This document shows positions 1 to 64,000 of a stretch of DNA of 64,000 nucleotides, one piece after another. Source of the stretch: Arthrobacter sp. CDRTa11 (GTDB taxonomy: Bacteria > Actinomycetota > Actinomycetes > Actinomycetales > Micrococcaceae); the NCBI RefSeq assembly GCF_026427775.1, contig NZ_CP044532.1:3720001-3784000 (forward strand), in the 5' to 3' direction. Position numbers and translations under genes: made by a program. The notes below the pieces were generated by a model. The model was not told the DNA's origin, ran no database searches, and worked only from the letters and a program-made list of their open reading frames with translations. The stretch's first letter is position 1. The number at the start of each line of letters is the position of its first letter.

Positions 1-188
1 GCTGTCATCCCGCGCCAGCCGATCCCCACGCGCCCCTGACGCGGCCTGGCGATGAGCAAGCCGACGGCTGCAGGAATTTCCGATGGCTCGAGCCGGCCCA
101 GCAGGTCGGCCAGCGCTTCCACTTTCGCGAGCCGTGAGCGCGTGGACGCGACAGCATCCGTGGTCCTCACGAGCTCTTCGAGCAGCAT
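1..188 (-). CDS. ATP-dependent DNA ligase, N-terminal part (cut by window edge)
   Basis: The minus strand reads an open frame from an ATG at 188 to the window edge without a stop, about 62 codons. It begins MLLEELVRTTDAVASTRSRL and continues through a segment ending PRQGRVGIGW. This matches the start of actinobacterial ATP-dependent DNA ligases of the LigB type (N-terminal DNA-binding domain: a helical repeat followed by a G-R-I/V-G-I/V-GW motif). The nucleotidyltransferase lysine motif would lie beyond the window. It is divergent from the DHFR-like gene with 63 bases between the starts. The ribosome-binding site is weak. The family call rests on remembered N-terminal similarity only. Confidence 0.75.
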   Translation of the reverse strand, partial: MLLEELVRTTDAVASTRSRLAKVEALADLLGRLEPSEIPAAVGLLIARPRQGRVGIGWRGMT

Positions 189-251
189 GGCACCAGTCTG
201 CCACGCCGGCCCACTCTGGACAGCGCCGGACCGCAGTTCCACACTGTACGC

Positions 252-854
252 ATGGGAATCATCGTCGCGAACCTGTTCATTACCCTCGACGGCGTCTACC
301 AGGCGCCCGGCGGCCGCGAAGAGGACACTGAAGGCGGCTTCGCCTACGGCGGCTGGCAGGCCCCGGTGTCCGATGACGAGGCCGGCGAAGCCATCGGTGC
401 CGAGATCGACCGCATCGACGCCCTGCTCCTGGGCCGGAAGACCTACGACATCTTCGCCTCCTTCTGGCCGCACCAGTCCGACGACGTCGGCACCAAATTC
501 AACCAGGTGCCCAAGTTTGTGGTCTCCAGCACGCTGCCCGCTGCAGACTGGGCGGGCACCACTGTGCTGCCGGATGCCGCGGCCGCGGGCCGGCTCCGTG
601 AGGAGTACGACCAGGTGCACATGTTCGGCAGCGGGGTCCTCATCCGAGCACTGCTGGCTGCGGACGTGATCGACCGACTCCATTTCTGGCTCTATCCGGT
701 CACCCTCGGGCAGGGAAAGCGGCTCTTCGACGCCGGGACCATTCCCGCCACTTTCCGCCTTGCCGAGCCGGCGCGGACATTCCCCAAGGGGTCGGTGTCG
801 CTGGTCTACGAGCGCGCGGGCGACGTCGAGACCCGGGATATAGCGGCCGCGTAG
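252..854 (+). CDS. Dihydrofolate reductase family protein (RibD C-terminal domain)
   Basis: This 200-residue protein starts MGIIVANLFITLDGVYQAPG, the first strand and 'S/T-LDG' turn of the RibD C-terminal/DHFR-like fold. A central LLLGRKTYDIFASFWP segment (about residues 55-70) and a late FGSGVLIRALL segment (about 123-133) bind the NADPH phosphate and pyrophosphate in this family. Length and layout are normal for stand-alone members, which are probably NADPH-dependent reductases of unknown substrate. The protein is cytoplasmic and has no signal peptide. The gene stands alone and ends just before a bidirectional terminator shared with groEL. It is not a classical folA, and the substrate cannot be inferred. 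Confidence 0.85.
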   Translation: MGIIVANLFITLDGVYQAPGGREEDTEGGFAYGGWQAPVSDDEAGEAIGAEIDRIDALLLGRKTYDIFASFWPHQSDDVGTKFNQVPKFVVSSTLPAADWAGTTVLPDAAAAGRLREEYDQVHMFGSGVLIRALLAADVIDRLHFWLYPVTLGQGKRLFDAGTIPATFRLAEPARTFPKGSVSLVYERAGDVETRDIAAA

Positions 855-864
855 CCTGGAACGA

Positions 865-913
865 AAGCACAAAAAACCGGCCCAGCTGATGCTGGACCGG
901 CTTTTTGTGCTTT
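865..913. terminator. Bidirectional terminator between the DHFR-like gene and groEL
   Basis: A long near-perfect stem of about 23 bp with a tgat loop at 888-891 has an A-tract on the left arm and a T-tract on the right. It can therefore terminate transcription from both convergent genes. It is the clearest rho-independent-type hairpin in the first 10 kb. Confidence 0.85.
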
Positions 914-928
914 TACGTGGACTGCAGC

Positions 929-2551
<1,623 letters not shown>

Positions 2552-2616
2552 TCAAGACAGAACCCCGTGCCGCGGGCCAGCGAAGAGCATGACCAGCGGC
2601 ACGGGGATCCAAAGAG

Positions 2617-2913
2617 TTACTTTACGACGATCGCCAGAACGTCGCGGGCGGAGAGCACGAGGTACTCGGTGCCGTTGTGCTTTACTTCGGTTCCGCCGTA
2701 CTTCGAGTAGATAACGACGTCGCCCTCGGCAACGTCGAGCGGAACGCGGTTGCCGTTGTCGTCAAAGCGGCCGGGGCCTACTGCGACAACTTCGCCTTCC
2801 TGCGGCTTCTCCTGTGCGGAGTCCGGGATAACCAGGCCGGAAGCCGTGGTCTGCTCGGCTTCGAGCGGGCGGACAACAATACGATCCTCAAGAGGCTTAA
2901 TAGAGACCGACAC
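2617..2913 (-). CDS. groES: Co-chaperonin GroES (Hsp10)
   Basis: The 98-residue GroES starts at a GTG and reads [20 protein letters not shown]. It carries the mobile loop around residues 19-30 ([18 protein letters not shown]) that docks on GroEL and ends in DVLAIVVK. The ribosome-binding site AAGGAG sits about 9 bases upstream and supports the GTG start. It forms the lid of the GroEL chamber. It is the first gene of the groESL operon, with a leader of roughly 110-140 bases that contains one CIRCE hairpin, so repression by HrcA is expected. Confidence 0.96.
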
Positions 2914-3025
2914 TCGGACCTCTCCTTCTACGTCAGCAAATTCATGGACTGGAAAGCTGTTTCGCCGTGGCTGGCAAACCGTCGTCGCGGTGCCGGCAGC
3001 AGCCTGGCTGGCAGCTCTTCATGTA

Positions 3026-3052
3026 TTAGCACCCTCCTAGGGAGAGTGCTAA
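3026..3052. promoter_or_regulatory. CIRCE element 1 (HrcA operator)
   Basis: The sequence TTAGCACCC-N9-GAGTGCTAA matches the CIRCE consensus TTAGCACTC-N9-GAGTGCTAA with one mismatch. It lies between the groES promoter and the groES start, so it would also be present in the mRNA leader. CIRCE is the operator of the heat-shock repressor HrcA. Confidence 0.92.
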
Positions 3053-3057
3053 TGATG

Positions 3058-3087
3058 ACTCTATGTAAGTGGTTAGCACTCGGTCAA
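3058..3087 (-). promoter_or_regulatory. Probable groESL promoter
   Basis: On the minus strand TTGACC (3082-3087) is followed after 18 bases by TAGAGT (3058-3063), a reasonable sigma-70-type -35/-10 pair. The -35 lies inside CIRCE 2 and CIRCE 1 lies just downstream, as expected for an HrcA-controlled promoter. Assigned by inspection only. Confidence 0.55.
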
Positions 3088-3099
3088 GGCGAGTGCCAG
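3073..3099. promoter_or_regulatory. CIRCE element 2 (HrcA operator)
   Basis: The sequence TTAGCACTC-N9-GAGTGCCAG has one perfect arm and one arm with two mismatches. It is spaced 20 bases from the first CIRCE. Its spacer contains the presumed -35 hexamer of the groES promoter, so HrcA binding here would block RNA polymerase directly. Confidence 0.85.
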
Positions 3100-3144
3100 C
3101 ATTTCGTCCTTGGCGAACCATTATCCGGGCAGCGTCCGGATGGT

Positions 3145-3525
3145 TTACCGGCCGGCGAGGTCGTCGAAATCCACGTCCTCGTCACCGCTGTTGTCGGGGC
3201 CGGTGCCGCGCTTGAGGTAGAGCACCAGGGCACCGCCCACGAAGGCGAGCAAGGAAATCAGCAGGACAATAAAGCCGCCAACCCTGGCACCGTTATAGAG
3301 GCCCCTGATGTCCTGTGCCTCGTCCGTAGCGTCCTGGATGTCCTTGCCGCCCACCGAATAAATGGTGGCGTTGAAGGTGTCCAGGAAGAAGATGATCACC
3401 AGCAGCGCGATACACACAGTGGCCACTGCTGCCCCGGCTATGAGTGCTGGCCGCGCGTACTTCACCATGCCCGGGTTGCTGGATCGGGGCTGTTCGGACG
3501 GCTGGGTGCCTGCACTGTCTTCCAT
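3145..3525 (-). CDS. Small two-span membrane protein of unknown function
   Basis: A 126-residue protein with a polar N-terminus. It has one hydrophobic span at about residues 27-48 (ALIAGAAVATVCIALLVIIFF), a 30-residue loop, a second span at about 82-105 (GGFIVLLISLLAFVGGALVLYL), and an acidic tail (DEDVDFDDLAG). Both ends are probably cytoplasmic. No catalytic motif is seen. It resembles conserved hypothetical membrane proteins of Arthrobacter, but no function can be given. It is divergent from the methyltransferase gene with 54 bases between the starts. Confidence 0.75.
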   Translation of the reverse strand: MEDSAGTQPSEQPRSSNPGMVKYARPALIAGAAVATVCIALLVIIFFLDTFNATIYSVGGKDIQDATDEAQDIRGLYNGARVGGFIVLLISLLAFVGGALVLYLKRGTGPDNSGDEDVDFDDLAGR

Positions 3526-3579
3526 GACTTCAACCCTATCCGGAACTCACCAGGGGGCTCCTCCACTACGCTTGAACCC

Positions 3580-4821
3580 ATGCCCCAAGCACCGCAGGAC
3601 CAGATTGCCCCACTGCTTACGAGCGAAGGTTGGGAGCTGCTGGCGTCCCTGGGACCGTACCAGGAGGATAAGGCCTTTGAGCTGAATTCCGCTCTGCGCA
3701 AGGCCGGCCACTCCCCCGAACTGGTCTCCGCTGTCCTGACCCAGTCCCGGCTGCGCACCAAGGCGGAGTCGAAGTTCGGCGAGTTCGCCCGAAGCATGCT
3801 TTTCACCCAGGCGGGCCTTGAACAGGCCACCCGGCTCAACGTGGCCGCCCGGCATGCCGAGCGGTTTGCCCAAGCCGGCATCCGCCACGTGGCCGACCTC
3901 GGCTGCGGACTCGCCGCGGACTCACTGGCGTTGGCATCCATGGACATCACGGTCACGGCAGTGGAGATGGACGAGACCACCGCAGCCTGCGCCACGGTCA
4001 ACCTCATTCCTTTTTCCAACGCCACCGTGGTCCATTCGGACGCCACCTCAGTATCCCTGGACGGGATCGACGGCGTGTGGCTGGATCCCACGCGCCGCGT
4101 GACCTCCAGCTCCGGCACCAAGCGGATCTGGGATCCGGAGGCCTTTTCCCCGCCGCTTTCCTTTGTGGAAGCGGTGGCGGCAACCGGCCGGGCAGTGGGT
4201 GTAAAGATGGGCCCGGGCATGCCGCACGAGGCCGTCCCCGCCGGGTGCGAGGCCCAATGGGTTTCGGTCGGCGGCGATGTCACGGAAGTGACGCTGTGGT
4301 TCAACTCGGTGAGCAGGCCGGGAATCCGCCGTGCCGCCTTGCTGCTGGGGCCCCAGGGTGCCGCCGAAATGACGAGTGCTGAGGACTTCGGCGGCGGTCC
4401 CACCGCCCCGGTCGGTGCACCGGAGGGCTACCTTTATGAGCCCGACGGCGCCGTCATCCGCGCAGGACTGGTGGCCGACGTCGCGCTTGAACTGGGCGGG
4501 CACCTGCTTGATGAGCACATCGCGTATATCTGTGCGCCCGAGCTGGTGGACACACCTTTCGCGCGGGCCTACAAGGTCCTGGAAGTGATGCCGTACAACG
4601 TCAAGGCGCTCAAGGCCTGGGTGAAGGAGAACGGCATCGGCGTGCTGGACATCAAAAAGCGCGGGACCTCCGTGACCCCCGAGGAACTGCGCAAGCAGCT
4701 GCTTCCTGCAGGGAAAACAGGGGGCAAGGGCTTGGGGAAGAAGGCCGGGAGCAAGACGGCCACCCTCATCCTGACCCGGATCGGGGAGGAACGGGTGGCC
4801 ATCTCGGTTGAGCCCGCGTAA
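3580..4821 (+). CDS. Class I SAM-dependent methyltransferase with THUMP-like domain
   Basis: 413 residues from the ATG at 3580 (MPQAPQDQIAPLLTSEGWEL). The open frame continues far upstream, but that part lies antisense to groES and is rejected. A helical N-terminal region precedes a Rossmann methyltransferase core. Its motif I is VADLGCGLAADSLAL at about 104-118, followed by an acidic SAM-ribose residue in VTAVEMDE. Then come WLDPTRR, in the motif IV position, and a C-terminal THUMP-like domain with a lysine-rich end. Such proteins are predicted RNA methyltransferases, and the substrate is unknown. The gene is convergent with the shikimate-dehydrogenase-like gene. Confidence 0.85.
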   Translation: MPQAPQDQIAPLLTSEGWELLASLGPYQEDKAFELNSALRKAGHSPELVSAVLTQSRLRTKAESKFGEFARSMLFTQAGLEQATRLNVAARHAERFAQAGIRHVADLGCGLAADSLALASMDITVTAVEMDETTAACATVNLIPFSNATVVHSDATSVSLDGIDGVWLDPTRRVTSSSGTKRIWDPEAFSPPLSFVEAVAATGRAVGVKMGPGMPHEAVPAGCEAQWVSVGGDVTEVTLWFNSVSRPGIRRAALLLGPQGAAEMTSAEDFGGGPTAPVGAPEGYLYEPDGAVIRAGLVADVALELGGHLLDEHIAYICAPELVDTPFARAYKVLEVMPYNVKALKAWVKENGIGVLDIKKRGTSVTPEELRKQLLPAGKTGGKGLGKKAGSKTATLILTRIGEERVAISVEPA

Positions 4822-4851
4822 CGCCCTGGACCTGATGCCTCAATAGATCTG

Positions 4852-4871
4852 GTGCCCTGAAAGAAGGGCAC
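4852..4871. terminator. Weak hairpin between convergent genes
   Basis: A perfect 7-bp stem (GTGCCCT/AGGGCAC) with a 6-base loop lies between the two convergent stop codons. It has no T-tract on either side. Its position suggests a terminator, but the structure is modest. Confidence 0.35.
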
Positions 4872-4878
4872 GGTGATG

Positions 4879-5724
4879 CTACTGGTCGCGCATGAATTCT
4901 TCGGCGGCGCGCACCTGTTCGTCCGTGGGACGGATGCCCGTGTAGAGCACGAACTGTTCCAGGGCCTGGATAGTGGCCACCTCCGCTCCGGTGATGACGT
5001 GTTTCCCCGCCGCACGTGCGGCTCGGATCAGGGGCGTCTCCGCGGGCAGTGCCACCACGTCGAACACCACCTTGGCTGCGTCGATGGCATCCTGGGGGAA
5101 GGACAGCGCGTCTGCGCCGTTGCCTCCCTCCATACCAAGGGGGGTCACGTTAACAATCATGTCCGCAGTCCCGCCGTCGAGCTCCGCCTGCCAGCGGAAC
5201 CCATACTGCTCCGCCAGGGCACGGCCGGTTTTTTCGTTCCTGGCGATGACGGTGACGTTGGCAAAACCGGCGTCCCGCAAGGCCGCGATGGTGGCCTTGG
5301 CCATGCCGCCTGACCCCTGCACCAACACGGAGTGGCCGGTGGGCACGGCGTTGCGCTCCAGCAACTGTTCGATCGCGGTGTAGTCGGTGTTGTACGCCAC
5401 GAGGCGCCCGTCGGTGTTCACCACCGTATTCACCGAGTCGATTGCCTTGGCCGAAGGATCCAGCTCATCCACGAGGGCAATCACGTCCTCCTTGTAGGGC
5501 ATGGAGACGGCGCAGCCACGGATTCCCAATCCGCGGACGCCCGCAACCGCCTGGGCCAGGTCGGTGGGCGCGAAGGCCTTGTAGATCCAGTTCAGTCCCA
5601 GTTGCCCGTACAGGTGGTTGTGGAAGCGGGTCCCGTTGTTGCTGGGCCGCGCCGAGAGTGAAATGCAGAGGGTCATGTCTTTATTGAGAATTGGCACCCG
5701 TCCATTAAACGCGCTTCCCCCCAT
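4879..5724 (-). CDS. Shikimate dehydrogenase-like oxidoreductase (SdhL / HI0607 type)
   Basis: 281 residues. The N-terminal substrate domain has SLSARPSNNGTRFHN (about 23-37) and SMPYKED (about 74-80, catalytic lysine), then NTDY (about 112-115, catalytic aspartate). The NADP-binding domain follows with VQGSGGMAKATIAAL (about 135-149) and VIARNEKTGR. The pattern CISLSARPSN...FHNHLYGQLGLNWIYKAF is that of the SDH-like subgroup (H. influenzae HI0607) rather than AroE, whose activity on shikimate is weak. The ATG at 5724 has a poor ribosome-binding site, and a GTG nine codons downstream is an alternative. No other aromatic-pathway gene is nearby. Confidence 0.85.
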   Translation of the reverse strand: MGGSAFNGRVPILNKDMTLCISLSARPSNNGTRFHNHLYGQLGLNWIYKAFAPTDLAQAVAGVRGLGIRGCAVSMPYKEDVIALVDELDPSAKAIDSVNTVVNTDGRLVAYNTDYTAIEQLLERNAVPTGHSVLVQGSGGMAKATIAALRDAGFANVTVIARNEKTGRALAEQYGFRWQAELDGGTADMIVNVTPLGMEGGNGADALSFPQDAIDAAKVVFDVVALPAETPLIRAARAAGKHVITGAEVATIQALEQFVLYTGIRPTDEQVRAAEEFMRDQ

Positions 5725-5804
5725 AAAAACGCTTCAACCAGTCTGACTGACAGACAACGCGCTGAAATGCACGAATGACGACGTTATGTGCGACATTAGT
5801 TGGG

Positions 5805-7520
5805 TCAGGGGCAGCCGGTGCCGGCAGGAAAGCTCCCGACGGCGGCAGGCAGCTTTCCCGGCGCCTTCGCCTTGCCGGCCAGGACGGCCGCCAAGGCATC
5901 AAATGCTCCCGGGCTGCGCCCGTACAAAGCCACCTTGACCGGCGCGGGCGAACCCTGCAAAGGCCAGGGAGCATCCAGCGCAACGGCGATATCGCCCGCG
6001 GCAGGCAGGCCGCCGTAACCAATGAGGCTCACCACTGGGCCTGCCCCTACCGACAGCCCTGCGCGGGTCGCGGCGGCCTCGAACCGGGCCCTGTCCTGCG
6101 GCGACCCGCCGGCCACCTGCACGCTTCCCTGAACCAGCGGCCCGTCACACTGCCCGGACAGCACGGTGACGGCAGCGGCTGATACCTGCGCGGACAACCC
6201 GTTGCCGCTTCCCGGCGCCTGCGCGGGCGGCGGGGTACTCCGGCCCCGCCAAATCATCATGGTGGCCACGCGGCGGGCGGCTTCATCCAGCCGGGCGCCG
6301 GGCAGGCTTCCCGCGGCCACGGCACTGACGATAGCCGCGTGCGCCTGCCCTACGTCAGTGGGCATGAGGAGGAGGTCAGCTCCGGCGGCAAGCGCCGCGG
6401 GGGCCGCGCCGCCGTCGGGGAACTGCTGCTGGATGGCACCCATGTTGAGGGCGTCCGTCACGGCCACTCCATTGAATCCCATCGCGCGGAGCGCCGCGTA
6501 CGTCGGCTTCGACAACGACGCCGGAACGCCAGGTTCCAGCGCCGGTACGGCGATGTGCCCGGTCATCACCATCGGCGTGCCGGCATCGATGGCCGCTTTG
6601 AAGGGCTTCCAGTCGCGCGCGTTGAGTTCAGCGACACTGGCCGGCTGCACCGGGAGACCCTGGTGCGAGTCCACGGTGACCGAGCCGTGTCCGGGAAAGT
6701 GCTTCACGGCAGGCAGGAGTCCGGCTTCCTGGATACCGTGGGAAAAGGCCACTCCCAATCGGGCCGAAAGCTCCGGATCCCCGGACAGCGAACGTGCGCC
6801 GATGGTGGGGTCCGAAGGGCCGATGGTGACGTCGATGTCCGGGGCGAAGTCAATGTTGAAGCCCAGCGGGGCAAGTTCGGAGGCCAGGGCACGGCCTGAG
6901 TCCTGCGTGAGTGGCGCACTCGCTGTGGCGCCGTAGCTCATGGGCGTGGGCCATTCGGTCAGGGGCGCGCCAAGCCGTGACACGATTCCACCCTCCTGGT
7001 CCACGCCGATGAGTCCGGGCCAGGTCCTGCCATCCGCCCGGGCAGCCTGCGCGAGCCGTGCGTTCACGGCTGTCATGGCCGCAGTATCCACTTGATTCTG
7101 GGCGTCCAGGGGTACGTTGTCGCCCATGATGATGGAGCCGGCAAGATGCAGGCGTTCAATCGTGGCGGCCTGGGACTCGGCGTCCGTTCCGGTGTAAGAG
7201 GGCATCAGGACCTGCCCTGCCTTTTCTTCCACTGTCATGGCCGCCACGGCGGCAGCAGCCGCGTCCTGGTCCCTTTGCTCAGGTCCCCAGCCCAGTGGCT
7301 GACTGCGCTCATCCGCGGAGGCGTCAGGCGAGGCGGAAGCGGAGGGAGGCACCGGCGTCGGGCTCTCTGATGACGGGGCAGCACTGGCGGCAGGGCTGGT
7401 GGACGTGGGTGCCGGTGCGGGCACCACGCTGCAGGACGCGAGCGCAGCGACTGCCGCCACGGCGGCCACGGCAAGGGTGGATTGGTGAGTACTGTTACGG
7501 GTCCGGGGGAACGAGGCCAT
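5805..7520 (-). CDS. Glycoside hydrolase family 3 lipoprotein, beta-N-acetylhexosaminidase (NagZ-like)
   Basis: About 571 residues. The N-terminus is a lipoprotein signal with lipobox LASC around residues 28-31 (from the ATG at 7520), then a Pro/Ser/Ala-rich linker to about residue 70, so the enzyme is anchored outside the membrane. The GH3 barrel contains GVDQEGG, KHFPGHGSVTVDSH (the NagZ histidine/loop signature) and VTDALNMGAI, carrying the nucleophile aspartate. A C-terminal alpha/beta region follows. The predicted role is removal of N-acetylglucosamine from wall fragments. It is divergent from ybdK. A TTG one codon earlier is the only other start. Confidence 0.9.
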   Translation of the reverse strand: MASFPRTRNSTHQSTLAVAAVAAVAALASCSVVPAPAPTSTSPAASAAPSSESPTPVPPSASASPDASADERSQPLGWGPEQRDQDAAAAAVAAMTVEEKAGQVLMPSYTGTDAESQAATIERLHLAGSIIMGDNVPLDAQNQVDTAAMTAVNARLAQAARADGRTWPGLIGVDQEGGIVSRLGAPLTEWPTPMSYGATASAPLTQDSGRALASELAPLGFNIDFAPDIDVTIGPSDPTIGARSLSGDPELSARLGVAFSHGIQEAGLLPAVKHFPGHGSVTVDSHQGLPVQPASVAELNARDWKPFKAAIDAGTPMVMTGHIAVPALEPGVPASLSKPTYAALRAMGFNGVAVTDALNMGAIQQQFPDGGAAPAALAAGADLLLMPTDVGQAHAAIVSAVAAGSLPGARLDEAARRVATMMIWRGRSTPPPAQAPGSGNGLSAQVSAAAVTVLSGQCDGPLVQGSVQVAGGSPQDRARFEAAATRAGLSVGAGPVVSLIGYGGLPAAGDIAVALDAPWPLQGSPAPVKVALYGRSPGAFDALAAVLAGKAKAPGKLPAAVGSFPAGTGCP

Positions 7521-7640
7521 CAATACGATGCTACCCCTGCACTAGACTTGAGAAACCCGTTCGCCTGCCGGCAGCAGCCTTCACAGCTGCCTGTCAGTAG
7601 CGGCGTGAGCCAGCGACAAACAGGACAGTTAGGGAAACGC

Positions 7641-8792
7641 GTGAAGATTGATTTCGCTTCATCGAGGCAATCAACTCTTGGTGTGGAATGGGAACTGGCG
7701 CTCGTGAATGGCCAAACAGGTGAACTCGCCTCGGTAGCGAATGAGGTGTTGCGCGGAGTGGCTTCCAAGCACCCTGAGCTCAACGAGGACGACGAGCACC
7801 CGCACATCAAGCAGGAACTGCTGCTGAACACCGTGGAACTTGTCACCGGCATCTGCGAAACGGCAGCCGAAGCCAAGGAAGACCTGAGCCGCTCCCTCGC
7901 CGCAGTCCGCGAAATCACCGATCCCATGGGCGTGGAGGTGTTCTGCGCCGGCAGCCACCCCTTCAGCCCGCCGCAGCTCCAGCCGGTGACTGACAAGGCC
8001 CGCTATGCCAAGCTGATCGACCGGACACAGTGGTGGGGCCGGCAGATGGTGATCTACGGTGTCCACGTCCACGTGGGCCTGGACCGCCGTGAGAAGGCGC
8101 TGCCGGTGCTGGATGGGCTGGTCAATTACTTCCCCCATTTCCAGTCCCTTTCCGCCTCCAGCCCGTTCTGGGGCGGCGAGGACACCGGCTATGCCTCGCA
8201 CCGGGCCCTGATGTTCCAGCAGCTCCCCACGGCAGGCCTGCCCTTCCAGTTCCGGTCCTGGGAGGAGTATGAGTCCTACGTCCAGGACATGTTCACTACC
8301 GGGGTCATTGACACCCTGTCTGAAATACGGTGGGACATCCGGCCTGTGCCAAATCTGGGCACCATAGAAATGCGCATTTGCGACGGCCTGGCCACGCTGG
8401 AGGAAGTAGGCGCCATCGCTGCCCTCACCCAGTGCCTCGTGGATGAGTTTTCCACCACACTGGACAACGGCGGCACCATTCCCACCATGCCGCCGTGGCA
8501 CATCCAGGAAAACAAGTGGCGTGCCGCGCGCTACGGCATGGATGCCATCATCATCCTGGATGCGGCGGGCAAAGAGCAGCTGGTGACCGAACACCTGCTC
8601 GAAACCCTCAACAGGCTTGAACCTGTGGCGGCAAAGCTGGGCTGCGCAGACGAACTGGCCGACGTCGAGAAGATCATCAGCCGCGGTGCGGGTTACCAGC
8701 GACAGCGCCGCGTCGCGGCCGAACACGGCGGAGACCTGCAGGCAGTCGTGCTGGACCTGGTCAAGCAGATGCGCAACGGCCCCACGGCCTAA
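7641..8792 (+). CDS. Glutamate-cysteine ligase family 2 protein (YbdK-type)
   Basis: 383 residues from a GTG at 7641, with ribosome-binding site AGGGAAA a few bases upstream. It begins VKIDFASSRQSTLGVEWEL. It carries the family's GVEWELALV, a central YGVHVHVGLDRREKAL and a late IRPVPNLGTIEMRICDG. These are the metal/ATP-binding parts of the carboxylate-amine ligase fold (GCS2/YbdK). E. coli YbdK has only weak glutamate-cysteine ligase activity. Mycothiol genes are present in this window, so glutathione synthesis is not the expected job and the physiological substrate is open. The gene is convergent with tsaD. Confidence 0.9.
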   Translation: MKIDFASSRQSTLGVEWELALVNGQTGELASVANEVLRGVASKHPELNEDDEHPHIKQELLLNTVELVTGICETAAEAKEDLSRSLAAVREITDPMGVEVFCAGSHPFSPPQLQPVTDKARYAKLIDRTQWWGRQMVIYGVHVHVGLDRREKALPVLDGLVNYFPHFQSLSASSPFWGGEDTGYASHRALMFQQLPTAGLPFQFRSWEEYESYVQDMFTTGVIDTLSEIRWDIRPVPNLGTIEMRICDGLATLEEVGAIAALTQCLVDEFSTTLDNGGTIPTMPPWHIQENKWRAARYGMDAIIILDAAGKEQLVTEHLLETLNRLEPVAAKLGCADELADVEKIISRGAGYQRQRRVAAEHGGDLQAVVLDLVKQMRNGPTA

Positions 8793-8834
8793 GCATCGCG
8801 GCAACAGGGCCACCTGCCGGAAGTCAGGCGGGAG

Positions 8835-9938
8835 TCAGACTGGAAGTGAAACCTCGGTGACAGGCATCGAGGAGTCCGGCGCGAAGCGGATGCCGCTCGG
8901 TGCGATCCCGGCCATGACCAGCTGGGCGCCGAGTGCGGCCACCATGGCTCCGTTATCCGTGCAGAGGTCCAGAGGGGGCACGTGCAGCCTGATCCCGGCC
9001 GACGCGCAGCGCTGTCCGGTGAGCTCGCGCAGCCTGGAGTTTGCGGCCACTCCCCCGCCCAGCAGGACGTCCGTGATTCCGTTCTCGCGGCAGGCCAGCA
9101 CGGCCTTGGAGGTGATGACGTCCACCACCGCTTCCTGGAAAGCGGCGGCAATGTCGGCTACCGGGACGGCTTCCCCGCGGGCCTCGAACTGCTCCACGCA
9201 GCGCGCCACTGCCGTCTTCAGTCCGCTGAAGGACCAGTCGTAGCGGTGCGGTCCTGGCTCCTCGGCCGTCCCCATGTACTTCGGCTGGGATAGCCCGCGC
9301 GGGAAGCGGATGGCTTTGGCATTGCCCGTCCGTGCCAGCTTGTCGATGGCGGGGCCGCCCGGATAGCCAAGGCCCAGGATGCGCGCCACTTTGTCGTAGG
9401 CTTCCCCGGCGGCGTCGTCGATGGTGGAGCCAAGGAGCTGCACGTCATCGGTAATGCTGTTGATCTTCAGGATCTCGGTGTGTCCGCCGGATACCAGCAG
9501 GGCACCGACGTTTTCCGGGAGCCGGGGTGCGGCTTCGGCACCGTTCCCCGATACTCCGCCGTCCAAAAGCCCCACGCCCACGTGAGCCACCAGATGGTTG
9601 ATGGCGTAAAGCGGCTTTCCGGTGGCAACAGCCAACGCCTTCGCGGCGCAGACCCCCACCATCAGGGCGCCGGCCAGGCCGGGACCGGACGTAACGGCAA
9701 TGGCGTCAATCTCGTCCAGTTCCACATGGGCGTCGGACAACGCCTGGCGGAGGGTGGGAACAAAGGCATCAAGGTGGGCCCGCGAAGCGATCTCCGGGAT
9801 CACCCCGCCAAAACGGACGTGCTCGTCCATTGAGGATGACACCGTGTTGGTGAGGAGTTTGGTGCCCCGTACGATCCCGACGCCGGTCTCGTCGCAGGAG
9901 GATTCGATGCCCAGCACGAGGGGCTCTGAGCGGTTCAT
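8835..9938 (-). CDS. tsaD: tRNA N6-adenosine threonylcarbamoyltransferase
   Basis: 367 residues, the usual length. It starts [18 protein letters not shown], the ASKHA phosphate-1 motif. [13 protein letters not shown] and the metal-ligand region [10 protein letters not shown] (about 115-125, the HxxxH pattern) follow, then [10 protein letters not shown] and the late [12 protein letters not shown]. It transfers the threonylcarbamoyl group to A37 of ANN-decoding tRNAs with TsaB and TsaE. Its start overlaps the end of rimI by four bases. It is the last gene of the alr-tsaE-tsaB-rimI-tsaD operon. Confidence 0.96.
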
Positions 9939-10447
9939 GGCTGGCCTGCTTCCGTTGACCGGTGGTTCTCGGGTTCCGTGAGCTGGAGCCGCATGATCAG
10001 GGCGTCGACGCCGTCCCGGTAATACTTCCGGCGGAGATGGATCTGCTCAAAACCGAACCGCAGGTAAAGCTGCTGGGCGCGTGGGTTGTCCGACCTGACC
10101 TCCAGCAGGACGTCGGCTGCACCGCGGCGCCGCGCTTCGTCGATGAGCCGGGTCAGCAGCGCCGAGCCGATCCCCCGGCCCTCAAACTCAGGGACGACGG
10201 CGATCGTTTGCACGTCCGCGATGGGCTCAATGCACATCAGGCCCGCATAGCCCACGATTCCGGTGGTGGTTTCCGCCACGAGGTACCGCCGGGTTGTTGT
10301 CTGGGACAGCTCGTCGAAGAACATTTGCAGCGGCCAGGCGTCGTTCGGGAACAGCCGCTGTTCCAAGGCGTTGACGGTGGGCACGTCGTCGAGGGTCATG
10401 TCGCGGAGGATGACATCTTCTGCGCGATGCCCCGCGCCGGAATTCAC
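9935..10447 (-). CDS. rimI: Ribosomal-protein-alanine N-acetyltransferase RimI (GNAT)
   Basis: 170 residues with a GNAT fold: [19 protein letters not shown] at the start, then the acetyl-CoA motif [15 protein letters not shown] (about 85-99), followed by [22 protein letters not shown] (about 112-133). That last segment is the RimI/RimI-like signature. It acetylates N-termini, classically of ribosomal protein S18. Its GTG start overlaps the tsaB stop and its end overlaps the tsaD start, so it is translationally coupled to both. Linkage of rimI with tsaB and tsaD is common in actinobacteria. Confidence 0.94.
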
Positions 10448-11115
10448 AGCGCCCGCTTCCGTGGTCCGGGCACCTGGGCGTCGGACTCCCTCAGGTACAG
10501 GGGTGTTGAATCGAGCAGTTGCCCGCCCGCTGCCAGCCGTGCCAGGGCAAACTGGCCAAGGTAGAGGGCATCAGGCTGCTCTGCGATGAAGTCGGGGTCC
10601 GCGCGCAGGACGTCGGCGTACAGGCCGGCCCCTGCCCCGTAGGCAGGCAGGTCCGGCAAGTCGGCAGCGAACCCCACGTGCGGGCCGTCTTCCAGCTGCG
10701 GCAGCTTTCCTGCCGCCAGGCTGTAGCGGGCCCAGTAGACCTCTTTCCGCCGGGCATCCGTCACCACAAGGAATTCAGGAGCAGCGTCAGTGGATTCCGC
10801 CACTTCCAAGGCAACAGCGTCCAGGCTCATCAGGCCGTACAGCGGTTTGTCCCACACGAAGGCGAGGGTGCGGGCAGTGGCAATGCCTGACCTCAGGCCT
10901 GTGAACGGCCCTGGGCCCACCCCCGTCACGATCGCGTCGATGTCACGGCCGGAGACTCCGGCCGAGCTGAGGAGCTCCTCAATTCCCGGGGCCAGCACTT
11001 CTGCGTGGCTGCGGGTGTCCTCGGTGGAGAAGCTGGCCACCACGCCTTCGAGGGCGTCGTCCGAGACAAGGGCCGCGCTTGCCACGGCCGAGGTGTCGAT
11101 GGCGAGAAGAAGCAT
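10444..11115 (-). CDS. tsaB: tRNA threonylcarbamoyladenosine biosynthesis protein TsaB
   Basis: 223 residues. It starts LLLAIDTSAVASAALVSDD (ASKHA phosphate motif) with GVGPGPFTGLRSGIATARTLAF (about 66-87), the TsaB hallmark. It lacks the metal-binding histidines of TsaD, as expected, and acts as the partner that stabilises TsaD and TsaE. Its start codon shares one base with the tsaE stop and its end overlaps rimI. Confidence 0.95.
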   Translation of the reverse strand: MLLLAIDTSAVASAALVSDDALEGVVASFSTEDTRSHAEVLAPGIEELLSSAGVSGRDIDAIVTGVGPGPFTGLRSGIATARTLAFVWDKPLYGLMSLDAVALEVAESTDAAPEFLVVTDARRKEVYWARYSLAAGKLPQLEDGPHVGFAADLPDLPAYGAGAGLYADVLRADPDFIAEQPDALYLGQFALARLAAGGQLLDSTPLYLRESDAQVPGPRKRAL

Positions 11116-11726
11116 CAGGCTGTCCCTTCCAGGGCTCCGCCGAGGGCCGGCGCGGCACTCCAGCGGTCGCCGAACCCGCGCAGCACAATGGTGCGTGGCT
11201 CGTCGTTGTCCTCGGTATCAAAGTCCAAAGTGCCGCTACCGGCGCCGGCACCCCTGGCCTGGGCCTGGCTGGGCTGGGACGGCAGGCCGATGGCGCGCTG
11301 GAGATCGATCTCCAGCCGGTTATCACTGAGGTGCTCCACCCGGCCGCGTCCCCACTCCACCACCGTCACGGCCGAATCCATGGTGTTCTCCAGGTCAATG
11401 TCATCAATCTCCGAGGCGGACCCCAGCCGGTAGGCGTCCACGTGGACCAGGTCCGGGCCGCCGGGCCGTGGACCGTCCGGCAGGTTCGGATGGATGCGCA
11501 CCAGGACAAAGGTGGGCGAAATGACCCCGGCACGCACCCCCAGCCCTTCCCCCAACCCCTGCGTAAAGGTTGTCTTCCCCGCACCCAGTTCGCCGGAGAG
11601 CACCAGCAGGTCCCCGGCTTCCAACTCGGTGGCCAAGCCAGCACCGAGCGCATGTGTCTGGTCCGCCGTCGTCACGGTCAATGTCAGTTCCCAGTTGGGC
11701 TGGTCAGCGGGCGCCGGCACGCTCAT
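11115..11726 (-). CDS. tsaE: tRNA threonylcarbamoyladenosine biosynthesis ATPase TsaE
   Basis: 203 residues with the P-loop LSGELGAGKTTFTQGLGEGLG (about 44-63), ISPTFVLVRIH, and HVDAYRLGSASEIDDIDLE, the Walker-B-like region of the TsaE family. The C-terminal 50 residues are extended and Gly/Ala-rich compared with the roughly 155-residue E. coli protein. It is the ATPase that resets the TsaB-TsaD complex. It overlaps alr by four bases upstream. Confidence 0.95.
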   Translation of the reverse strand: MSVPAPADQPNWELTLTVTTADQTHALGAGLATELEAGDLLVLSGELGAGKTTFTQGLGEGLGVRAGVISPTFVLVRIHPNLPDGPRPGGPDLVHVDAYRLGSASEIDDIDLENTMDSAVTVVEWGRGRVEHLSDNRLEIDLQRAIGLPSQPSQAQARGAGAGSGTLDFDTEDNDEPRTIVLRGFGDRWSAAPALGGALEGTA

Positions 11727-12991
11727 GGCTTGGCCTGCCCGTTCACGGTTGCCTGCCCGTTCAGAGCCGCCTGCCCGTTAGTCTGGCCGTTGGCAGGCTC
11801 CACGGCCGCGCGTTCGTTGATGAAGCGCCGCGGCACCCGGGGGCCGATCCTGGTCACGATTTCGTAGTTGTTGGTGCCTGCTGCCCGCGCCCAGTCGTCG
11901 GCCGTCGGACCGCCGTCGGCACCGTTTCCGAACAGTTCCACTTCGGCACCCAGGAGCGCCGCCCCTGCCGGGCCGATGTTGCCGAGGTCGATAACCATCT
12001 GGTCCATGGCGATGCGGCCCACAACGGGATAGGTCCTGCCGGCTACCCGCACCGGACCGCCGGTTGCCACCCGGGGCACGCCGTCCGCGTAGCCCATGGG
12101 GATGAGCGCCAGGGTGCTGGGGCCGCTGGTGTGGTACCGGAGCCCGTAGGAAACGCCCTGCCCCTTCGGCACGTCCTTGCATTGGGACACCCGGGTCCGC
12201 AGCGTCATGGCCGGACGGAGGCCCAGTTCGGCGGACGTCTGGCCTTCGAAGGGCGAGAGGCCGTAAATGCCCAGTCCGACGCGGACCAGGTCAAAGTGTG
12301 TGTCGGGCCGGGACAAGGTGGCCGGGGTGTTGGCGAGATGGCGCACTTCAGGGTCCACGCCCGCGTCCTCCGCCACGGCAAGCACGTCACGGAACGCGGC
12401 GAGCTGCTGGTCCGTTTCGGGACGCTCAGGTTCATCGGCGACGGACAGGTGGGAGAAGATTCCCACGACACGCAGCAGCCCCTGGTCCTGGTACTCCATG
12501 GCTTCTCCGACGAGGTGGTCCCAGGAATCGAGGGTGGCGCCGTTCCGTCCCAGTCCCGTGTCCACCTTCAAATGGACCCGCGCAGGACGCTCCTGTTCAC
12601 GCGCGGCGGCCACGATCCTCTCCAGCTCCCAGCCGGAACACCCGATGTCGACGCCGGCCGCCACCGCGGCGCCAAAGTTGCTTTCCGTGGTGTGCAGCCA
12701 GGCCAGCAGGGGGGCGTCGATTCCTGCGGCCCGGAGCGCAAGCGCCTCGGAGATGTGGGCTACCCCCAGCCACGACGCGCCGGCTTCCATGGCTGCCCTG
12801 GCCACAGGGACTGCGCCGTGCCCGTAGGCGTCCGCCTTCACCACGGCCATGACCTTGGCGGGCAAGGCGGCAGCGGCCAGCCGGCGGACGTTGTGCCGGA
12901 TGGCTTCCAGATCTACGACGGCGGACCGCTCAGACAGGGGATCCGATCCTGGGGCCGCGCTGAAGTCACCGGTTGTTACGGGGTAAGTCAC
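11723..12991 (-). CDS. alr: Alanine racemase (PLP-dependent)
   Basis: 422 residues from a GTG at 12991 (VTYPVTTGDFSAAPGS). Another GTG at 13030 in the same frame has no better ribosome-binding site. The PLP lysine lies in VMAVVKADAYGHGAVPVA (about 44-61). The opposing catalytic tyrosine is in GVSYGLRYHTSG, and GYADGVPR and MDQMVIDLG are in place. It makes D-alanine for peptidoglycan. The last 22 residues repeat the triplet Asn-Gly-Gln four times (11729-11790). This low-complexity tail runs up to and over the start of tsaE. It is the first gene of the alr-tsaE-tsaB-rimI-tsaD operon. Confidence 0.95.
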   Translation of the reverse strand: MTYPVTTGDFSAAPGSDPLSERSAVVDLEAIRHNVRRLAAAALPAKVMAVVKADAYGHGAVPVARAAMEAGASWLGVAHISEALALRAAGIDAPLLAWLHTTESNFGAAVAAGVDIGCSGWELERIVAAAREQERPARVHLKVDTGLGRNGATLDSWDHLVGEAMEYQDQGLLRVVGIFSHLSVADEPERPETDQQLAAFRDVLAVAEDAGVDPEVRHLANTPATLSRPDTHFDLVRVGLGIYGLSPFEGQTSAELGLRPAMTLRTRVSQCKDVPKGQGVSYGLRYHTSGPSTLALIPMGYADGVPRVATGGPVRVAGRTYPVVGRIAMDQMVIDLGNIGPAGAALLGAEVELFGNGADGGPTADDWARAAGTNNYEIVTRIGPRVPRRFINERAAVEPANGQTNGQAALNGQATVNGQAKP

Positions 12992-13078
12992 CCTAGTGAT
13001 TCTAGTGCGGGCGGCCCCGCGGCAAATCACAGGCGGATAATCGCGGCGCCCGCATGCAGATCAGGCCATGTTTGCAGA

Positions 13079-14179
13079 TCAGGCGTCGGAGAGATGCGCG
13101 ATGGTGGCCGTGGCCCGGCGCTGCGCAGCGAGCGGGACGTCCTGGATGATCTCGGCGAGGAAGCTGAAACGGCGCAGCCACTGGCTGCTCTGGCGTTCCC
13201 GCCTGGCGTTGGCCCGTTGCCACCAGTCAGCAATGTCACCCCATCCCGGGGCCGCCAAGGAACCGCCCACTTCCTGCACGGCCAGCGAGGCGCAGAGGTT
13301 CGCAAAACGGAGCCTGTTGCCCAATGGCCAGCCGGCGAGGCTGCCCACGATGAACGCGGCGTCAAAGCAGTCACCGGCGCCGGTGGGATCATAGGCGGCC
13401 ACAGGCAGAGACGGTACCCACTCCTCCTCCCCAGTCTCGGAGTCCACGGCCATTGCCCCCTGGGCGCCGAGCGTCACCACTGCCACCGGCACCCGGTCAG
13501 CGAGGGAGTACAGCGCGGCCCAGGGGTCGTCCTTTCCCGTGAACGCCATGGCCTCGCGCTGGTTGGGCAGGAACGCGTGGAAGTACTGCAGGTTCTCCAG
13601 CCGGACCGGTGACCATTCGCCGCTGGGGTCCCATCCCACGTCGCCGAAAAGCTTAACGCCGGCCTGGTAGGCCTCCTTGGCCCAGGGCTCAATCTCAAGC
13701 CCCAGCTCGGCGATGCCCGCGAGCGCCGGTGGCGGCACGCCGATCAGGTCCGAGGCGGTGATGGGGGCGGGGTGACCATGGGTCACCAGCGAGCGGTCCT
13801 TTTCGACGCTGAGCGACACGGTGACAGGCGAGTGCCAGCCCGGGATGCGGCGGGACAGGCTGAGATCCACGTGTTCCTGGCTGGCCAGGATTTTCCAGTT
13901 GTAGTCGCCGTAGCCGTCGTCCCCGAAAGCTGCCGCCAAACCGGTCCGGAGGCCCAGCCGGGCGGCGGCAATGGCCTGGTTCGCTACCCCGCCGGGGCAG
14001 CTGCCCATTCCCTCGCTCCAGATTTCGGTGCCAGGTTCCGGGGCGTGCGGCAACCCGGTGAAGATGATGTCCTGAAAGACGGTACCGGCCAGGATCAGGT
14101 CGAACTGCCCGTCCGACGGCGTGCGGACGGCTGAGAGCGGATCGAATCTGCGGGCGGGGATCGCGTCCATGTCCGGCAC
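13079..14179 (-). CDS. PfkB-family carbohydrate kinase
   Basis: 366 residues. The PfkB fold is shown by GSCPGGVANQAIAAARLG (about 58-75, sugar-binding Gly-Gly) and the anion-hole/catalytic motif AAYDPTGAGDCFDAAFIVG (about 264-282). It phosphorylates a sugar or nucleoside-like alcohol with ATP, and the substrate is not evident. The start is a GTG at 14179, with an ATG three codons on as an alternative. It is divergent from a GH4 glycosidase with 62 bases between starts. A joint sugar-catabolic role is an inference. Confidence 0.88.
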   Translation of the reverse strand: MPDMDAIPARRFDPLSAVRTPSDGQFDLILAGTVFQDIIFTGLPHAPEPGTEIWSEGMGSCPGGVANQAIAAARLGLRTGLAAAFGDDGYGDYNWKILASQEHVDLSLSRRIPGWHSPVTVSLSVEKDRSLVTHGHPAPITASDLIGVPPPALAGIAELGLEIEPWAKEAYQAGVKLFGDVGWDPSGEWSPVRLENLQYFHAFLPNQREAMAFTGKDDPWAALYSLADRVPVAVVTLGAQGAMAVDSETGEEEWVPSLPVAAYDPTGAGDCFDAAFIVGSLAGWPLGNRLRFANLCASLAVQEVGGSLAAPGWGDIADWWQRANARRERQSSQWLRRFSFLAEIIQDVPLAAQRRATATIAHLSDA

Positions 14180-14241
14180 ACTACGCCCTGCCGCGGCCCT
14201 GCGGTAGGGGGCGCACCGCCACCGGGCCTAGACTGCTGACC

Positions 14242-15672
14242 ATGCGGCTTATGATTGCCGGCGGCGGTGGATTCCGCGTCCCGCTGGTCTACCGGGCGCT
14301 GGCCTCCCCCGCCTTTGCGGGCACGGTCAGCGAACTGGTGCTGTTCGACGTCGATCCTGCCCGACTGAGTGCCATCACAGCCGTTCTGAAGTCCATGCCC
14401 GACGCCGACAACGGGGCTTTGAGGCCTACCGTCCGTACAACGTCATCCCTCCCCGAGGCGCTCTCCGGAGCACAGATGGTCTTCGCCGCGATCCGTCCCG
14501 GCGGTACGGCCGGCCGGGTGGCCGATGAGCGCGTGGCCCAGGACCTTGGCCTGCTGGGGCAGGAGACCACCGGCGCGGGCGGCATCTCCTACGCCCTGCG
14601 CACCATTCCGGAGATGCTCAGCCTTGCCCGGCAGATGCAGGAACATTGCCCGGACGCCTGGCTCATCAACTTCACCAACCCGGCCGGTATGGTCACCGAG
14701 GCCCTGCTGCCTGTCCTCGGCCCAAGAGTCATCGGGATCTGCGACTCGGCAGGCGGGCTGGTCCACCGCGCAGCCCGTGCAGCCGGCATCACCCTGCAGG
14801 AGGGAAATCTCGACGGCGTGGGCTACTACGGGCTGAACCACCTGGGCTGGCTTTACCGGCTGGAGTCGGGCGGGCGCGATGTGCTTCCGGAGCTGTTGTC
14901 CGACGCCAACGCCCTCGCTTCGTTCGAGGAAGGCCGCCTGTTCCCGCAGCCTTTCCTGGCCGGGCTGGGCGCCCTCCCCAACGAATACCTCTTTTACTAC
15001 TACCAGCGTGAAAGTGCCACCGCCGCCATGCGCGCCATGGCTCAGACCCGTGGCCAGTCCATCCATGACCAGCAGTCCGGGCTTTACCCACGGCTCGCGG
15101 CAGCAGGCACCGACGCCTACCGTCTGTGGGACGAAGCCCGCCGGTCCCGCGAGGAAGGGTACCTGGCCGAGGCCCGCACGCACGGCGAACAGCGCGACGA
15201 GGACGACCTCGCCGGCGGCGGGTATGAACGGGTGGCGCTGGCGGTCATGCGGGCCTTGGCCGGCGGCCCGCCCGAGGCGGGCCAGGCCCAGCTGATCCTC
15301 AACACACGCAACTCGCTGCCGCCCGGTCCGGAAGGAACTGGCCCGGCCGCTCCGGAACCGGCCATTCCGGGACTGCCTGCCGACGCCGTCGTCGAGGTCC
15401 CCTGCACCATAACGCCCGACGGCGCGGTGCCGCTTCCGCAGTCTGCCCCGCCGGAGGAGCAACTCGCGCTGCTTCGCCGGGTCAAGGAGGTGGAACAGCT
15501 CACCGTCCAGGCGGCGGCGAGTGGAGACCGGACTGCCGCCGTCGAAGCATTCTCACGGCACCCGCTGGTGGATTCAGCCGAGCTGGGGGCTGCCTTGCTG
15601 GCTGGCTATGAAAGCGAGTTCCCGGCCCTGCAGCGGCTGTGGCGCCGTGGGCCTGATGGGCAGCAGTCCTAA
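14242..15672 (+). CDS. Glycoside hydrolase family 4, 6-phospho-beta-glucosidase-like
   Basis: 476 residues, starting with the NAD-binding MRLMIAGGGGFRVPLVYRAL. GH4 enzymes cleave glycosides by a redox mechanism using NAD and a divalent metal. The metal-binding cysteine is Cys167 in VIGICDSAG, and the second ligand is in GLNHLGW (Asn199-His200). NFTNPAGMVTEAL and GQETTGAGGISYALR are also family motifs. The distal part (about 370-420) is Pro/Ala-rich and variable. Phosphorylated beta-glucoside is the likely substrate, but no PTS gene is in view. Its last four bases overlap the stop of the convergent GNAT gene. Confidence 0.9.
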   Translation: MRLMIAGGGGFRVPLVYRALASPAFAGTVSELVLFDVDPARLSAITAVLKSMPDADNGALRPTVRTTSSLPEALSGAQMVFAAIRPGGTAGRVADERVAQDLGLLGQETTGAGGISYALRTIPEMLSLARQMQEHCPDAWLINFTNPAGMVTEALLPVLGPRVIGICDSAGGLVHRAARAAGITLQEGNLDGVGYYGLNHLGWLYRLESGGRDVLPELLSDANALASFEEGRLFPQPFLAGLGALPNEYLFYYYQRESATAAMRAMAQTRGQSIHDQQSGLYPRLAAAGTDAYRLWDEARRSREEGYLAEARTHGEQRDEDDLAGGGYERVALAVMRALAGGPPEAGQAQLILNTRNSLPPGPEGTGPAAPEPAIPGLPADAVVEVPCTITPDGAVPLPQSAPPEEQLALLRRVKEVEQLTVQAAASGDRTAAVEAFSRHPLVDSAELGAALLAGYESEFPALQRLWRRGPDGQQS

Positions 15673-16202
15673 AGCCTGCGGTACATCACATGCAGCCCGA
15701 CGTACCCCAAAGCGGGGTGGTGGAAGGCTTCGGGGATGGTAGCCAGGATTTCGAAGCCCATCCCCTGCCACGCGGCTACGGCCCTGACGTTGCTTTCCAC
15801 CACGGCGTTGAACTGCATGGCCCGGAACCCGGCGCTCCGCGCTGCTTCCAGGGAGTAGGTGCACAGAGCCCGCGCAACCCCCTTGCCGCCGTGATCGCCG
15901 TGAACCATGTACCCGGCATTGGCAACATGGCTTCCGGGGCCGCCCTGGTTGGGGTGCAGCTCGCCGGTACCGATCACCACGCCGTCGGGAGTTACCGCCA
16001 CAAAGGCCTGGCCCGGCGGCTCCTTGAACCAGCGCTCCCTGGCATCATCCTCAGGCGTGTCCCGGTCCCAGGTGAAGGTCTCGCCTGCCCTGATCACCGG
16101 CTCCAGCACGGCCCACATACCGGGCCAGTCCCCGGCGGTGGCCGGGCGCACGGAAAAATCCGGAGAAGTGGAACTGGAACTGGGATCTGGGGCTGCTCTC
16201 AC
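15669..16202 (-). CDS. GNAT family N-acetyltransferase
   Basis: 177 residues. After a Ser-rich 14-residue lead comes FSVRPATAGDWPGMWAVLEP, then the acetyl-CoA loop HGDHGGKGVARALCTYSLEAA (about 101-121) and NAVVESNVRAVAAWQGMGFE (about 130-149). These are motifs A and B of the GNAT fold. The substrate is unknown. The gene overlaps the convergent GH4 gene by four bases at the stop codons and is divergent from mshA. Confidence 0.85.
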   Translation of the reverse strand: MRAAPDPSSSSTSPDFSVRPATAGDWPGMWAVLEPVIRAGETFTWDRDTPEDDARERWFKEPPGQAFVAVTPDGVVIGTGELHPNQGGPGSHVANAGYMVHGDHGGKGVARALCTYSLEAARSAGFRAMQFNAVVESNVRAVAAWQGMGFEILATIPEAFHHPALGYVGLHVMYRRL

Positions 16203-16359
16203 AAGCGCCCACGCTAGCAGCCGGAACGGCTCTCTGAAGGAGGAATTTAACTGACGTGAAGCTGGCCGTTAACAGAGGAGTAGTGTTTTATCGAATGCAC
16301 CACCACAGGCGCCGCCCGTGCAGTGCCGGTGGCAATGCGGGCGGTTGGAAGGAGATTTC

Positions 16360-17625
16360 ATGACACTGATCCGCAGGGTCGCGATGCTCTCCCTCCACAC
16401 GTCCCCCATGGAGCAGCCGGGCTCAGGGGACGCCGGTGGAATGAACGTCTATGTCCGGGAGCTGGCATCAGCGCTTGCCGAGCTCGGTGTGGAGGTGGAA
16501 ATCTTCACCCGCTCCACGTCAGCCCGGCAGCCCGCCGTCGAACATCCCGCCCCCGGCGTATGCGTCCACAACGTTCTCGCCGGGCCGCGGCAGAAAATCC
16601 CGAAAGAGGAGCTCCCAGCGCTGCTGCACCATTTCGTTGCCGAGATCGAGCAGATCCGCCAGCGCCAGCTGCACGGCCGGTACGACGTCATCCACTCGCA
16701 TTATTGGGTGTCCGGAATCGCGGGCCTGGAGCTGTCCGAGCTCTGGGGCGTGCCGCTGGTCCACACCATGCACACCATGGCCAAGGTCAAGAATCTGTTG
16801 CTCGAGTCGGGGGAACAGCCGGAGCCGCGGCGCCGTGAGGTAGGCGAGCAGCGTATCGTGGACGGTTCCGAACGGCTGATCGCCAACACCAGTGCCGAGG
16901 CAGCCGAACTGGTGTCGCACTACAACGCGGATTTCGAGCAGATCGACATCGCGCCGCCAGGAGTGGACCTGAGCACCTTCACGCCTGCGTTCCGTTCGCG
17001 GTCGCGGGCAGAGCGCGGCGTACCGGCGGAAACATTCCACCTGGTGTTCGCCGGCCGCATCCAGAGGCTGAAGGGCCCGCAGATACTGCTCAAGGCAGCT
17101 GCCCTGCTGCGGTCCCGGCGCCCCGGGATCGATCTTCGGCTTACCATCCTTGGCGCGCTGAGCGGCAACAAGGATTTCAACCTCCGGCACCTGATCGCGG
17201 ACGCCGGAATGGAAGACGTTGTGACGCATCTTCCGCCTGTGGGGGCAGCGGAGCTGGCGGCCTGGTTCAGGTCAGCAGACGTAGTGGTCATGCCGTCCTA
17301 CAGCGAGTCATTCGGGCTGGTCGCGCTGGAGGCACAGGCCTGCGGGACGCCCGTGGTGGCCACCCGGGTGGGCGGACTTTCGCGGGCTATCTGCCACGGC
17401 CGGACCGGCCTGCTGGTGAAAGGCCACCACGCCGCGGACTGGGCCGATGCACTCGAAGCCCTGTACGACGATCCGGCCACCCGTGAGGACATGGGGCGGG
17501 CCGCCGCCATCAGGGCGGAGAACTCAGGCTGGCAGCGCACCGCCGCCATTACGCTCGAAAGCTACCATGCCGCCGTCGACAACCATTTGGGCCGCCGGCT
17601 GATCCCGGCGGTCCAGGCCCCCTGA
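16360..17625 (+). CDS. mshA: D-inositol-3-phosphate glycosyltransferase MshA
   Basis: 421 residues. The ATG at 16360 is chosen because a strong GGAAGGAG ribosome-binding site lies just upstream. The GT4, GT-B-fold protein begins TLIRRVAMLSLHTSPMEQPG with DAGGMNVYVRELA, the MshA UDP-GlcNAc/inositol-phosphate loop. THTMAKVKNLL and the C-terminal E-x7-E motif in SYSESFGLVALEAQACG (about 313-329) follow. It makes the first committed intermediate of mycothiol from UDP-GlcNAc and 1D-myo-inositol 3-phosphate. Inositol-3-phosphate synthase is encoded 4 kb downstream. Confidence 0.94.
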   Translation: MTLIRRVAMLSLHTSPMEQPGSGDAGGMNVYVRELASALAELGVEVEIFTRSTSARQPAVEHPAPGVCVHNVLAGPRQKIPKEELPALLHHFVAEIEQIRQRQLHGRYDVIHSHYWVSGIAGLELSELWGVPLVHTMHTMAKVKNLLLESGEQPEPRRREVGEQRIVDGSERLIANTSAEAAELVSHYNADFEQIDIAPPGVDLSTFTPAFRSRSRAERGVPAETFHLVFAGRIQRLKGPQILLKAAALLRSRRPGIDLRLTILGALSGNKDFNLRHLIADAGMEDVVTHLPPVGAAELAAWFRSADVVVMPSYSESFGLVALEAQACGTPVVATRVGGLSRAICHGRTGLLVKGHHAADWADALEALYDDPATREDMGRAAAIRAENSGWQRTAAITLESYHAAVDNHLGRRLIPAVQAP

Positions 17626-17673
17626 AAGCCAGCGCGCCCGCCTGGCCGAAGAGATACCGAACAAAGGACGAAG

Positions 17674-19356
17674 ATGTCTGAACGGATGACCCTCAGCGAC
17701 CTCGACATTGCCAGGCAGGCCAGCATCAGGCCCATCGAAGACATCGCGGCGGCTGCCGGCATCAACTCCGGGGCGCTTGAGCTGTATGGCAGGTTCAAGG
17801 CAAAGATTGACCCGGCACGGCTGGACGCCCCGGCCCCCGCAGGAAAGGTGGTGCTGGTTTCGGCCATGTCCCCTACCCCCGCCGGCGAAGGGAAATCCAC
17901 CACAACGGTTGGCTTGGCTGATTCGCTGGCGCGGGCCGGCCACAAGGTGATGATTGCGCTGCGGGAACCGTCACTGGGGCCGATCCTGGGCATGAAGGGC
18001 GGTGCCACCGGCGGCGGCTATTCCCAGGTTCTTCCCATGGATGAGATCAACCTGCACTTCACGGGCGACTTCCATGCCGTGACCTCCGCGAACAATGCGC
18101 TGATGGCGCTCGTGGACAACCACATCTACCAGGGCAACGAGCTGAACATAGATCCGCGGCGGATGACTTTTAAGCGGGTCCTGGACATGAACGACAGGTC
18201 GCTGCGGGAAATCATCATCGGGCTGGGCGGGCCAACCCAGGGAGTCCCCCGGCAGGACGGGTTCGACATCACCGTAGCCTCGGAGATCATGGCGGTGTTC
18301 TGCCTGGCCACCGACCTGGCGGACCTCCGCAGGCGCCTGGGCCTGATTACGTTCGGCTACACGTATGACCGTTCGCCTGTCACGGTAGCTGACCTGGGCG
18401 TCGAGGGTGCGCTGGCGCTGCTCCTCAAGGAAGCCATCAAGCCCAACCTGGTGCAGACCATCGCCGGTACCCCGGCGCTGGTCCACGGCGGGCCGTTCGC
18501 CAACATCGCGCACGGCTGCAATTCCCTCATTGCCACGCAGACAGCACGGCGGCTTGCCGACATTGTGGTGACCGAGGCCGGGTTTGGCGCAGACCTGGGT
18601 GCGGAGAAGTACATGGACATTAAGGCGCGCGTAGCGGATGTGGCGCCGTCCGCCGTCGTGGTGGTGGCCACCGTGAGGGCTCTGAAGATGCAGGGCGGCG
18701 TGGCTGCGGACAGGCTCAAGGAACCGGACCTCGAGGCGCTTCTCGCCGGCATTGATAATCTTCGCCGCCATGTCCACAACGTGGCGAAGTTCGGGGTGAC
18801 ACCCGTGGTGGCCATCAACAGGTTCGCCACGGACACACAGGAGGAGCTCGACTGGCTTCTCGAGTGGTGCGCCGCCGAGGGTGTCCTGGCGGCGGTTGCG
18901 GATGTGTGGGGACGCGGCGGCGGCGGGGACGGCGGCGATGAACTGGCAGCCATAGTCGCCAAGGTGGTTGCCGAACCCAACGGCTTCAAACACCTGTACC
19001 CGCTGGACCTGCCGGTGGAGGACAAGATTGCTCGAATTGCCCGTGAGATATACGGCGCGGACGGGGTGGAGTTCTCGGTCCCGGCTCAGAAACGGCTGGC
19101 GGACATCCGAAAAAACGGCTGGGGCGGACTGCCGGTCTGCATGGCCAAGACCCAGTATTCCTTCAGCGACGACGCTTCCCGGCTTGGTGCGCCCAGCGGC
19201 TTCACCATCCATGTGCGCGACCTCATCCCCAAGACCGGCGCCGGGTTCATCGTGGCCCTGACCGGAGCCGTGATGACCATGCCAGGCCTGCCGCCTGTCC
19301 CGGCGGCGATGCGGATGGACGTGGACGACGCCGGCAACCCCGTCGGCCTCTCCTGA
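17674..19356 (+). CDS. fhs: Formate-tetrahydrofolate ligase
   Basis: 560 residues, standard length. The P-loop is [20 protein letters not shown] (about 68-87). The family signature GAKGGAAGGG-type loop is present as [17 protein letters not shown] (about 107-123). [17 protein letters not shown] and [15 protein letters not shown] also match. It activates formate as 10-formyl-THF using ATP, for one-carbon metabolism. It starts 48 bases after mshA on the same strand, with GAACAAAGGACGAAG as ribosome-binding region. Its stop is followed five bases later by the repeat array at 19361. Confidence 0.96.
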
Positions 19357-19360
19357 CCGG

Positions 19361-19474
19361 GACGCTCTCTCACTTAATGTCGGTTTTCGAGCGACCCTCT
19401 CTCACCTAATGTCGGTTTTGAGCGACCCTCTCTCAGTCAATGTCGGTTTTCGAGCGACCCTCTCGCACCTACCG
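19361..19474 (+). repeat. Left direct-repeat array, 3 full units and 1 partial, flanking the DUF559 gene
   Basis: Units at 19361-19392, 19393-19423, 19424-19455 and a partial at 19456-19474. The shared pattern is GA(C)(C/G)CTCTCTCACTTAATGTCGGTTTTCGAGC, 31-32 bases, in head-to-tail order. The array begins five bases after the fhs stop codon. Reverse-complement copies occur at 20518-20650 on the other side of the gene. Confidence 0.9.
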
Positions 19475-19537
19475 AAGCCACATACCGCCTGTGGATAACT
19501 TCTGCAGCCTTTTGCCGTTTCGGGTAACAATGCCGTC

Positions 19538-20497
19538 ATGCGAAAGCAAAATTATCTGCCCCAGCCCTTAGCGACGGCTCCCTTCACCTTTGGCTCCGCA
19601 TTAGCCGCTGGCGTTAGCCTGACCAGGCTTCGCCGGAAGGATGTGGTCAACGTCGGTCGCGGCCTCTACCGGCCTACCAACTGGGACTTTGAACTGGAAG
19701 ATGCCGCCAGGGCTCTGTCGGCTGCATCGCCCGGAGCCTGGATCTCGCACGTCACCGCTGCCCGGCTTCGGTGCCAGCTACTGCCTCCCTGGCTTGCCGA
19801 TTCCACGGAACTTCATCTAAGCAAGCCCCGCTCGCTTCCATCGGTCCGTCGAAAGGGCGTGGTAGGCCACACCGTCCTGACAATGGACGACGAGAGCGAA
19901 CTGGTGGACGGCATCAGGATGAGCACACGGTCTCGGACGTGGCTCGATTTGGCCCGGATCCTGCCGCTCCATGACCTGGTGAGCATGGGCGACGAGCTGA
20001 TCCGCATCCCCCGGCTGGACTTCGAAGGACGCTCACAGCCTCACGACACGATCGCGGGACTACGTGCGCTGGTGGGCCGACACCCGAATCTTCAGGGCAT
20101 CGTCCGGGCGCGTGAAGCACTGGATCTGATGCGCGTAGGTGCGGATTCCGCGCCCGAGTCGCTGCTTCGGCTGGCTATTGGCAGCGCCGGGCTGTCCGAG
20201 CCCGAACTTCAGGTGCCGTTGCGCACTGGAGACCCGCGGTCGCCGTCGGCCGATCTCGCCTACCGTCATCGCAGGCTCGCAATCCAGTACGACGGCGGGC
20301 ACCACCTTGGCGAGGCGCAGATCCTCAGCGACCGGAGACGGAATAGGGCTTTCGAGTCAGCCGGCTGGACGGTTCTGGTCTTCGACAAGAGCGATCTTGC
20401 GGACGATTTCGCGGGTGCAGTTGTGAAGATCAAGCGGGCCCTGCGCACGGGCTGGATTGACCATCCTCAGGCCTCCGGATTTGCCAGCATCGACTGA
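19538..20497 (+). CDS. AbiEi-like/DUF559 domain protein, Vsr-type nuclease fold
   Basis: 319 residues. The N-terminal part (about 10-50, FTFGSALAAGVSLTRLRRKDVV then GRGLYRPTNW) looks like the winged-helix start of AbiEi-type antitoxin-domain proteins. The C-terminal part looks like DUF559, a PD-(D/E)XK/Vsr-fold nuclease. It has Glu in ESLLRLAIGSAG, Asp239 in SADLAYRHRRL, and AIQYDGGHH (250-258), where Gln250 stands where many relatives have Glu. It ends near a basic FDKSDL helix. Target and role are unknown. There is no partner toxin gene and no clear ribosome-binding site. It is bracketed by mirror-image repeat arrays. Codon use is slightly less GC-rich than fhs, judged by eye. Confidence 0.72.
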   Translation: MRKQNYLPQPLATAPFTFGSALAAGVSLTRLRRKDVVNVGRGLYRPTNWDFELEDAARALSAASPGAWISHVTAARLRCQLLPPWLADSTELHLSKPRSLPSVRRKGVVGHTVLTMDDESELVDGIRMSTRSRTWLDLARILPLHDLVSMGDELIRIPRLDFEGRSQPHDTIAGLRALVGRHPNLQGIVRAREALDLMRVGADSAPESLLRLAIGSAGLSEPELQVPLRTGDPRSPSADLAYRHRRLAIQYDGGHHLGEAQILSDRRRNRAFESAGWTVLVFDKSDLADDFAGAVVKIKRALRTGWIDHPQASGFASID

Positions 20498-20517
20498 TAG
20501 AGGGTTCGTCAAAAAGC

Positions 20518-20650
20518 CACATTAAGTGAGAGAGGATCGGCCCTGAAGCGACATTAAGTGAGAGAGGATCGTTGGCGCTTAAAGCCATGACGCTCCCCCA
20601 CCAGAGTGAGAGAGCGTCACGCCAAAAGCTGCAGCAAGTGAGAGAGCGTC
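20518..20650 (-). repeat. Right repeat array, inverted relative to the left array
   Basis: On the minus strand the repeat core CTCTCTCACTT recurs at 20650-20631, 20618-20601, 20571-20549 and 20539-20518. The last two carry the full TTAATGTCG/TTAATGTGG extension. One opposed copy at 20589-20601 makes a 13-bp imperfect hairpin with the copy at 20606-20618. The array begins about five bases beyond the ino1 stop codon, mirroring the left array after fhs. Confidence 0.88.
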
Positions 20651-20655
20651 CGGGG

Positions 20656-21741
20656 TTAGCGCTCCAGGTCGCCGCGGATGAAGGCCTCGACCTTTTCACG
20701 GGCGAGGTCGTCGTTGAACTGCTCCGGCGGGGACTTCATGAAGTAGCTCGAAGCGGAGAGCAGCGGGCCGCCGACGCCGCGGTCCAGGCCGATCTTGGCG
20801 GCACGGATGGCGTCGATGATCACACCGGCGGAGTTGGGTGAGTCCCAGACTTCCAGCTTGTATTCCAGCGACACCGGGGCATCGCCGAAGTTGCGGCCCT
20901 CGAGGCGCACAAACGCCCACTTGCGGTCATCGAGCCACTGGACGTAATCGGACGGGCCGATGTGGACGTCCTTGGCTGCGAGCTCGGCCTCAACGTTGGA
21001 GGTCACGGCCTGCGTCTTGGAAATCTTCTTGGACTCCAGGCGGTCCCGCTCCAGCATGTTCTTGAAGTCCATGTTGCCGCCGACGTTCAGCTGGTACGTG
21101 CGGTCCAGGGTGACGCCGCGATCCTCGAACAGTTTGGCCATGACCCGGTGTGTGATGGTGGCACCGATCTGGCTCTTGATGTCGTCGCCCACGATCGGCA
21201 CGCCGGCAGCGGTGAACTTGTCAGCCCACGCCTTGGTGCCGGCGATGAAGACCGGGAGGGCGTTGACGAAGGCAACTCCGGCGTCGATGGCTGCCTGCGC
21301 GTAGAACTCCGCGGCTTCCTGGGATCCGACGGGGAGGTAGCAGACCATGACGTCAGCCTTGGCGTCCTTGAGGGCCTGGACGACGTCCACCGGCTCTACC
21401 GGGGACTGCTCGATGGTCTCAAGGTAGTACTTGCCAAGCCCGTCAAGGGTGTGGCCGCGCTGGACGGTGACACCGGTGGGCGGAACGTCGGCGATCTTGA
21501 TGGTGTTGTTTTCGCTGGCCAGGATGGCGTCCGCCAGGTCAACGCCGACCTTCTTGCCGTCAACGTCAAACGCTGCAACGAACTGGACGTCGTTAACGTG
21601 GTACTTGCCGAACTCCACGTGCATCAGACCGGGGATTGTGGCCTTCGGATCGGCGTCACGGTAGTAGTGCACACCCTGGACGAGCGAGGCGGCGCAGTTA
21701 CCCACACCGACGATTGCAACACGAATCGGATTTGAAGACAC
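20656..21741 (-). CDS. ino1: Inositol-3-phosphate synthase
   Basis: 361 residues from a GTG at 21741, chosen for the AAAGGAG ribosome-binding site just upstream. The frame runs 25 codons further but without a signal. It begins [20 protein letters not shown], the NAD-binding Rossmann loop. It has [15 protein letters not shown] (about 180-194) and [11 protein letters not shown] (about 215-225), both typical of actinobacterial myo-inositol-1-phosphate synthases. It converts glucose 6-phosphate to inositol 3-phosphate, the acceptor for MshA and for phosphatidylinositol lipids. The gene is monocistronic and faces the repeat array. Confidence 0.95.
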
Positions 21742-21848
21742 GGAACTCCTTTGAGGACAAACTTCAGCCGCCGGGACAGCCTGTACGGGAAAAGTACGAC
21801 GGCGGACAGCAGGCACGGCGCCACTCGGCGCCTTTTCATAGTACCCAA

Positions 21849-21885
21849 CTGCGTGGGGGCGGGCATTGTTCCCGCCCCCACGCAG
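21849..21885 (-). terminator. Terminator hairpin after the aldo/keto reductase gene
   Basis: A perfect 15-bp GC-rich stem with a 7-base loop lies 19 bases beyond the aldo/keto reductase stop (minus strand). There is no clear U-tract, which is common for actinobacterial terminators. Confidence 0.7.
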
Positions 21886-21903
21886 CGGCCCTGCGAACAG
21901 ACG

Positions 21904-22944
21904 TTACGGCTGCTGCGCCCAGAGGTTGATGTCCGACTCCACCGCGAACTCGTCAATTGCTGTGAGTTCCTCAGCTGTGAACTCCAAATTGTTGATGGCG
22001 GCCAGGCTGTCTTCCAGCTGCCGGACGCTGGAAGCGCCCACCAGTGCCGACGTAACCGGGGTACCCTTCGGCTGGTCGCGCAGGATCCAGGCGATGGCCA
22101 TCTGGGCCAGCGTCTGCCCGCGGTCAGCCGCGATCTTGTTCAGTCCACGGATCCGGTCCAGCTTCTCCTCCGTGATGGCGTCTTCGGACAGGAAGCGGGC
22201 CTTCGCTGCCCTGGAGTCAGCCGGAATGCCGTTCAGGTAACGGTCCGTGAGCATCCCTTGGGCAAGCGGTGAGAACGCGATGGAACCGGCGCCCACCTGC
22301 TCCAGTGCTTCATAGAGGTTAGGGGTCCCATTTTCCGTCCATCGGTTCAGCATGGAGTAGCTGGGCTGGTGGATCAGCAGCGGGGTGCCAAGTTCCTTCA
22401 GGATCCGGGCGGCCTCGAGCGTCTGCTCAGGTGTGTAGGACGAGATGCCTGCGTACAGTGCCTTGCCGGAGCGCACGGCATAGTCCAACGCTCCCATGGT
22501 CTCCTCCATGGGCGTTTCCGGGTCCGGCCGGTGGCTGTAGAAGATGTCCACGTAGTCCAGGCCCATCCGCTGCAGGGACTGGTCCAGGCTTGAAATCAGG
22601 TATTTTCGGGAGCCCCATTCACCGTACGGTCCCGGCCACATGTAGTAGCCGGCCTTCGTGGAGATGACCAGTTCGTCGCGGTAGGGTTTGAAGTCGTCCG
22701 CGAGGTGGCGGCCGAAGTTGGTCTCCGCGGAGCCGTCCGGCGGACCGTAGTTGTTGGCGAGGTCGAAGTGGTTGACGCCCAGGTCGAAGGCACGCCGGAG
22801 AATGGCGCGCTGTTCGTCAAAGCGCTTGTCATCTCCGAAGTTGTGCCACAGGCCCAGCGAGATGGCCGGGAGCTTCAGTCCGCTGCGGCCGACGCGGCGG
22901 TAGGGCATGGATTCATAGCGGTTCTCCGCAGCAGAATAAGTCAT
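21904..22944 (-). CDS. Aldo/keto reductase, L-glyceraldehyde 3-phosphate reductase type (YghZ-like)
   Basis: 346 residues from the ATG at 22944 (TYSAAENRYESMPYRRVGRSG), with AGGA upstream. The length equals that of E. coli YghZ. The AKR barrel shows GVNHFDLANNYGPPDGSAE (about 57-75, catalytic Asp and Tyr), a lysine in VISTKAGYYMWPGPYG, the histidine in FYSHRPDPETPMEET, and ALVGASSVRQLEDS at the NADPH phosphate site. It probably detoxifies reactive aldehydes or L-glyceraldehyde 3-phosphate with NADPH. It stands alone, between terminators on both sides. Confidence 0.9.
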   Translation of the reverse strand: MTYSAAENRYESMPYRRVGRSGLKLPAISLGLWHNFGDDKRFDEQRAILRRAFDLGVNHFDLANNYGPPDGSAETNFGRHLADDFKPYRDELVISTKAGYYMWPGPYGEWGSRKYLISSLDQSLQRMGLDYVDIFYSHRPDPETPMEETMGALDYAVRSGKALYAGISSYTPEQTLEAARILKELGTPLLIHQPSYSMLNRWTENGTPNLYEALEQVGAGSIAFSPLAQGMLTDRYLNGIPADSRAAKARFLSEDAITEEKLDRIRGLNKIAADRGQTLAQMAIAWILRDQPKGTPVTSALVGASSVRQLEDSLAAINNLEFTAEELTAIDEFAVESDINLWAQQP

Positions 22945-22998
22945 ACGTTCTATCCTGCCAGTTGTGATCCGCGCTACACGTCCATGGCGAAGTGTTAC

Positions 22999-23026
22999 GC
23001 CGCGGGCTGATAAGACAGCCCGCGGC
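22999..23026 (-). terminator. Terminator hairpin after treZ
   Basis: A perfect 11-bp stem (GCCGCGGGCTG/CAGCCCGCGGC) with a 6-base loop lies 7 bases past the treZ stop. It marks the end of the treX-treY-treZ operon. No U-tract follows. Confidence 0.7.
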
Positions 23027-23032
23027 ATGGAA

Positions 23033-24802
23033 CTAGCCCTTCAGGATGGCAGCACTCCAGGCAGGCAAGGTGACCGCCCCGCCTTCCTGTTTCGTGGCGT
23101 CATCCGTGGCGAGGAGCATCAATCCGGATGCATCCTCAAGGCGGATCTCCTCCTCGGAGAAGTTCAGCAGCACTTCCACGGCCCCGCGCCGAAAACGCAG
23201 CCAGCCGTCGTCGTTACTGAACGCCACCTCGGTGTCGGTGAACCCCAGCCCTGCCAGATCCGGGTTCCCGCGGCGTAAGGCCGTAAGGGATCGGTAAAGC
23301 TCCAAAAGCCGTGCGTGCCGGCCCCCGGAAGCCTCCGCCCAGTTCAGCTTTGAGCGCCGGAACGTTTCCGGATCCTGTGGATCGGGCACGACGGCGGGAT
23401 CCCAGCCCATCCGTTCGAACTCACGGATCCTGCCTTCCGCCGTCGCCTTGCCCAGCTCCGGTTCCGGGTGGGAGGTAAAGAACTGCCATGGTGTGGAGGC
23501 GCCGAATTCCTCACCCATAAACAGCATGGGAGTAAAGGGAGAGGTCAGGGTCAGCACCGCGGCGACAGCCAGTTGGCCGTAGTGCAGCGACTGGGAAAGC
23601 CTGTCCCCCGTGGCCCTGTTGCCAATTTGGTCGTGGTTCTGGTTGCAGACCACCAGCGCTTCGGGGCGAACCAGTGCGGTGTTGATGGGCCGTCCGTGGT
23701 GGCGGCCGCGGAAACTGGAGTAGCTGCCGTCGTGCAGGAACCCGTCCTTGAGGACTTTGGCGAGGACCCCCAAGGACGCGAAATCGCCGTAGTAGCCGGT
23801 GGTTTCGCCGCTGACATTAACGTGGACGGCATGGTGGAAGTCATCGCTCCACTGCCCTGCCAAGCCGTAGCCATTGACGTTGCGCGGGTAGATCAGGCGC
23901 GGATTGTTCAGGTCCGATTCAGCGATCAGTGTCTTGGGCAGGCCGGTTTCCGCGGAAATGGCATCCCCGAGGGCCCCCAGTTCCTCAAGGAGGTGCACGG
24001 CGCGCTCGTCCCGCAGGGCATGGACAGCATCCAGGCGCAGTCCGTCCACGTGGTAGTCCCTCAGCCACAGCGCCGCGTTGTCCAGGATGTATTCACGGAC
24101 CACGTCGGAGCCGGGGCCGTCCAGGTTGACGGAGTCGCCCCAGGTGTTGGCGTCACCCTGTTTCAGGTACGGGCCATAACGGGCCAAGTAGTTGCCGCTG
24201 GGCCCGAGGTGGTTGTAAACAACGTCCTGGATAACGCCCATACCGGCAGCGTGGGTGGCGTCCACAAACCTCTGGTAGGCAGCCGGACCGCCGTAGCCTT
24301 CATGGACCGCAAACCACTGAACGCCGTCGTAGCCCCAGTTGTGCGTTCCGTTGAACCCGTTGACGGGCAGAAGTTCCACGAACTCGATGCCCAGGTCCGC
24401 CAGGTAGCCAAGCTTTTCGGCAGCGGCGTCCAGTGTGCCTTCCGGAGTGAATGTACCCACATGAAGCTCGTAAATGACTGCTCCGCGCAACTCCTTGCCC
24501 TGCCAGCCGGCGTCTTGCCAGGCATGGGCAGCGGGCCCGTAGGTCCGGGACAACGCGTGGACACCGTCCGGGAGGCGGCGTGAGCGCGGGTCCGGCAACG
24601 GCTGAGGGTCGTCATCCAGCAGGTAGCCGTAGTCAACATCCCCGTCCACGGGAGCGGACTCAGCGGCCCACCAGCCCTCAGCTCCGGGACCACGCTCCAC
24701 CCTCGCCATCGGATAGTGTTGCCCGCCGGCCAACAGGGTGACTGACTCCGCTCTGGGCGCCCAGACGTCAAAGCGGCCGGGGCCATTGTGGACCAGACTC
24801 AT
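23033..24802 (-). CDS. treZ: Malto-oligosyltrehalose trehalohydrolase
   Basis: 589 residues from the ATG at 24802, chosen for the GAAGGGAG site upstream and the ATGA overlap with treY. An N-terminal beta-sandwich ([21 protein letters not shown]) precedes the GH13 barrel. The barrel has [12 protein letters not shown], the nucleophile region [11 protein letters not shown], the acid region [10 protein letters not shown], and QNHDQIGNR. It releases trehalose from the maltooligosyl-trehalose made by TreY. It is the last gene of a three-gene operon and is followed by a strong hairpin. Confidence 0.95.
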
Positions 24803-27120
24803 GATTCGGCTCCCTTCACGGGTACAAGCAGCGCCACAGGGTAGGTCCGGAGGATGTCCGCCACGGGAACGGACCCGGGCCCAAGGATGTTGCCCGTAAG
24901 TTCGTCGCGCAGGTGGATGGAAAGTTCGACGGCGGTGTCCCGCCACCCGCCGCCCTGCTCCAGTCCAAAGGGAAGCCTTGTGGCTACGGTAACGGCGCCG
25001 GCCCCGGAACCGCGCTCGAACGCCAGCAGATGTTCTGCCGCTGCTCCGGAAGCCTGCACGGGACGGTAGCCCTGGAACAGCTCTGGCCGGTCACGGCGCA
25101 GGCGGAGCGCCCGTGAGGTGACCAGCAGCTTACTGGCCTCCGCGCCGGGAGCCGGCAGTGATCCGCCGTCGATCCGGGCCAGTTCGTCCTCCCGGCGCTG
25201 AAAGTCGACCGGGCGCCGGTTATCGGGGTCGGTCAGCGACCGGTCCCAGAACTCTGTGCCTTGGTAAACGTCAGGAACGCCGGGCATGGTCAGCTGGATC
25301 AGTTTGGCGGACAGGGAGTTCGAGGCGGCAAAGGAATCCGTGCTTGCCACAAAACCCTCAATCACCGCGGCTACGCGCGGATCGTCGAAGGCGGCGTCAA
25401 CGGCCGCCCTGACGGTTGCTTCGAAGTGCTCGTCCGGGTCCGTCCACGTGGTGGAGTTGCCGGCCTCCCGGGCAGCTTTTTGTGCGTAGCCCTGCAACCG
25501 TTCCCTGCTGCCGGGCCAGGCACCGATCACTGCCTGCCACAGGAGGTTAGCAAAGGGGCCGTCGGGAACCGGCGCGAGTTCCTGAAGCGTTTTGACGGCT
25601 GCCGTCCACTTGTCAGGTACCTCGGCGATCACCGAGATCCGGGCCCGGGCGTCCTCACTGCGCTTGGTGTCATGGGTGGACAGTGTGGTCATGGATTCCG
25701 GCAGCTCTTCGGCGCGCCGGAGCATCCGCTGGTGGAATTCCTCGGGTGCCACAGCAAACTCAGTTGGTTCTGCCCCTACTTCAGTCAGTGTGCCCAGCCG
25801 CGTGTAGCGGTAGAACGCCGTGTCCTCCACGCCCTTCGCCATCACCATGCCGGAGGTCTGCTGAAAGCGCACGGCTATGGGCAGGCTGGGGTCCAGGAGG
25901 AGGGGCAGCAGTGTTCCAACGGCGACCTCCAGATCCGGACGGCGTGCCGCCGCCGACTCGCAGGCTTCTTTGAGGACTTCGGCGCCGGTAGGCAGGTAAC
26001 TCCGGTAAACGGGGAACGCGGCGATGATTTCCGCGATGGCGTCGGCTGCCTGGTCTTCCGGCAGCCCGTACGACGGCGGAACCAACCGGGCCAGCCGCAG
26101 CACCTCGGCGCGCAGGATGCCGTCGGCAATCATCCGTTTGGTGCCGTGGATCATGGTGGCGTAGTCGGCCGGGCGGTCACTGCCGCGAAGGCTGGCATCC
26201 AGGGCGTCCAGGGCCGGCTGGCCGGCCGGATCAACCAGGATTCGGTCAACGTCAGCCAGGGCGTCGTAGCCCGTTGTTCCCTCACACGCGAAGTCTCCAG
26301 GAAGGACCTCACCCGGCTCGAGGATCTTTTCCACGAGTACGTAGGCGCCGCCCGTGAGGTCCTTGAGCCAACGCAGGTAACCGGCAGGATCCGCCAGGCC
26401 GTCCGGGTGGTCCACGCGTAGTCCGTCCACCAGCCCCTCGCGGAACCAGCGGGCAACCTCGGCGTGCGCTTCATCGAAGACCTGCGGGACTTCCACGCGT
26501 ATCCCGGCAAGAGTGGTGACAGCGAAGAAGCGGCGGTAGTTGAGCTCGGCATTCGCTCGCCGCCAGTCCATCAGCTGGTAGTGCTGCCGGTCGTGAACCG
26601 CGGCCGCCGAATCACCTTCGGCACAGGTTCCTTCGGCGAGCGGAAAGCGGTGGTCGTAGTAGCGCAGTTCGCCGTCCTTGACCTCAAGCTTGTCCAGGTC
26701 GTCATCCGAGCCCAGCACGGGAAGGCGGATCTTCCCGCCGCCGAAGTCCCAGTCGACGTCGAACGCCTCGGCGTAACGGGAGCCGCGGCCTTCCTTCAGC
26801 AGCGACCACCACCAGGGGTTCTGCGGCGGGGACGCCACCCCCACGTGGTTGGGGACGATATCCACGAGGACGCCCATGCCGTGCTCACGTGCGGCCTTTG
26901 AGAGGGCAAGGAGGCCCTCCGGCCCTCCGCGCTCCGGATCCACCGAGGATGGATCGGTGACATCGTAGCCGTGGTCGGACCCCTGCTCGGCCGTCAGGAT
27001 GGGAGACAGGTAAAGCCAGTCAACCCCGAGTGATTTCAGGTACGGCACCCTGTCCGCGGCGTCAAAGAGCGTGAAGCTGCGGCGGATCTGCAGCCGGTAC
27101 GTCGAAGCCGGTACCCTCAT
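24799..27120 (-). CDS. treY: Maltooligosyl trehalose synthase
   Basis: 773 residues. The GH13 protein begins [20 protein letters not shown]. It has [24 protein letters not shown], the nucleophile [26 protein letters not shown] carrying the acid, and [17 protein letters not shown], which is the TreY signature. It turns the reducing-end bond of a maltodextrin into an alpha,alpha-1,1 bond. It overlaps both treX (upstream) and treZ (downstream) by four bases, so the three are translated together. Confidence 0.96.
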
Positions 27121-29372
27121 TTTGCCGATTCCCTTCGTGGACCCACTTTCGTGGTCTTCCCCGGCTCAGCCACCATGGGTGTGCTGAAAGCCTCGGTCTC
27201 ACTGGTGGATGTCTGCGTCAACGCTGCAAGCGATGCCGCCACCGAGTGGTCCGGCTCGGTTTCCGGCACGCTATGGGCGCGGAGGACAACGAGGGATTTC
27301 GCGTCAACGCGCAGTGACTGGCCCGCGTTCACAGGATCGGTGTCAGCGTGGTGCCCGGCGGTGTCAATGATGATGTCCCAGGCCGGCGCGTACTCGTCGG
27401 CCGGAAGCGTGAACTTAACCATGTCGACGTGGGCGTTGAAGTAGAGCAGGAAGTTGACGTCCGTAATCCTGCGGCCGCGGGTGTCCTTGCCCTGGATGCC
27501 GTTGCCATTCAGGAAGACGCCCACCGAGCGTCCAAAACCGCTATGCCAGTCCTCCGGTTTCATGGTTTCGCCGTCGAGGTCCAGCCAGACGATGTCCGGC
27601 AGCCGCTCGCCTTCGCCTCTCAGGACAGGTCGTCCGTCGAAGAACCGGCTCCGGCGGAAGGTGGGGTGCTTGGCGCGAAGGGCGTTGACGGCGGCCGTGA
27701 ACTCAACAAGCGGCTGGTCGATGTTGTCCCAGTTGACCCAGGTCAGTTCCGAGTCCTGGCAGTAGCCGTTGTTGTTGCCCTGCTGGGTGCGGCCAAGCTC
27801 GTCGCCGTGCAGCAGCATGGGCACGCCCTGGGAGAGCAGCAGCGACGCGATGAAGTTCCGCTGCTGGCGGGCCCGCAGGCCCAGGACTGCGGGATCATCA
27901 GTGGGTCCTTCCACCCCGCAGTTCCAGGACCGGTTGTGGGATTCGCCGTCGTTGTTGCCCTCGCCGTTCGCCTCGTTGTGCTTCTCGTTGTAGGACACCA
28001 GGTCCGCCAGGGTGAAGCCGTCATGGGCGGTGACAAAGTTGATGGATGCCACGGGACGGCGGCCGGAGTGCTCGTAGAGATCTGCCGATCCGGTGATCCG
28101 CGACGCGAACTCGCCCAGGGTGGCGGGTTCACCGCGCCAGAAGTCCCGGACCGTGTCCCGGTACTTGCCGTTCCATTCCGTCCACTGCGGCGGGAAGTTG
28201 CCCACCTGGTAGCCGCCGGGCCCGACATCCCACGGCTCGGCAATGAGCTTGACCTGGGATACCACCGGATCCTGCTGGATAAGTTCGAAGAACGTGGACA
28301 GCTTGTCGACGTCGTAGAATTCGCGGGCCAGCGTGGAGGCGAGGTCAAAGCGGAACCCGTCCACATGCATTTCGGTGACCCAGTAGCGCAGCGAGTCCAT
28401 CAGGAGCTGGAGGGAGTGCGGCTGGCGGACGTTGAGCGAATTGCCGGTGCCGGTGTAGTCCATGTAGTGCTTCTGGTCGCCCTCCATCAGCCGGTAGTAG
28501 GCGGCGTTGTCGATGCCCTTGAAGGAGAGGGTGGGGCCGAGGTGGTTTCCTTCCGCCGTGTGGTTGTACACCACGTCCAGGATGACCTCGATCCCGGCGC
28601 GGTGCAGCGAGCGCACCATGGCTTTGAAGTCCTGGACCTGCTGGCCGGTGTCACCTGTGGAGCTGTAGGTGTTCTGCGGGGCGAAGAATCCGATGGTGTT
28701 ATAGCCCCAGTAGTTGTTCAGGCCCTTGTCCTGAAGTGTCCCGTCATTGACGAACTGGTGCACCGGCATCAGTTCGATGGCGGTAATGCCCAGCTTCTGC
28801 AGGTGCGAGATGACCGAGGGGTGTGCCACGCCGGCATAGGTACCGCGCTGCTCCTCCGGGATTTCGGGGTGAAGCTGCGTCAGGCCTTTGACATGAGCCT
28901 CGTAGATAACGGACTTGTGGTACGGCACCCGCAGGTTGTGGTCGCCGTCCCAGTCAAAGAACGGGTTGATGACCACGCCCAGCATCATGTGCGGGGCGGA
29001 GTCCTCATTGTTGATGGAGTCAGGTTCGCCAAGGTTGTAGGAGAAAAGAGACGGGTCCCAGTCCACCTGTCCATGCACGGCCTTGGCATAGGGATCCAGA
29101 AGGAGTTTGTTGGGGTTGAACCTGTTGCCGGAGGCGGGGTCGTAGGGCCCATGGACGCGGTAGCCGTACTTCTGGCCGGGCTGGACCTGGGGAATGTAGC
29201 AGTGCCACACGTAGCCGTCCACTTCGTCCAGCTCGTAGCGCGTCTCCACTCCGTCATCGTCAAAGAGGCACAGTTCCACTTTCTCTGCGCGTTCGCTGAA
29301 CAGGGCGAAGTTGGTGCCTGTCCCGTCAAAAGTGGCGCCAAGCGGATAAGCCGATCCGGGCCAGATTTCCAT
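27117..29372 (-). CDS. glgX: Glycogen debranching enzyme GlgX/TreX
   Basis: 751 residues from the ATG at 29372 ([20 protein letters not shown]), with GAGGAGAA just upstream. It has a CBM48 N-terminal domain, then the GH13 barrel with [33 protein letters not shown] (nucleophile), [16 protein letters not shown] (acid) and [18 protein letters not shown]. It cuts alpha-1,6 branches of glycogen to give maltodextrins for TreY. It is the first gene of the treX-treY-treZ operon, which makes trehalose from glycogen for stress tolerance. Confidence 0.95.
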
Positions 29373-29466
29373 GCGTTCTCCTCGTCGTCGTTCGGCCGGC
29401 AGGGCGTCCAAAGCCACCCCCTGCCGGTAAAGAACCTATTGCTACCGTAGCGGGTGGGTGTGACTC

Positions 29467-31050
29467 TTACGATTTCACCACCGAATTGCTAAGCCTGCTT
29501 ACTTTACCCCAAACCTCCGGCAGGGCGTCCGCAATCCGGCCTGCCGTCAGCGGTCCGCCGGCGGCTGCAGCCGCTCCAGCCAAGCCGTGCAGGCTCGCTG
29601 CGAGCGCGGCAATGGCCGCCCAGCGTTCCTCCGGATCGATGCCCGCATCACTGAAGCGCCCGACGTCGGAACCCGCCTGTGCGAGCAGCGCACCGATGAT
29701 TCCGGCCAGGACGTCGCCGCTGCCGGCGGTGGCGAGCCAGGGCGTACCGTCTGCCTGGCTGTAGGCGTCCTGGAAGGGGGACGCAACGAGTGTCGCCGCA
29801 CCCTTGAGGAGGACGGTGGCCTCGGTCAGCACCGCGGCGTGGCGGACAGCTTCCAGCGTGCGGGCTTCGACGGCGGCGCGGTCAGGAAAAGGAGCGCCGG
29901 AGCCGTCAGAATGGCCACGGAGCCTTTGCAGCAGTGCCGCGAGTTCGCCCGCATGCGGGGTCAGCACTACCTGGGGTGCCATTACGTCGGGCAGGACCGG
30001 AAGCGCGCCGGCGTCGGCAATCGTGGGCAATCCGGAGTCCACGGCGTCCCGCGCGCGCTGAAGCTGTTCGTCGTCGCCGGGACCCATTCCTGAACCCACC
30101 AGCCAGGCCTGGACGTGCGTCTCTGCCACAGAGCCCGTGCCGCACACCACCTCGGGGCAGGACTGCCGGATGAGGTCAGCCACCTCGGGCGGGCCCAGGT
30201 AGCGGACCATGCCCACGCCTGCTGCCAGGGCTCCGCGGCATGCCAGCACCGCGGCCCCAGGATAGTCCGCGGATCCCGCCACCACACCCAGCACACCTCG
30301 GGAATACTTGTGTGAGCGTCTTCCCGGCTGAGGCAGCAAACGGGAGAGGTCCGCGGCATCGAACCTGCGCAGGGCAGGCCATGGCAGGTTCTCCTCTATG
30401 CCAATGGGCACCACCTGGACGCGGCCTGAGTGGCCCGCTCCGGGGTCGGCCAGCAGTCCGGCCTTGGCGCCGCCGAAGGTCACCGTGACGTCAGCCGGCA
30501 GGACGGGAGGTTGGGCTTCCCCGGTGTCCGCATCGACTCCGCTGGGTACGTCACAGGCAGCCACCAGCTGTCCGGACCCACTCGGCAGTCCGGCCGCCAG
30601 AAGCGCCTCCACCAGGGCCGCGGCGGGTCCACGCAGGCCGCCTTTGGCGCCGGTACCCAGCACAGCATCAATCACGACGTCGGCGCGCGCCACCTCCGCG
30701 GCCAACTCACTGACGCTGGCGTCAGTGAGTAGGTGCACCCTGCCGCCCGCACGCTGAAAGGCAGCAAGGGCTTCCGGGTGCGCAGTCGCCGAGGTGAGCA
30801 CCGCCGTCGTCCGCATTCCGCGGGCAGCGAGGAAGGCGGCCGCAAAGAGGCCGTCTCCGCCGTTGTTGCCCTTGCCGGCCAGTACGGCGACGTGGCAGCC
30901 GTACAACCGCCGCCCCCTGGCCCGCAATTCACGGACCACTGCGTTGGCGAGCCCGTGGGAAGCCCGTTGCATCAGGACAGCGCCCATGCCGGCAGCAAGG
31001 AAGGGCTCTTCGGCCGCCCTGATCTGGGTTCCGGTGTAGGCGCTGATCAT
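29467..31050 (-). CDS. nnr: Bifunctional NAD(P)H-hydrate epimerase/dehydratase
   Basis: 527 residues in two fused enzymes that repair hydrated NAD(P)H. The N-terminal YjeF_N epimerase (about 1-220) has VAVLAGKGNNGGDGLFAAAFL and VDAVLGTGAKGGLRGP. The C-terminal YjeF_C ADP/ATP-dependent dehydratase (about 235-520) has GVLGVVAGSADYPGAAVLA, VLTPHAGELAALL and the closing TAGSGDVLAGIIGALLAQ (nucleotide site with catalytic Asp). It follows acpS by 34 bases on the same strand, in the glmS-acpS-nnr operon. Confidence 0.95.
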   Translation of the reverse strand: MISAYTGTQIRAAEEPFLAAGMGAVLMQRASHGLANAVVRELRARGRRLYGCHVAVLAGKGNNGGDGLFAAAFLAARGMRTTAVLTSATAHPEALAAFQRAGGRVHLLTDASVSELAAEVARADVVIDAVLGTGAKGGLRGPAAALVEALLAAGLPSGSGQLVAACDVPSGVDADTGEAQPPVLPADVTVTFGGAKAGLLADPGAGHSGRVQVVPIGIEENLPWPALRRFDAADLSRLLPQPGRRSHKYSRGVLGVVAGSADYPGAAVLACRGALAAGVGMVRYLGPPEVADLIRQSCPEVVCGTGSVAETHVQAWLVGSGMGPGDDEQLQRARDAVDSGLPTIADAGALPVLPDVMAPQVVLTPHAGELAALLQRLRGHSDGSGAPFPDRAAVEARTLEAVRHAAVLTEATVLLKGAATLVASPFQDAYSQADGTPWLATAGSGDVLAGIIGALLAQAGSDVGRFSDAGIDPEERWAAIAALAASLHGLAGAAAAAGGPLTAGRIADALPEVWGKVSRLSNSVVKS

Positions 31051-31084
31051 GATGTCAGGTCCGCGGCAGGATCAGTGCGCGGAC

Positions 31085-31432
31085 TCAGCCCTCGGCCAGA
31101 ACCGTGGCAGTAGCAACTCCGCCGTCATGGCTCATGGACAGGTGCCAGCGCTTAACACCTTTGGCCTCGGCTACGGCCAGGACGGTGCCCTTGACCTGGA
31201 CAGTGGGCCCATTGTGGTCAAGGCCGATCCAGCAGTCCTGCCAGTTCATGCCGGCGGGTGCGCCCAAAACCTTGGCTACCGCCTCCTTGGCAGCAAACCG
31301 CGCGGCCAGGGACCGGGTGTTCAACTCCCGCTCGGCGGGTACAAACAGCCGGTCCCGGAGCCCCGGGGTCCGCTCCAACTGGCGGCCGAACCGCTCGATG
31401 TCTACAACGTCTACGCCAATGCCAACAATCAT
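31085..31432 (-). CDS. acpS: Holo-[acyl-carrier-protein] synthase
   Basis: 115 residues, normal length. [19 protein letters not shown] carries the first Mg-binding aspartate. [16 protein letters not shown] (about 45-60) carries the Glu and catalytic Lys of the phosphopantetheinyl transferase. [19 protein letters not shown] is the C-terminal beta-strand. It attaches the 4'-phosphopantetheine arm to acyl carrier protein. It starts four bases after the glmS stop. Confidence 0.95.
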
Positions 31433-31436
31433 TGGG

Positions 31437-33329
31437 CTATTCTACGGTCACGCTCTTGGCCAGGTTGCGAGGCTGGTCCACGTCGTAGCCCTTGGCCGAG
31501 GCGAGTTCCAGGGCGAAGATCTGCAGCGGCACGGTGGCCAGCAGCGGTGCGAGCAGCGTGGGCGTCTCCGGAATGTAGAAGACGTGCTCGGCGTAGGCCT
31601 TGACCGCTTCGTCCCCCTCTTCGGCGATGACGATGGTCTTGGCACCGCGGGCCCGGACTTCCTGGATGTTGGAGACCACCTTGGCGTGCAGGGAATCGCG
31701 GCCGCGCGGGGACGGGACCACCACGAATACGGGCTGGCCTTCCTCGATCAGCGCGATGGGTCCGTGCTTCAGCTCCCCGGCGGCAAACCCTTCGGCATGG
31801 ATGTAGGCGAGCTCCTTGAGCTTCAAGGCCCCTTCCATGGCAACCGGGAAGCCAACGTGGCGGCCCAGGAAGAGCACAGACTTGGCATCGGCCATGGACC
31901 TGCCCAGTTCCTTGATCGGGCCCGCGTTGTCCAGGATGGTTTGGATCTTGGCGGGGATCTTGCCCAGGTCCGCCAGGATGTCCTTGATTTCCCCCTGGAA
32001 CACGTTGCCCCGCAGTTGGGCGAGGTAGAGCCCCAGCAGGTAAGCGGCGGTAATCTGCGCCAGGAATGCCTTGGTGGACGCCACCGCGATCTCGGGGCCG
32101 GCGTGGGTGTACAGCACGGCGTCGGATTCACGGGGGATGGTGGAGCCGTTGGTGTTGCAGATGGACAGGGTCTTGGCGCCCTGTTCCTTCGCGTAGCGGA
32201 CAGCCATCAGCGTGTCCATGGTCTCCCCCGACTGGGAGATGGAGACCACCAGCGTGTGCGCGTCCACGATCGGGTCCCGGTAACGGAACTCGTGGGAGAG
32301 CTCCACTTCGGTGGCAATCCGGCACCAGCGTTCGATGGCGTACTTGGCCACCTGGCCGGCATAGGCCGACGTGCCGCAGGCCAGCACAATGATCTTGTTG
32401 ACGTTCTTGAGCTCGGCGGGGTCGATCCGGAGCTCGTCCAGGGTCAGCTTGCCGTTGATGTCCGAACGCCCCAGCAGGGTCTGCCCCACGGCGTCGGGCT
32501 GGTCATGGATTTCCTTCTCCATAAAGGAGCCATAGCCGCCCTTTTCAGCGGATTCCGGATCCCAGTCAACGAAGTATTCCTTGCCCTTGGCCGGAGCACC
32601 GTAGAAGTCAGTGATCTCCACCTCGTCCGCGGTGATGGTGACAATCTGGTCCTGGCCCAGCTCCACGGCCCGGCGGGTGTAGTCAATGAAGCCGGAAACG
32701 TCCGAACCCAGGAAGTTCTCGCCGTCGCCCAGGCCAACCACCAGGGGCGAGTTGCGGCGGGCGGCAACCACCACATCGGGCTGGTCGGCGTGCACGGCCA
32801 GCAGGGTGAAAGCGCCCTCAAGGCGCTGGCAGGCCAGCTGCATGGCTTTCGTCAGGCCGCCGTCGCTCACGTCACCGTTGAGCTTGGTGCGGAAAATATC
32901 GCCCAGCAGCGCCGCGGCGACCTCGGTGTCTGTTTCGGATGCGAATGTGACGCCACTGGCCAGCAGTTCGCTCTTGAGCTCGGCGAAGTTCTCAATGATG
33001 CCGTTGTGAATCAGGGCCAGCTTGCCGCCGTCGGACAGGTGCGGGTGCGCGTTCTGGTCCGTGGGTCCGCCGTGCGTTGCCCAGCGGGTGTGGCCGATGC
33101 CGGTGGAGGTCTCGGGCAGCGGGCGCTCTTCCAGTTCGGTGAGCAGGTTGCTGAGTTTGCCCGACTTCTTCCGGGAGGAAATCATCCCGTCCGAGATCAC
33201 GGCAACTCCAGCAGAGTCATAGCCCCTGTACTCCAGGCGGCGCAATCCTTCAAGGACCACATCCAGCGCATTGTGACCGACGTTCCCGCGGCCGTTCGAA
33301 TGGCCTACATATCCCACGATTCCACACAT
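31437..33329 (-). CDS. glmS: Glutamine-fructose-6-phosphate aminotransferase (isomerizing)
   Basis: 630 residues. Cys2 of [16 protein letters not shown] is the amidotransferase nucleophile. [15 protein letters not shown] and [21 protein letters not shown] complete the glutaminase domain (about 1-240). Two SIS sugar-isomerase domains follow, with [14 protein letters not shown] and [19 protein letters not shown], ending [13 protein letters not shown]. It makes glucosamine 6-phosphate for the wall, feeding GlmM, which lies 2.6 kb away. There is no clear ribosome-binding site before the ATG. A perfect palindrome at 33354-33372 lies 25 bases upstream. It is the first gene of glmS-acpS-nnr. Confidence 0.97.
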
Positions 33330-33353
33330 AGGGTCAAGCCTATCCGGAGCCGC

Positions 33354-33372
33354 GTTCAGTTCTAAACTGAAC
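33354..33372. promoter_or_regulatory. Perfect palindrome upstream of glmS (candidate operator)
   Basis: GTTCAGTT-CTA-AACTGAAC is a perfect inverted repeat with 8-bp arms, 25 bases before the glmS start codon. On the minus strand it contains TAGAAC, which could be a -10 hexamer. A regulator or RNA polymerase competition site is inferred. No matching known operator is claimed. Confidence 0.5.
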
Positions 33373-33475
33373 TCACAGCTTCAGGACGCCCACCGCACCC
33401 AAAAACGCCGCCAGCGCAGCGACCGGTGGCGTCCCGCATTTCGCTCTCAGCCGCGTGAGGGGCAGAATCTCTAAA

Positions 33476-34441
33476 GTGACTTTGCAACGCAATGAAGCGA
33501 ACGGCGAGGGTGTCTCCCCGTTCGTCGAGCTGGACCGGCAAACGTGGTCCCGGCTCGCAGCCCAGATGGAACAGCCTCTTAACGAAGAGGACATTGTCCG
33601 TCTGCGCGGCCTCGGCGATCCCCTGGACATGACCGAGATCCGTGAGGTCTATCTCCCGCTCTCCAGGCTCCTCCACCTTTATGTCGAGGCCTCCCACCAG
33701 CTTCATTCCGCCACCACCACCTTCCTGGGCGAAAAGACGCAGCGCACACCTTTTGTGATCGGTGTGGCCGGATCAGTTGCCGTGGGCAAGTCCACCATTG
33801 CCCGCGTTCTGCGGGAGATGCTGCGCCGCTGGCCCGGCACGCCCAACGTGGAACTGATCACGACAGACGGTTTCCTGTATCCCCTGGCAGAGCTCAAGCG
33901 GCGCCAGTTGCTGGAACGCAAAGGGTTTCCGGAGTCCTATGACCGCCGGGCGCTGCTTCGGTTCGTGAGCGAGATTAAGAGCGGAGCCGAAGAAGTGCGG
34001 GCCCCGTGGTACTCCCACGTCACCTACGACATCGTTCCGGGCAAGGAGGTGGTGGTCCGCAGGCCTGATGTCCTGATCGTGGAAGGCCTGAACGTGCTGG
34101 CTCCTGCGCGCCCCCGCCATGACGGTAAACAGGGTTTGGCGTTGAGCGACTTCTTCGACTTCTCCATCTATGTCGATGCCCCGACGTCCTACATCGAGGA
34201 GTGGTACGTGGACCGCTTCCGCAAACTCCGCAGCACCGCGTTCGCGCAGCCCGAGTCCTATTTCCACCGCTATGCCACCCTGTCGGATGAGGAGGCGGAG
34301 ACCACCGCCCGCGACATTTGGAAGCGCATCAACGAGCCCAACCTGGAGGAGAACGTGCTGCCTACCCGTGGACGCGCCCAGCTGGTGCTGTCCAAGGACG
34401 CCGACCACTCCATCCGCCGCATGCTGCTGCGGAAGGTCTAG
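33476..34441 (+). CDS. coaA: Type I pantothenate kinase
   Basis: 321 residues from a GTG at 33476 ([20 protein letters not shown]). A GTG seven codons earlier is possible. The P-loop is [19 protein letters not shown] (about 92-110). [15 protein letters not shown] and [16 protein letters not shown] are the CoaA-type substrate motifs. [23 protein letters not shown] closes the core. It phosphorylates pantothenate with ATP, the first step to coenzyme A. It is divergent from glmS. The carboxypeptidase gene follows six bases after its stop. Confidence 0.95.
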
Positions 34442-34447
34442 AACGGC

Positions 34448-35368
34448 ATGTGCCACGACTGCGCCTCCGGCCAGGCAAACACCGGGCCCAACACATCGGC
34501 TGTCAGCAGCCGGCGCAGTTTTACGCGATTTCTCGCTACCGGTGCAGGGCTGACTGTCCTGGCAGCGTGCACGCCGGATCCCGCAGGTCCGGTCACGCCG
34601 TCGTCGTCCACTTCCGCTGCCTCCTCGTCCGCCGCGTCAACCTCGTCCCCCTCCCCCTCGTCCCCCTCCCCCGTAGCTCTTGCAACGGTGGAAAGCCCGA
34701 CGCCGGCTGAGCCCGTCCCCGCGCATGCTCCCGCACCGCCGTCGGCAGCTGCCGCCCTGCCCCGCCAGTTTTCGCTGACAGATCCGGCCAGTCCCTGGCT
34801 GGTGGTGAACAAGCACCGCCCACTAGCTCCCGCCGACTACGTTCCGGCGGATCTGGTGCAGCCCAACGTCCCCCTGGCGGTAACAGGTGAAGCAGCCTTG
34901 CTGAACAGCACGACGGCGGCCGCCGCGGAGGCGATGTTCGCCGCCGCCGCGAGGGAAGGGGTTGTTCTGACCCTGGCGAGCGGCTACCGCTCGTACGGGA
35001 CGCAGGTGGCCACCTATAACGGCTACGTGGCGGCGCGGGGGCAGGCTGACGCGGACACCGCGAGCGCCCGGCCGGGCTACTCGGAGCACCAGACCGGGTG
35101 GTCCTTTGACATCGGCGACGGCGGCGGCGCATGCAGCTTCCAGCCCTGCTTTGCCGATCAGCCGGCCGCGGTGTGGGCCAAGGCGCACGGCCACCGCTTC
35201 GGTTTCGTGGTCAGGTACCCCTGGATGTTCCACCCGATCACCGGGTACTACTACGAGCCCTGGCATCTGAGGTTCATCGGCGTGGAGGCCGCCACGGACA
35301 TGGCGAACCGCGGCATCAGCACGGTGGAAGAGTATTTCGGCGTGGAAGCCGCTCCGGGGTATCCCTAG
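34448..35368 (+). CDS. VanY-type D-alanyl-D-alanine carboxypeptidase, Tat-type lipoprotein
   Basis: 306 residues. The N-terminus has a twin-arginine motif SRRSF (21-25), a hydrophobic stretch and a lipobox LAAC ending at Cys41, so it is probably exported by Tat and lipid-anchored. A Ser/Pro/Ala-rich linker spans about 42-105. The peptidase M15B/VanY domain has SGYRSYGTQVATY and the zinc-binding SEHQTGWSFD (His214, Asp221), then YEPWHLRFIG (His273). It would trim the terminal D-Ala of stem peptides. Six bases separate it from coaA. The ribosome-binding site is weak. Confidence 0.88.
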   Translation: MCHDCASGQANTGPNTSAVSSRRSFTRFLATGAGLTVLAACTPDPAGPVTPSSSTSAASSSAASTSSPSPSSPSPVALATVESPTPAEPVPAHAPAPPSAAAALPRQFSLTDPASPWLVVNKHRPLAPADYVPADLVQPNVPLAVTGEAALLNSTTAAAAEAMFAAAAREGVVLTLASGYRSYGTQVATYNGYVAARGQADADTASARPGYSEHQTGWSFDIGDGGGACSFQPCFADQPAAVWAKAHGHRFGFVVRYPWMFHPITGYYYEPWHLRFIGVEAATDMANRGISTVEEYFGVEAAPGYP

Positions 35369-35453
35369 GGCTGTAGGGGCTGACTGCCCTTGGCTATCCA
35401 GGAATTCACAGCCCCGTCATCTGCCCTTACACGGGTGGGCTAACGTGGTGGGC

Positions 35454-35846
35454 ATGCTGACTGGATTCAAGAATTTCATTATGAAAGGCAACGTCGTTGA
35501 CCTTGCCGTAGCCGTTGTGATGGGCGCCGCGTTCAGCGCCGTTGTCACATCAATTGTCGAAGGGCTGCTCACGCCGCTGATTGGCCGCCTCTTTAGCGCC
35601 AAGGGCATGGAGGAAATGCAGTGGGAGGGATTCATGTACGGGTCCGTCATCTCCTCCATCATTTCGTTCCTGCTGGTGGCGGCCTCCATTTACTTTGTGG
35701 TGGTGCTGCCCATGAACCACATGATCGAGCTGCGTAACCGCAAGCTCGGAATCAATAAGGACGTCAAGGAAGAAGCGGCGGAAGATCCCCAGATCGCCCT
35801 GCTCACCGAAATCCGGGATGCCCTTCAGCGCACTCCCACTTCCTAA
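35454..35846 (+). CDS. mscL: Large-conductance mechanosensitive channel MscL
   Basis: 130 residues from the ATG at 35454 (MLTGFKNFIMKGNVVDLAVA). In-frame GTG codons two and three codons earlier are alternatives. TM1 is about 14-40 (VVDLAVAVVMGAAFSAVVTSIV, the gate), the periplasmic loop has two Met/Glu-rich turns, and TM2 is about 62-88. A charged C-terminal helix (DPQIALLTEIRDAL) ends the protein. It forms a pentameric safety valve opened by membrane tension. Monocistronic, followed by a hairpin shared with glmM. Confidence 0.95.
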   Translation: MLTGFKNFIMKGNVVDLAVAVVMGAAFSAVVTSIVEGLLTPLIGRLFSAKGMEEMQWEGFMYGSVISSIISFLLVAASIYFVVVLPMNHMIELRNRKLGINKDVKEEAAEDPQIALLTEIRDALQRTPTS

Positions 35847-35861
35847 AACGAGCACAAAGGA

Positions 35862-35910
35862 ATGGCCCGCCTCCGGTGAATTGCTCCCCGGATGCGGGCC
35901 ATCTTTTCTT
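35862..35910. terminator. Bidirectional terminator between mscL and glmM
   Basis: A stem of ATGGCCCGC with TCCGG inside pairs with CCGGA and GCGGGCCAT across a 12-base loop. A T-rich tract (tcttttctt) follows on the plus side. The convergent arrangement suggests use by both genes. Confidence 0.75.
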
Positions 35911-35918
35911 GGTTCCTG

Positions 35919-37280
35919 TCAGTCGGTAACGAGCTCCAGGGCGAGCTCCGTCCGGACGATCTCGGCAAGGCGTTCGGCGATGGCTTCGGCCGTGGATTCG
36001 TCGCCCGCCTCCACCATGACGCGTACAACCGGCTCAGTGCCGGATGGACGAAGAAGCACCCGCCCCGTCTCCCCCAGCTCGGCTTCAGCGGCAGCCACAG
36101 CCTGGGCCAGCGCTTCGGTGCTGTGCACGCGGCTTCGGTCCACTCCCCGGACATTGATGAGCACCTGCGGGAGCTTGGTCATAACGGTGGCCAGCTGCTT
36201 GAGCGGCCGGCCTGTCATGGCGATCTGCGCCGCCAGTTGCAGGCCGGTAAGGACCCCGTCGCCGGTAGTGGCATGGTCGGCAAAAATTACATGGCCGGAC
36301 TGTTCACCGCCAAGGTTAAAGCCGCCGCTGCGCATCTCCTCCAAGACGTAGCGGTCCCCCACGGCCGTTTCACGGATGCTGATGCCTGCTGTCCGGAGGG
36401 CGATCTTCAGGCCAAGGTTGCTCATCACGGTGGCCACGAGGACGTCGTCCTTGAGCTTCCCTGACGCTTTCAAGGCGACGGCGAGGATGGCCATGATCTG
36501 GTCGCCGTCCACCTCGTTGCCTTCGTGGTCCACTGCGAGGCAGCGGTCCGCGTCGCCGTCGTGGGCGATCCCAAGGTCCGCGCCGTGCTCCACCACAGCA
36601 GCCTTAAGGGGTCCGAGGTGGGTGGACCCCACGCCGTCGTTGATGTTGTGTCCATCCGGGTCCGCCCCGATGACTACCACCTGGGCGCCGGCATCGGTGA
36701 AGACCTGGGGCGAACATCCGCTGGCTGCACCGTGGGCGCAGTCCAGGACCACCTTCAGCCCCTCCAGACGGTGTGGGAGGGTGCTGAGCAGATGGAGGAC
36801 ATAGCGGTCCTCTGCGTCTGAGAAGCGCTGGATGCGGCCCACGTCGCCGCCCACCGGCCGGACAGGCTCCCTGCCCATCTGCTCCTCAATGGCGTCTTCC
36901 ACGTCGTCAGGGAGCTTCTGGCCGCCCCGCGCGAAGAACTTTATGCCGTTGTCGGGAGCAGGGTTGTGTGACGCGGAGATCATCACACCGAAATCGGCGT
37001 CAAGATCTGCCACGAGGTACGCTGCTGCCGGAGTGGGGAGGACGCCGGCGTCATAGACGTCAATTCCTGAGCTTGAGAGCCCCGCCTCAACGGCGGCAGC
37101 AATGAACTCACCGCTGGCACGGGGGTCCCGCGCAACAACAGCACGGGGCCGGGCGCCGTTGGTGTTACGGTCATGGCCGAGCACGACGGCGGCCGCCTGG
37201 GCCAGCCGCATTGCCAGCTCCGCTGTCAACAGGCCGTTAGCAAGGCCCCGGACACCATCTGTTCCAAATAATCTAGACAT
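35919..37280 (-). CDS. glmM: Phosphoglucosamine mutase
   Basis: 453 residues. It starts [18 protein letters not shown]. The active-site serine is in [20 protein letters not shown] (about 96-115). The metal-binding loop is [13 protein letters not shown] (about 239-251), the sugar loop is [10 protein letters not shown], and the phosphate loop is [15 protein letters not shown] near the end. It converts glucosamine 6-phosphate to 1-phosphate on the route to UDP-GlcNAc, downstream of GlmS. Minus strand, in the classic rplM-rpsI-glmM order, but here a glycosyltransferase gene lies between rpsI and glmM. Confidence 0.96.
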
Positions 37281-37449
37281 CGGGTCAAGTGTAGAGGATC
37301 GGCATCGGGCCCCACTTACCCGGTTCCTTTGATTGTGGGTTTTCGTGTGGTGCCTGTGGTCCCCGGCTGCACCCTCCTGTATCTTCGCCTAAGTAGCCTT
37401 CGGTGTTGCCCGAACGGCTGATTAAGTTCCGGCTGGAGGGGGCAGGTCC

Positions 37450-39279
37450 TTGAAACGAGGAGATGCAATCGGGCTTGCGGCACTGAGCGGTGCCGCTGCT
37501 GTTATGTATTTGTGGGGTCTCAATGCCAACGGCTGGGGCAATGGCTACTATGCGGCAGCCGCGCAAGCCGGAGCTGAAGACTGGAAGGCATTCTTCTTCG
37601 GCTCCTTAGACAGCAGCAACAGCATTACTGTGGACAAACTGCCCGCCAGCATGTGGCTCACTGCACTGTCGGTCCGGCTGTTTGGCCTGAGCTCCTGGAG
37701 CCTGCTCGTACCGCAGGCGCTTCTGGGTGTCGCCACAGTGAGCCTGACTTATTTCACCGTCCGTCGCCACTTCCGGCACAGTTCTGCCATGATAGCGGGC
37801 ATCGTTTTACTCCTTACTCCGGCGGCCGCTGTGATGTTTCGTTACAACAATCCGGATGCGCTCCTGACGTTCCTGCTGACGCTGGCGATGTATCTCATGA
37901 CCCGGGCCACCGAGGATGGGCGCTGGCGTTGGGTGCTGTCAACTGGAGCGGTTATCGGGGCGGCGTTCCTCACCAAGTCCGCGCAGGCCCTGTTGCTTCT
38001 TCCAGCTCTGGGCGGAGTGTATCTGTACGCCGGCCCTGGCAGGATCCAGCGGCGATTTCTTCAGCTGATGGCTGGTGTCGGCACCATGATTGTTACAGCT
38101 GGATGGTGGGTGGTCATTGCAGAAACGACACCTCCGGAAGCGAGACCATACGCAGGAGGTTCCTTCAGCAACAGCTTTGTCGAAGTGCTCCTACGGCAGA
38201 ATGGCCTCGGGCGGATCCTCGGAGCCGCAGGGGGCGGAACTCCCGGGCAGGAAGCCGCGCCTCCAGGACCTTTCAGGCTGATTATGTACTCCTCATACGG
38301 CAGCCAAGGGGCGTGGCTGTTGCCCGCGGCTGCGATCCTCCTTATCGCCACACTGATTCTGTTGAGACGTCAGCCGCGAACAGACCCCAGGCGCGCAACT
38401 CTGCTTTTGTCCGGGGGATGGTTGTTAAGCTACTGGGCCATTTTTAGTTTCATGGGAGGCGTCACCCATCCCTACTACCTGATAGCTCTCGCACCTCCGA
38501 CGGCGATGCTTATCGGTGCTGCCTGGCAGCTGCTCCGACCAGCCCAGAGGTGGGTCCCATATCGGCTCGTTGTGGCGTTGGCAGTCCTCATATCCGGCAT
38601 TCTTGCTTTCGGTTATTTAACCAATTCATCCGGCTCAGGTCCTGTTCTTGCAATGACAGTCGTGGCATTCTGTCTCGTGGCGTGCGAACTGGTTGTATTT
38701 CGGATCCGGAATCGAACGGCCAGGCGCATTACGGCTTTCTCCCTTGCGGCAACCTGCGGCTTAGGACCTCTGTTGTTTTCAGCCTCGGCCGTAGTCAGCC
38801 CGCATACTGGTGTTTCGCCGGCTGCATCAATATTGGGAAGCCATGCAATCCTGGATTCACCGGATCCAGCCCTCTGGCCGGAAGGCAACAGCCAAAGTAT
38901 CAGGGGATCAGCTTTGGGCCACCCCGCCGACGCTGAGGTACTAGCCTTTCTCCGAGATGGAGATAATCCACCATCACGCTGGGTTGCGGCATCTCCGGGC
39001 GCCTTGAACGCTGCCCAGTACCAGCTCAACCTGCAGTTGCCCGTAATACCAGTTGGAGGATTCAACGGCGGCACACCCTACCCCACGATCTCCCAGTTCC
39101 GTGAGTATGTGGAATCGGGCCAAATCAAGTACTACGTTGTGCGGCATGATTCTCAGGACATTGAGGCCGAGGCCGAGTTTGCCAAGGAACTGACCGAGTG
39201 GGTTCGGGGAAACTTTGTCGTCAAGCAAATCGGTGAGATGGACGTCTTCGATCTGAGCCAGCGGCTGCCAACATCCTGA
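37450..39279 (+). CDS. Membrane glycosyltransferase, family 39 (ArnT/YkcB-like)
   Basis: 609 residues from a TTG at 37450, supported by a strong GGAGGGGG seven bases upstream. There are many membrane spans, with a first extracytoplasmic loop carrying NGYYAAAAQAGAEDWKAFFFG and then TVDKLPASMWLTALSVRLFG. This is the acidic-loop region of polyprenyl-phosphate-sugar mannosyl/arabinosyl transferases (GT39/YkcB). After about residue 440 comes an extracytoplasmic domain. It would transfer a sugar from a lipid carrier to protein or wall polymer, and the substrate is unknown. GC content looks lower than in neighbours (by eye). No partner gene is adjacent. Confidence 0.85.
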   Translation: MKRGDAIGLAALSGAAAVMYLWGLNANGWGNGYYAAAAQAGAEDWKAFFFGSLDSSNSITVDKLPASMWLTALSVRLFGLSSWSLLVPQALLGVATVSLTYFTVRRHFRHSSAMIAGIVLLLTPAAAVMFRYNNPDALLTFLLTLAMYLMTRATEDGRWRWVLSTGAVIGAAFLTKSAQALLLLPALGGVYLYAGPGRIQRRFLQLMAGVGTMIVTAGWWVVIAETTPPEARPYAGGSFSNSFVEVLLRQNGLGRILGAAGGGTPGQEAAPPGPFRLIMYSSYGSQGAWLLPAAAILLIATLILLRRQPRTDPRRATLLLSGGWLLSYWAIFSFMGGVTHPYYLIALAPPTAMLIGAAWQLLRPAQRWVPYRLVVALAVLISGILAFGYLTNSSGSGPVLAMTVVAFCLVACELVVFRIRNRTARRITAFSLAATCGLGPLLFSASAVVSPHTGVSPAASILGSHAILDSPDPALWPEGNSQSIRGSALGHPADAEVLAFLRDGDNPPSRWVAASPGALNAAQYQLNLQLPVIPVGGFNGGTPYPTISQFREYVESGQIKYYVVRHDSQDIEAEAEFAKELTEWVRGNFVVKQIGEMDVFDLSQRLPTS

Positions 39280-39294
39280 AATCCCGTCAAACGG

Positions 39295-39331
39295 CGGAAG
39301 CCCGCCTCGCCAATGGCGGGACGGGCTTCCG
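39295..39331. terminator. Terminator between the GT39 gene and rpsI
   Basis: Perfect 10-bp outer arms CGGAAGCCCG (39295-39304) and CGGGCTTCCG (39322-39331), with CCTC/GGCGG pairing inside. It lies 11 bases past the rpsI stop on the minus strand and 15 past the glycosyltransferase stop, and could serve both. Confidence 0.75.
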
Positions 39332-39342
39332 TGCAAGCGGAT

Positions 39343-39849
39343 TTAGCGCTTGGAGTACTGCTGAGCCTTGCGGGCCTTCTTGAGACCGGCCTTCTTACGC
39401 TCGATGACGCGGGCGTCGCGGGAGAGGTATCCGGCCTTCTTCAGGATGGCGCGGTTGTTCTCGACGTCGATCTCGTTCAATGAACGGGCAATGCCGAGGC
39501 GCAGGGCACCGGCCTGGCCGGAGATGCCGCCACCGTGAATACGGGCGATGACATCGTAGGCGCCGTCAAGATCGAGGATCTTGAAGGGCTCGTTGACGTC
39601 CTGCTGGTGAAGCTTGTTCGGGAAGTAGTTATCCAGCGCACGGCCGTTGATGGTCCACTTGCCGGAGCCCGGCACAACGCGGACACGGGCAACGGCTTCC
39701 TTGCGGCGGCCGACAGCTGCGCCGGCAACGGTCAGGGCCGGACGCTCCTTCTTGGGCGCAGCTGCCTCGGCAGCTCCGCTTTCCGAGGTGTAGCTGGTCA
39801 GGGTTTCCTCGGCCTCAACGGCCTCGGTGGTCTCTTCGTTCTGAGCCAC
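39343..39849 (-). CDS. rpsI: 30S ribosomal protein S9
   Basis: 168 residues. The uS9 core runs from about residue 40 ([27 protein letters not shown]) to the basic C-terminal tail [17 protein letters not shown], which reaches the P-site tRNA. The first 38 residues form an acidic, Thr/Ala/Glu-rich extension that is typical of Arthrobacter and its relatives. It lies 38 bases downstream of rplM and the two form one operon. Confidence 0.97.
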
Positions 39850-39887
39850 GGTTCTCCTTGTATAGATAAGTTGTTTGGTGGCCAGGA

Positions 39888-40331
39888 CTACTGGGCGACC
39901 TGGGTGATTTCGAAAGTCTTGGGCTGCTGGGCGGCGTGCGGGTGCTCAGCACCGCGGTACACCTTCAGCTTACCCAGCTGCTGTGCAGCGAGGGAGTTCT
40001 TGGGGAGCATGCCCTTGATGGCCTTCTCAACAGCGCGGACCGGGTTTGATTCCAGCAGTTCCGCGTAGTTGACGGAGGTCAGGCCGCCCGGGTAACCGGA
40101 GTGGCGGTAAGCCCGCTTCTGCTCCAGCTTGGCGCCGGTCAGGGCAACCTTTTCAGCGTTGATGATGATGACGAAGTCGCCCATGTCCATGTGGGATGCA
40201 AAGGTGGCCTTGTGCTTGCCGCGCAGCAGGATTGCGGTCTGGCTCGCAAGACGACCAAGGACAACGTCTGTGGCGTCAATGACGTGCCACTGGCGGTTGA
40301 TATCGCCGGGCTTCGGGGTGTACGTACGCAC
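39888..40331 (-). CDS. rplM: 50S ribosomal protein L13
   Basis: 147 residues from a GTG at 40331 ([20 protein letters not shown]), the standard L13 start. The site ACGAGGCA lies 7-8 bases upstream. The frame continues 15 codons further without support. [20 protein letters not shown] and [20 protein letters not shown] are family signatures. The leader from the promoter at about 40540 is close to 200 bases. Confidence 0.97.
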
Positions 40332-40534
40332 GGTTTTTGCCTCGTTCTTATTCTGGCGTTCTTGTTTAGGTGTCACTCAAGCGTGTGCACCTACTATCTA
40401 TGCGCTACCGGAACAGAGGTGAGGGCTCCATGTAACCAGTCATCCTGAAGTCCCGAATGTGCTCGTTGAGTAGTCATCCTGCAACCGGATTCTCAAGCGG
40501 GCACGCATCATCGAGAAAGGACACGCACAACGAC
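40332..40534 (-). promoter_or_regulatory. Long rplM-rpsI 5' leader with a repeated 10-mer
   Basis: About 200 bases separate the likely transcription start from the rplM GTG. On the minus strand the 10-mer CAGGATGACT occurs twice (40472-40481 and 40438-40447, 34 bases apart). Leaders of ribosomal-protein operons often hold autoregulatory RNA folds. No specific known L13 leader could be recognised, so this is only a candidate region. Confidence 0.35.
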
Positions 40535-40539
40535 TACCA

Positions 40540-40569
40540 ATATTAGCGTGAACCGGGCGTCAGGGTCAA
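40540..40569 (-). promoter_or_regulatory. Probable rplM-rpsI promoter
   Basis: On the minus strand TTGACC (40564-40569) and TAATAT (40540-40545) are 18 bases apart, a near-consensus housekeeping promoter. It faces away from the prepilin peptidase gene starting at 40629. Confidence 0.7.
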
Positions 40570-40628
40570 AATGGGGTAGCCGGATGCTCCACCGCAACCC
40601 GCCGGCCTGACAAAAGCAAGGGGACTCA

Positions 40629-41294
40629 ATGATTTCTTTGGCCAATGCCGGTCACATAGATCCCCTGCTTGTGGCAGGGTTCGCGTTCCTGGGACTCATT
40701 CTTTCACCCCTGACCGAGCTGTTGATCGCCAAAGCGCTCCCCCGCCTCGGCGGCTTGCCCGGCACCCGCTCCAGAATCGCGACGGCGGCTGTCACCGCCG
40801 TTGCCTGCGCCGCCTTTGCGTTGAGGTTTAGGGCAGAACCCATACTGCCGGCCTTTATCCTTCTTGCCGTCCTGGGCGTCCAGCTGGCGAGAATTGATAT
40901 TTCGCTTCATCTGCTGCCGAATCCGCTGGTTCTATTCCTGCTTGTGGGCGGACTTTCGTTATTCCTGGCATCCCTTTTTGCCGAAATACAGGTGGCCGGC
41001 ATCCTCAGGGCAGCCGCCGGCGCCGCAATTTTGTTCGCGATCTACCTGATTCTCGCGATTATTTCCCCCGGCGGCATCGGAATGGGTGACGTCAAGCTCG
41101 CAGGACCGATTGGGCTCTACTTGGGGTACCTAGGCTGGAGCCAACTGCTATACGGGGGCCTTCTGGGCTTTGTCCTGAACGGTGTTGTCACCTTGGTTGT
41201 TGTGCGGAGGAACCGCATTGAACGGGCGTCAGAGGTGGCCCATGGCCCCTCCATGCTCGCTGCGGCGGCCGGCATCGCACTTTTTATGCAGTAA
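40629..41294 (+). CDS. A24 prepilin peptidase (TadV/CpaA-type)
   Basis: 221 residues, almost all hydrophobic, six to seven spans. The two catalytic aspartates are Asp90 in ARIDISLHLLPNPL and Asp154 in the GMGDVKLAG motif. It lacks the N-methylase domain of PilD, as in the short TadV/CpaA group. It cleaves the leaders of Flp, TadE and probably TadG in the membrane. AAGGGGA precedes the ATG. It is the only prepilin peptidase in the window although two complete pilus loci follow. Confidence 0.9.
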   Translation: MISLANAGHIDPLLVAGFAFLGLILSPLTELLIAKALPRLGGLPGTRSRIATAAVTAVACAAFALRFRAEPILPAFILLAVLGVQLARIDISLHLLPNPLVLFLLVGGLSLFLASLFAEIQVAGILRAAAGAAILFAIYLILAIISPGGIGMGDVKLAGPIGLYLGYLGWSQLLYGGLLGFVLNGVVTLVVVRRNRIERASEVAHGPSMLAAAAGIALFMQ

Positions 41295-41344
41295 GAACAC
41301 GGCCTCAAACCCCCTACTAGGCCGCCAACCCCAGCCACATCCAA

Positions 41345-41438
41345 GTAGTACTCTCCGCGACGGGCTCCTTCTTTCTGAGTACCCGCCCGACGGTTCCGAG
41401 TAGGCGCCCAAAACCTGCCCCAGAAACTCGAGTACTAC
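41345..41438. promoter_or_regulatory. Cluster of GAGTAC-type sites upstream of flp1
   Basis: A 9-bp inverted repeat GTAGTACTC (41345-41353) and GAGTACTAC (41430-41438) brackets two half-sites, GAGTACC (41377-41383) and GAGTAGG (41398-41404). A further AGTACTC lies in the flp1 hairpin loop at 41794-41800. The spacing and repetition suggest an operator region for the pilus genes. No known regulator is assigned. Confidence 0.4.
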
Positions 41439-41570
41439 TACGCATTGTTGCGAAGAACCCCGAATGACAATCTCTTCTTAGCGAAGTCCAGCCGCTAAGG
41501 AATTATGGGGGCAGCTGGAAATTCGTTGAAAAGAAACATTCAATCAATTCATCGAATTAAGGAAATAGAA

Positions 41571-41765
41571 ATGACTTCTCTTATGGTCTCAATGACTGCT
41601 TTCATCGCCGGCGTCAAGGATCGTTTCACCCGCGAAGAAAAGGGCGCAACGATGGTGGAGTACGGCATTATGGTCGCCTTCATCGCAGTACTCGTCATGG
41701 CTGCAGTGCTTGTCCTCGGCCCGAAGATCGCCGCCCTCTTCACTTCCGTCTCCAACGCCATCTAG
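41571..41765 (+). CDS. Flp-type pilin 1 (Tad locus 1)
   Basis: 64 residues from the ATG at 41571, with AAGGAAA upstream. The leader ends at Gly25, followed by the Flp cleavage motif ATMVEY (Glu at +5, Tyr at +6). One long hydrophobic helix (GIMVAFIAVLVMAAVLVLG) follows, then a short polar end. It is the main shaft subunit of a Tad pilus after cleavage by the A24 peptidase. A second near-identical pilin follows after a hairpin. Confidence 0.93.
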   Translation: MTSLMVSMTAFIAGVKDRFTREEKGATMVEYGIMVAFIAVLVMAAVLVLGPKIAALFTSVSNAI

Positions 41766-41779
41766 AACTTGCTGGCCAG

Positions 41780-41820
41780 CCGGCGGCGGCCAAGTACTCG
41801 TGAAACTTGGCCACCGCTGG
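41780..41820 (+). terminator. Stem-loop after flp1 (partial terminator or mRNA stabiliser)
   Basis: A 16-bp stem (one A-C mismatch and one G-T pair) with a 9-base loop lies 15 bases after the flp1 stop. No U-tract follows, so readthrough to flp2 and tadE is possible. Confidence 0.65.
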
Positions 41821-41884
41821 CACAGGGAGCTTCCAGAAACATTCAGCACCCACCTTGGCTTTGCTTTATCCAAAGGAACACAAA

Positions 41885-42079
41885 ATGATCGCTTTGATTG
41901 CCACTATTAGTTCCGTTCTATACACCGCCAAGGCGCGGCTAAAGTCCGACGAAAAGGGCGCAACCATGGTTGAGTACGGCATCATGGTCGCCTTTATCGC
42001 AGTAATCGTCATGGCTGCAGTCATTGTCCTGGGCCCGAAGATCGCCGACCTCTTCACTTCCGTTTCCAACGCTCTCTAG
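41885..42079 (+). CDS. Flp-type pilin 2 (Tad locus 1)
   Basis: 64 residues from the ATG at 41885, with AAAGGAA upstream. It has the same Gly25/ATMVEY cleavage site as pilin 1 and an almost identical helix; the leader sequence differs (MIALIATISSVLYTAKARLK). This points to a recent pilin duplication with leader divergence. It may be a second major subunit or a dose-increasing copy. Confidence 0.93.
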   Translation: MIALIATISSVLYTAKARLKSDEKGATMVEYGIMVAFIAVIVMAAVIVLGPKIADLFTSVSNAL

Positions 42080-42088
42080 GTCGGCAGC

Positions 42089-42130
42089 GGGCTCCGGTTG
42101 TGGATGCTAATCCCACCACCGGAGCCCTTT
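42089..42130 (+). terminator. Stem-loop with short T-tract after flp2
   Basis: GGGCTCCGG (42089-42097) pairs with CCGGAGCCC (42119-42127), with further pairing of TGTGG/CCCAC inside, and TTT follows. It lies 9 bases past the flp2 stop. It could attenuate transcription into tadE and the assembly genes. Confidence 0.65.
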
Positions 42131-42171
42131 CACTATCCATACAAGTAATCGGACATGCTGGGGAGACCGTC

Positions 42172-42579
42172 ATGAAGTCACGCAGGAAGGAACGAGGCGC
42201 CGTAGCGGTTGAGATGGCGATTGTCCTCCCACTACTGCTGCTGATCCTCTTGGGAATCATCGAGTTCGGGCGCGTCTACAACGTCCAGGTCTCCCTGACC
42301 CAAGCGGCCCGCGAAGGCGCCCGCCACGCAGCAATTCATCATCACAAAGCAACCCTCGACGTCGAAGGGACTGCACTCGGAGCAGCGCCGTCCCTCGCAG
42401 GGTTGAGCGTTACGGTCTCGGACAACGCCAGCAGCTGCCCCTCAAGCTCCGATGTCAAGGTAACCACCAACGTGACCTTGCCGTCACTTACCGGCTTTCT
42501 TGATGCCGGTTTCTTCGGTGCCCCTGGCATCTTCCCATTGACACTAACTGGAGTAGGGGTGATGAGATGCGGTGGCTGA
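42172..42579 (+). CDS. TadE-family minor pseudopilin (Tad locus 1)
   Basis: 135 residues from the ATG at 42172, with GGGGAGA upstream. The short leader is cut after Gly9 before AVAVEMAIVLP (Glu14 at +5). The membrane helix IVLPLLLLILLGIIEFGRVY and the beta-rich tail carry two cysteines. TadE proteins are minor subunits needed to start Tad pilus assembly. Its last 13 bases overlap the start of the TadG-like gene, and the C-terminal CGG ending is shared with the locus 2 copy. Confidence 0.9.
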   Translation: MKSRRKERGAVAVEMAIVLPLLLLILLGIIEFGRVYNVQVSLTQAAREGARHAAIHHHKATLDVEGTALGAAPSLAGLSVTVSDNASSCPSSSDVKVTTNVTLPSLTGFLDAGFFGAPGIFPLTLTGVGVMRCGG

Positions 42580-43622
42580 CGCCGGCTTCTCGATGGACCA
42601 GAAATTCTCCCGCGGCGGCTGAAAGCCGTGAGCGGGGAGCCGCCAGCGTGATGGTCGCCGTACTGCTTGTGGCGTTGTTAGGCTGTGCTGCCCTGGCCGT
42701 GGACGTAGGGGCCATGTACTCCGAAAAGGCCCAGCTGCAAAACGGCGCCGATTTTTCTGCGCTGGCGATCGCCGGGGACTGCGCCAATGGAAGCTGCGGC
42801 GACTACATGGCAACAGGCAACGGGTTGGCCAACGGGAACGCAAACGACACTTCCAGCGGAATCGCCGCCATAACCTTCCCCAGTACTACCACGGTCCGGG
42901 TTGAAACGAACGCCCGCGAGGCAGGGTCCGGAGACGACCACTTCTCCCTTTTCTTTGCCCGGGTTATGGGTATGGACACGGCCAACATTACGGCTGTTGC
43001 TGTGGCTTCCTGGGGGGCGCCCTCGGCAGCAACGACCCTGCCCTGGACCATCAGCCAATGCGTCTTCGAAACCTACTTGTCAGCAAGTCAGCTCTCTGAG
43101 TTGCATTCCACGGGAACCTTCACCGGCGACCCCATTCCGACGCGCATCCTCCTCCGCTATGACCAGAACGTACCTACCTTTCCAGGTTGCGCAGCAGACA
43201 ACGGCTACGCGCCCGGTGGTTTCGGCTGGCTGGACATGGATAACGGATGCTCGGCGGATATTGACATCGCTAACTTGGAAGTCGGCAGCAATCCAGGCAA
43301 CGACCTTCCCAATGTTTGCAACAGCATAATATCCACGTTGCGTGACGAACCGGTGCTAATCCCGCTCTTCTCCGAGGCTACGCAGAATGGCCAAAAAACC
43401 CGCTATGAGCTTGAAGGGTTCCTGGCTTTCCAGGTCACAGGCTTCAAGTTCGGCGGCGGACCTTCGCTAACGCAACTCGATCCGTTGGCGCCCAATTGCG
43501 ACGGAGGAAACTGCCGAGGTATTCAGGGCTACTTCACCCGTTTTGTTTCAGTTGCAGAAGGCATCAGTTCGACGGGCAGCGTGCCCAATTTCGGGGCCAC
43601 CGGGGTGTTCCTGACGGAATAA
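42567..43622 (+). CDS. TadG-like Flp assembly protein (Tad locus 1)
   Basis: 351 residues. The N-terminal Tad segment RGAASVMVAVLLVALLGCAALAVDVGAMYSEKAQLQNGAD (about 23-62) is a membrane anchor with the TadE/G motif. The rest is extracytoplasmic. It shares with the locus 2 paralogue a block GGFGWL...C...I...G..PGND.P..C that probably forms disulfides. TadG is a large minor pilin-like subunit, perhaps tip or surface-anchor. It overlaps tadE by 13 bases. Confidence 0.85.
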   Translation: MRWLTPASRWTRNSPAAAESRERGAASVMVAVLLVALLGCAALAVDVGAMYSEKAQLQNGADFSALAIAGDCANGSCGDYMATGNGLANGNANDTSSGIAAITFPSTTTVRVETNAREAGSGDDHFSLFFARVMGMDTANITAVAVASWGAPSAATTLPWTISQCVFETYLSASQLSELHSTGTFTGDPIPTRILLRYDQNVPTFPGCAADNGYAPGGFGWLDMDNGCSADIDIANLEVGSNPGNDLPNVCNSIISTLRDEPVLIPLFSEATQNGQKTRYELEGFLAFQVTGFKFGGGPSLTQLDPLAPNCDGGNCRGIQGYFTRFVSVAEGISSTGSVPNFGATGVFLTE

Positions 43623-43671
43623 CGGAGCAGTACTTTATCCCACCACTCACGTCTATGAAGGAGTTACTGAA

Positions 43672-44445
43672 GTGAAATCACGCCTACTGGGAGGCTTAGC
43701 TGCATTAGTATTGGCAGTCGTTGGAGCAATTCTCCTCTTTGTTTACGTACAAGGTGCGGCAGCCCGCGCCCAGGCAGGACTTGAACCCGTCAATGTCCTC
43801 GTCATCACTGAACGCGTTCCGGTCGGAACGAAGATCTCGGAACTCACCGGAAAAGTAAAGTCTGAGGCCATTCCGAAGTCCGCTGTTCCTGAGGGTGCTC
43901 TGGAATCCCTGGACGGACAGGACGGAAAGGTCACCGCGGTTGGCCTTGAGCCTGGTGAGCAACTGTTGGCTGCCCGCCTGGTGGACCCGCGCGATCTGGT
44001 GCCAGGAACGGTGCCGGTCCCTGACGGTATGGAGGAAGTGACGTTCCTGCTGACGCCTGAACGAATCCTCGGGGGCAGGCTTGAGGCCGGCGACACGGTA
44101 ACTGTCTACTCGTCTTTCGAGACCGAGGATGCTGTCGGAGCGGATTCCTCTGTACCCCCTGAGATCCGTGGTTGGAAACAGTCCACCGGCCTGCTGTTCC
44201 ACGATGTCCTGGTCACCGCTGTTCAGAAAGCAGCACCGGAAACAAAGAGCAGTTCCGACCCGAATTCCTCAGGCAAAGCCGTGGAAATGCCCAACGGCTC
44301 CGCCTTCATCACCGTGGCCAGGAGTGACGCTGACGCCGCAAAGATGGTCTTCGGCGCAGAATTCGGCACCCTCTGGCTGGCTAAGCAAACCGACACCACG
44401 GCCAAGACGGATCCACCTGTCACAACCTTCGGGGGGCTGTACTAA
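43672..44445 (+). CDS. cpaB: RcpC/CpaB-family pilus assembly protein (Tad locus 1)
   Basis: 257 residues from a GTG at 43672 with GAAGGAG upstream. A signal anchor (LLGGLAALVLAVVGAILLFVYVQG, about 4-27) is followed by an SAF domain (VNVLVITERVPVGTKISE) and an RcpC beta domain. In Gram-negatives CpaB is linked to the secretin. Here no secretin gene is expected, so it probably works at the outer membrane face of a monoderm cell. Its stop shares a base with the cpaE start. Confidence 0.85.
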   Translation: MKSRLLGGLAALVLAVVGAILLFVYVQGAAARAQAGLEPVNVLVITERVPVGTKISELTGKVKSEAIPKSAVPEGALESLDGQDGKVTAVGLEPGEQLLAARLVDPRDLVPGTVPVPDGMEEVTFLLTPERILGGRLEAGDTVTVYSSFETEDAVGADSSVPPEIRGWKQSTGLLFHDVLVTAVQKAAPETKSSSDPNSSGKAVEMPNGSAFITVARSDADAAKMVFGAEFGTLWLAKQTDTTAKTDPPVTTFGGLY

Positions 44446-45644
44446 TGAGCCGGTTTGTAGCCATCACCGCAGTACGTGATTTTGAGGGGCGTGTTCGTCA
44501 GGCAATCACCGGGGCGCTCCACGGAGAGCTGGAGACCCTTTCTCCCGAAGTGCTGACAGGCGGACCCGACGATGTGTTCAAGCAACTCAATGGGGCACCG
44601 CCCGAGGTACTGATCCTCGGTCCAGGAGTCCATCCTGACGAAGCCCTAAAGCTGGCCACGGTATTCGATCTTCAGTATCCCGAAATCAGCCTACTTCTGA
44701 TTGCCGAACCGAGCCCGGAACTCGTATTGCGCGCCATGCACTCAGGCATACGGGACGTGGTCACATCCGAGATCGGTGTCAACGAGCTTCGCGTGCTTCT
44801 CGAACGGGCATGCCTTGCATCCGCAAGCCGGCGCCGTGGAATGGGGCCCGCCGCTGAAGGAGGCCAAGACCGGGGAAGAGTCATAGCCGTGATGTCGCCC
44901 AAGGGGGGCGTCGGCAAGACCACCGTTGCGACGAACCTGGCCATCGGACTGGGAAAAGTAGCTCCGATGAGCGTGGTGATCGTAGATCTGGATCTGCAGT
45001 TTGGGGATGTAGCCTCGGGTCTGCTTCTGGAGCCTGAGCATTCCATCACTGATGCGGTTCACGGGGCAGCCTCCCAGGACTCCATGGTCTTGAAAGCGTT
45101 CCTCACCGTTCACCCCGCCGGCATCTACGCACTGTGCGGCCCCAAGAACCCAGCTGAATCGGACTACATCACCGCGGACCACGTAAGCCGGCTGATCAAC
45201 CAACTGGCCAGCGAGTTCAAGTACGTGGTGGTGGATACGGCTCCGGGACTGGGCGAGCACTGCCTGGCCACACTTGAGCAGGCAACGGATGGCGTGTGGG
45301 TTTGCGGGATGGATGTGCCCAGCATTCGCGGGATGCACAAGTGCTTCGGAGTCCTCAGGGAACTGCAGCTTCTTCCCCAAGGCAGGCACACCGTACTGAA
45401 TTTTGCCGACCGTAAAAGCGGTATCTCCGTACAGGACGTCGAAGCAACAATTGGCGTACCAGTTGATGCAGTGATTCCTCGCTCCCGGACACTACCGTTC
45501 TCAACCAACCGCGGCGTACCTGTACTTCAGAGCAACACCAGGGATTCAGCTTCTAAAGGGCTGAAGAAGCTGGTAGATCGTTTCGATCCGGCCTGGGTTT
45601 CTTCCACACACAACAAACAGCACCGACGGGTGGTTGTCTCATGA
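44445..45644 (+). CDS. cpaE: TadZ/CpaE-type ParA-family ATPase (Tad locus 1)
   Basis: 399 residues. An N-terminal receiver-like region (about 1-130) lacks an obvious phospho-acceptor loop. The MinD/ParA domain begins at [21 protein letters not shown] (about 145-165, deviant Walker A), with [19 protein letters not shown] (switch I) and [16 protein letters not shown] (Walker B). TadZ proteins position the pilus machine in the cell. It overlaps the cpaF start by four bases. Confidence 0.93.
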
Positions 45645-47110
45645 GGCTTTCAGATCGCCTGTCAAAGTCAAATGGCAAGGATGAGGTGTCCACGCAACCA
45701 GGACCCCAGGCGGAGCCAGCGGTAACGGGTCAGGATCAGTTTTCGCCCCCAGCGCCGCCCTCCCCACCTTCTGTTCAGGGAATGCTTTCAGCCTCACCTG
45801 CCGGCCCCACAGCTCCCGTGGTGGACGCCTTGGCCGGGCTCAAACAACGGGCCGCCCAAGCGCTGTTCGAACGTATGGGCACCCGCTTTGGTGACGCGAC
45901 GTCATCGGAGGATGGGCTCCGCAGCAAGGCCGTGGAGGAACTCTCAGCAGTCATCGACCAGGAACAGGTTCCGCTGTCTCCTGAAGAGCGGCGCCGGCTG
46001 ATCCGCGAGATAGCCGACGAAGTGATGGGGTACGGCCCGCTGCAACGTCTGCTGGAGGATCCTTCAGTGACTGAAATTATGGTCAATCGGTTCGATCAGA
46101 TTTACATCGAACGCCATGGGCACCTCACGTTGACCACCGGGCGATTTAGCTCCGACGATCACCTGAGGACCGTCATCGAGCGAATAGTGTCCCGGGTTGG
46201 GCGCCGAATCGATGAAAGCTCGCCCTTGGTTGACGCAAGGCTTGAAGACGGATCCCGCGTGAATGCGATTATCCCTCCTCTTGCCGTCAATGGGCCCTCC
46301 CTCACCATTCGAAAGTTCAGCCATGTGCCCTTGACGGTGCAGAACCTGATCGAATGGGGTTCCATCACCCCGGAGATGGCTGAGTTGCTCAGCGCCTGTG
46401 TGCGTGCCAGGCTCAACATCATCGTCTCGGGCGGAACAGGCACAGGCAAGACGACGTTGCTCAATGTGTTGTCTTCCTTCATCCCTGAAGATGACCGCAT
46501 CGTGACCATTGAAGATGCCGTAGAGCTCCAACTTCAACAGGAGCACGTTGTCCGCCTGGAAAGCCGGCCACCGAATATTGAGGGCAAGGGCGCAGTCGGT
46601 ATCCGCGATCTGGTCCGCAACTCGCTTCGTATGCGCCCAGACCGAATCATCGTTGGTGAAGTACGTGGTGGAGAGTCGCTGGACATGCTCCAGGCCATGA
46701 ACACCGGTCACGACGGCTCATTGTCAACCGTCCATGCCAATTCTCCCCGTGATGCAATAGCACGTCTGGAAACACTGGTGCTGATGGCTGGCATGGACCT
46801 GCCTCTTCGGGCCATTCGCGAGCAGGTTTCATCCGCTGTCGACTTGATAGTTCAAGTCACCCGTTTACGGGACGGATCCAGGCGCGTCACTCACGTGACG
46901 GAGGTCCAGGGAATGGAAGGCGACATCGTCACGCTGCAAGACGCTTTCCTCTTCGACTATTCCGCGGGGATGGACGCACAAGGGCGGTTCCTTGGGAAAC
47001 CCATTCCTACTGGCATACGCCCACGATTCCTGGATCGCTTCGCGGAACTCGGGATCGGAGTCTCGCCTTCTGTGTTCGGGGCTGCAGTTACACCGATGGG
47101 GCGGCGATAG
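45641..47110 (+). CDS. cpaF: TadA/CpaF-type secretion ATPase (Tad locus 1)
   Basis: 489 residues. After a Pro-rich N-terminus (about 10-50) comes the CpaF N-domain, then [20 protein letters not shown] (Walker A, about 260-280), the Asp box around [33 protein letters not shown] (Walker B) and the His box [16 protein letters not shown]. It is a hexameric ATPase that drives pilus extension and probably retraction at the membrane. It is very similar to the locus 2 copy. Confidence 0.95.
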
Positions 47111-47112
47111 CG

Positions 47113-48054
47113 ATGGACGGCCCCGTAGTGTTCATACTGGCGATTGCACTATGCCTCATAGCAATCGTTCTGGTGATTTTCGTCGTTTTCAAGCCCCGCT
47201 ATGGTTCCATTCCCGCCGAGCGGAGGCGCCCGAGCACAGAACCAGACAAATCAACTATGTCTAGGATGTCGCAGTCGGCGGTCACAGCGGTGGACAGTGT
47301 GATTGGTGATTCCGGAGGTCCTTACAACCGGGAAGTTCTTTTCAACGCAGGTGTAAAGATGGCGCCAGCCGACTTTACCGTAGGGGTTGCCGTTGCTTCG
47401 ATCCTCGTGGCTGCCTTTGCAGCCCTCCTGACGCATCCCATCATCGGCGTCCTCGTCGGCGCCGCGACTCCTTTCCTGGCAAAAGTGGCCCTGAATATCC
47501 TCAGGGACAGACGTCGAGGCAAGTTTGAAGAACAGTTGACCGATACAATTCAGATGCTCGTTGGTGGGCTGCGTGTGGGGCATAGCGTCCTACGCTCCGT
47601 TGAGGCGGCAGCTCAGGAAGCTGATGCCCCAACTTCCGAGGAATTCCTGCGCATTGTGAACGAGACCAGGATCGGTAAGGACGCACGTCAGGCCTTCGAA
47701 GATGTCGCCGATCGAATGGACAGCGAAGATTTCCGCTGGATCGGGCAGGCGATCCAGATCAACCGTGAAGTAGGCGGCGATCTCGCCGAGGTGCTCGACC
47801 AGGTGGCCGGAACCATTCGTGAACGCAGCGAGATTAAAGGCCAAATTCGATCCCTTAGTGCAGAAGGAAAGATGTCAGCCTACGTGCTGATGGCAATGCC
47901 TGTCGGTGTGGCTTTCATCCTCGCCATTATCAATCCTGGTTACCTCAACGTATTCGTGCAGCATCCAATAGGCCTCGTGATGCTCGTGGGCGCGCTTCTG
48001 ATGTTCGCCGTCGGCGGCTTCTGGATGAGCCGCGTCATCAAGATTAAGTTCTAG
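47113..48054 (+). CDS. TadB-type inner-membrane platform protein (Tad locus 1)
   Basis: 313 residues. An N-terminal span (VFILAIALCLIAIVLVIFVVF), a pair of spans near 90-130, and a C-terminal pair near 250-310 flank a T2SSF (GspF-like) domain. Key segments are LRVGHSVLRSVEAAAQE and FRWIGQAIQINREVGGDLAE with REVGG, found in both loci. It is the membrane platform on which the CpaF ATPase acts, paired with TadC. Two bases follow the cpaF stop. Confidence 0.92.
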   Translation: MDGPVVFILAIALCLIAIVLVIFVVFKPRYGSIPAERRRPSTEPDKSTMSRMSQSAVTAVDSVIGDSGGPYNREVLFNAGVKMAPADFTVGVAVASILVAAFAALLTHPIIGVLVGAATPFLAKVALNILRDRRRGKFEEQLTDTIQMLVGGLRVGHSVLRSVEAAAQEADAPTSEEFLRIVNETRIGKDARQAFEDVADRMDSEDFRWIGQAIQINREVGGDLAEVLDQVAGTIRERSEIKGQIRSLSAEGKMSAYVLMAMPVGVAFILAIINPGYLNVFVQHPIGLVMLVGALLMFAVGGFWMSRVIKIKF

Positions 48055-48066
48055 GGGGAACAGCAA

Positions 48067-48945
48067 ATGTCACCGATAGCTTGGTTGTTCATATCACTCG
48101 TCGTAGTGCCTTTGTCCTATCTTGCCTGGGCGTTCGTGACAGCCGACAGGAAAGGTATGTTGGCCATTCAAAGTAACCTGTCACAGGGTTTCGCCCAGGA
48201 AGGGAGCATGGGCGCACAGCGTCCTACAGTTCTGTTAGATCTCTCCAAAAGAATGACCCCCGCTGGCTATGAGGCCAAACTCGACCGCTGGCTGTCCTTG
48301 GCCGGGCGACCCGCTTCGATGTCACTGGACAGGCTAGTCATTGCAAAGCCTTCCCTGGCTCTCGCTGGTGCCGTTCTGGGCCTGCTCCTTTACTCCAACT
48401 CTCCCACCCCACAAATCGTTGCGCTGGGGCTCTTCCTCACAGCCCTTTTGTACTTCCTTCCTGACCTGCTGGTCTATAACAAAGGCGTAAAGCGACAAAA
48501 GGATATCGAGCAGGAGCTGCCGAATACGTTGGACCAAATGCTCATCTCCGTCGAGGCCGGCCTTGGTTTCGAATCCGCTATGGCGAGGGCGGGCGGCTAC
48601 GGCGGTGGAGCGCTGGCCCAGGAACTCATGCGGACCTTGCAGGACATCCAGGTGGGACGGCCGCGCCAGGAGGCCTACCAAGCGATGGCGGACCGTTCTT
48701 CCGTACAGGACCTCCGGAGCTTTGTAAGGGCAGTTGTCCAGGCTGACAAATACGGAATTGGAATAGCCAGAGTTCTTCGGACACAGGCCAAGCAGGCGAG
48801 AGTCAAACGCCGGCAGCGGGCTGAAGAGAAGGCCATGAAGTTACCGGTCAAGGTACTTTTCCCGCTCCTCCTCTGCATTTTCCCGGTCCTGTTTATCGTG
48901 CTCTTGGGACCGGCAGCCATCAAGATCATCGAAGCCTTCACGTAA
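48067..48945 (+). CDS. TadC-type inner-membrane platform protein (Tad locus 1)
   Basis: 292 residues with the T2SSF fold. The N-terminal span is SPIAWLFISLVVVPLSYLAWAFV, a middle pair lies at about 95-140, and a C-terminal pair at about 255-290 contains VLFPLLLCIFPVLFIVLLG. Motifs: NTLDQMLISVEAGLGFESAMARAG and KRRQRAEEKAMKLPVK. It partners TadB. It is the last gene of Tad locus 1 and is followed by a strong terminator. Confidence 0.92.
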   Translation: MSPIAWLFISLVVVPLSYLAWAFVTADRKGMLAIQSNLSQGFAQEGSMGAQRPTVLLDLSKRMTPAGYEAKLDRWLSLAGRPASMSLDRLVIAKPSLALAGAVLGLLLYSNSPTPQIVALGLFLTALLYFLPDLLVYNKGVKRQKDIEQELPNTLDQMLISVEAGLGFESAMARAGGYGGGALAQELMRTLQDIQVGRPRQEAYQAMADRSSVQDLRSFVRAVVQADKYGIGIARVLRTQAKQARVKRRQRAEEKAMKLPVKVLFPLLLCIFPVLFIVLLGPAAIKIIEAFT

Positions 48946-48980
48946 AGCACCAAAGACGCGCCACCTGGCGCCCCAAAGAC

Positions 48981-49018
48981 CGGACCCCCTCGGCACCCAG
49001 AACCGAGGGGGTCCGTTT
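48981..49018 (+). terminator. Terminator at the end of Tad locus 1
   Basis: A perfect 12-bp stem GGACCCCCTCGG/CCGAGGGGGTCC with a 9-base loop, followed by GTTTGTG. It separates the two pilus loci, so locus 2 should have its own promoter in the roughly 190 bases before flp3. Confidence 0.85.
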
Positions 49019-49205
49019 GTGTGCCCGCAGCCCTTGTTTCCGAGGTTCGGCACAGTATCCGGAGAGTAAAAGCACAGGAAAGGCGCAGGGGAGGAAGCCT
49101 TTGCGCAGGATGCTGCAAGTTCCAGCCTTAACCCCTTTTTCACTTGCTAACTTCGTTTTAGAGCTGGTGCAGGACCAGCCACCCCAACTCGCTCAGGAGT
49201 TTCAA

Positions 49206-49397
49206 ATGCTTTCACTCATCGCTACTCTTCAGACCCTCGGCTTCGCTCTCAAGGACCGTCTCCAGGGAGAAAAAGGCGCCACCGCTGTTGAATACGGCAT
49301 CATGGTCGGCCTTATCGCGGTTGTCATCATCGTCGCTGTCAGCACCTTGGGCGGCAAGCTGAACGGCTTCTTCGGCTCGATTAACACAGCGCTCTAG
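49206..49397 (+). CDS. Flp-type pilin 3 (Tad locus 2)
   Basis: 63 residues from the ATG at 49206, with AGGAG upstream. It is cleaved after Gly24 before ATAVEY (Glu at +5, Tyr at +6), then has a helix GIMVGLIAVVIIVAVSTLG and a C-terminus LNGFFGSINTAL. It is more diverged from pilins 1 and 2 than they are from each other, so the two loci may build different pili. Confidence 0.93.
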   Translation: MLSLIATLQTLGFALKDRLQGEKGATAVEYGIMVGLIAVVIIVAVSTLGGKLNGFFGSINTAL

Positions 49398-49461
49398 CCT
49401 GCCGATACCTACATCGGACGCCGGGACCTAGAACCTGCGTAGATAGCCACGTTCAAAAGTC

Positions 49462-49491
49462 GTGCGGTGCAGGCCCATACCTGCACCGCAC
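49462..49491 (+). terminator. Stem-loop after flp3
   Basis: A perfect 12-bp stem GTGCGGTGCAGG/CCTGCACCGCAC with a 6-base loop, 64 bases past the flp3 stop and 61 before tadE. No U-tract follows. It matches the placement of the stem-loops after flp1 and flp2. Confidence 0.7.
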
Positions 49492-49552
49492 ACCAGTTTC
49501 AGGCCCTTAAAGCTCTTCCAGGCCAATGCAAGATACGAAAGGGAACCACCTG

Positions 49553-49927
49553 ATGCGCGAACGATCAGAACACGGCGCAGTCGCCGTTGAGTTCGCGATC
49601 TTGCTCCCCCTGCTTCTCATGCTGGTTCTGGGAACCATCGAATTCGGCCGGGCCTACAACGCCCAGATCACACTGACCAATGCCGCCCGGGAGGGGGTGC
49701 GGGTCATGGCTATTGCCAAGGACCAGGCCGGCGCCAGGACCGCTGCCAAGAATGCGGCAGCTGCCGTCAGCTCCGGCATCCCCGATTCTGACATCACCCT
49801 CAGCACCACCATCTGCAGCACGGGCGACCAGGTGACCCTCACCATAAAATACAACCTCTCAACCATCACCGGTATCGCTGGCCCCTTTGCAATGACAGGA
49901 AAAGGAGTCATGCTGTGCGGCGGCTGA
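49553..49927 (+). CDS. TadE-family minor pseudopilin (Tad locus 2)
   Basis: 124 residues from the ATG at 49553, with AAAGGGA upstream. The leader is cut after Gly8 before AVAVEFAILLP (Glu at +5). The helix LLPLLLMLVLGTIEFGRAYN continues into a beta-rich tail with two cysteines. The ending CGG overlaps the TadG start by 13 bases exactly as in locus 1, so the pair was duplicated or inherited as a unit. Confidence 0.9.
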   Translation: MRERSEHGAVAVEFAILLPLLLMLVLGTIEFGRAYNAQITLTNAAREGVRVMAIAKDQAGARTAAKNAAAAVSSGIPDSDITLSTTICSTGDQVTLTIKYNLSTITGIAGPFAMTGKGVMLCGG

Positions 49928-50958
49928 CAGCGACGCGAGATGCACCCAAAGAAAGCGGCAGCGTCACCGTTATCGTGGCGCTGCTGATGGTGGCCCTGCT
50001 CGGTTTTGTTGCCATCGCCATCGACGTCGGCAAGATCTATTCCGAACGTTCCGAGCTGCAAAACGGGGCGGACGCAGCAGCTGTTGCCACAGCCCAAAAG
50101 TGCGCCCGCGATGCCAGCGATGCATTATGTTCAACGACGTCCACCCTCGCGGCCAGCCTCGCCAACCAAAATGCCCTCGATGGCTCCAGTAACGTCTTTT
50201 CCGTTCAACTGGATAAGACAGCTCGAACGGTAGCGGTCACGACGTCGGCCAAGGAGGCCGGCAGCCCCGACAATTCTGTTTCCCTCTTCTTTGCAGACAT
50301 CCTGGGTATCCCCACCAAAGAAGTGGGTGCCCTGGCCTCCGCAACGTGGGGCAGTCCGCTCGCCGGACGCACGGCATTCCCCCTCGCCTTCTCCATCTGC
50401 CAGGTGAAAGACAACATTGGCGGCGCTCTCCAGCTCCTCCAGGAACACGGCAAGAATGCCAACTTGGACTGCAACTACGGCCCATCAGGCGCCGCAGTTC
50501 AGGGCGGCTTTGGCTGGCTCACCCAGGACCCCGGCGTCTGCGGGGGCACCATTGACCTCAGCGTCGGCGAAGGCGGAAGCGACCCAGGCAACGACGCCCC
50601 CGGCAACTGCTCTACGGAACTTAACCGCTGGGCCAGCGAAATCGCTGCCGGCCGGGAAGCCGTTGTACTGCTGCCCGTCTTCAACAAGGTCACGGGCACA
50701 GGCTCTGGAGCCGTGTACAGCATGGTGTATTTTGCCGCGTTCAAGGTCACGGGCTGGAAGTTCAGCGGAAGCAGTGGCCTCCCCTACGAGTACCGCAGCG
50801 AGGCGTCGGCCGCCACAGGAGTTACTGCTGCTACAGAATGCACTGGCAACTGCCGGGGAGTCATCGGCAGCTTCGTCAAATACGTGTCCCTCGCGGACGG
50901 CTACACGCTGGGACCGGTGGACACGTCCGGTACCACCATCGTCCGTATGACCCCCTAA
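49915..50958 (+). CDS. TadG-like Flp assembly protein (Tad locus 2)
   Basis: 347 residues from a GTG at 49915, with AAAGGAG upstream. The Tad anchor is GSVTVIVALLMVALLGFVAIAIDVGKIYSERSELQNGAD (about 15-53). The outer part has the shared GGFGWL...C...I...G..PGND.P..C block. The two TadG proteins are clearly paralogous but diverge in the C-terminal quarter, where any surface-binding specificity may lie. Confidence 0.85.
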   Translation: MRRLTATRDAPKESGSVTVIVALLMVALLGFVAIAIDVGKIYSERSELQNGADAAAVATAQKCARDASDALCSTTSTLAASLANQNALDGSSNVFSVQLDKTARTVAVTTSAKEAGSPDNSVSLFFADILGIPTKEVGALASATWGSPLAGRTAFPLAFSICQVKDNIGGALQLLQEHGKNANLDCNYGPSGAAVQGGFGWLTQDPGVCGGTIDLSVGEGGSDPGNDAPGNCSTELNRWASEIAAGREAVVLLPVFNKVTGTGSGAVYSMVYFAAFKVTGWKFSGSSGLPYEYRSEASAATGVTAATECTGNCRGVIGSFVKYVSLADGYTLGPVDTSGTTIVRMTP

Positions 50959-50985
50959 CCCATCGCCCTCAACTAGGAGTTGAAA

Positions 50986-51744
50986 GTGAAGTCTCGCCTG
51001 CTGGCAGGAACGGCTGCGATTGCGTTGGCGATTGTTGGAGCTCTCCTCATCATCTTTTACGCCCAAGGAGCAGACCAGCGTGCCATGGCGAACATGGAGC
51101 CCGTGGATGTCCTGGTGGTCAAGACCGCGATCCCCGCAGGAACCACCGTTGACGCCATGGCAGCAGCCCTGGTCACCGAGAAGGTCCCGGCGTCGGGCGT
51201 GGCCGACACCGCACTCAGCACCCTGGCCAACTCGGGCGGCACCGTCAGCGCTGTTGATCTTGTCCCCGGCGAACAGCTCCTGGCTGAACGCCTGGTGGCA
51301 CCGGACGCCGTCAAGGCCACGGGCGCTGTGAAAGTGCCGGCGGGCCTGCAGGAAGTCTCCTTCGAGCTGGAGCCCAAGCGCGTAGTCGGCGGACGCATAG
51401 CTGTCGGGGAGCATGTCGGAATCTTCATTTCCCTGGAGGCCGGAGGATTCAAAGGGAAACCGGAAGATGCAACAACCCAACTCACCCTGCATAAGGTCCT
51501 CGTCACCGCCGTACAACGGGCGCCGCGTGCAGCCACAGCGGAACAGCCGGCCGAGGGGCAGCCTGCCCCGGAGGACACCACCCTTCCGGAGGGTTCGCTG
51601 ATGCTCACTGTCGCAGTCAACGACGTCGACGCCGGCAAGATCGTTTTCGCCTCAGAATTTGGACGGCTCTGGCTCACCAAGGAACCCCTCGACGCGCAGG
51701 ACAACGGCCCCCGGGTTGAGCGGAAGGAAGTGGTCTACAAATGA
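50986..51744 (+). CDS. cpaB: RcpC/CpaB-family pilus assembly protein (Tad locus 2)
   Basis: 252 residues from a GTG at 50986, aligned to the locus 1 start (VKSRLLAGTAAIALAIVGAL). The in-frame TTG two codons earlier is weaker. A signal anchor is followed by an SAF domain (VDVLVVKTAIPAGTTVDAM) and an RcpC domain with FELEPKRVVGGRIAVGE. The stop overlaps the cpaE start by four bases. Confidence 0.85.
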   Translation: MKSRLLAGTAAIALAIVGALLIIFYAQGADQRAMANMEPVDVLVVKTAIPAGTTVDAMAAALVTEKVPASGVADTALSTLANSGGTVSAVDLVPGEQLLAERLVAPDAVKATGAVKVPAGLQEVSFELEPKRVVGGRIAVGEHVGIFISLEAGGFKGKPEDATTQLTLHKVLVTAVQRAPRAATAEQPAEGQPAPEDTTLPEGSLMLTVAVNDVDAGKIVFASEFGRLWLTKEPLDAQDNGPRVERKEVVYK

Positions 51745-52937
51745 GCCGCTTCGTCCTTCTGTCCCCCAACGTAGAGTTCGATCATCGACTGCGCGCAGCC
51801 GTGGCAAACGGGCTCAGGGGCACAGTCCAGACCATCGCTTCGGACATCCTTCCCGCCGGACCGCAGCAGCTGTTCGCGCTCCTTAACCAGGAGCAGCCGG
51901 AGGTACTCATCATCGGACCGGATGTTCCTATTGAAGAGGCGCTGCGCTTTGCCAAAGTCTTTGATGTCCAGCTCCCCGGACTCAGCTTGGTACTGGTCAG
52001 CGACGCCGACCCCTCCGCCCTGCTGCTGGCCATGCGGGCCGGGATCAGGGACATCCTCAGCCCCAGCGCCGATGCCGCAGAAATCCGGGTGCTGCTGGAA
52101 CACGCCTGCCAGTCCTTTGCCACTCGTCACCGCAGCCACGAATCAGCCCCGGCCGAAAACGGCGGCAAGGGCCTGGTGATCGGCGTCTTTTCCCCCAAAG
52201 GAGGTGTCGGCAAGACCACCCTGGCTACCAACATCGCCATCGGCCTGGGCCAGATCGCGCCCATGAGCGTGGTCATCGTGGATCTCGACCTGCAGTTTGG
52301 CGACGTCGCATCCGGACTCTACCTCAATCCCGAGCACACTGTCACCGACGCCGTTTCCTCAGCCGCCAACCAGGATTCCCTTGTCCTTAAGGCGTTCCTC
52401 ACGGTGCACCCGGCCGGAATCTATGCCCTGTGCGCACCGCCAACTCCGGTGGAAGCGGACCACATCACTCCCGATCAGGTCACCCGCCTGCTTGAACAGC
52501 TGTCCAAGGAATTCCAGTACGTCGTGGTGGATACCGCACCCGGTCTGCCCGAAATAGGCCTCGCTGCCATGGAGCAGTGCACCGACGTCGTGTGGGTCAG
52601 CGCCATGGACATACCAAGCCTGCGGGGCCTGCGGTCAGGCCTGGAAGTACTCCGCCAGCTTGAGATCATGCCCGAATCACGGCACGTGGTGCTGAATATG
52701 GCGGACGCCAAGGCCGGCCTCAACGTCCAGGACGTGGAGTCCACCATAGGAGCACCTGTAGACGTCAGCATTCCACGTTCCAAGGCGGTGGCCCTTTCCA
52801 CCAACCGCGGAATACCGGTCCTCCAGGAGTCGAAAAGGGATCCGGCTGTGAAAAGCCTCAAACAGCTTGTTGAACGCTTCAACCCCGTCTGGCGCACACA
52901 AGCGCAGCGCAAAGTTCACCGAAGGGTGGTCATCTGA
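51741..52937 (+). CDS. cpaE: TadZ/CpaE-type ParA-family ATPase (Tad locus 2)
   Basis: 398 residues with the same layout as the locus 1 copy: receiver-like N-terminus, then [40 protein letters not shown] and [16 protein letters not shown]. The C-terminal third (VLNMADAKAGLNVQDVESTI, STNRGIPVLQESKRDPAVKSL) also matches. It overlaps cpaF by one base (TGATG). Confidence 0.93.
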   Translation: MSRFVLLSPNVEFDHRLRAAVANGLRGTVQTIASDILPAGPQQLFALLNQEQPEVLIIGPDVPIEEALRFAKVFDVQLPGLSLVLVSDADPSALLLAMRAGIRDILSPSADAAEIRVLLEHACQSFATRHRSHESAPAENGGKGLVIGVFSPKGGVGKTTLATNIAIGLGQIAPMSVVIVDLDLQFGDVASGLYLNPEHTVTDAVSSAANQDSLVLKAFLTVHPAGIYALCAPPTPVEADHITPDQVTRLLEQLSKEFQYVVVDTAPGLPEIGLAAMEQCTDVVWVSAMDIPSLRGLRSGLEVLRQLEIMPESRHVVLNMADAKAGLNVQDVESTIGAPVDVSIPRSKAVALSTNRGIPVLQESKRDPAVKSLKQLVERFNPVWRTQAQRKVHRRVVI

Positions 52938-54427
52938 TGAAACTCTCCGAGCGGATTACAGCCGTCCAGGACAGGCACCAAGCCGCAGGGCATTCAGTGG
53001 CGGTTTTGGATCAGCCGCGACCGGTGGCTCATCATGCTCCCGTCCGGGAGGAAACCACCGGGCCGCAACAGCCCACCGCACGGGCACCCAAACTACCGTC
53101 GCCTGACGTTCCCGCCCCGGCACCCGCGAAAGCGCAGCCGGTGGACGTCTTTGCGGCGATGAAACTGCGCGCAGCCACAGCACTCTTTGAAAGGATGGGC
53201 ACCCGCTTCAACGACGCATCGGTAACTGAGCAGGAACTCCGCGCCACCGCCAAAGAAGAGCTCACCCGGATCATCGACGCCGAACAGGTTCCGCTTTCGT
53301 CCGAGGAACGGACCCGCCTGGTCCGCGACGTCGCTGATGATGTGCTGGGCTACGGCCCCCTCCAGCGGCTGCTGGACGATCCAGCCGTCACCGAAATCAT
53401 GGTCAACCGGATGGACCAGATCTACGTCGAACGCAAAGGAAAGCTGACACTCACCGAATCACGCTTCAGTTCTGAAGAACACCTGCGGAAGGTCATTGAA
53501 CGGATCGTCTCCAAGGTGGGACGCCGGATCGACGAGTCTTCGCCCCTGGTGGACGCCCGCCTGGAAGACGGTTCCCGCGTCAATGCGGTCATCCCTCCCC
53601 TTGCCGTGGGGGGTTCATCCCTGACAATCAGGAAATTCAGCAAGGTCCCGCTCACTGTCCGCAACCTGATCGACTATGGAACCCTGACACCCGAGATGGC
53701 CGAACTGCTTGATGCGTGTGTGAAAGCCAAGCTCAACATCATCGTGTCCGGCGGCACAGGCACCGGCAAAACCACGCTCCTCAACGTCCTTTCCTCCTTC
53801 CTTCCGGGAGACGAAAGGATCGTAACCATTGAAGATGCCGTGGAACTGCAGATTCAGCAGCAGCACGTTGTCCGCCTGGAAAGCCGGCCACCCAATACCG
53901 AGGGCAAGGGCGAAGTGACTATCCGTGAACTGCTCCGGAACTCGCTGCGCATGCGGCCGGACCGGATCGTTGTGGGTGAGGTCCGTGGCGGCGAATCCCT
54001 GGACATGCTGCAGGCAATGAACACCGGCCATGATGGTTCGCTGTCAACGGTGCACTCCAACTCACCGCGCGACGCGGTGGCGCGTCTGGAAACCTTGGTC
54101 CTGATGGCCGGCATGGACCTGCCCCTGCGGGCAATCCGCGAGCAGATTGCCTCCGCCGTAAATCTCATCGTCCAAATCTCCCGCCTGCGTGATGGCTCCC
54201 GCCGGATCACCCATGTCACTGAGGTGCAGGGCATGGAAGGTGACATTGTCACCCTCCAGGATGCCTTCGTCTTTGATTACTCAGCCGGAGTGGATGCGCA
54301 TGGCCGTTTCCTCGGCAAGCCTGTGGCCACCGGGATCCGGCCGAGGTTTATTGACAGGTTCGAGGACCTCGGCATACACGTTTCGCCGGCGGTCTTCGCC
54401 GGTACACTGACTCCGATAACGAAATGA
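52937..54427 (+). CDS. cpaF: TadA/CpaF-type secretion ATPase (Tad locus 2)
   Basis: 496 residues, parallel to the locus 1 copy. The N-terminal Pro/Ala-rich region (about 15-65) differs most. From about residue 75 on identity is high, including [54 protein letters not shown] and [16 protein letters not shown]. Codon choice differs clearly from the locus 1 copy, with many synonymous changes to C/G-ending codons (by eye). Confidence 0.95.
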   Translation: MKLSERITAVQDRHQAAGHSVAVLDQPRPVAHHAPVREETTGPQQPTARAPKLPSPDVPAPAPAKAQPVDVFAAMKLRAATALFERMGTRFNDASVTEQELRATAKEELTRIIDAEQVPLSSEERTRLVRDVADDVLGYGPLQRLLDDPAVTEIMVNRMDQIYVERKGKLTLTESRFSSEEHLRKVIERIVSKVGRRIDESSPLVDARLEDGSRVNAVIPPLAVGGSSLTIRKFSKVPLTVRNLIDYGTLTPEMAELLDACVKAKLNIIVSGGTGTGKTTLLNVLSSFLPGDERIVTIEDAVELQIQQQHVVRLESRPPNTEGKGEVTIRELLRNSLRMRPDRIVVGEVRGGESLDMLQAMNTGHDGSLSTVHSNSPRDAVARLETLVLMAGMDLPLRAIREQIASAVNLIVQISRLRDGSRRITHVTEVQGMEGDIVTLQDAFVFDYSAGVDAHGRFLGKPVATGIRPRFIDRFEDLGIHVSPAVFAGTLTPITK

Positions 54428-54437
54428 CGGATCGGCA

Positions 54438-55370
54438 ATGATGCTTACCGTTGGGGCAGCCATCCTCCTGGTTGCAGTCAGTCTCCTGGGCATCGCGATC
54501 GCCGTGCCCAGCGCTCCCGAAGTTCCGTTGGACCGCCGGCGGCCTTTTGAAGCCAATCCGCCCACCTCCCTGACCCGCCTGGCGGCCTCGGCAGTGCGCG
54601 CCTTTGAGCGCCTCCTTGCCGGCCAGAACATCAGTTGGTTCTCCCGCAGTGAACTGGAAAATGCAGGCCTGCGCCTGAGCCAGGCAGAGTTCTTCATCCT
54701 GGTCGCAGTAGGATCCTGCGTGGGGATCCTGATTGGGCTGGTAGCCCTCGGCCCCCTCGTTGGCCTGCTCCTCGCCCTTCTGGCGCCGTTTGTTGGACGG
54801 ATAGTGGTGGGCTATCTGGCCGGGAAGCGCCGTTCGAAGTTCGATAGCCAGCTGGGCGACACGCTGCAGCTCCTGTCCGGCGGCTTGCGGGCCGGCCACA
54901 GTATCCTTCGGGCCATCGACGCCGCTGCCACCGAGTCCCAAAAACCCACCTCAGAGGAAATGCGGCGGGTGATCACTGAAACAAGCCTGGGTCGGGACCT
55001 ACTGGCAGCCCTTAACGACACAGCGCTCCGGATGAAAAACGAGGACTTCGTCTGGATATCCCAGGCCATCCAGATCAACCGCGAGGTGGGCGGAAACCTT
55101 GCCGACGTCCTTGACCAGGTCAATGAAACCATCAGGGAACGCAGCGAGATCAAAGGCCACATCAAGGGCCTGGCGGCTGAAGGCAAGTTCTCCGCCTATA
55201 TCCTCATCGCCATGCCATTTGGCATCGTGGGCATGTTGCTGACGGTCAATCCCGGATACATGAACTCGATGTTCACCCATCCCCTGGGCTGGGCCATGAT
55301 CGGGGCATCATTCGTCCTGATGACCATCGGCGCATTGTGGATGCGCAAGATCATCGACCTGAAGTTCTGA
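54438..55370 (+). CDS. TadB-type inner-membrane platform protein (Tad locus 2)
   Basis: 310 residues. It has an N-terminal span, a middle pair of spans near 85-125, and T2SSF motifs LRAGHSILRAIDAAATE and FVWISQAIQINREVGGNLAD. The C-terminal pair (AYILIAMPFGIVGMLLTVNPGYM) corresponds to the locus 1 protein. It follows cpaF by 10 bases and precedes tadC by 6. Confidence 0.92.
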   Translation: MMLTVGAAILLVAVSLLGIAIAVPSAPEVPLDRRRPFEANPPTSLTRLAASAVRAFERLLAGQNISWFSRSELENAGLRLSQAEFFILVAVGSCVGILIGLVALGPLVGLLLALLAPFVGRIVVGYLAGKRRSKFDSQLGDTLQLLSGGLRAGHSILRAIDAAATESQKPTSEEMRRVITETSLGRDLLAALNDTALRMKNEDFVWISQAIQINREVGGNLADVLDQVNETIRERSEIKGHIKGLAAEGKFSAYILIAMPFGIVGMLLTVNPGYMNSMFTHPLGWAMIGASFVLMTIGALWMRKIIDLKF

Positions 55371-55376
55371 GGACCC

Positions 55377-56261
55377 ATGAGCCCCCTAATTCTCCTTGCC
55401 GTCCTGTTGGTTTGTGTCCCCCTGGCTGGGCTTACCTGGTCCGTCCTGACGACTGACAAGCAGGGCCGGACCGCCGCCGTCGAAATCCTTGGCCGGGGCG
55501 TAGTCATGGCAGACAATGTGGCGCCAGTACGGCGCAGCGCCCTGGAAACCCTCGGCCGCCGCCTGACACCGGCGGGATACGTGGCTTTCCTCGACCGCCT
55601 GCTTGCCTTGGCAGGCCGGCCGGCCACCATGCCGCTCGGACGGACACTGGGATCAAAGCTGGCCCTGGGCCTGGCCGGAATAAGTCTCGGAGTTTATCTC
55701 ACCTCCGTTGGAACCACTCCTGTGATGAAATTGGCCGGGCTTTTCCTTGTCTTTCTTGGCTATTTCATCCCGGATTTGTTGCTTTACAGCAAGGGCAAGG
55801 AACGCCAAAAGATCATCCAGTTGGAATTGGCTAACACGTTGGACCAAATGCTTATCTCCGTGGAGGCAGGCCTGGGGTTCGAGGGGGCCATGGCACGTGC
55901 CGGCGCAAACGGGAAAGGCCCGCTCGCTGAGGAACTGGTCCGCACCCTGCAGGACATGCAGGTAGGGCGCAGCCGGCGCGAGTCCTATCTGGCGCTGGCG
56001 GAACGGACCAACCTTGCCGAACTGAAGAGTTTTGTCCAGGCGGTGGTCCAAGCCGATACGTACGGCATCGCTATCAGCCGGGTGCTCCGGGTGCAGGCGA
56101 AAGTGATGCGGGTAAAGCGACGCCAGCGGGCCGAAGAAAAAGCAATGAAGCTTCCCGTGATGATTTTGTTTCCTCTTTTGTTCTTCATATTTCCCGTGCT
56201 CTTTATAGCAATTCTTGGTCCCGCCGTTGTTAACACTGTTGTCACGTTCAGTGGCCAGTGA
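55377..56261 (+). CDS. TadC-type inner-membrane platform protein (Tad locus 2)
   Basis: 294 residues with T2SSF motifs NTLDQMLISVEAGLGFEGAMARAG and KRRQRAEEKAMKLPVM, and the closing pair of spans ILFPLLFFIFPVLFIAILGPAV. It corresponds to the locus 1 TadC. No convincing terminator follows, so the HPt-like gene 91 bases downstream may be co-transcribed. Confidence 0.92.
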   Translation: MSPLILLAVLLVCVPLAGLTWSVLTTDKQGRTAAVEILGRGVVMADNVAPVRRSALETLGRRLTPAGYVAFLDRLLALAGRPATMPLGRTLGSKLALGLAGISLGVYLTSVGTTPVMKLAGLFLVFLGYFIPDLLLYSKGKERQKIIQLELANTLDQMLISVEAGLGFEGAMARAGANGKGPLAEELVRTLQDMQVGRSRRESYLALAERTNLAELKSFVQAVVQADTYGIAISRVLRVQAKVMRVKRRQRAEEKAMKLPVMILFPLLFFIFPVLFIAILGPAVVNTVVTFSGQ

Positions 56262-56352
56262 AAACAGAAGTACCCCACAATAGTCCCTCAAGCTTTCCAC
56301 AGGATCAGCCGAAGTCACACGTTTTGAAACAATCAGGAAGTAGCCTTGAACC

Positions 56353-56814
56353 ATGCACATTCCAGATCCCACTTCCGGCGACAGAGGCGTCTCAGCCGAC
56401 GCCCTGCCGGCAGGGTCTGGAGCTGGCGTGGGTTCACGGCAGCCATATGAAGGAGAAGAGCTCTTGCCCCTGGTTGATTCCGCTGTCCTCGAAGACCTGG
56501 AAGAACAGCTCAACGGCTCAGAATTGGCAGTCCGCTTCGCACGGGACTACACCGCTATGTGGGACCAGCGGTACAGCCGCCTGGCAGCCGCAGTGCTCAG
56601 CGAGGACCGCGCTTCTGCCCTCGACGCGGCCATCAGCCTGAAGATAACGTCGGCCATGGTGGGCGGCCTTCGGCTCGCACGGCTGGCCGAACTCCTGGAA
56701 AAAGTGATCCGCCAGGGCGACTTTGGCCAGGGCCAAGCGCTCATGGAACAAGTCGCCGAGGACGGCGGCCAGACAGTCTCAGAGCTCCAGGCCAACTACA
56801 TTCTGAAGAACTGA
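56353..56814 (+). CDS. HPt-like protein without the phospho-accepting histidine
   Basis: 153 residues with a disordered N-terminus (to about 35) and a helical bundle. The HPt signature region reads AISLKITSAMVGGLRLARL (93-111). In a working HPt domain this would be A-H-x-L-K-G; here Ile94 stands in the histidine position and Ile98 replaces Gly. It therefore cannot act as a histidine phosphotransfer protein in the usual way, though it may bind a receiver domain. It is convergent with a response regulator gene and downstream of Tad locus 2. Confidence 0.75.
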   Translation: MHIPDPTSGDRGVSADALPAGSGAGVGSRQPYEGEELLPLVDSAVLEDLEEQLNGSELAVRFARDYTAMWDQRYSRLAAAVLSEDRASALDAAISLKITSAMVGGLRLARLAELLEKVIRQGDFGQGQALMEQVAEDGGQTVSELQANYILKN

Positions 56815-56839
56815 TAAGGGCCCCCCCGCCGGCTCCTGT

Positions 56840-57655
56840 TCAGTTAACGGGGCGCTTCGGAGCCAGCCGGTACCCCACACCCCGTACCGTCTGCAGCCAA
56901 CGGGGCGATTGCGGATCCTCCTGGAGCTTCCGCCGGAGGTTACCGATGTGAACCTCCACGGCCCGCTCATCCGCCTCACTGATGTAGGTGTCGTCTGAAT
57001 AGAACTCACCCCTGACAGCACGGACAAGGTCGGACCGGGTGCAGACGGCCCCGCCAGTGCGCAGCAATTCATGCAGGAGGTCAAACTCGCTCCGGGTGAG
57101 TGCCAACTGTTCGCCGCGGAGTACCACCGAACGGGTTCTGTAGTCGAGCGCGAGGCCGTTGTGGTGCAGCACTCCCTTGGCTTCGGCGGCGTCCTGCACT
57201 CCCGCCGTTCCCGGCACCCCCAGTGAAGCCACACTCAAGGAGGCTCCCGCGTGGGCCTGAAGGGGGCTGTTCCCGTTGACCTCGTGCCGCGGCCTTCGCA
57301 TCATGGCGGCCAGCCGTGCGCGGAGTTCCCGCGGCCTGAATGGCTTGGCGATGTAGTCATCTGCTCCGGCGTTGAGGGCTGAGAGCAGATCCGGTTCTTC
57401 GGTTCTGCCGGTCAGCATCACCACGTAGGCATCGCTGAAATAGCGGATCCGCCGGAGCACCTCGAACCCGTCAATGTCGGGGAGGCCGATGTCCAACGTC
57501 ACCACGCTGGCCTGCTTGTGCCGCACCACTTCAACACCTTCGCGTCCGTCAGCGGCCGTGTGGACCTCAAACCCTGCCTGAGTCAGCACTCCCTCAAGGA
57601 GGTTTCGGATATCCACATCATCTTCGATTACTACTGCTACTCCGAGATCATCCAT
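56840..57655 (-). CDS. OmpR-family response regulator
   Basis: 271 residues from the ATG at 57655 (MDDLGVAVVIEDDVDIRNLL). The receiver has the acid pair EDD (11-13), phospho-acceptor Asp55 in SVVTLDIGLPDIDGFEV, Thr in MLTGR and Lys in AKPFRPREL. A roughly 50-residue linker leads to a winged-helix DNA-binding domain with LTRSEFDLLHELLRT, EVHIGNLRRKL and TVRGVGYRLAP. Its divergent neighbour is a histidine kinase with 251 bases between starts. Control of the Tad loci is plausible from position only. Confidence 0.92.
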   Translation of the reverse strand: MDDLGVAVVIEDDVDIRNLLEGVLTQAGFEVHTAADGREGVEVVRHKQASVVTLDIGLPDIDGFEVLRRIRYFSDAYVVMLTGRTEEPDLLSALNAGADDYIAKPFRPRELRARLAAMMRRPRHEVNGNSPLQAHAGASLSVASLGVPGTAGVQDAAEAKGVLHHNGLALDYRTRSVVLRGEQLALTRSEFDLLHELLRTGGAVCTRSDLVRAVRGEFYSDDTYISEADERAVEVHIGNLRRKLQEDPQSPRWLQTVRGVGYRLAPKRPVN

Positions 57656-57906
57656 TGCTACCCCATGCCAAGCGGAATGCCCCCCATCGGCCCAGCGCCA
57701 ATGCCATTTCCGCTTCAACTATCTCTACGCTACAAGCAAGGGTGACGGATGACACGTGTTTTCTGTTTTCATCTGTCGAAGTCAATTATCATGACATCAG
57801 ACGTACATTCGATCCAAGGGAGGGTGGAGCACTGTGCGCTTCGCGTTTGTGCTTGTAAATTCGCCTTCCACACGATGTTTGATGGGGGAAAGGCTACGGC
57901 CAACTC

Positions 57907-59577
57907 ATGACTGAGAAGCTTGTTCAGCGTGGAATAAGCCGCTATTTCAAGGGTTTGGGGCCACGGACCCAGGTCGCTTTGTGCCAGCTTCCACTAACCC
58001 TGATCGTCCTGGCAATAGGGATCGCGACTCCCTTTGCCTGGCCAAGCCTTCTGAACAGCCCAGTTTACATTTTGGGTATGGTGCTGCATGGCATCCTGTT
58101 TGCTGCTTGCTTCCTCATCCCCTGGGAACGGTTTAACAGGAACGCGTACCTGGTGATACCCGTCCTGGACCTCCTTGCCATAGGACTCTCACGCAATGGT
58201 GCCGGGTCGATGGTGCCTGGGCTCGTGATCCTCATAATTTTTCCCATCATCTGGCTCTCCGCCTCCGGAATGCTGGCACGCACCAGCATCGTTCTGAGTA
58301 TTTTGGGACCATTTTTTATCCTGCTGCCCAACGTGGCCGGAAAAATTCCAAACCTGACAGCTTCGGATCTCACGTCCCTTGTCCTCTTTCCCCTGATGAT
58401 GCTGGCCGTGTCGCTGGCCATACGCTTTGCCAGCGTCAATATGAGGATGCAGCAGCGCCAGCTCCAGGAGAAGGACAAGGAGCTCCGGGACTTACTTGCC
58501 GAGAGCAGGGAGCGCGAAAGGCTGCTCAAAACAATTCTGGACGCTACCGACGTCGGAATTGTTGCGGTTAATTCAGACGGTGAGCACCTGCTGACGAACA
58601 ACCAGCAGCGGGTGTTCGAGCAGAATGCCAGCATTTCCGACGTCCACTCCTCGGACGAAAAAGATCAGCTGATCTTTGCGCAGGACAAGCTGACTCCCTT
58701 GCCGGCCGAAAAGCGGCCTATTCACCGAGCCATCCAAGGTGAGTCTTTTGCTGATTACCTTGTTTGGATTGGCAAGGGGTCAAAACAGCGCGCTGTTTCG
58801 ACAGCGGCAAGGTCAATGGTGAGTGACGGCGGTGAATTCACCGGTGCGGTGGTTGTCTACAACGATGTCACCGGACTCGTCGAGGCTTTGGCCGCAAATG
58901 AGGAACTTGTCTCTAATGTCTCCCACGAATTCAGGACACCCCTGAATTCCATCCTCGGGAATATCGATCTGGTTCTCGAGGATGAGGAGGGAACGTCCAA
59001 GCTGTCCGCCCAGCGCCTTGAAGTTGTCCAGCGCAACTCAGAGAGGCTGCTGGCCCTGGTATCGGACCTGACGCTGTCAGCTTCGTCTGCGCTTAGGGTT
59101 CATCCGAAACGGACAGACCTCGCGAGCCTGGTGGCCACGAGCATCGGCTCCGCCATGGCGCAGGCTGATCAGTCAAACGTCGCGTTCGTTGCAGACGTTC
59201 CCTCACCGCTCTGGGCCTACGCGGATCCCCTGAGGATCGGACAGGCCCTGGACAACCTGGTGTCGAATGCGATCAAGTACTCTCCCGGCGGCGGCGTGGT
59301 GAGCATCAGCGCCAAGGGCGCCGGCGGGTGGGTACGACTCTCAGTTAAGGACACCGGCATGGGTATGACGCCTGAGGACTCCGAGCGGGTATTCAAGCGG
59401 TTCTTCCGCACGGACTCCGCCCGGCAGGCCTCCATTGCCGGAGCCGGGCTCGGACTGTCCATCACCAAAACAATCATTGAACGCCACGGCGGCGACATTT
59501 CCTGTGAAAGCCGTCCCGGCGAAGGCACCACCTTCACGCTCACGCTGCCGGCGGACGGGCCCCCGCCGTCGTTCTAG
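57907..59577 (+). CDS. Sensor histidine kinase with PAS-like domain
   Basis: 556 residues. About six membrane spans lie at residues 25-195, followed by a coiled coil (RMQQRQLQEKDKELRDLLAE), a PAS-like sensor (ILDATDVGIVAVNSDGEHLL, about 215-330), and the HisKA domain with phospho-acceptor His340 in VSHEFRTPLNSILGN. The ATPase has DNLVSNAIKYSPGGG (N box), VKDTGMGM, RFFRTDSARQASIAGAGLGLSI and GEGTTFTLTLP. It is divergent from the OmpR regulator, its likely partner. The ribosome-binding site is distant from the ATG, so the start is not certain. Confidence 0.92.
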   Translation: MTEKLVQRGISRYFKGLGPRTQVALCQLPLTLIVLAIGIATPFAWPSLLNSPVYILGMVLHGILFAACFLIPWERFNRNAYLVIPVLDLLAIGLSRNGAGSMVPGLVILIIFPIIWLSASGMLARTSIVLSILGPFFILLPNVAGKIPNLTASDLTSLVLFPLMMLAVSLAIRFASVNMRMQQRQLQEKDKELRDLLAESRERERLLKTILDATDVGIVAVNSDGEHLLTNNQQRVFEQNASISDVHSSDEKDQLIFAQDKLTPLPAEKRPIHRAIQGESFADYLVWIGKGSKQRAVSTAARSMVSDGGEFTGAVVVYNDVTGLVEALAANEELVSNVSHEFRTPLNSILGNIDLVLEDEEGTSKLSAQRLEVVQRNSERLLALVSDLTLSASSALRVHPKRTDLASLVATSIGSAMAQADQSNVAFVADVPSPLWAYADPLRIGQALDNLVSNAIKYSPGGGVVSISAKGAGGWVRLSVKDTGMGMTPEDSERVFKRFFRTDSARQASIAGAGLGLSITKTIIERHGGDISCESRPGEGTTFTLTLPADGPPPSF

Positions 59578-59623
59578 CGAACAGCAGCCTCACGGCAGGC
59601 AGCCGCATGCAGCGGCACCATGC

Positions 59624-60517
59624 TCAAGTACTGCGCACAGCGCGGGTGAGCTCGGCCCTGGCGAGCATCTCATCGTCCGAGGGGTAGGCCACTTCCTCAA
59701 GTACCAGCGGATGGGGCGCGGCCAGGATGGACTTCGCGTCACGCTTCCGGGCCAGCAGCCTCTCGTAGAGCCATCCCGGTTCCTCCAAGCCCTCACCGAC
59801 GTAGAGGGCAGAACCGACAAGGGCACGGACCATGTTGTGGCAGAAGGCGTCCGCCTGGACGGTAGCCACAATGACGCCGTCCTCGCCACGGTGGAACTCG
59901 AAGCGCTGCAGTTCACGGATGGTAGTGGCTCCCTCCCGTGGCTTGCAGTACGACAGGAAGTTCTGCAGTCCCAGCAGCCTGGATGCGCCCTGGTTCAGCA
60001 GCGACACGTCCAGCGGGTTCTTGTGCCACAGAGTGAAATAACGCTCCAGCGGATCCCACAGCGCCGGTCCGTCTGCGATGCGGTAACTGTAGCGCCGCCA
60101 CAGCGCGGAAAACCTCGCGTCAAAGCCGTCCGGCGCCACTGACACCCGGTGGACCTCGATGGCCCCGGTCAGATCGCCCAGGCCCCGGCTGAGGGCGCCG
60201 CGCAGGCGCCGCAAGAGCGCGACGGCGGGATCCAGTTCCACTCCCCTGTTGAGTCCCAGCCACTCGGCTTCTGTAAGGTCGAGGTGGACCACCTGGCCGC
60301 GGGCATGCACGCCGGCGTCGGTACGGCCGGCCACAGTGACACGGACCGGCCGGCGCACCAGCAACGCCAGTGCCTCCTCCAGGACCCCCTGGACGGTGCG
60401 CATGCCGGGCTGGACTGCCCACCCGCTGAAAGGGCCGCCGTCGTACGACAGATCAAGGCGGATACGCAAAAACCCGCCGCCCCCTGTAACGGGGGCCGCG
60501 GGTTTTTGGTCGTTCAT
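59624..60517 (-). CDS. truA: tRNA pseudouridine synthase A
   Basis: 297 residues if begun at the ATG at 60517 (MNDQKPAAPVTGGGGF). The conserved part starts at LRIRLDLSYDGGPFSGWAVQ (residue 17). VTVAGRTDAGVHARGQVVHLDL contains the catalytic aspartate, and FSALWRRYSYRIADG and FCHNMVRALVGSALYVGEG are typical. It makes pseudouridine at positions 38-40 of tRNA. A terminator-like hairpin (60468-60507) lies inside codons 4-17, so a TTG at codon 17 (60469) may be the true start. The codons before 60517 overlap rplQ and are rejected. It is downstream of rplQ. Confidence 0.93.
   Translation of the reverse strand: MNDQKPAAPVTGGGGFLRIRLDLSYDGGPFSGWAVQPGMRTVQGVLEEALALLVRRPVRVTVAGRTDAGVHARGQVVHLDLTEAEWLGLNRGVELDPAVALLRRLRGALSRGLGDLTGAIEVHRVSVAPDGFDARFSALWRRYSYRIADGPALWDPLERYFTLWHKNPLDVSLLNQGASRLLGLQNFLSYCKPREGATTIRELQRFEFHRGEDGVIVATVQADAFCHNMVRALVGSALYVGEGLEEPGWLYERLLARKRDAKSILAAPHPLVLEEVAYPSDDEMLARAELTRAVRST
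60468..60507 (-). terminator. Terminator-like hairpin between rplQ and truA
   Basis: On the minus strand AAAAACCCGCGGCCCCC pairs with GGGGGCGGCGGGTTTTT across a loop of about 6 bases, ending in a U-tract. It follows the rplQ stop by about 40 bases and overlaps the first codons of truA as usually annotated. Confidence 0.75.
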
Positions 60518-60548
60518 AGACACAAGTCTATGCGAAGGAATCAGCGAA

Positions 60549-61145
60549 TTACTTCGCGTCCTTTTCCTCAGCACCAGGCTCTTCAGGAGCTTCCTCAGCG
60601 GCCGGAGCCTCTTCGGTTGCAGCTTCTTCGGCAGCAGCCTCGGGAGCTTCGGTCTCAACAACCTCAGCCTCGGGAGCTTCTTCTGTTTCATCTGCTACAG
60701 CAGGGGCAGCAGCAGCGGCTTCCTTCTTGTCTGCATCGCGCTTGGCAGCAGAGGTAGCCTCGGCTACAACGGCCTGCTTCGCGGAAACCGGCTCAAGAAC
60801 CAGTTCGATGACAGCCATGGGAGCGTTGTCGCCCTTGCGGTTGCCGATCTTGGTGATACGGGTGTAGCCGCCATCGCGGTTCTCCACTGCCGAGGCAATG
60901 TCGGTGAACAGCTCGTGGACGACGCCCTTGTTGCTGATCAGGCCGAGCACGCGACGGCGGGAAGCCAGGTCGCCGCGCTTGGCGAACGTGACAAGACGCT
61001 CGGCGTACGGCTTGAGCCGCTTGGCCTTGGTCACCGTGGTGGTGATCCGCTTGTGCTCGAACAGTGCTGCTGCCAGGTTCGCGAGCATAAGACGCTCGTG
61101 AGCCGGGCCGCCTCCGAGGCGCGGACCCTTAGTGGGGGTAGGCAT
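60549..61145 (-). CDS. rplQ: 50S ribosomal protein L17
   Basis: 198 residues. The L17 core is [20 protein letters not shown] to about residue 118 ([40 protein letters not shown]). A roughly 75-residue acidic Ala/Glu tail follows, such as those seen in many actinobacteria. The tail is probably disordered. It lies 66 bases downstream of rpoA. Confidence 0.97.
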
Positions 61146-61211
61146 AATTGTTTCTCCTCATATGGAAGCCGGTGGTGGGCACACCATGGTGCCCGCCGGC
61201 CAAGATCTGTT

Positions 61212-62222
61212 TTAGAGTTCGTCGTCGCCGAAAGCGGCGTCGTCCTCTTCAATTGCTGCGGCGCGTGCTGCGAGGTCAAAACCGGGAGGCGAGTCCTTGA
61301 GGGACAGGCCCAGTTCAACCAGCTTTGCCTTGACCTCGTCAATGGACTTCGCACCGAAGTTACGGATGTCCATCAGGTCAGCCTCGGAGCGGGCTACGAG
61401 TTCACCCACGGTGTGGATGCCCTCACGCTTGAGGCAGTTGTAGGAACGGACGGTAAGGTCCAGATCCTCGATCGGCAAGGCCATGTCTGCTGCCAGGGCA
61501 GCATCCGTCGGCGACGGGCCAATCTCGATACCTTCAGCTGCGGTGTTCAGCTCGCGGGCCAGACCGAAGAGTTCCACCAGGGTGGTACCTGCGGAAGCGA
61601 CAGCATCGCGCGGGGCGATGGCCTGCTTGGTCTCGACGTCGACAATCAGCTTGTCGAAGTCGGTGCGCTGCTCAACACGGGTTGCTTCCACGCGGAAAGT
61701 AACCTTCAGCACCGGCGAGTAGATCGAGTCGACCGGGATGCGGCCGATCTCGGAATCGCCGGACTTGTTCTGAGCTGCCGAAACGTAGCCGCGGCCGCGC
61801 TCGATGGTCAGTTCGAGTTCGAACTTGCCCTTCGAGTTCAGCGTGGCAATGTGCAGATCCGGGTTGTGGAATTCGACGCCGGCCGGCGGAGCGATGTCCG
61901 CGGCCGTGACGACTCCCGGGCCCTGCTTGCGCAGGTAGGCAACAACCGGCTCGTCGTGCTCGGAGGAGACCGACAGGCTCTTGATGTTCAGGATGATCTC
62001 GGTGACATCTTCCTTGACACCCGGAACCGTGGTGAACTCGTGCAGCACGCCATCGATCCGGATGCTGGTTACAGCGGCACCGGGGATGGAGGAGAGCAGG
62101 GTACGGCGGAGGGAGTTTCCGAGGGTGTAGCCGAAGCCCGGTTCGAGCGGCTCAATGATGAAACGCGAACGGTTTTCGGAGACTACCTCTTCGGAGAGGG
62201 TGGGGCGCTGTGCAATGAGCAC
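61212..62222 (-). CDS. rpoA: DNA-directed RNA polymerase subunit alpha
   Basis: 336 residues. The N-terminal dimerisation domain is [37 protein letters not shown] and [12 protein letters not shown]. The linker is followed by the C-terminal domain with [19 protein letters not shown] and [18 protein letters not shown], which binds UP elements and activators. Length is normal for Micrococcaceae. Upstream is rpsK with a 133-base gap and no rpsD between them. Confidence 0.98.
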
Positions 62223-62355
62223 TTAGGTTTTCCTTTCGGCGAGCATCCGCTATATGACGCAACACAGGTGGTGGAAATTCGGTCTGAAGACTTAACGCGG
62301 CTGGGCTTGCCCGGACCATCAACGGTCCGGGCAAGCTCCTGCTGCGGGAAAGGCC

Positions 62356-62757
62356 TTAGACGCGGCGGCGCTTCGGCGGACGGCAGCCGTTGTGCGCTGC
62401 GGGGGTGACGTCCTGGATGGAGCCAACCTCCAGGCCAGCGGCCTGCAGCGAGCGGATTGCGGTTTCGCGTCCGGATCCCGGTCCCTTGACGAAAACGTCA
62501 ACCTTGCGCATGCCGTGCTCCTGCGCACGCTTTGCAGCGGCTTCGGCAGCCATCTGGGCAGCGAACGGGGTGGACTTGCGTGAGCCCTTGAAGCCAACCT
62601 CACCTGAGGAAGCCCAAGAGATAACAGCGCCGTTCGGGTCCGTAATGGACACGATGGTGTTGTTAAAAGTGCTCTTGATGTGCGCCTGGCCAAGCGCGAT
62701 ATTCTTCTTGTCCTTCTTACGCGGCTTGCGAACCGCGCCACGAGTCTTCGGGGGCAT
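62356..62757 (-). CDS. rpsK: 30S ribosomal protein S11
   Basis: 133 residues. A basic N-terminus ([16 protein letters not shown]) leads into [30 protein letters not shown], then [20 protein letters not shown] and the end [10 protein letters not shown]. All are standard uS11 features. It follows rpsM by 54 bases. Confidence 0.98.
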
Positions 62758-62811
62758 TTTTTCTCCTACAGAAAGTTATCGGGGGAAGCTCCGTTAATCC
62801 CGGCGGGGATT

Positions 62812-63186
62812 TTAACGGGCCTTCTTCTTGCCGGCGACGGTACGCTTCGGGCCCTTGCGGGTACGTGCGTTGGTCTTCGTACGCTGTCCGCGTACGGGCA
62901 GGCCCTTGCGGTGGCGCAGGCCTTCGTAGCTGCCGATTTCAACCTTGCGGCGGATATCTGCTGCTACTTCGCGGCGAAGGTCACCCTCAACCTTGTAGTT
63001 GCCTTCAATGTAGTCACGCAGCTCAACCAGCTGGGAATCAGTCAGGTCCTTGACGCGGACGTCAGCGCTGATGCCAGTGGCAGCCAGGGTTTCGTGTGCA
63101 CGGGTCTTGCCCACGCCGTAGATGTAAGTAAGCGCAATTTCCAGCCGCTTTTCGCGGGGAATGTCTACGCCAGCGAGACGAGCCAT
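62812..63186 (-). CDS. rpsM: 30S ribosomal protein S13
   Basis: 124 residues from the ATG at 63186 ([20 protein letters not shown]), with AAGGAG upstream. The open frame continues 17 codons further without signal. The helix-two-turn-helix [19 protein letters not shown] and the end [25 protein letters not shown] are characteristic. Confidence 0.98.
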
Positions 63187-63372
63187 AGTGGCAGTACTCC
63201 TTGAATAAACCGGAGGTCGTAGGCAGTACACCCGCACGTTCTGTGCGGCCCCAGCCTCCGACCGGGGGTTAGCTGTCCGGACTCTTTCGAGCTCAATGTT
63301 CCAGATCAGCTTGTGCTGCCTTTATTTACTTGCGTGGGTTAGCAACCCAGGATTTCCTTCAGGGAAGGAAAT

Positions 63373-63486
63373 TTAGCCCTGGCGCTGCTTGTGGCGCGGG
63401 TTCTCGCAGATCACCATGACCCGGCCATTACGGCGGATCACTTTGCACTTTTCGCAGATCTGCTTGACGCTCGGCTTGACCTTCAT
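63373..63486 (-). CDS. rpmJ: 50S ribosomal protein L36
   Basis: A 37-codon gene between infA and rpsM. It reads [20 protein letters not shown], then [17 protein letters not shown], and ends at TAA. Cysteines at 11, 14 and 27 plus His32 form the zinc-binding C+ type site. AAAGGAAT lies before the ATG. The order infA-rpmJ-rpsM is universal. Confidence 0.97.
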
Positions 63487-63554
63487 GGCATTCCTTTGCG
63501 TGTGGCAGTTGGTCAACTGGAGCAGCCTCAGCTCATGCCGCGGCTGCCCAGAAT

Positions 63555-63776
63555 TTACTTGTAGCGGTAGACGATACGACCCCGAGTGAGGTCATATGGG
63601 CTCAGTTCCACCACTACCCGGTCCTCAGGGAGAATCCTGATGTAGTGCTGGCGCATCTTGCCTGAGATGTGTGCCAGAACGATGTGCTTGTTGGTGAGCT
63701 CAACGCGAAACATCGCGTTAGGCAGCGCCTCAGTCACAACGCCCTCGATCTCAATGACCCCGTCCTTCTTGGCCAT
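63555..63776 (-). CDS. infA: Translation initiation factor IF-1
   Basis: 73 residues from the ATG at 63776 ([20 protein letters not shown]), with GGAGG upstream. The OB-fold continues [19 protein letters not shown] and [21 protein letters not shown]. It occupies the ribosomal A site during initiation. It is the first gene of infA-rpmJ-rpsM-rpsK-rpoA-rplQ(-truA). Confidence 0.98.
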
Positions 63777-63903
63777 ACCCTCCGCTAACTGTTGTTGCCG
63801 CAGCCCACCGGATTGCACCGGAGAGGACCACGGACGTTTTTGTTGGATCGGTTATCACCTCAGGCCCCAAACAGGGCACAGCAGGGCAGACAACCAACAG
63901 ACA

Positions 63904-63932
63904 ACACTACCCCTTATCCGGGTAAATGTTAA
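63904..63932 (-). promoter_or_regulatory. Probable infA operon promoter
   Basis: On the minus strand TTAACA (63927-63932) and TAGTGT (63904-63909) are 17 bases apart. The leader to infA would be about 120 bases. No gene is seen between here and the window end (64000). Confidence 0.6.
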
Positions 63933-64000
63933 ATCCAGCCATGTTAGCGCAATGTGCTCCCGTACGCATCATATTCACCGGCAGGAGTGCTCACCGCTGC

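Follow-up and report, generated by a model that had tools for sequence, protein, structure and literature searches.

Comparative analysis suggests an undescribed repeat-plus-nuclease mobile system in Arthrobacter with a REP/RAYT-like layout and an unrelated enzyme

We analyzed a 64,000-nucleotide stretch of the chromosome of the soil bacterium Arthrobacter sp. CDRTa11 (hereafter, the window), in which the gap between two genes that we take to be fhs and ino1 is filled by a single gene and two arrays of a short repeat in mirror orientation. The two gene names were assigned in the original prediction for this DNA and agree with the proteins. The features of the gap are as follows:

19357 to 20655, no strand: whole unit of arm, gene, and arm, filling the fhs-ino1 gap (site S1)
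19361 to 19470, plus strand: left arm of four tandem units, with cores at 19361-19375, 19393-19407, 19424-19438, and 19456-19470, the last being degenerate
19490 to 19498, plus strand: upstream 9-mer TGTGGATAA, 48 bp before the start codon of the window gene
19538 to 20497, plus strand: gene encoding a 319-aa protein with a predicted AbiEi-like fold and a predicted Vsr / I-Bth0305I-type nuclease fold
20524 to 20570, minus strand: inner part of the right arm, two units with cores at 20524-20538 and 20556-20570
20589 to 20618, no strand: possible hairpin of a plus-strand core, GACGCTCCCCCACC (20589-20602), with a minus-strand core (20604-20618)
20636 to 20650, minus strand: outermost core of the right arm, ending 5 bases before the ino1 stop codon

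The head-to-tail repeat of about 32 bp that had been proposed to the left of the gene is confirmed as four plus-strand cores, whose starts are spaced by 32, 31, and 32 bp and the fourth of which is degenerate (GACCCTCTCGCACCT). The first unit consists of the core GACGCTCTCTCACTT followed by a 17-bp part, and the constant core in the units of this genome is RACGCTCTCTCACTT. On the right, the four copies proposed in the opposite orientation are indeed present as four minus-strand cores, except that their starts are unevenly spaced (32, 48, and 32 bp) and that the arm includes an extra plus-strand core (20589-20602) able to pair with the minus-strand core at 20604-20618. Hairpins resembling this one occur 3' of the gene in relatives and are retained in gene-less copies of the site. 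The arrays had been described as beginning about five bases from the stop codons of the neighboring genes, and the distance is exactly 5 bases at both fhs (TGA at 19354-19356) and ino1 (stop at 20656-20658). Within the window, CTCTCTCAC occurs six times, always in this gap (100 shuffles gave a mean of 0.48 and a maximum of 2), and all five matches to GACGCTCTCTCACTTAATGTCG with up to 3 mismatches lie here as well, compared to 0 in shuffles. A search of positions 19300-20700 against Rfam yielded no match up to an E value of 1, and nine loci yielded none at the gathering score.

The gene between the arrays had been identified as the only one in the gap and as encoding an AbiEi-like/DUF559 protein, both of which hold. 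PADLOC AbiEi models match residues 16-141 (best E 1.4e-9), Pfam DUF559 matches residues 239-302 (E 2.1e-5; 24.8 bits with a cut-off of 20.6), and the Pfam, PADLOC, and NCBIfam matches consist of DUF559, REase_MTES_1575, and AbiEi and nothing else. Residues 2-199 align to AbiEi and are predicted to adopt its two-domain fold, while residues 204-307 align to Vsr-type nucleases and are predicted to adopt the fold of the I-Bth0305I catalytic domain. Among 63 aligned relatives, E207, D239, D265, and R268 are invariant and H256 is conserved in at least 90%. Residue 250 is a Q; PD-(D/E)XK enzymes are usually acidic at the matching position, and this residue counts against the explanation that we favor below. 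Overall, the protein is predicted to be a fusion of an AbiEi-type DNA-binding protein and a homing-endonuclease-type (Vsr/EDxHD) nuclease. No AbiEii/DUF1814 toxin gene is located next to it, as its neighbors are fhs and ino1 with nothing else between them. When loci with a match starting beyond residue 20 are excluded, the DnaA-box-like upstream 9-mer TGTGGATAA recurs in the 170 bp preceding the start codon in 105 of 114 genus loci, which represent four clades, at a median distance of 46-48 bp depending on the clade, compared to 3/31 order-level loci and 1/495 other genes. It may overlap the promoter and hints at control by replication.

A homolog is present in all 121 genus genomes searched. 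In a tree of 110 proteins built by a quick method, 83 form a single clade, which we refer to as clade A (SH-aLRT 100). When the A-type repeat motif was sought within 450 bp of the gene with one mismatch allowed, it was found inward on both sides in 71 of the 83 clade A loci and on one side in the remaining 12, three of which have their second arm beyond one inserted gene. Among 27 loci from other clades, none had the motif on both sides and five had it on one. A second set of 80 named loci, which are the best 80 of 121 and come from partly overlapping genomes of Arthrobacter, Pseudarthrobacter, and Paenarthrobacter plus one record labeled Sporosarcina, had the motif on both sides in 67 cases, on one side in 10, and on neither in 3, compared to 0/70 for control flanks located 1.85-2.3 kb out. 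The three motif-less loci are L279 (59% identity), which is clade-B-like, L249, which has a different tandem core, and L253, which belongs to clade A by identity (68%) and has no clear array. Since L249 and L278 have cores of their own, the A-type motif is a biased test, and a low count does not equate to the lack of a bracket. The partnership of repeat and nuclease had been considered vulnerable to arrays at many sites without the gene and to relatives having the gene without arrays. Gene-less arrays are indeed numerous, while none of the 83 clade A loci lacks the motif on both sides and L253, with no clear array, is the one exception among the 80 that belongs to clade A by identity. It should be noted that L278, an Arthrobacter-type element next to an ino1-like end, derives from a record titled Sporosarcina beigongshangi REN13 under a Firmicute label, likely due to mislabeling or assembly contamination.

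The occurrence of the core elsewhere in this genome had been raised as a check, and the repeat is clearly dispersed: with up to 2 mismatches, GACGCTCTCTCACTT has 75 matches in the 5.16-Mb chromosome versus 7 for the reversed control, and the matches cluster at approximately 20 chromosomal sites beyond the window. We read 20 repeat loci of this genome, leaving out two weak single matches. About half consist of mirror arms that point inward, many of them with an apical hairpin. The array interiors are gene-free in nearly all of the 20 loci (the exception being an insertion sequence at L028), so the solo arrays whose existence elsewhere had been raised as a question make up nearly all of the loci read. 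The 17-bp part is often near-identical within one arm, and it differs between arms and between sites. Many of the arrays begin within 25 bp of a stop codon. The suggested tie to convergent 3'-end gaps does not apply to the repeats themselves, as the flanking genes are co-directional for 14 of the 20 classifiable arrays, convergent for 5, and divergent for 1, with genes called by a simple custom caller, four groups unclassifiable, and the IS-split arms of L028 counted separately. For comparison, all gaps of at least 60 bp in an 800-kb sample comprise 258 co-directional, 93 divergent, and 53 convergent cases. Because most arrays sit in co-directional gaps, the mirror shape is a property of the element rather than of neighbor orientation. 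A bidirectional terminator for convergent genes is likewise a poor fit, given that 8 of 10 classifiable mirror arrays sit in co-directional gaps.

Separately, we observed an IS3-family element (OrfA 109 aa; OrfB 266 aa with rve) abutting an A-type core in three places at a nearly constant offset: L028 (4056-5632) and L035 (2617-4063) in this genome and L381 (1430-2900) in the fhs-ino1 gap of G093. These loci were picked by their repeats, so a site preference of the element is not readable from them. Between L028 and L035 the element is 99% identical, and L035 retains one arm only.

Within clade A, the gene-adjacent core (CTCTCTCAC, CTCCCTCAC, CTCGCTCAC, CCCGCTCAC, GCGCTCAC, and others) changes with the protein subclade, with 12 changes of core class on the protein tree versus 35, 35, and 37 in three shuffles. 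Counts of four core classes in the 121 genomes (reversed controls mostly 0, at most 2) ranged in total from 0 to hundreds among congeners and were near-exclusive in many genomes, such as G057 (114/0/1/0), G035 (2/77/0/0), and G044 (1/0/337/29), while two classes were abundant in some, such as G012 (0/0/104/114). The local core class is the commonest genome-wide class at 58 of 74 loci, in a comparison limited to loci having at least 2 classed units in genomes with at least 8 copies, which excludes 9 of the 83; none of 10,000 shuffles reached 58, the maximum being 38. Ten of the 16 disagreeing loci belong to the S3 subclade, whose cores are less similar to the patterns used in the search. In G116, two clade A genes are present, each with a different core. 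As a test of prediction, the unusual gene-adjacent core of L278 has 49 matches with up to 1 mismatch in its own genome (control 5) and 0-3 in 11 others; 13 of the 49 are exact, and about four of those are the bracket. A left arm matches its own right arm no better than it matches the arms of many other loci (median fraction 0.30, below 0.1 in 10 of 83). The genomes are related, and these counts therefore overstate independence.

Copy number is also associated with the presence of the gene, as the median number of copies of the four cores is 33.5 in the 82 clade A carriers and 5 in the 39 non-carriers (Mann-Whitney p 1.4e-9, which ignores kinship; the bracket itself adds up to about a dozen copies, and carrier G107 was assigned from its homolog search match alone). 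In fourteen carriers, the four cores searched add up to fewer than 10 copies, as in G010 (0), G002 (1), and G034 (2), and 13 of the 39 clade-A-free genomes hold at least 10. In two of the latter, G042 (222 copies) and G027 (40), the contig ends just past fhs, so the gene is possibly unassembled; for the remaining repeat-rich non-carriers, gene loss is our guess.

Clades B, C, and D are paralogs with no more than 59% identity. By the A-type motif they appeared to be unbracketed, which was refuted by a motif-blind score, as most hold a palindrome on each side. Most clade B loci (15, at S1) are flanked on either side by a palindrome of about 60 bp with the core GTTGNNCTATCA, the clade C palindrome is about 65 bp with the core CAACGCGGGGTCACTT, and clade D loci have others. 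A motif-blind pass was defined as a score of at least 17 that is also 4 above the best of 20 shuffles, a threshold set after seeing the scores. By this measure, 26 of 35 clade B-D loci pass (the failures being L122, L125, L128, L129, L133, L140, L141, L142, and L325), as do 51 of 81 clade A loci, fewer than with the motif, given the low scores of short divergent units. Outside the genus, 19 of 38 loci pass, or 17 of 35 without L329, L333 (both passing), and L301, which are cut by contig ends. Only 2 of 168 control genes pass: 1/89 (L029, a gene flanked by the arrays themselves), 1/34, and 0/45 in the window, in which a late start call for the DUF559 gene kept it from being flagged; these controls are unmatched for intergenic flanks.

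One palindrome type of the other clades, that of clade B, is widely dispersed as well. The B core is found in 60 of the 121 genomes, comprising all 24 clade B carriers (median 10) and 36 of 97 others (median 0), and 22 of the 24 carriers exceed the 4 matches that a bracket can give; carriers were assigned by the identity and range of the homolog match and in 15 cases also by the tree. B-type copies persist in genomes that now have clade A at S1 (22 in G045 and 20 in G054), which looks like the replacement of one system by another. The genome of the window (G000) has two paralogs, L319 (G000:1391226-1392146) and L320 (1492306-1493196), each with its own bracketing palindrome. In an 800-kb sample of this genome, that of L319 has at least 3 dispersed copies with 83-86% identity, that of L320 has no clear dispersed copy (5 one-mismatch matches, reversed control 2), and the B core with one mismatch has 10 matches versus 19 for its reversed control. 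At the level of the order, homologs are found in 82 of 99 genomes (four of them from this genus) and in 43 of 51 genera, and the palindromes differ in sequence from locus to locus.

Clade A genes occupy three gaps, namely S1 between fhs and ino1 (52 rows), S2 between an aldehyde dehydrogenase gene and a formyltransferase-family gene (14), and S3 (17), and their neighbors are convergent with few exceptions (L121 and L073). The window gene is located at S1, yet it nests among S2 genes with SH-aLRT values of 92 for the group of 15 and 94 for the inner 7. A gene therefore changed place, in a direction between S1 and S2 that we infer. In six of nine genomes lacking a gene at S2, a gene-less mirror array with a hairpin apex is found there, while one of the other three has a single degenerate hairpin and two are without the dehydrogenase neighbor, in a comparison that covers 11 of 16 genomes and in which the dehydrogenase shares no more than 56-60% identity with its counterpart in carriers. 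As for an empty fhs-ino1 gap in relatives, which had been suggested as a check, G040 has neither gene nor array, but elsewhere the gap holds gene-less arrays, some with a remnant of the cassette. The arrays of G076, G039, and G073 still contain a 3' fragment of the cassette and thus represent gene loss rather than a pre-insertion state, and G066 and G114 have gene-less arrays at S1 together with a gene at S3. Inverted arms are present, as in the terminal inverted repeats of transposons; no target duplication was identified, and no clean pre-insertion junction was found among the sites compared.

RAYTs are HUH tyrosine transposases with a GTAG-tagged repeat and a single-strand action, and REP/RAYT systems (REPtrons and TIRtrons) consist of a gene flanked on both sides by a short inverted repeat, further copies of which are scattered between genes and mostly carry no gene, with several repeat families that each have their own enzyme and with insertion sequences residing in the repeats, such as ISPpu9 in REPs (PMC3733652, PMC8266576, PMC8450116). 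The elements described here are alike in each of these aspects of layout, since inverted copies bracket the gene and many gene-less copies of both the clade A cores and the clade B core are dispersed. They differ in the enzyme, which is a predicted fusion of AbiEi and a Vsr-type nuclease. No HUH tyrosine transposase (IS200/IS605-like) was found in the window protein by Pfam, PADLOC, or NCBIfam, and GTAG is absent from both window arms and from the constant core RACGCTCTCTCACTT. Because REP/RAYT is defined by its HUH tyrosine transposase and its GTAG tag, the system works like REP/RAYT in layout without membership. Thus, the likeness to REP-associated transposases that had been drawn for this locus stands for the layout and fails for the enzyme family and the tag.

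Other known systems fit less well. EDxHD homing endonucleases such as I-Bth0305I, which according to a review dimerizes on a target of nearly 60 bp (PMC3943268), and Vsr differ in that no intron or intein is seen here, the DNA-binding part is AbiEi-like, and the sites are dispersed repeats rather than one conserved gene. AbiEi antitoxins of type IV toxin-antitoxin systems are described as binding inverted repeats as two monomers, and both AbiEi and Rv2827c as binding 23-bp inverted repeats in their own promoters (PMC7319586); the window gene differs by lacking an adjacent toxin gene and by its extra nuclease domain, and an AbiE toxin-antitoxin system was rejected since no toxin gene lies between fhs and ino1. 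CRISPR arrays are alike in their short units and nearly constant 32-bp period and differ from the inward mirror arms, the solo dispersed units, and the lack of a further gene in the gap; CRISPR-Cas was rejected because the variable parts repeat within an arm and the DUF559 gene is alone in the gap without cas genes. RepRanger counts REPs in one Arthrobacter genome, and its text mentions neither a RAYT nor an endonuclease (PMC12306157). Within open-licence full texts, as far as these were available, we found no published description of this repeat-nuclease pairing, which could stand elsewhere.

Comparison of sequences establishes that the gene is bracketed, that the repeat is dispersed, that protein and repeat change together, and that the gene occurs in three gaps, with gene-less arrays at one of these in relatives. 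Together with the brackets of the other clades, these comparisons strongly support the originally proposed partnership of repeat and nuclease and suggest an undescribed mobile system. We consider it probable (roughly 0.7) that the window unit belongs to a family of repeat-plus-nuclease elements that act by homing. Each gene would be bracketed by its cognate inverted repeat, which would also exist gene-less throughout the genome, often right behind stop codons. Since an AbiEi-I-Bth0305I-type fusion is encoded beside inverted repeats of that size, the protein may both recognize and cut its own repeat: monomers would bind the inverted repeat via the AbiEi-like part, the nuclease would cut or nick copies that have no gene, and the bracketed copy would then serve as the repair template, its arms supplying the homology, so that the gene would be copied into these sites. 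Homing of this type would explain both the position of the gene between the arms and its change of place. The repeats may multiply via the same cutting and repair or via some transposition step, and the chemistry is probably other than that of REP/RAYT.

A different role for the same repeats would be that of operators, with the AbiEi part binding them, the bracket serving autoregulation or termination, the dispersed copies forming a regulon or roadblocks behind stop codons, and the nuclease being otherwise employed. This would agree with the promoter binding of AbiEi and Rv2827c (PMC7319586), with the many arrays that begin near a stop codon, and with the fixed position of TGTGGATAA at a median of 46-48 bp before the start. 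However, the bracket lies on both sides of the gene and not at the promoter alone, the gene changes place, copy numbers vary from 0 to hundreds between congeners, and a nuclease domain with invariant E207, D239, and D265 would be left unexplained, all of which make this role unlikely. We find it quite improbable that the gene is a passenger landing in arrays that are merely insertion hot spots and whose repeats belong to another system or result from slippage or recombination. While an IS3-family element does occupy array apices at a constant offset in three places and the gene is absent from most arrays, the clades differ in both repeats and architecture (arrays in clade A, palindromes at the majority of clade B, C, and D loci), the genome-wide core is usually the one expected from the local core, and the bracketing recurs outside the genus with unrelated sequences.

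The kinship of the genomes behind all of the counts and the agreement of core class with the protein tree would be compatible with gene, site, and repeat drifting down the species tree with no functional tie. Such joint inheritance is very improbable, however, given the two genes with two cores in G116, the placement of the G000 gene at S1 among S2 genes, and the fact that the local core is common to the genome-wide copies beyond the flanks. Least probable of all would be a defense role, in which a solo AbiEi-nuclease acts on phage or plasmid DNA and the repeats serve as marks or decoys. The PADLOC AbiEi matches at residues 16-141 speak for it, but the window has no toxin gene between fhs and ino1, the gene is repeat-bracketed in gaps between other chromosomal genes, and there is no sign of the repeats serving as a defense mark.

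With regard to the homing elements that we favor, we hold at even odds the broader proposition that these are order-wide actinobacterial selfish elements, each with an AbiEi-nuclease fusion that would invade its own palindromic repeat by homing and amplify it, with many different repeat specificities across the class. Under this proposition, the many repeat specificities would imply that the AbiEi-like part has been re-targeted repeatedly. The spread and persistence of short intergenic repeats is an old question, for which the known partner enzyme in the papers cited above is the HUH transposase RAYT. If the homing mechanism is true, REP-like repeats would here be driven by a double-strand, homing-endonuclease-type enzyme instead, and an unrelated nuclease tracking its repeats so closely would constitute a second, independent solution. 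The common annotation "DUF559 domain-containing protein" would gain a testable function, and DNA recognition by AbiEi-type proteins could be read from the many natural protein-repeat pairs.

Across genomes, S1 variously contains a clade A gene with arrays, arrays alone, a clade B gene with palindromes, or a lone C-type palindrome, and the fhs-ino1 gap appears as a meeting place of several repeat families. In L388 (G082) and L390 (G046), the gap holds a single gene-less C-type palindrome, while in L384 (G088) and L385 (G037) it holds clade-B-type palindromes around a shortened, decayed nuclease gene.
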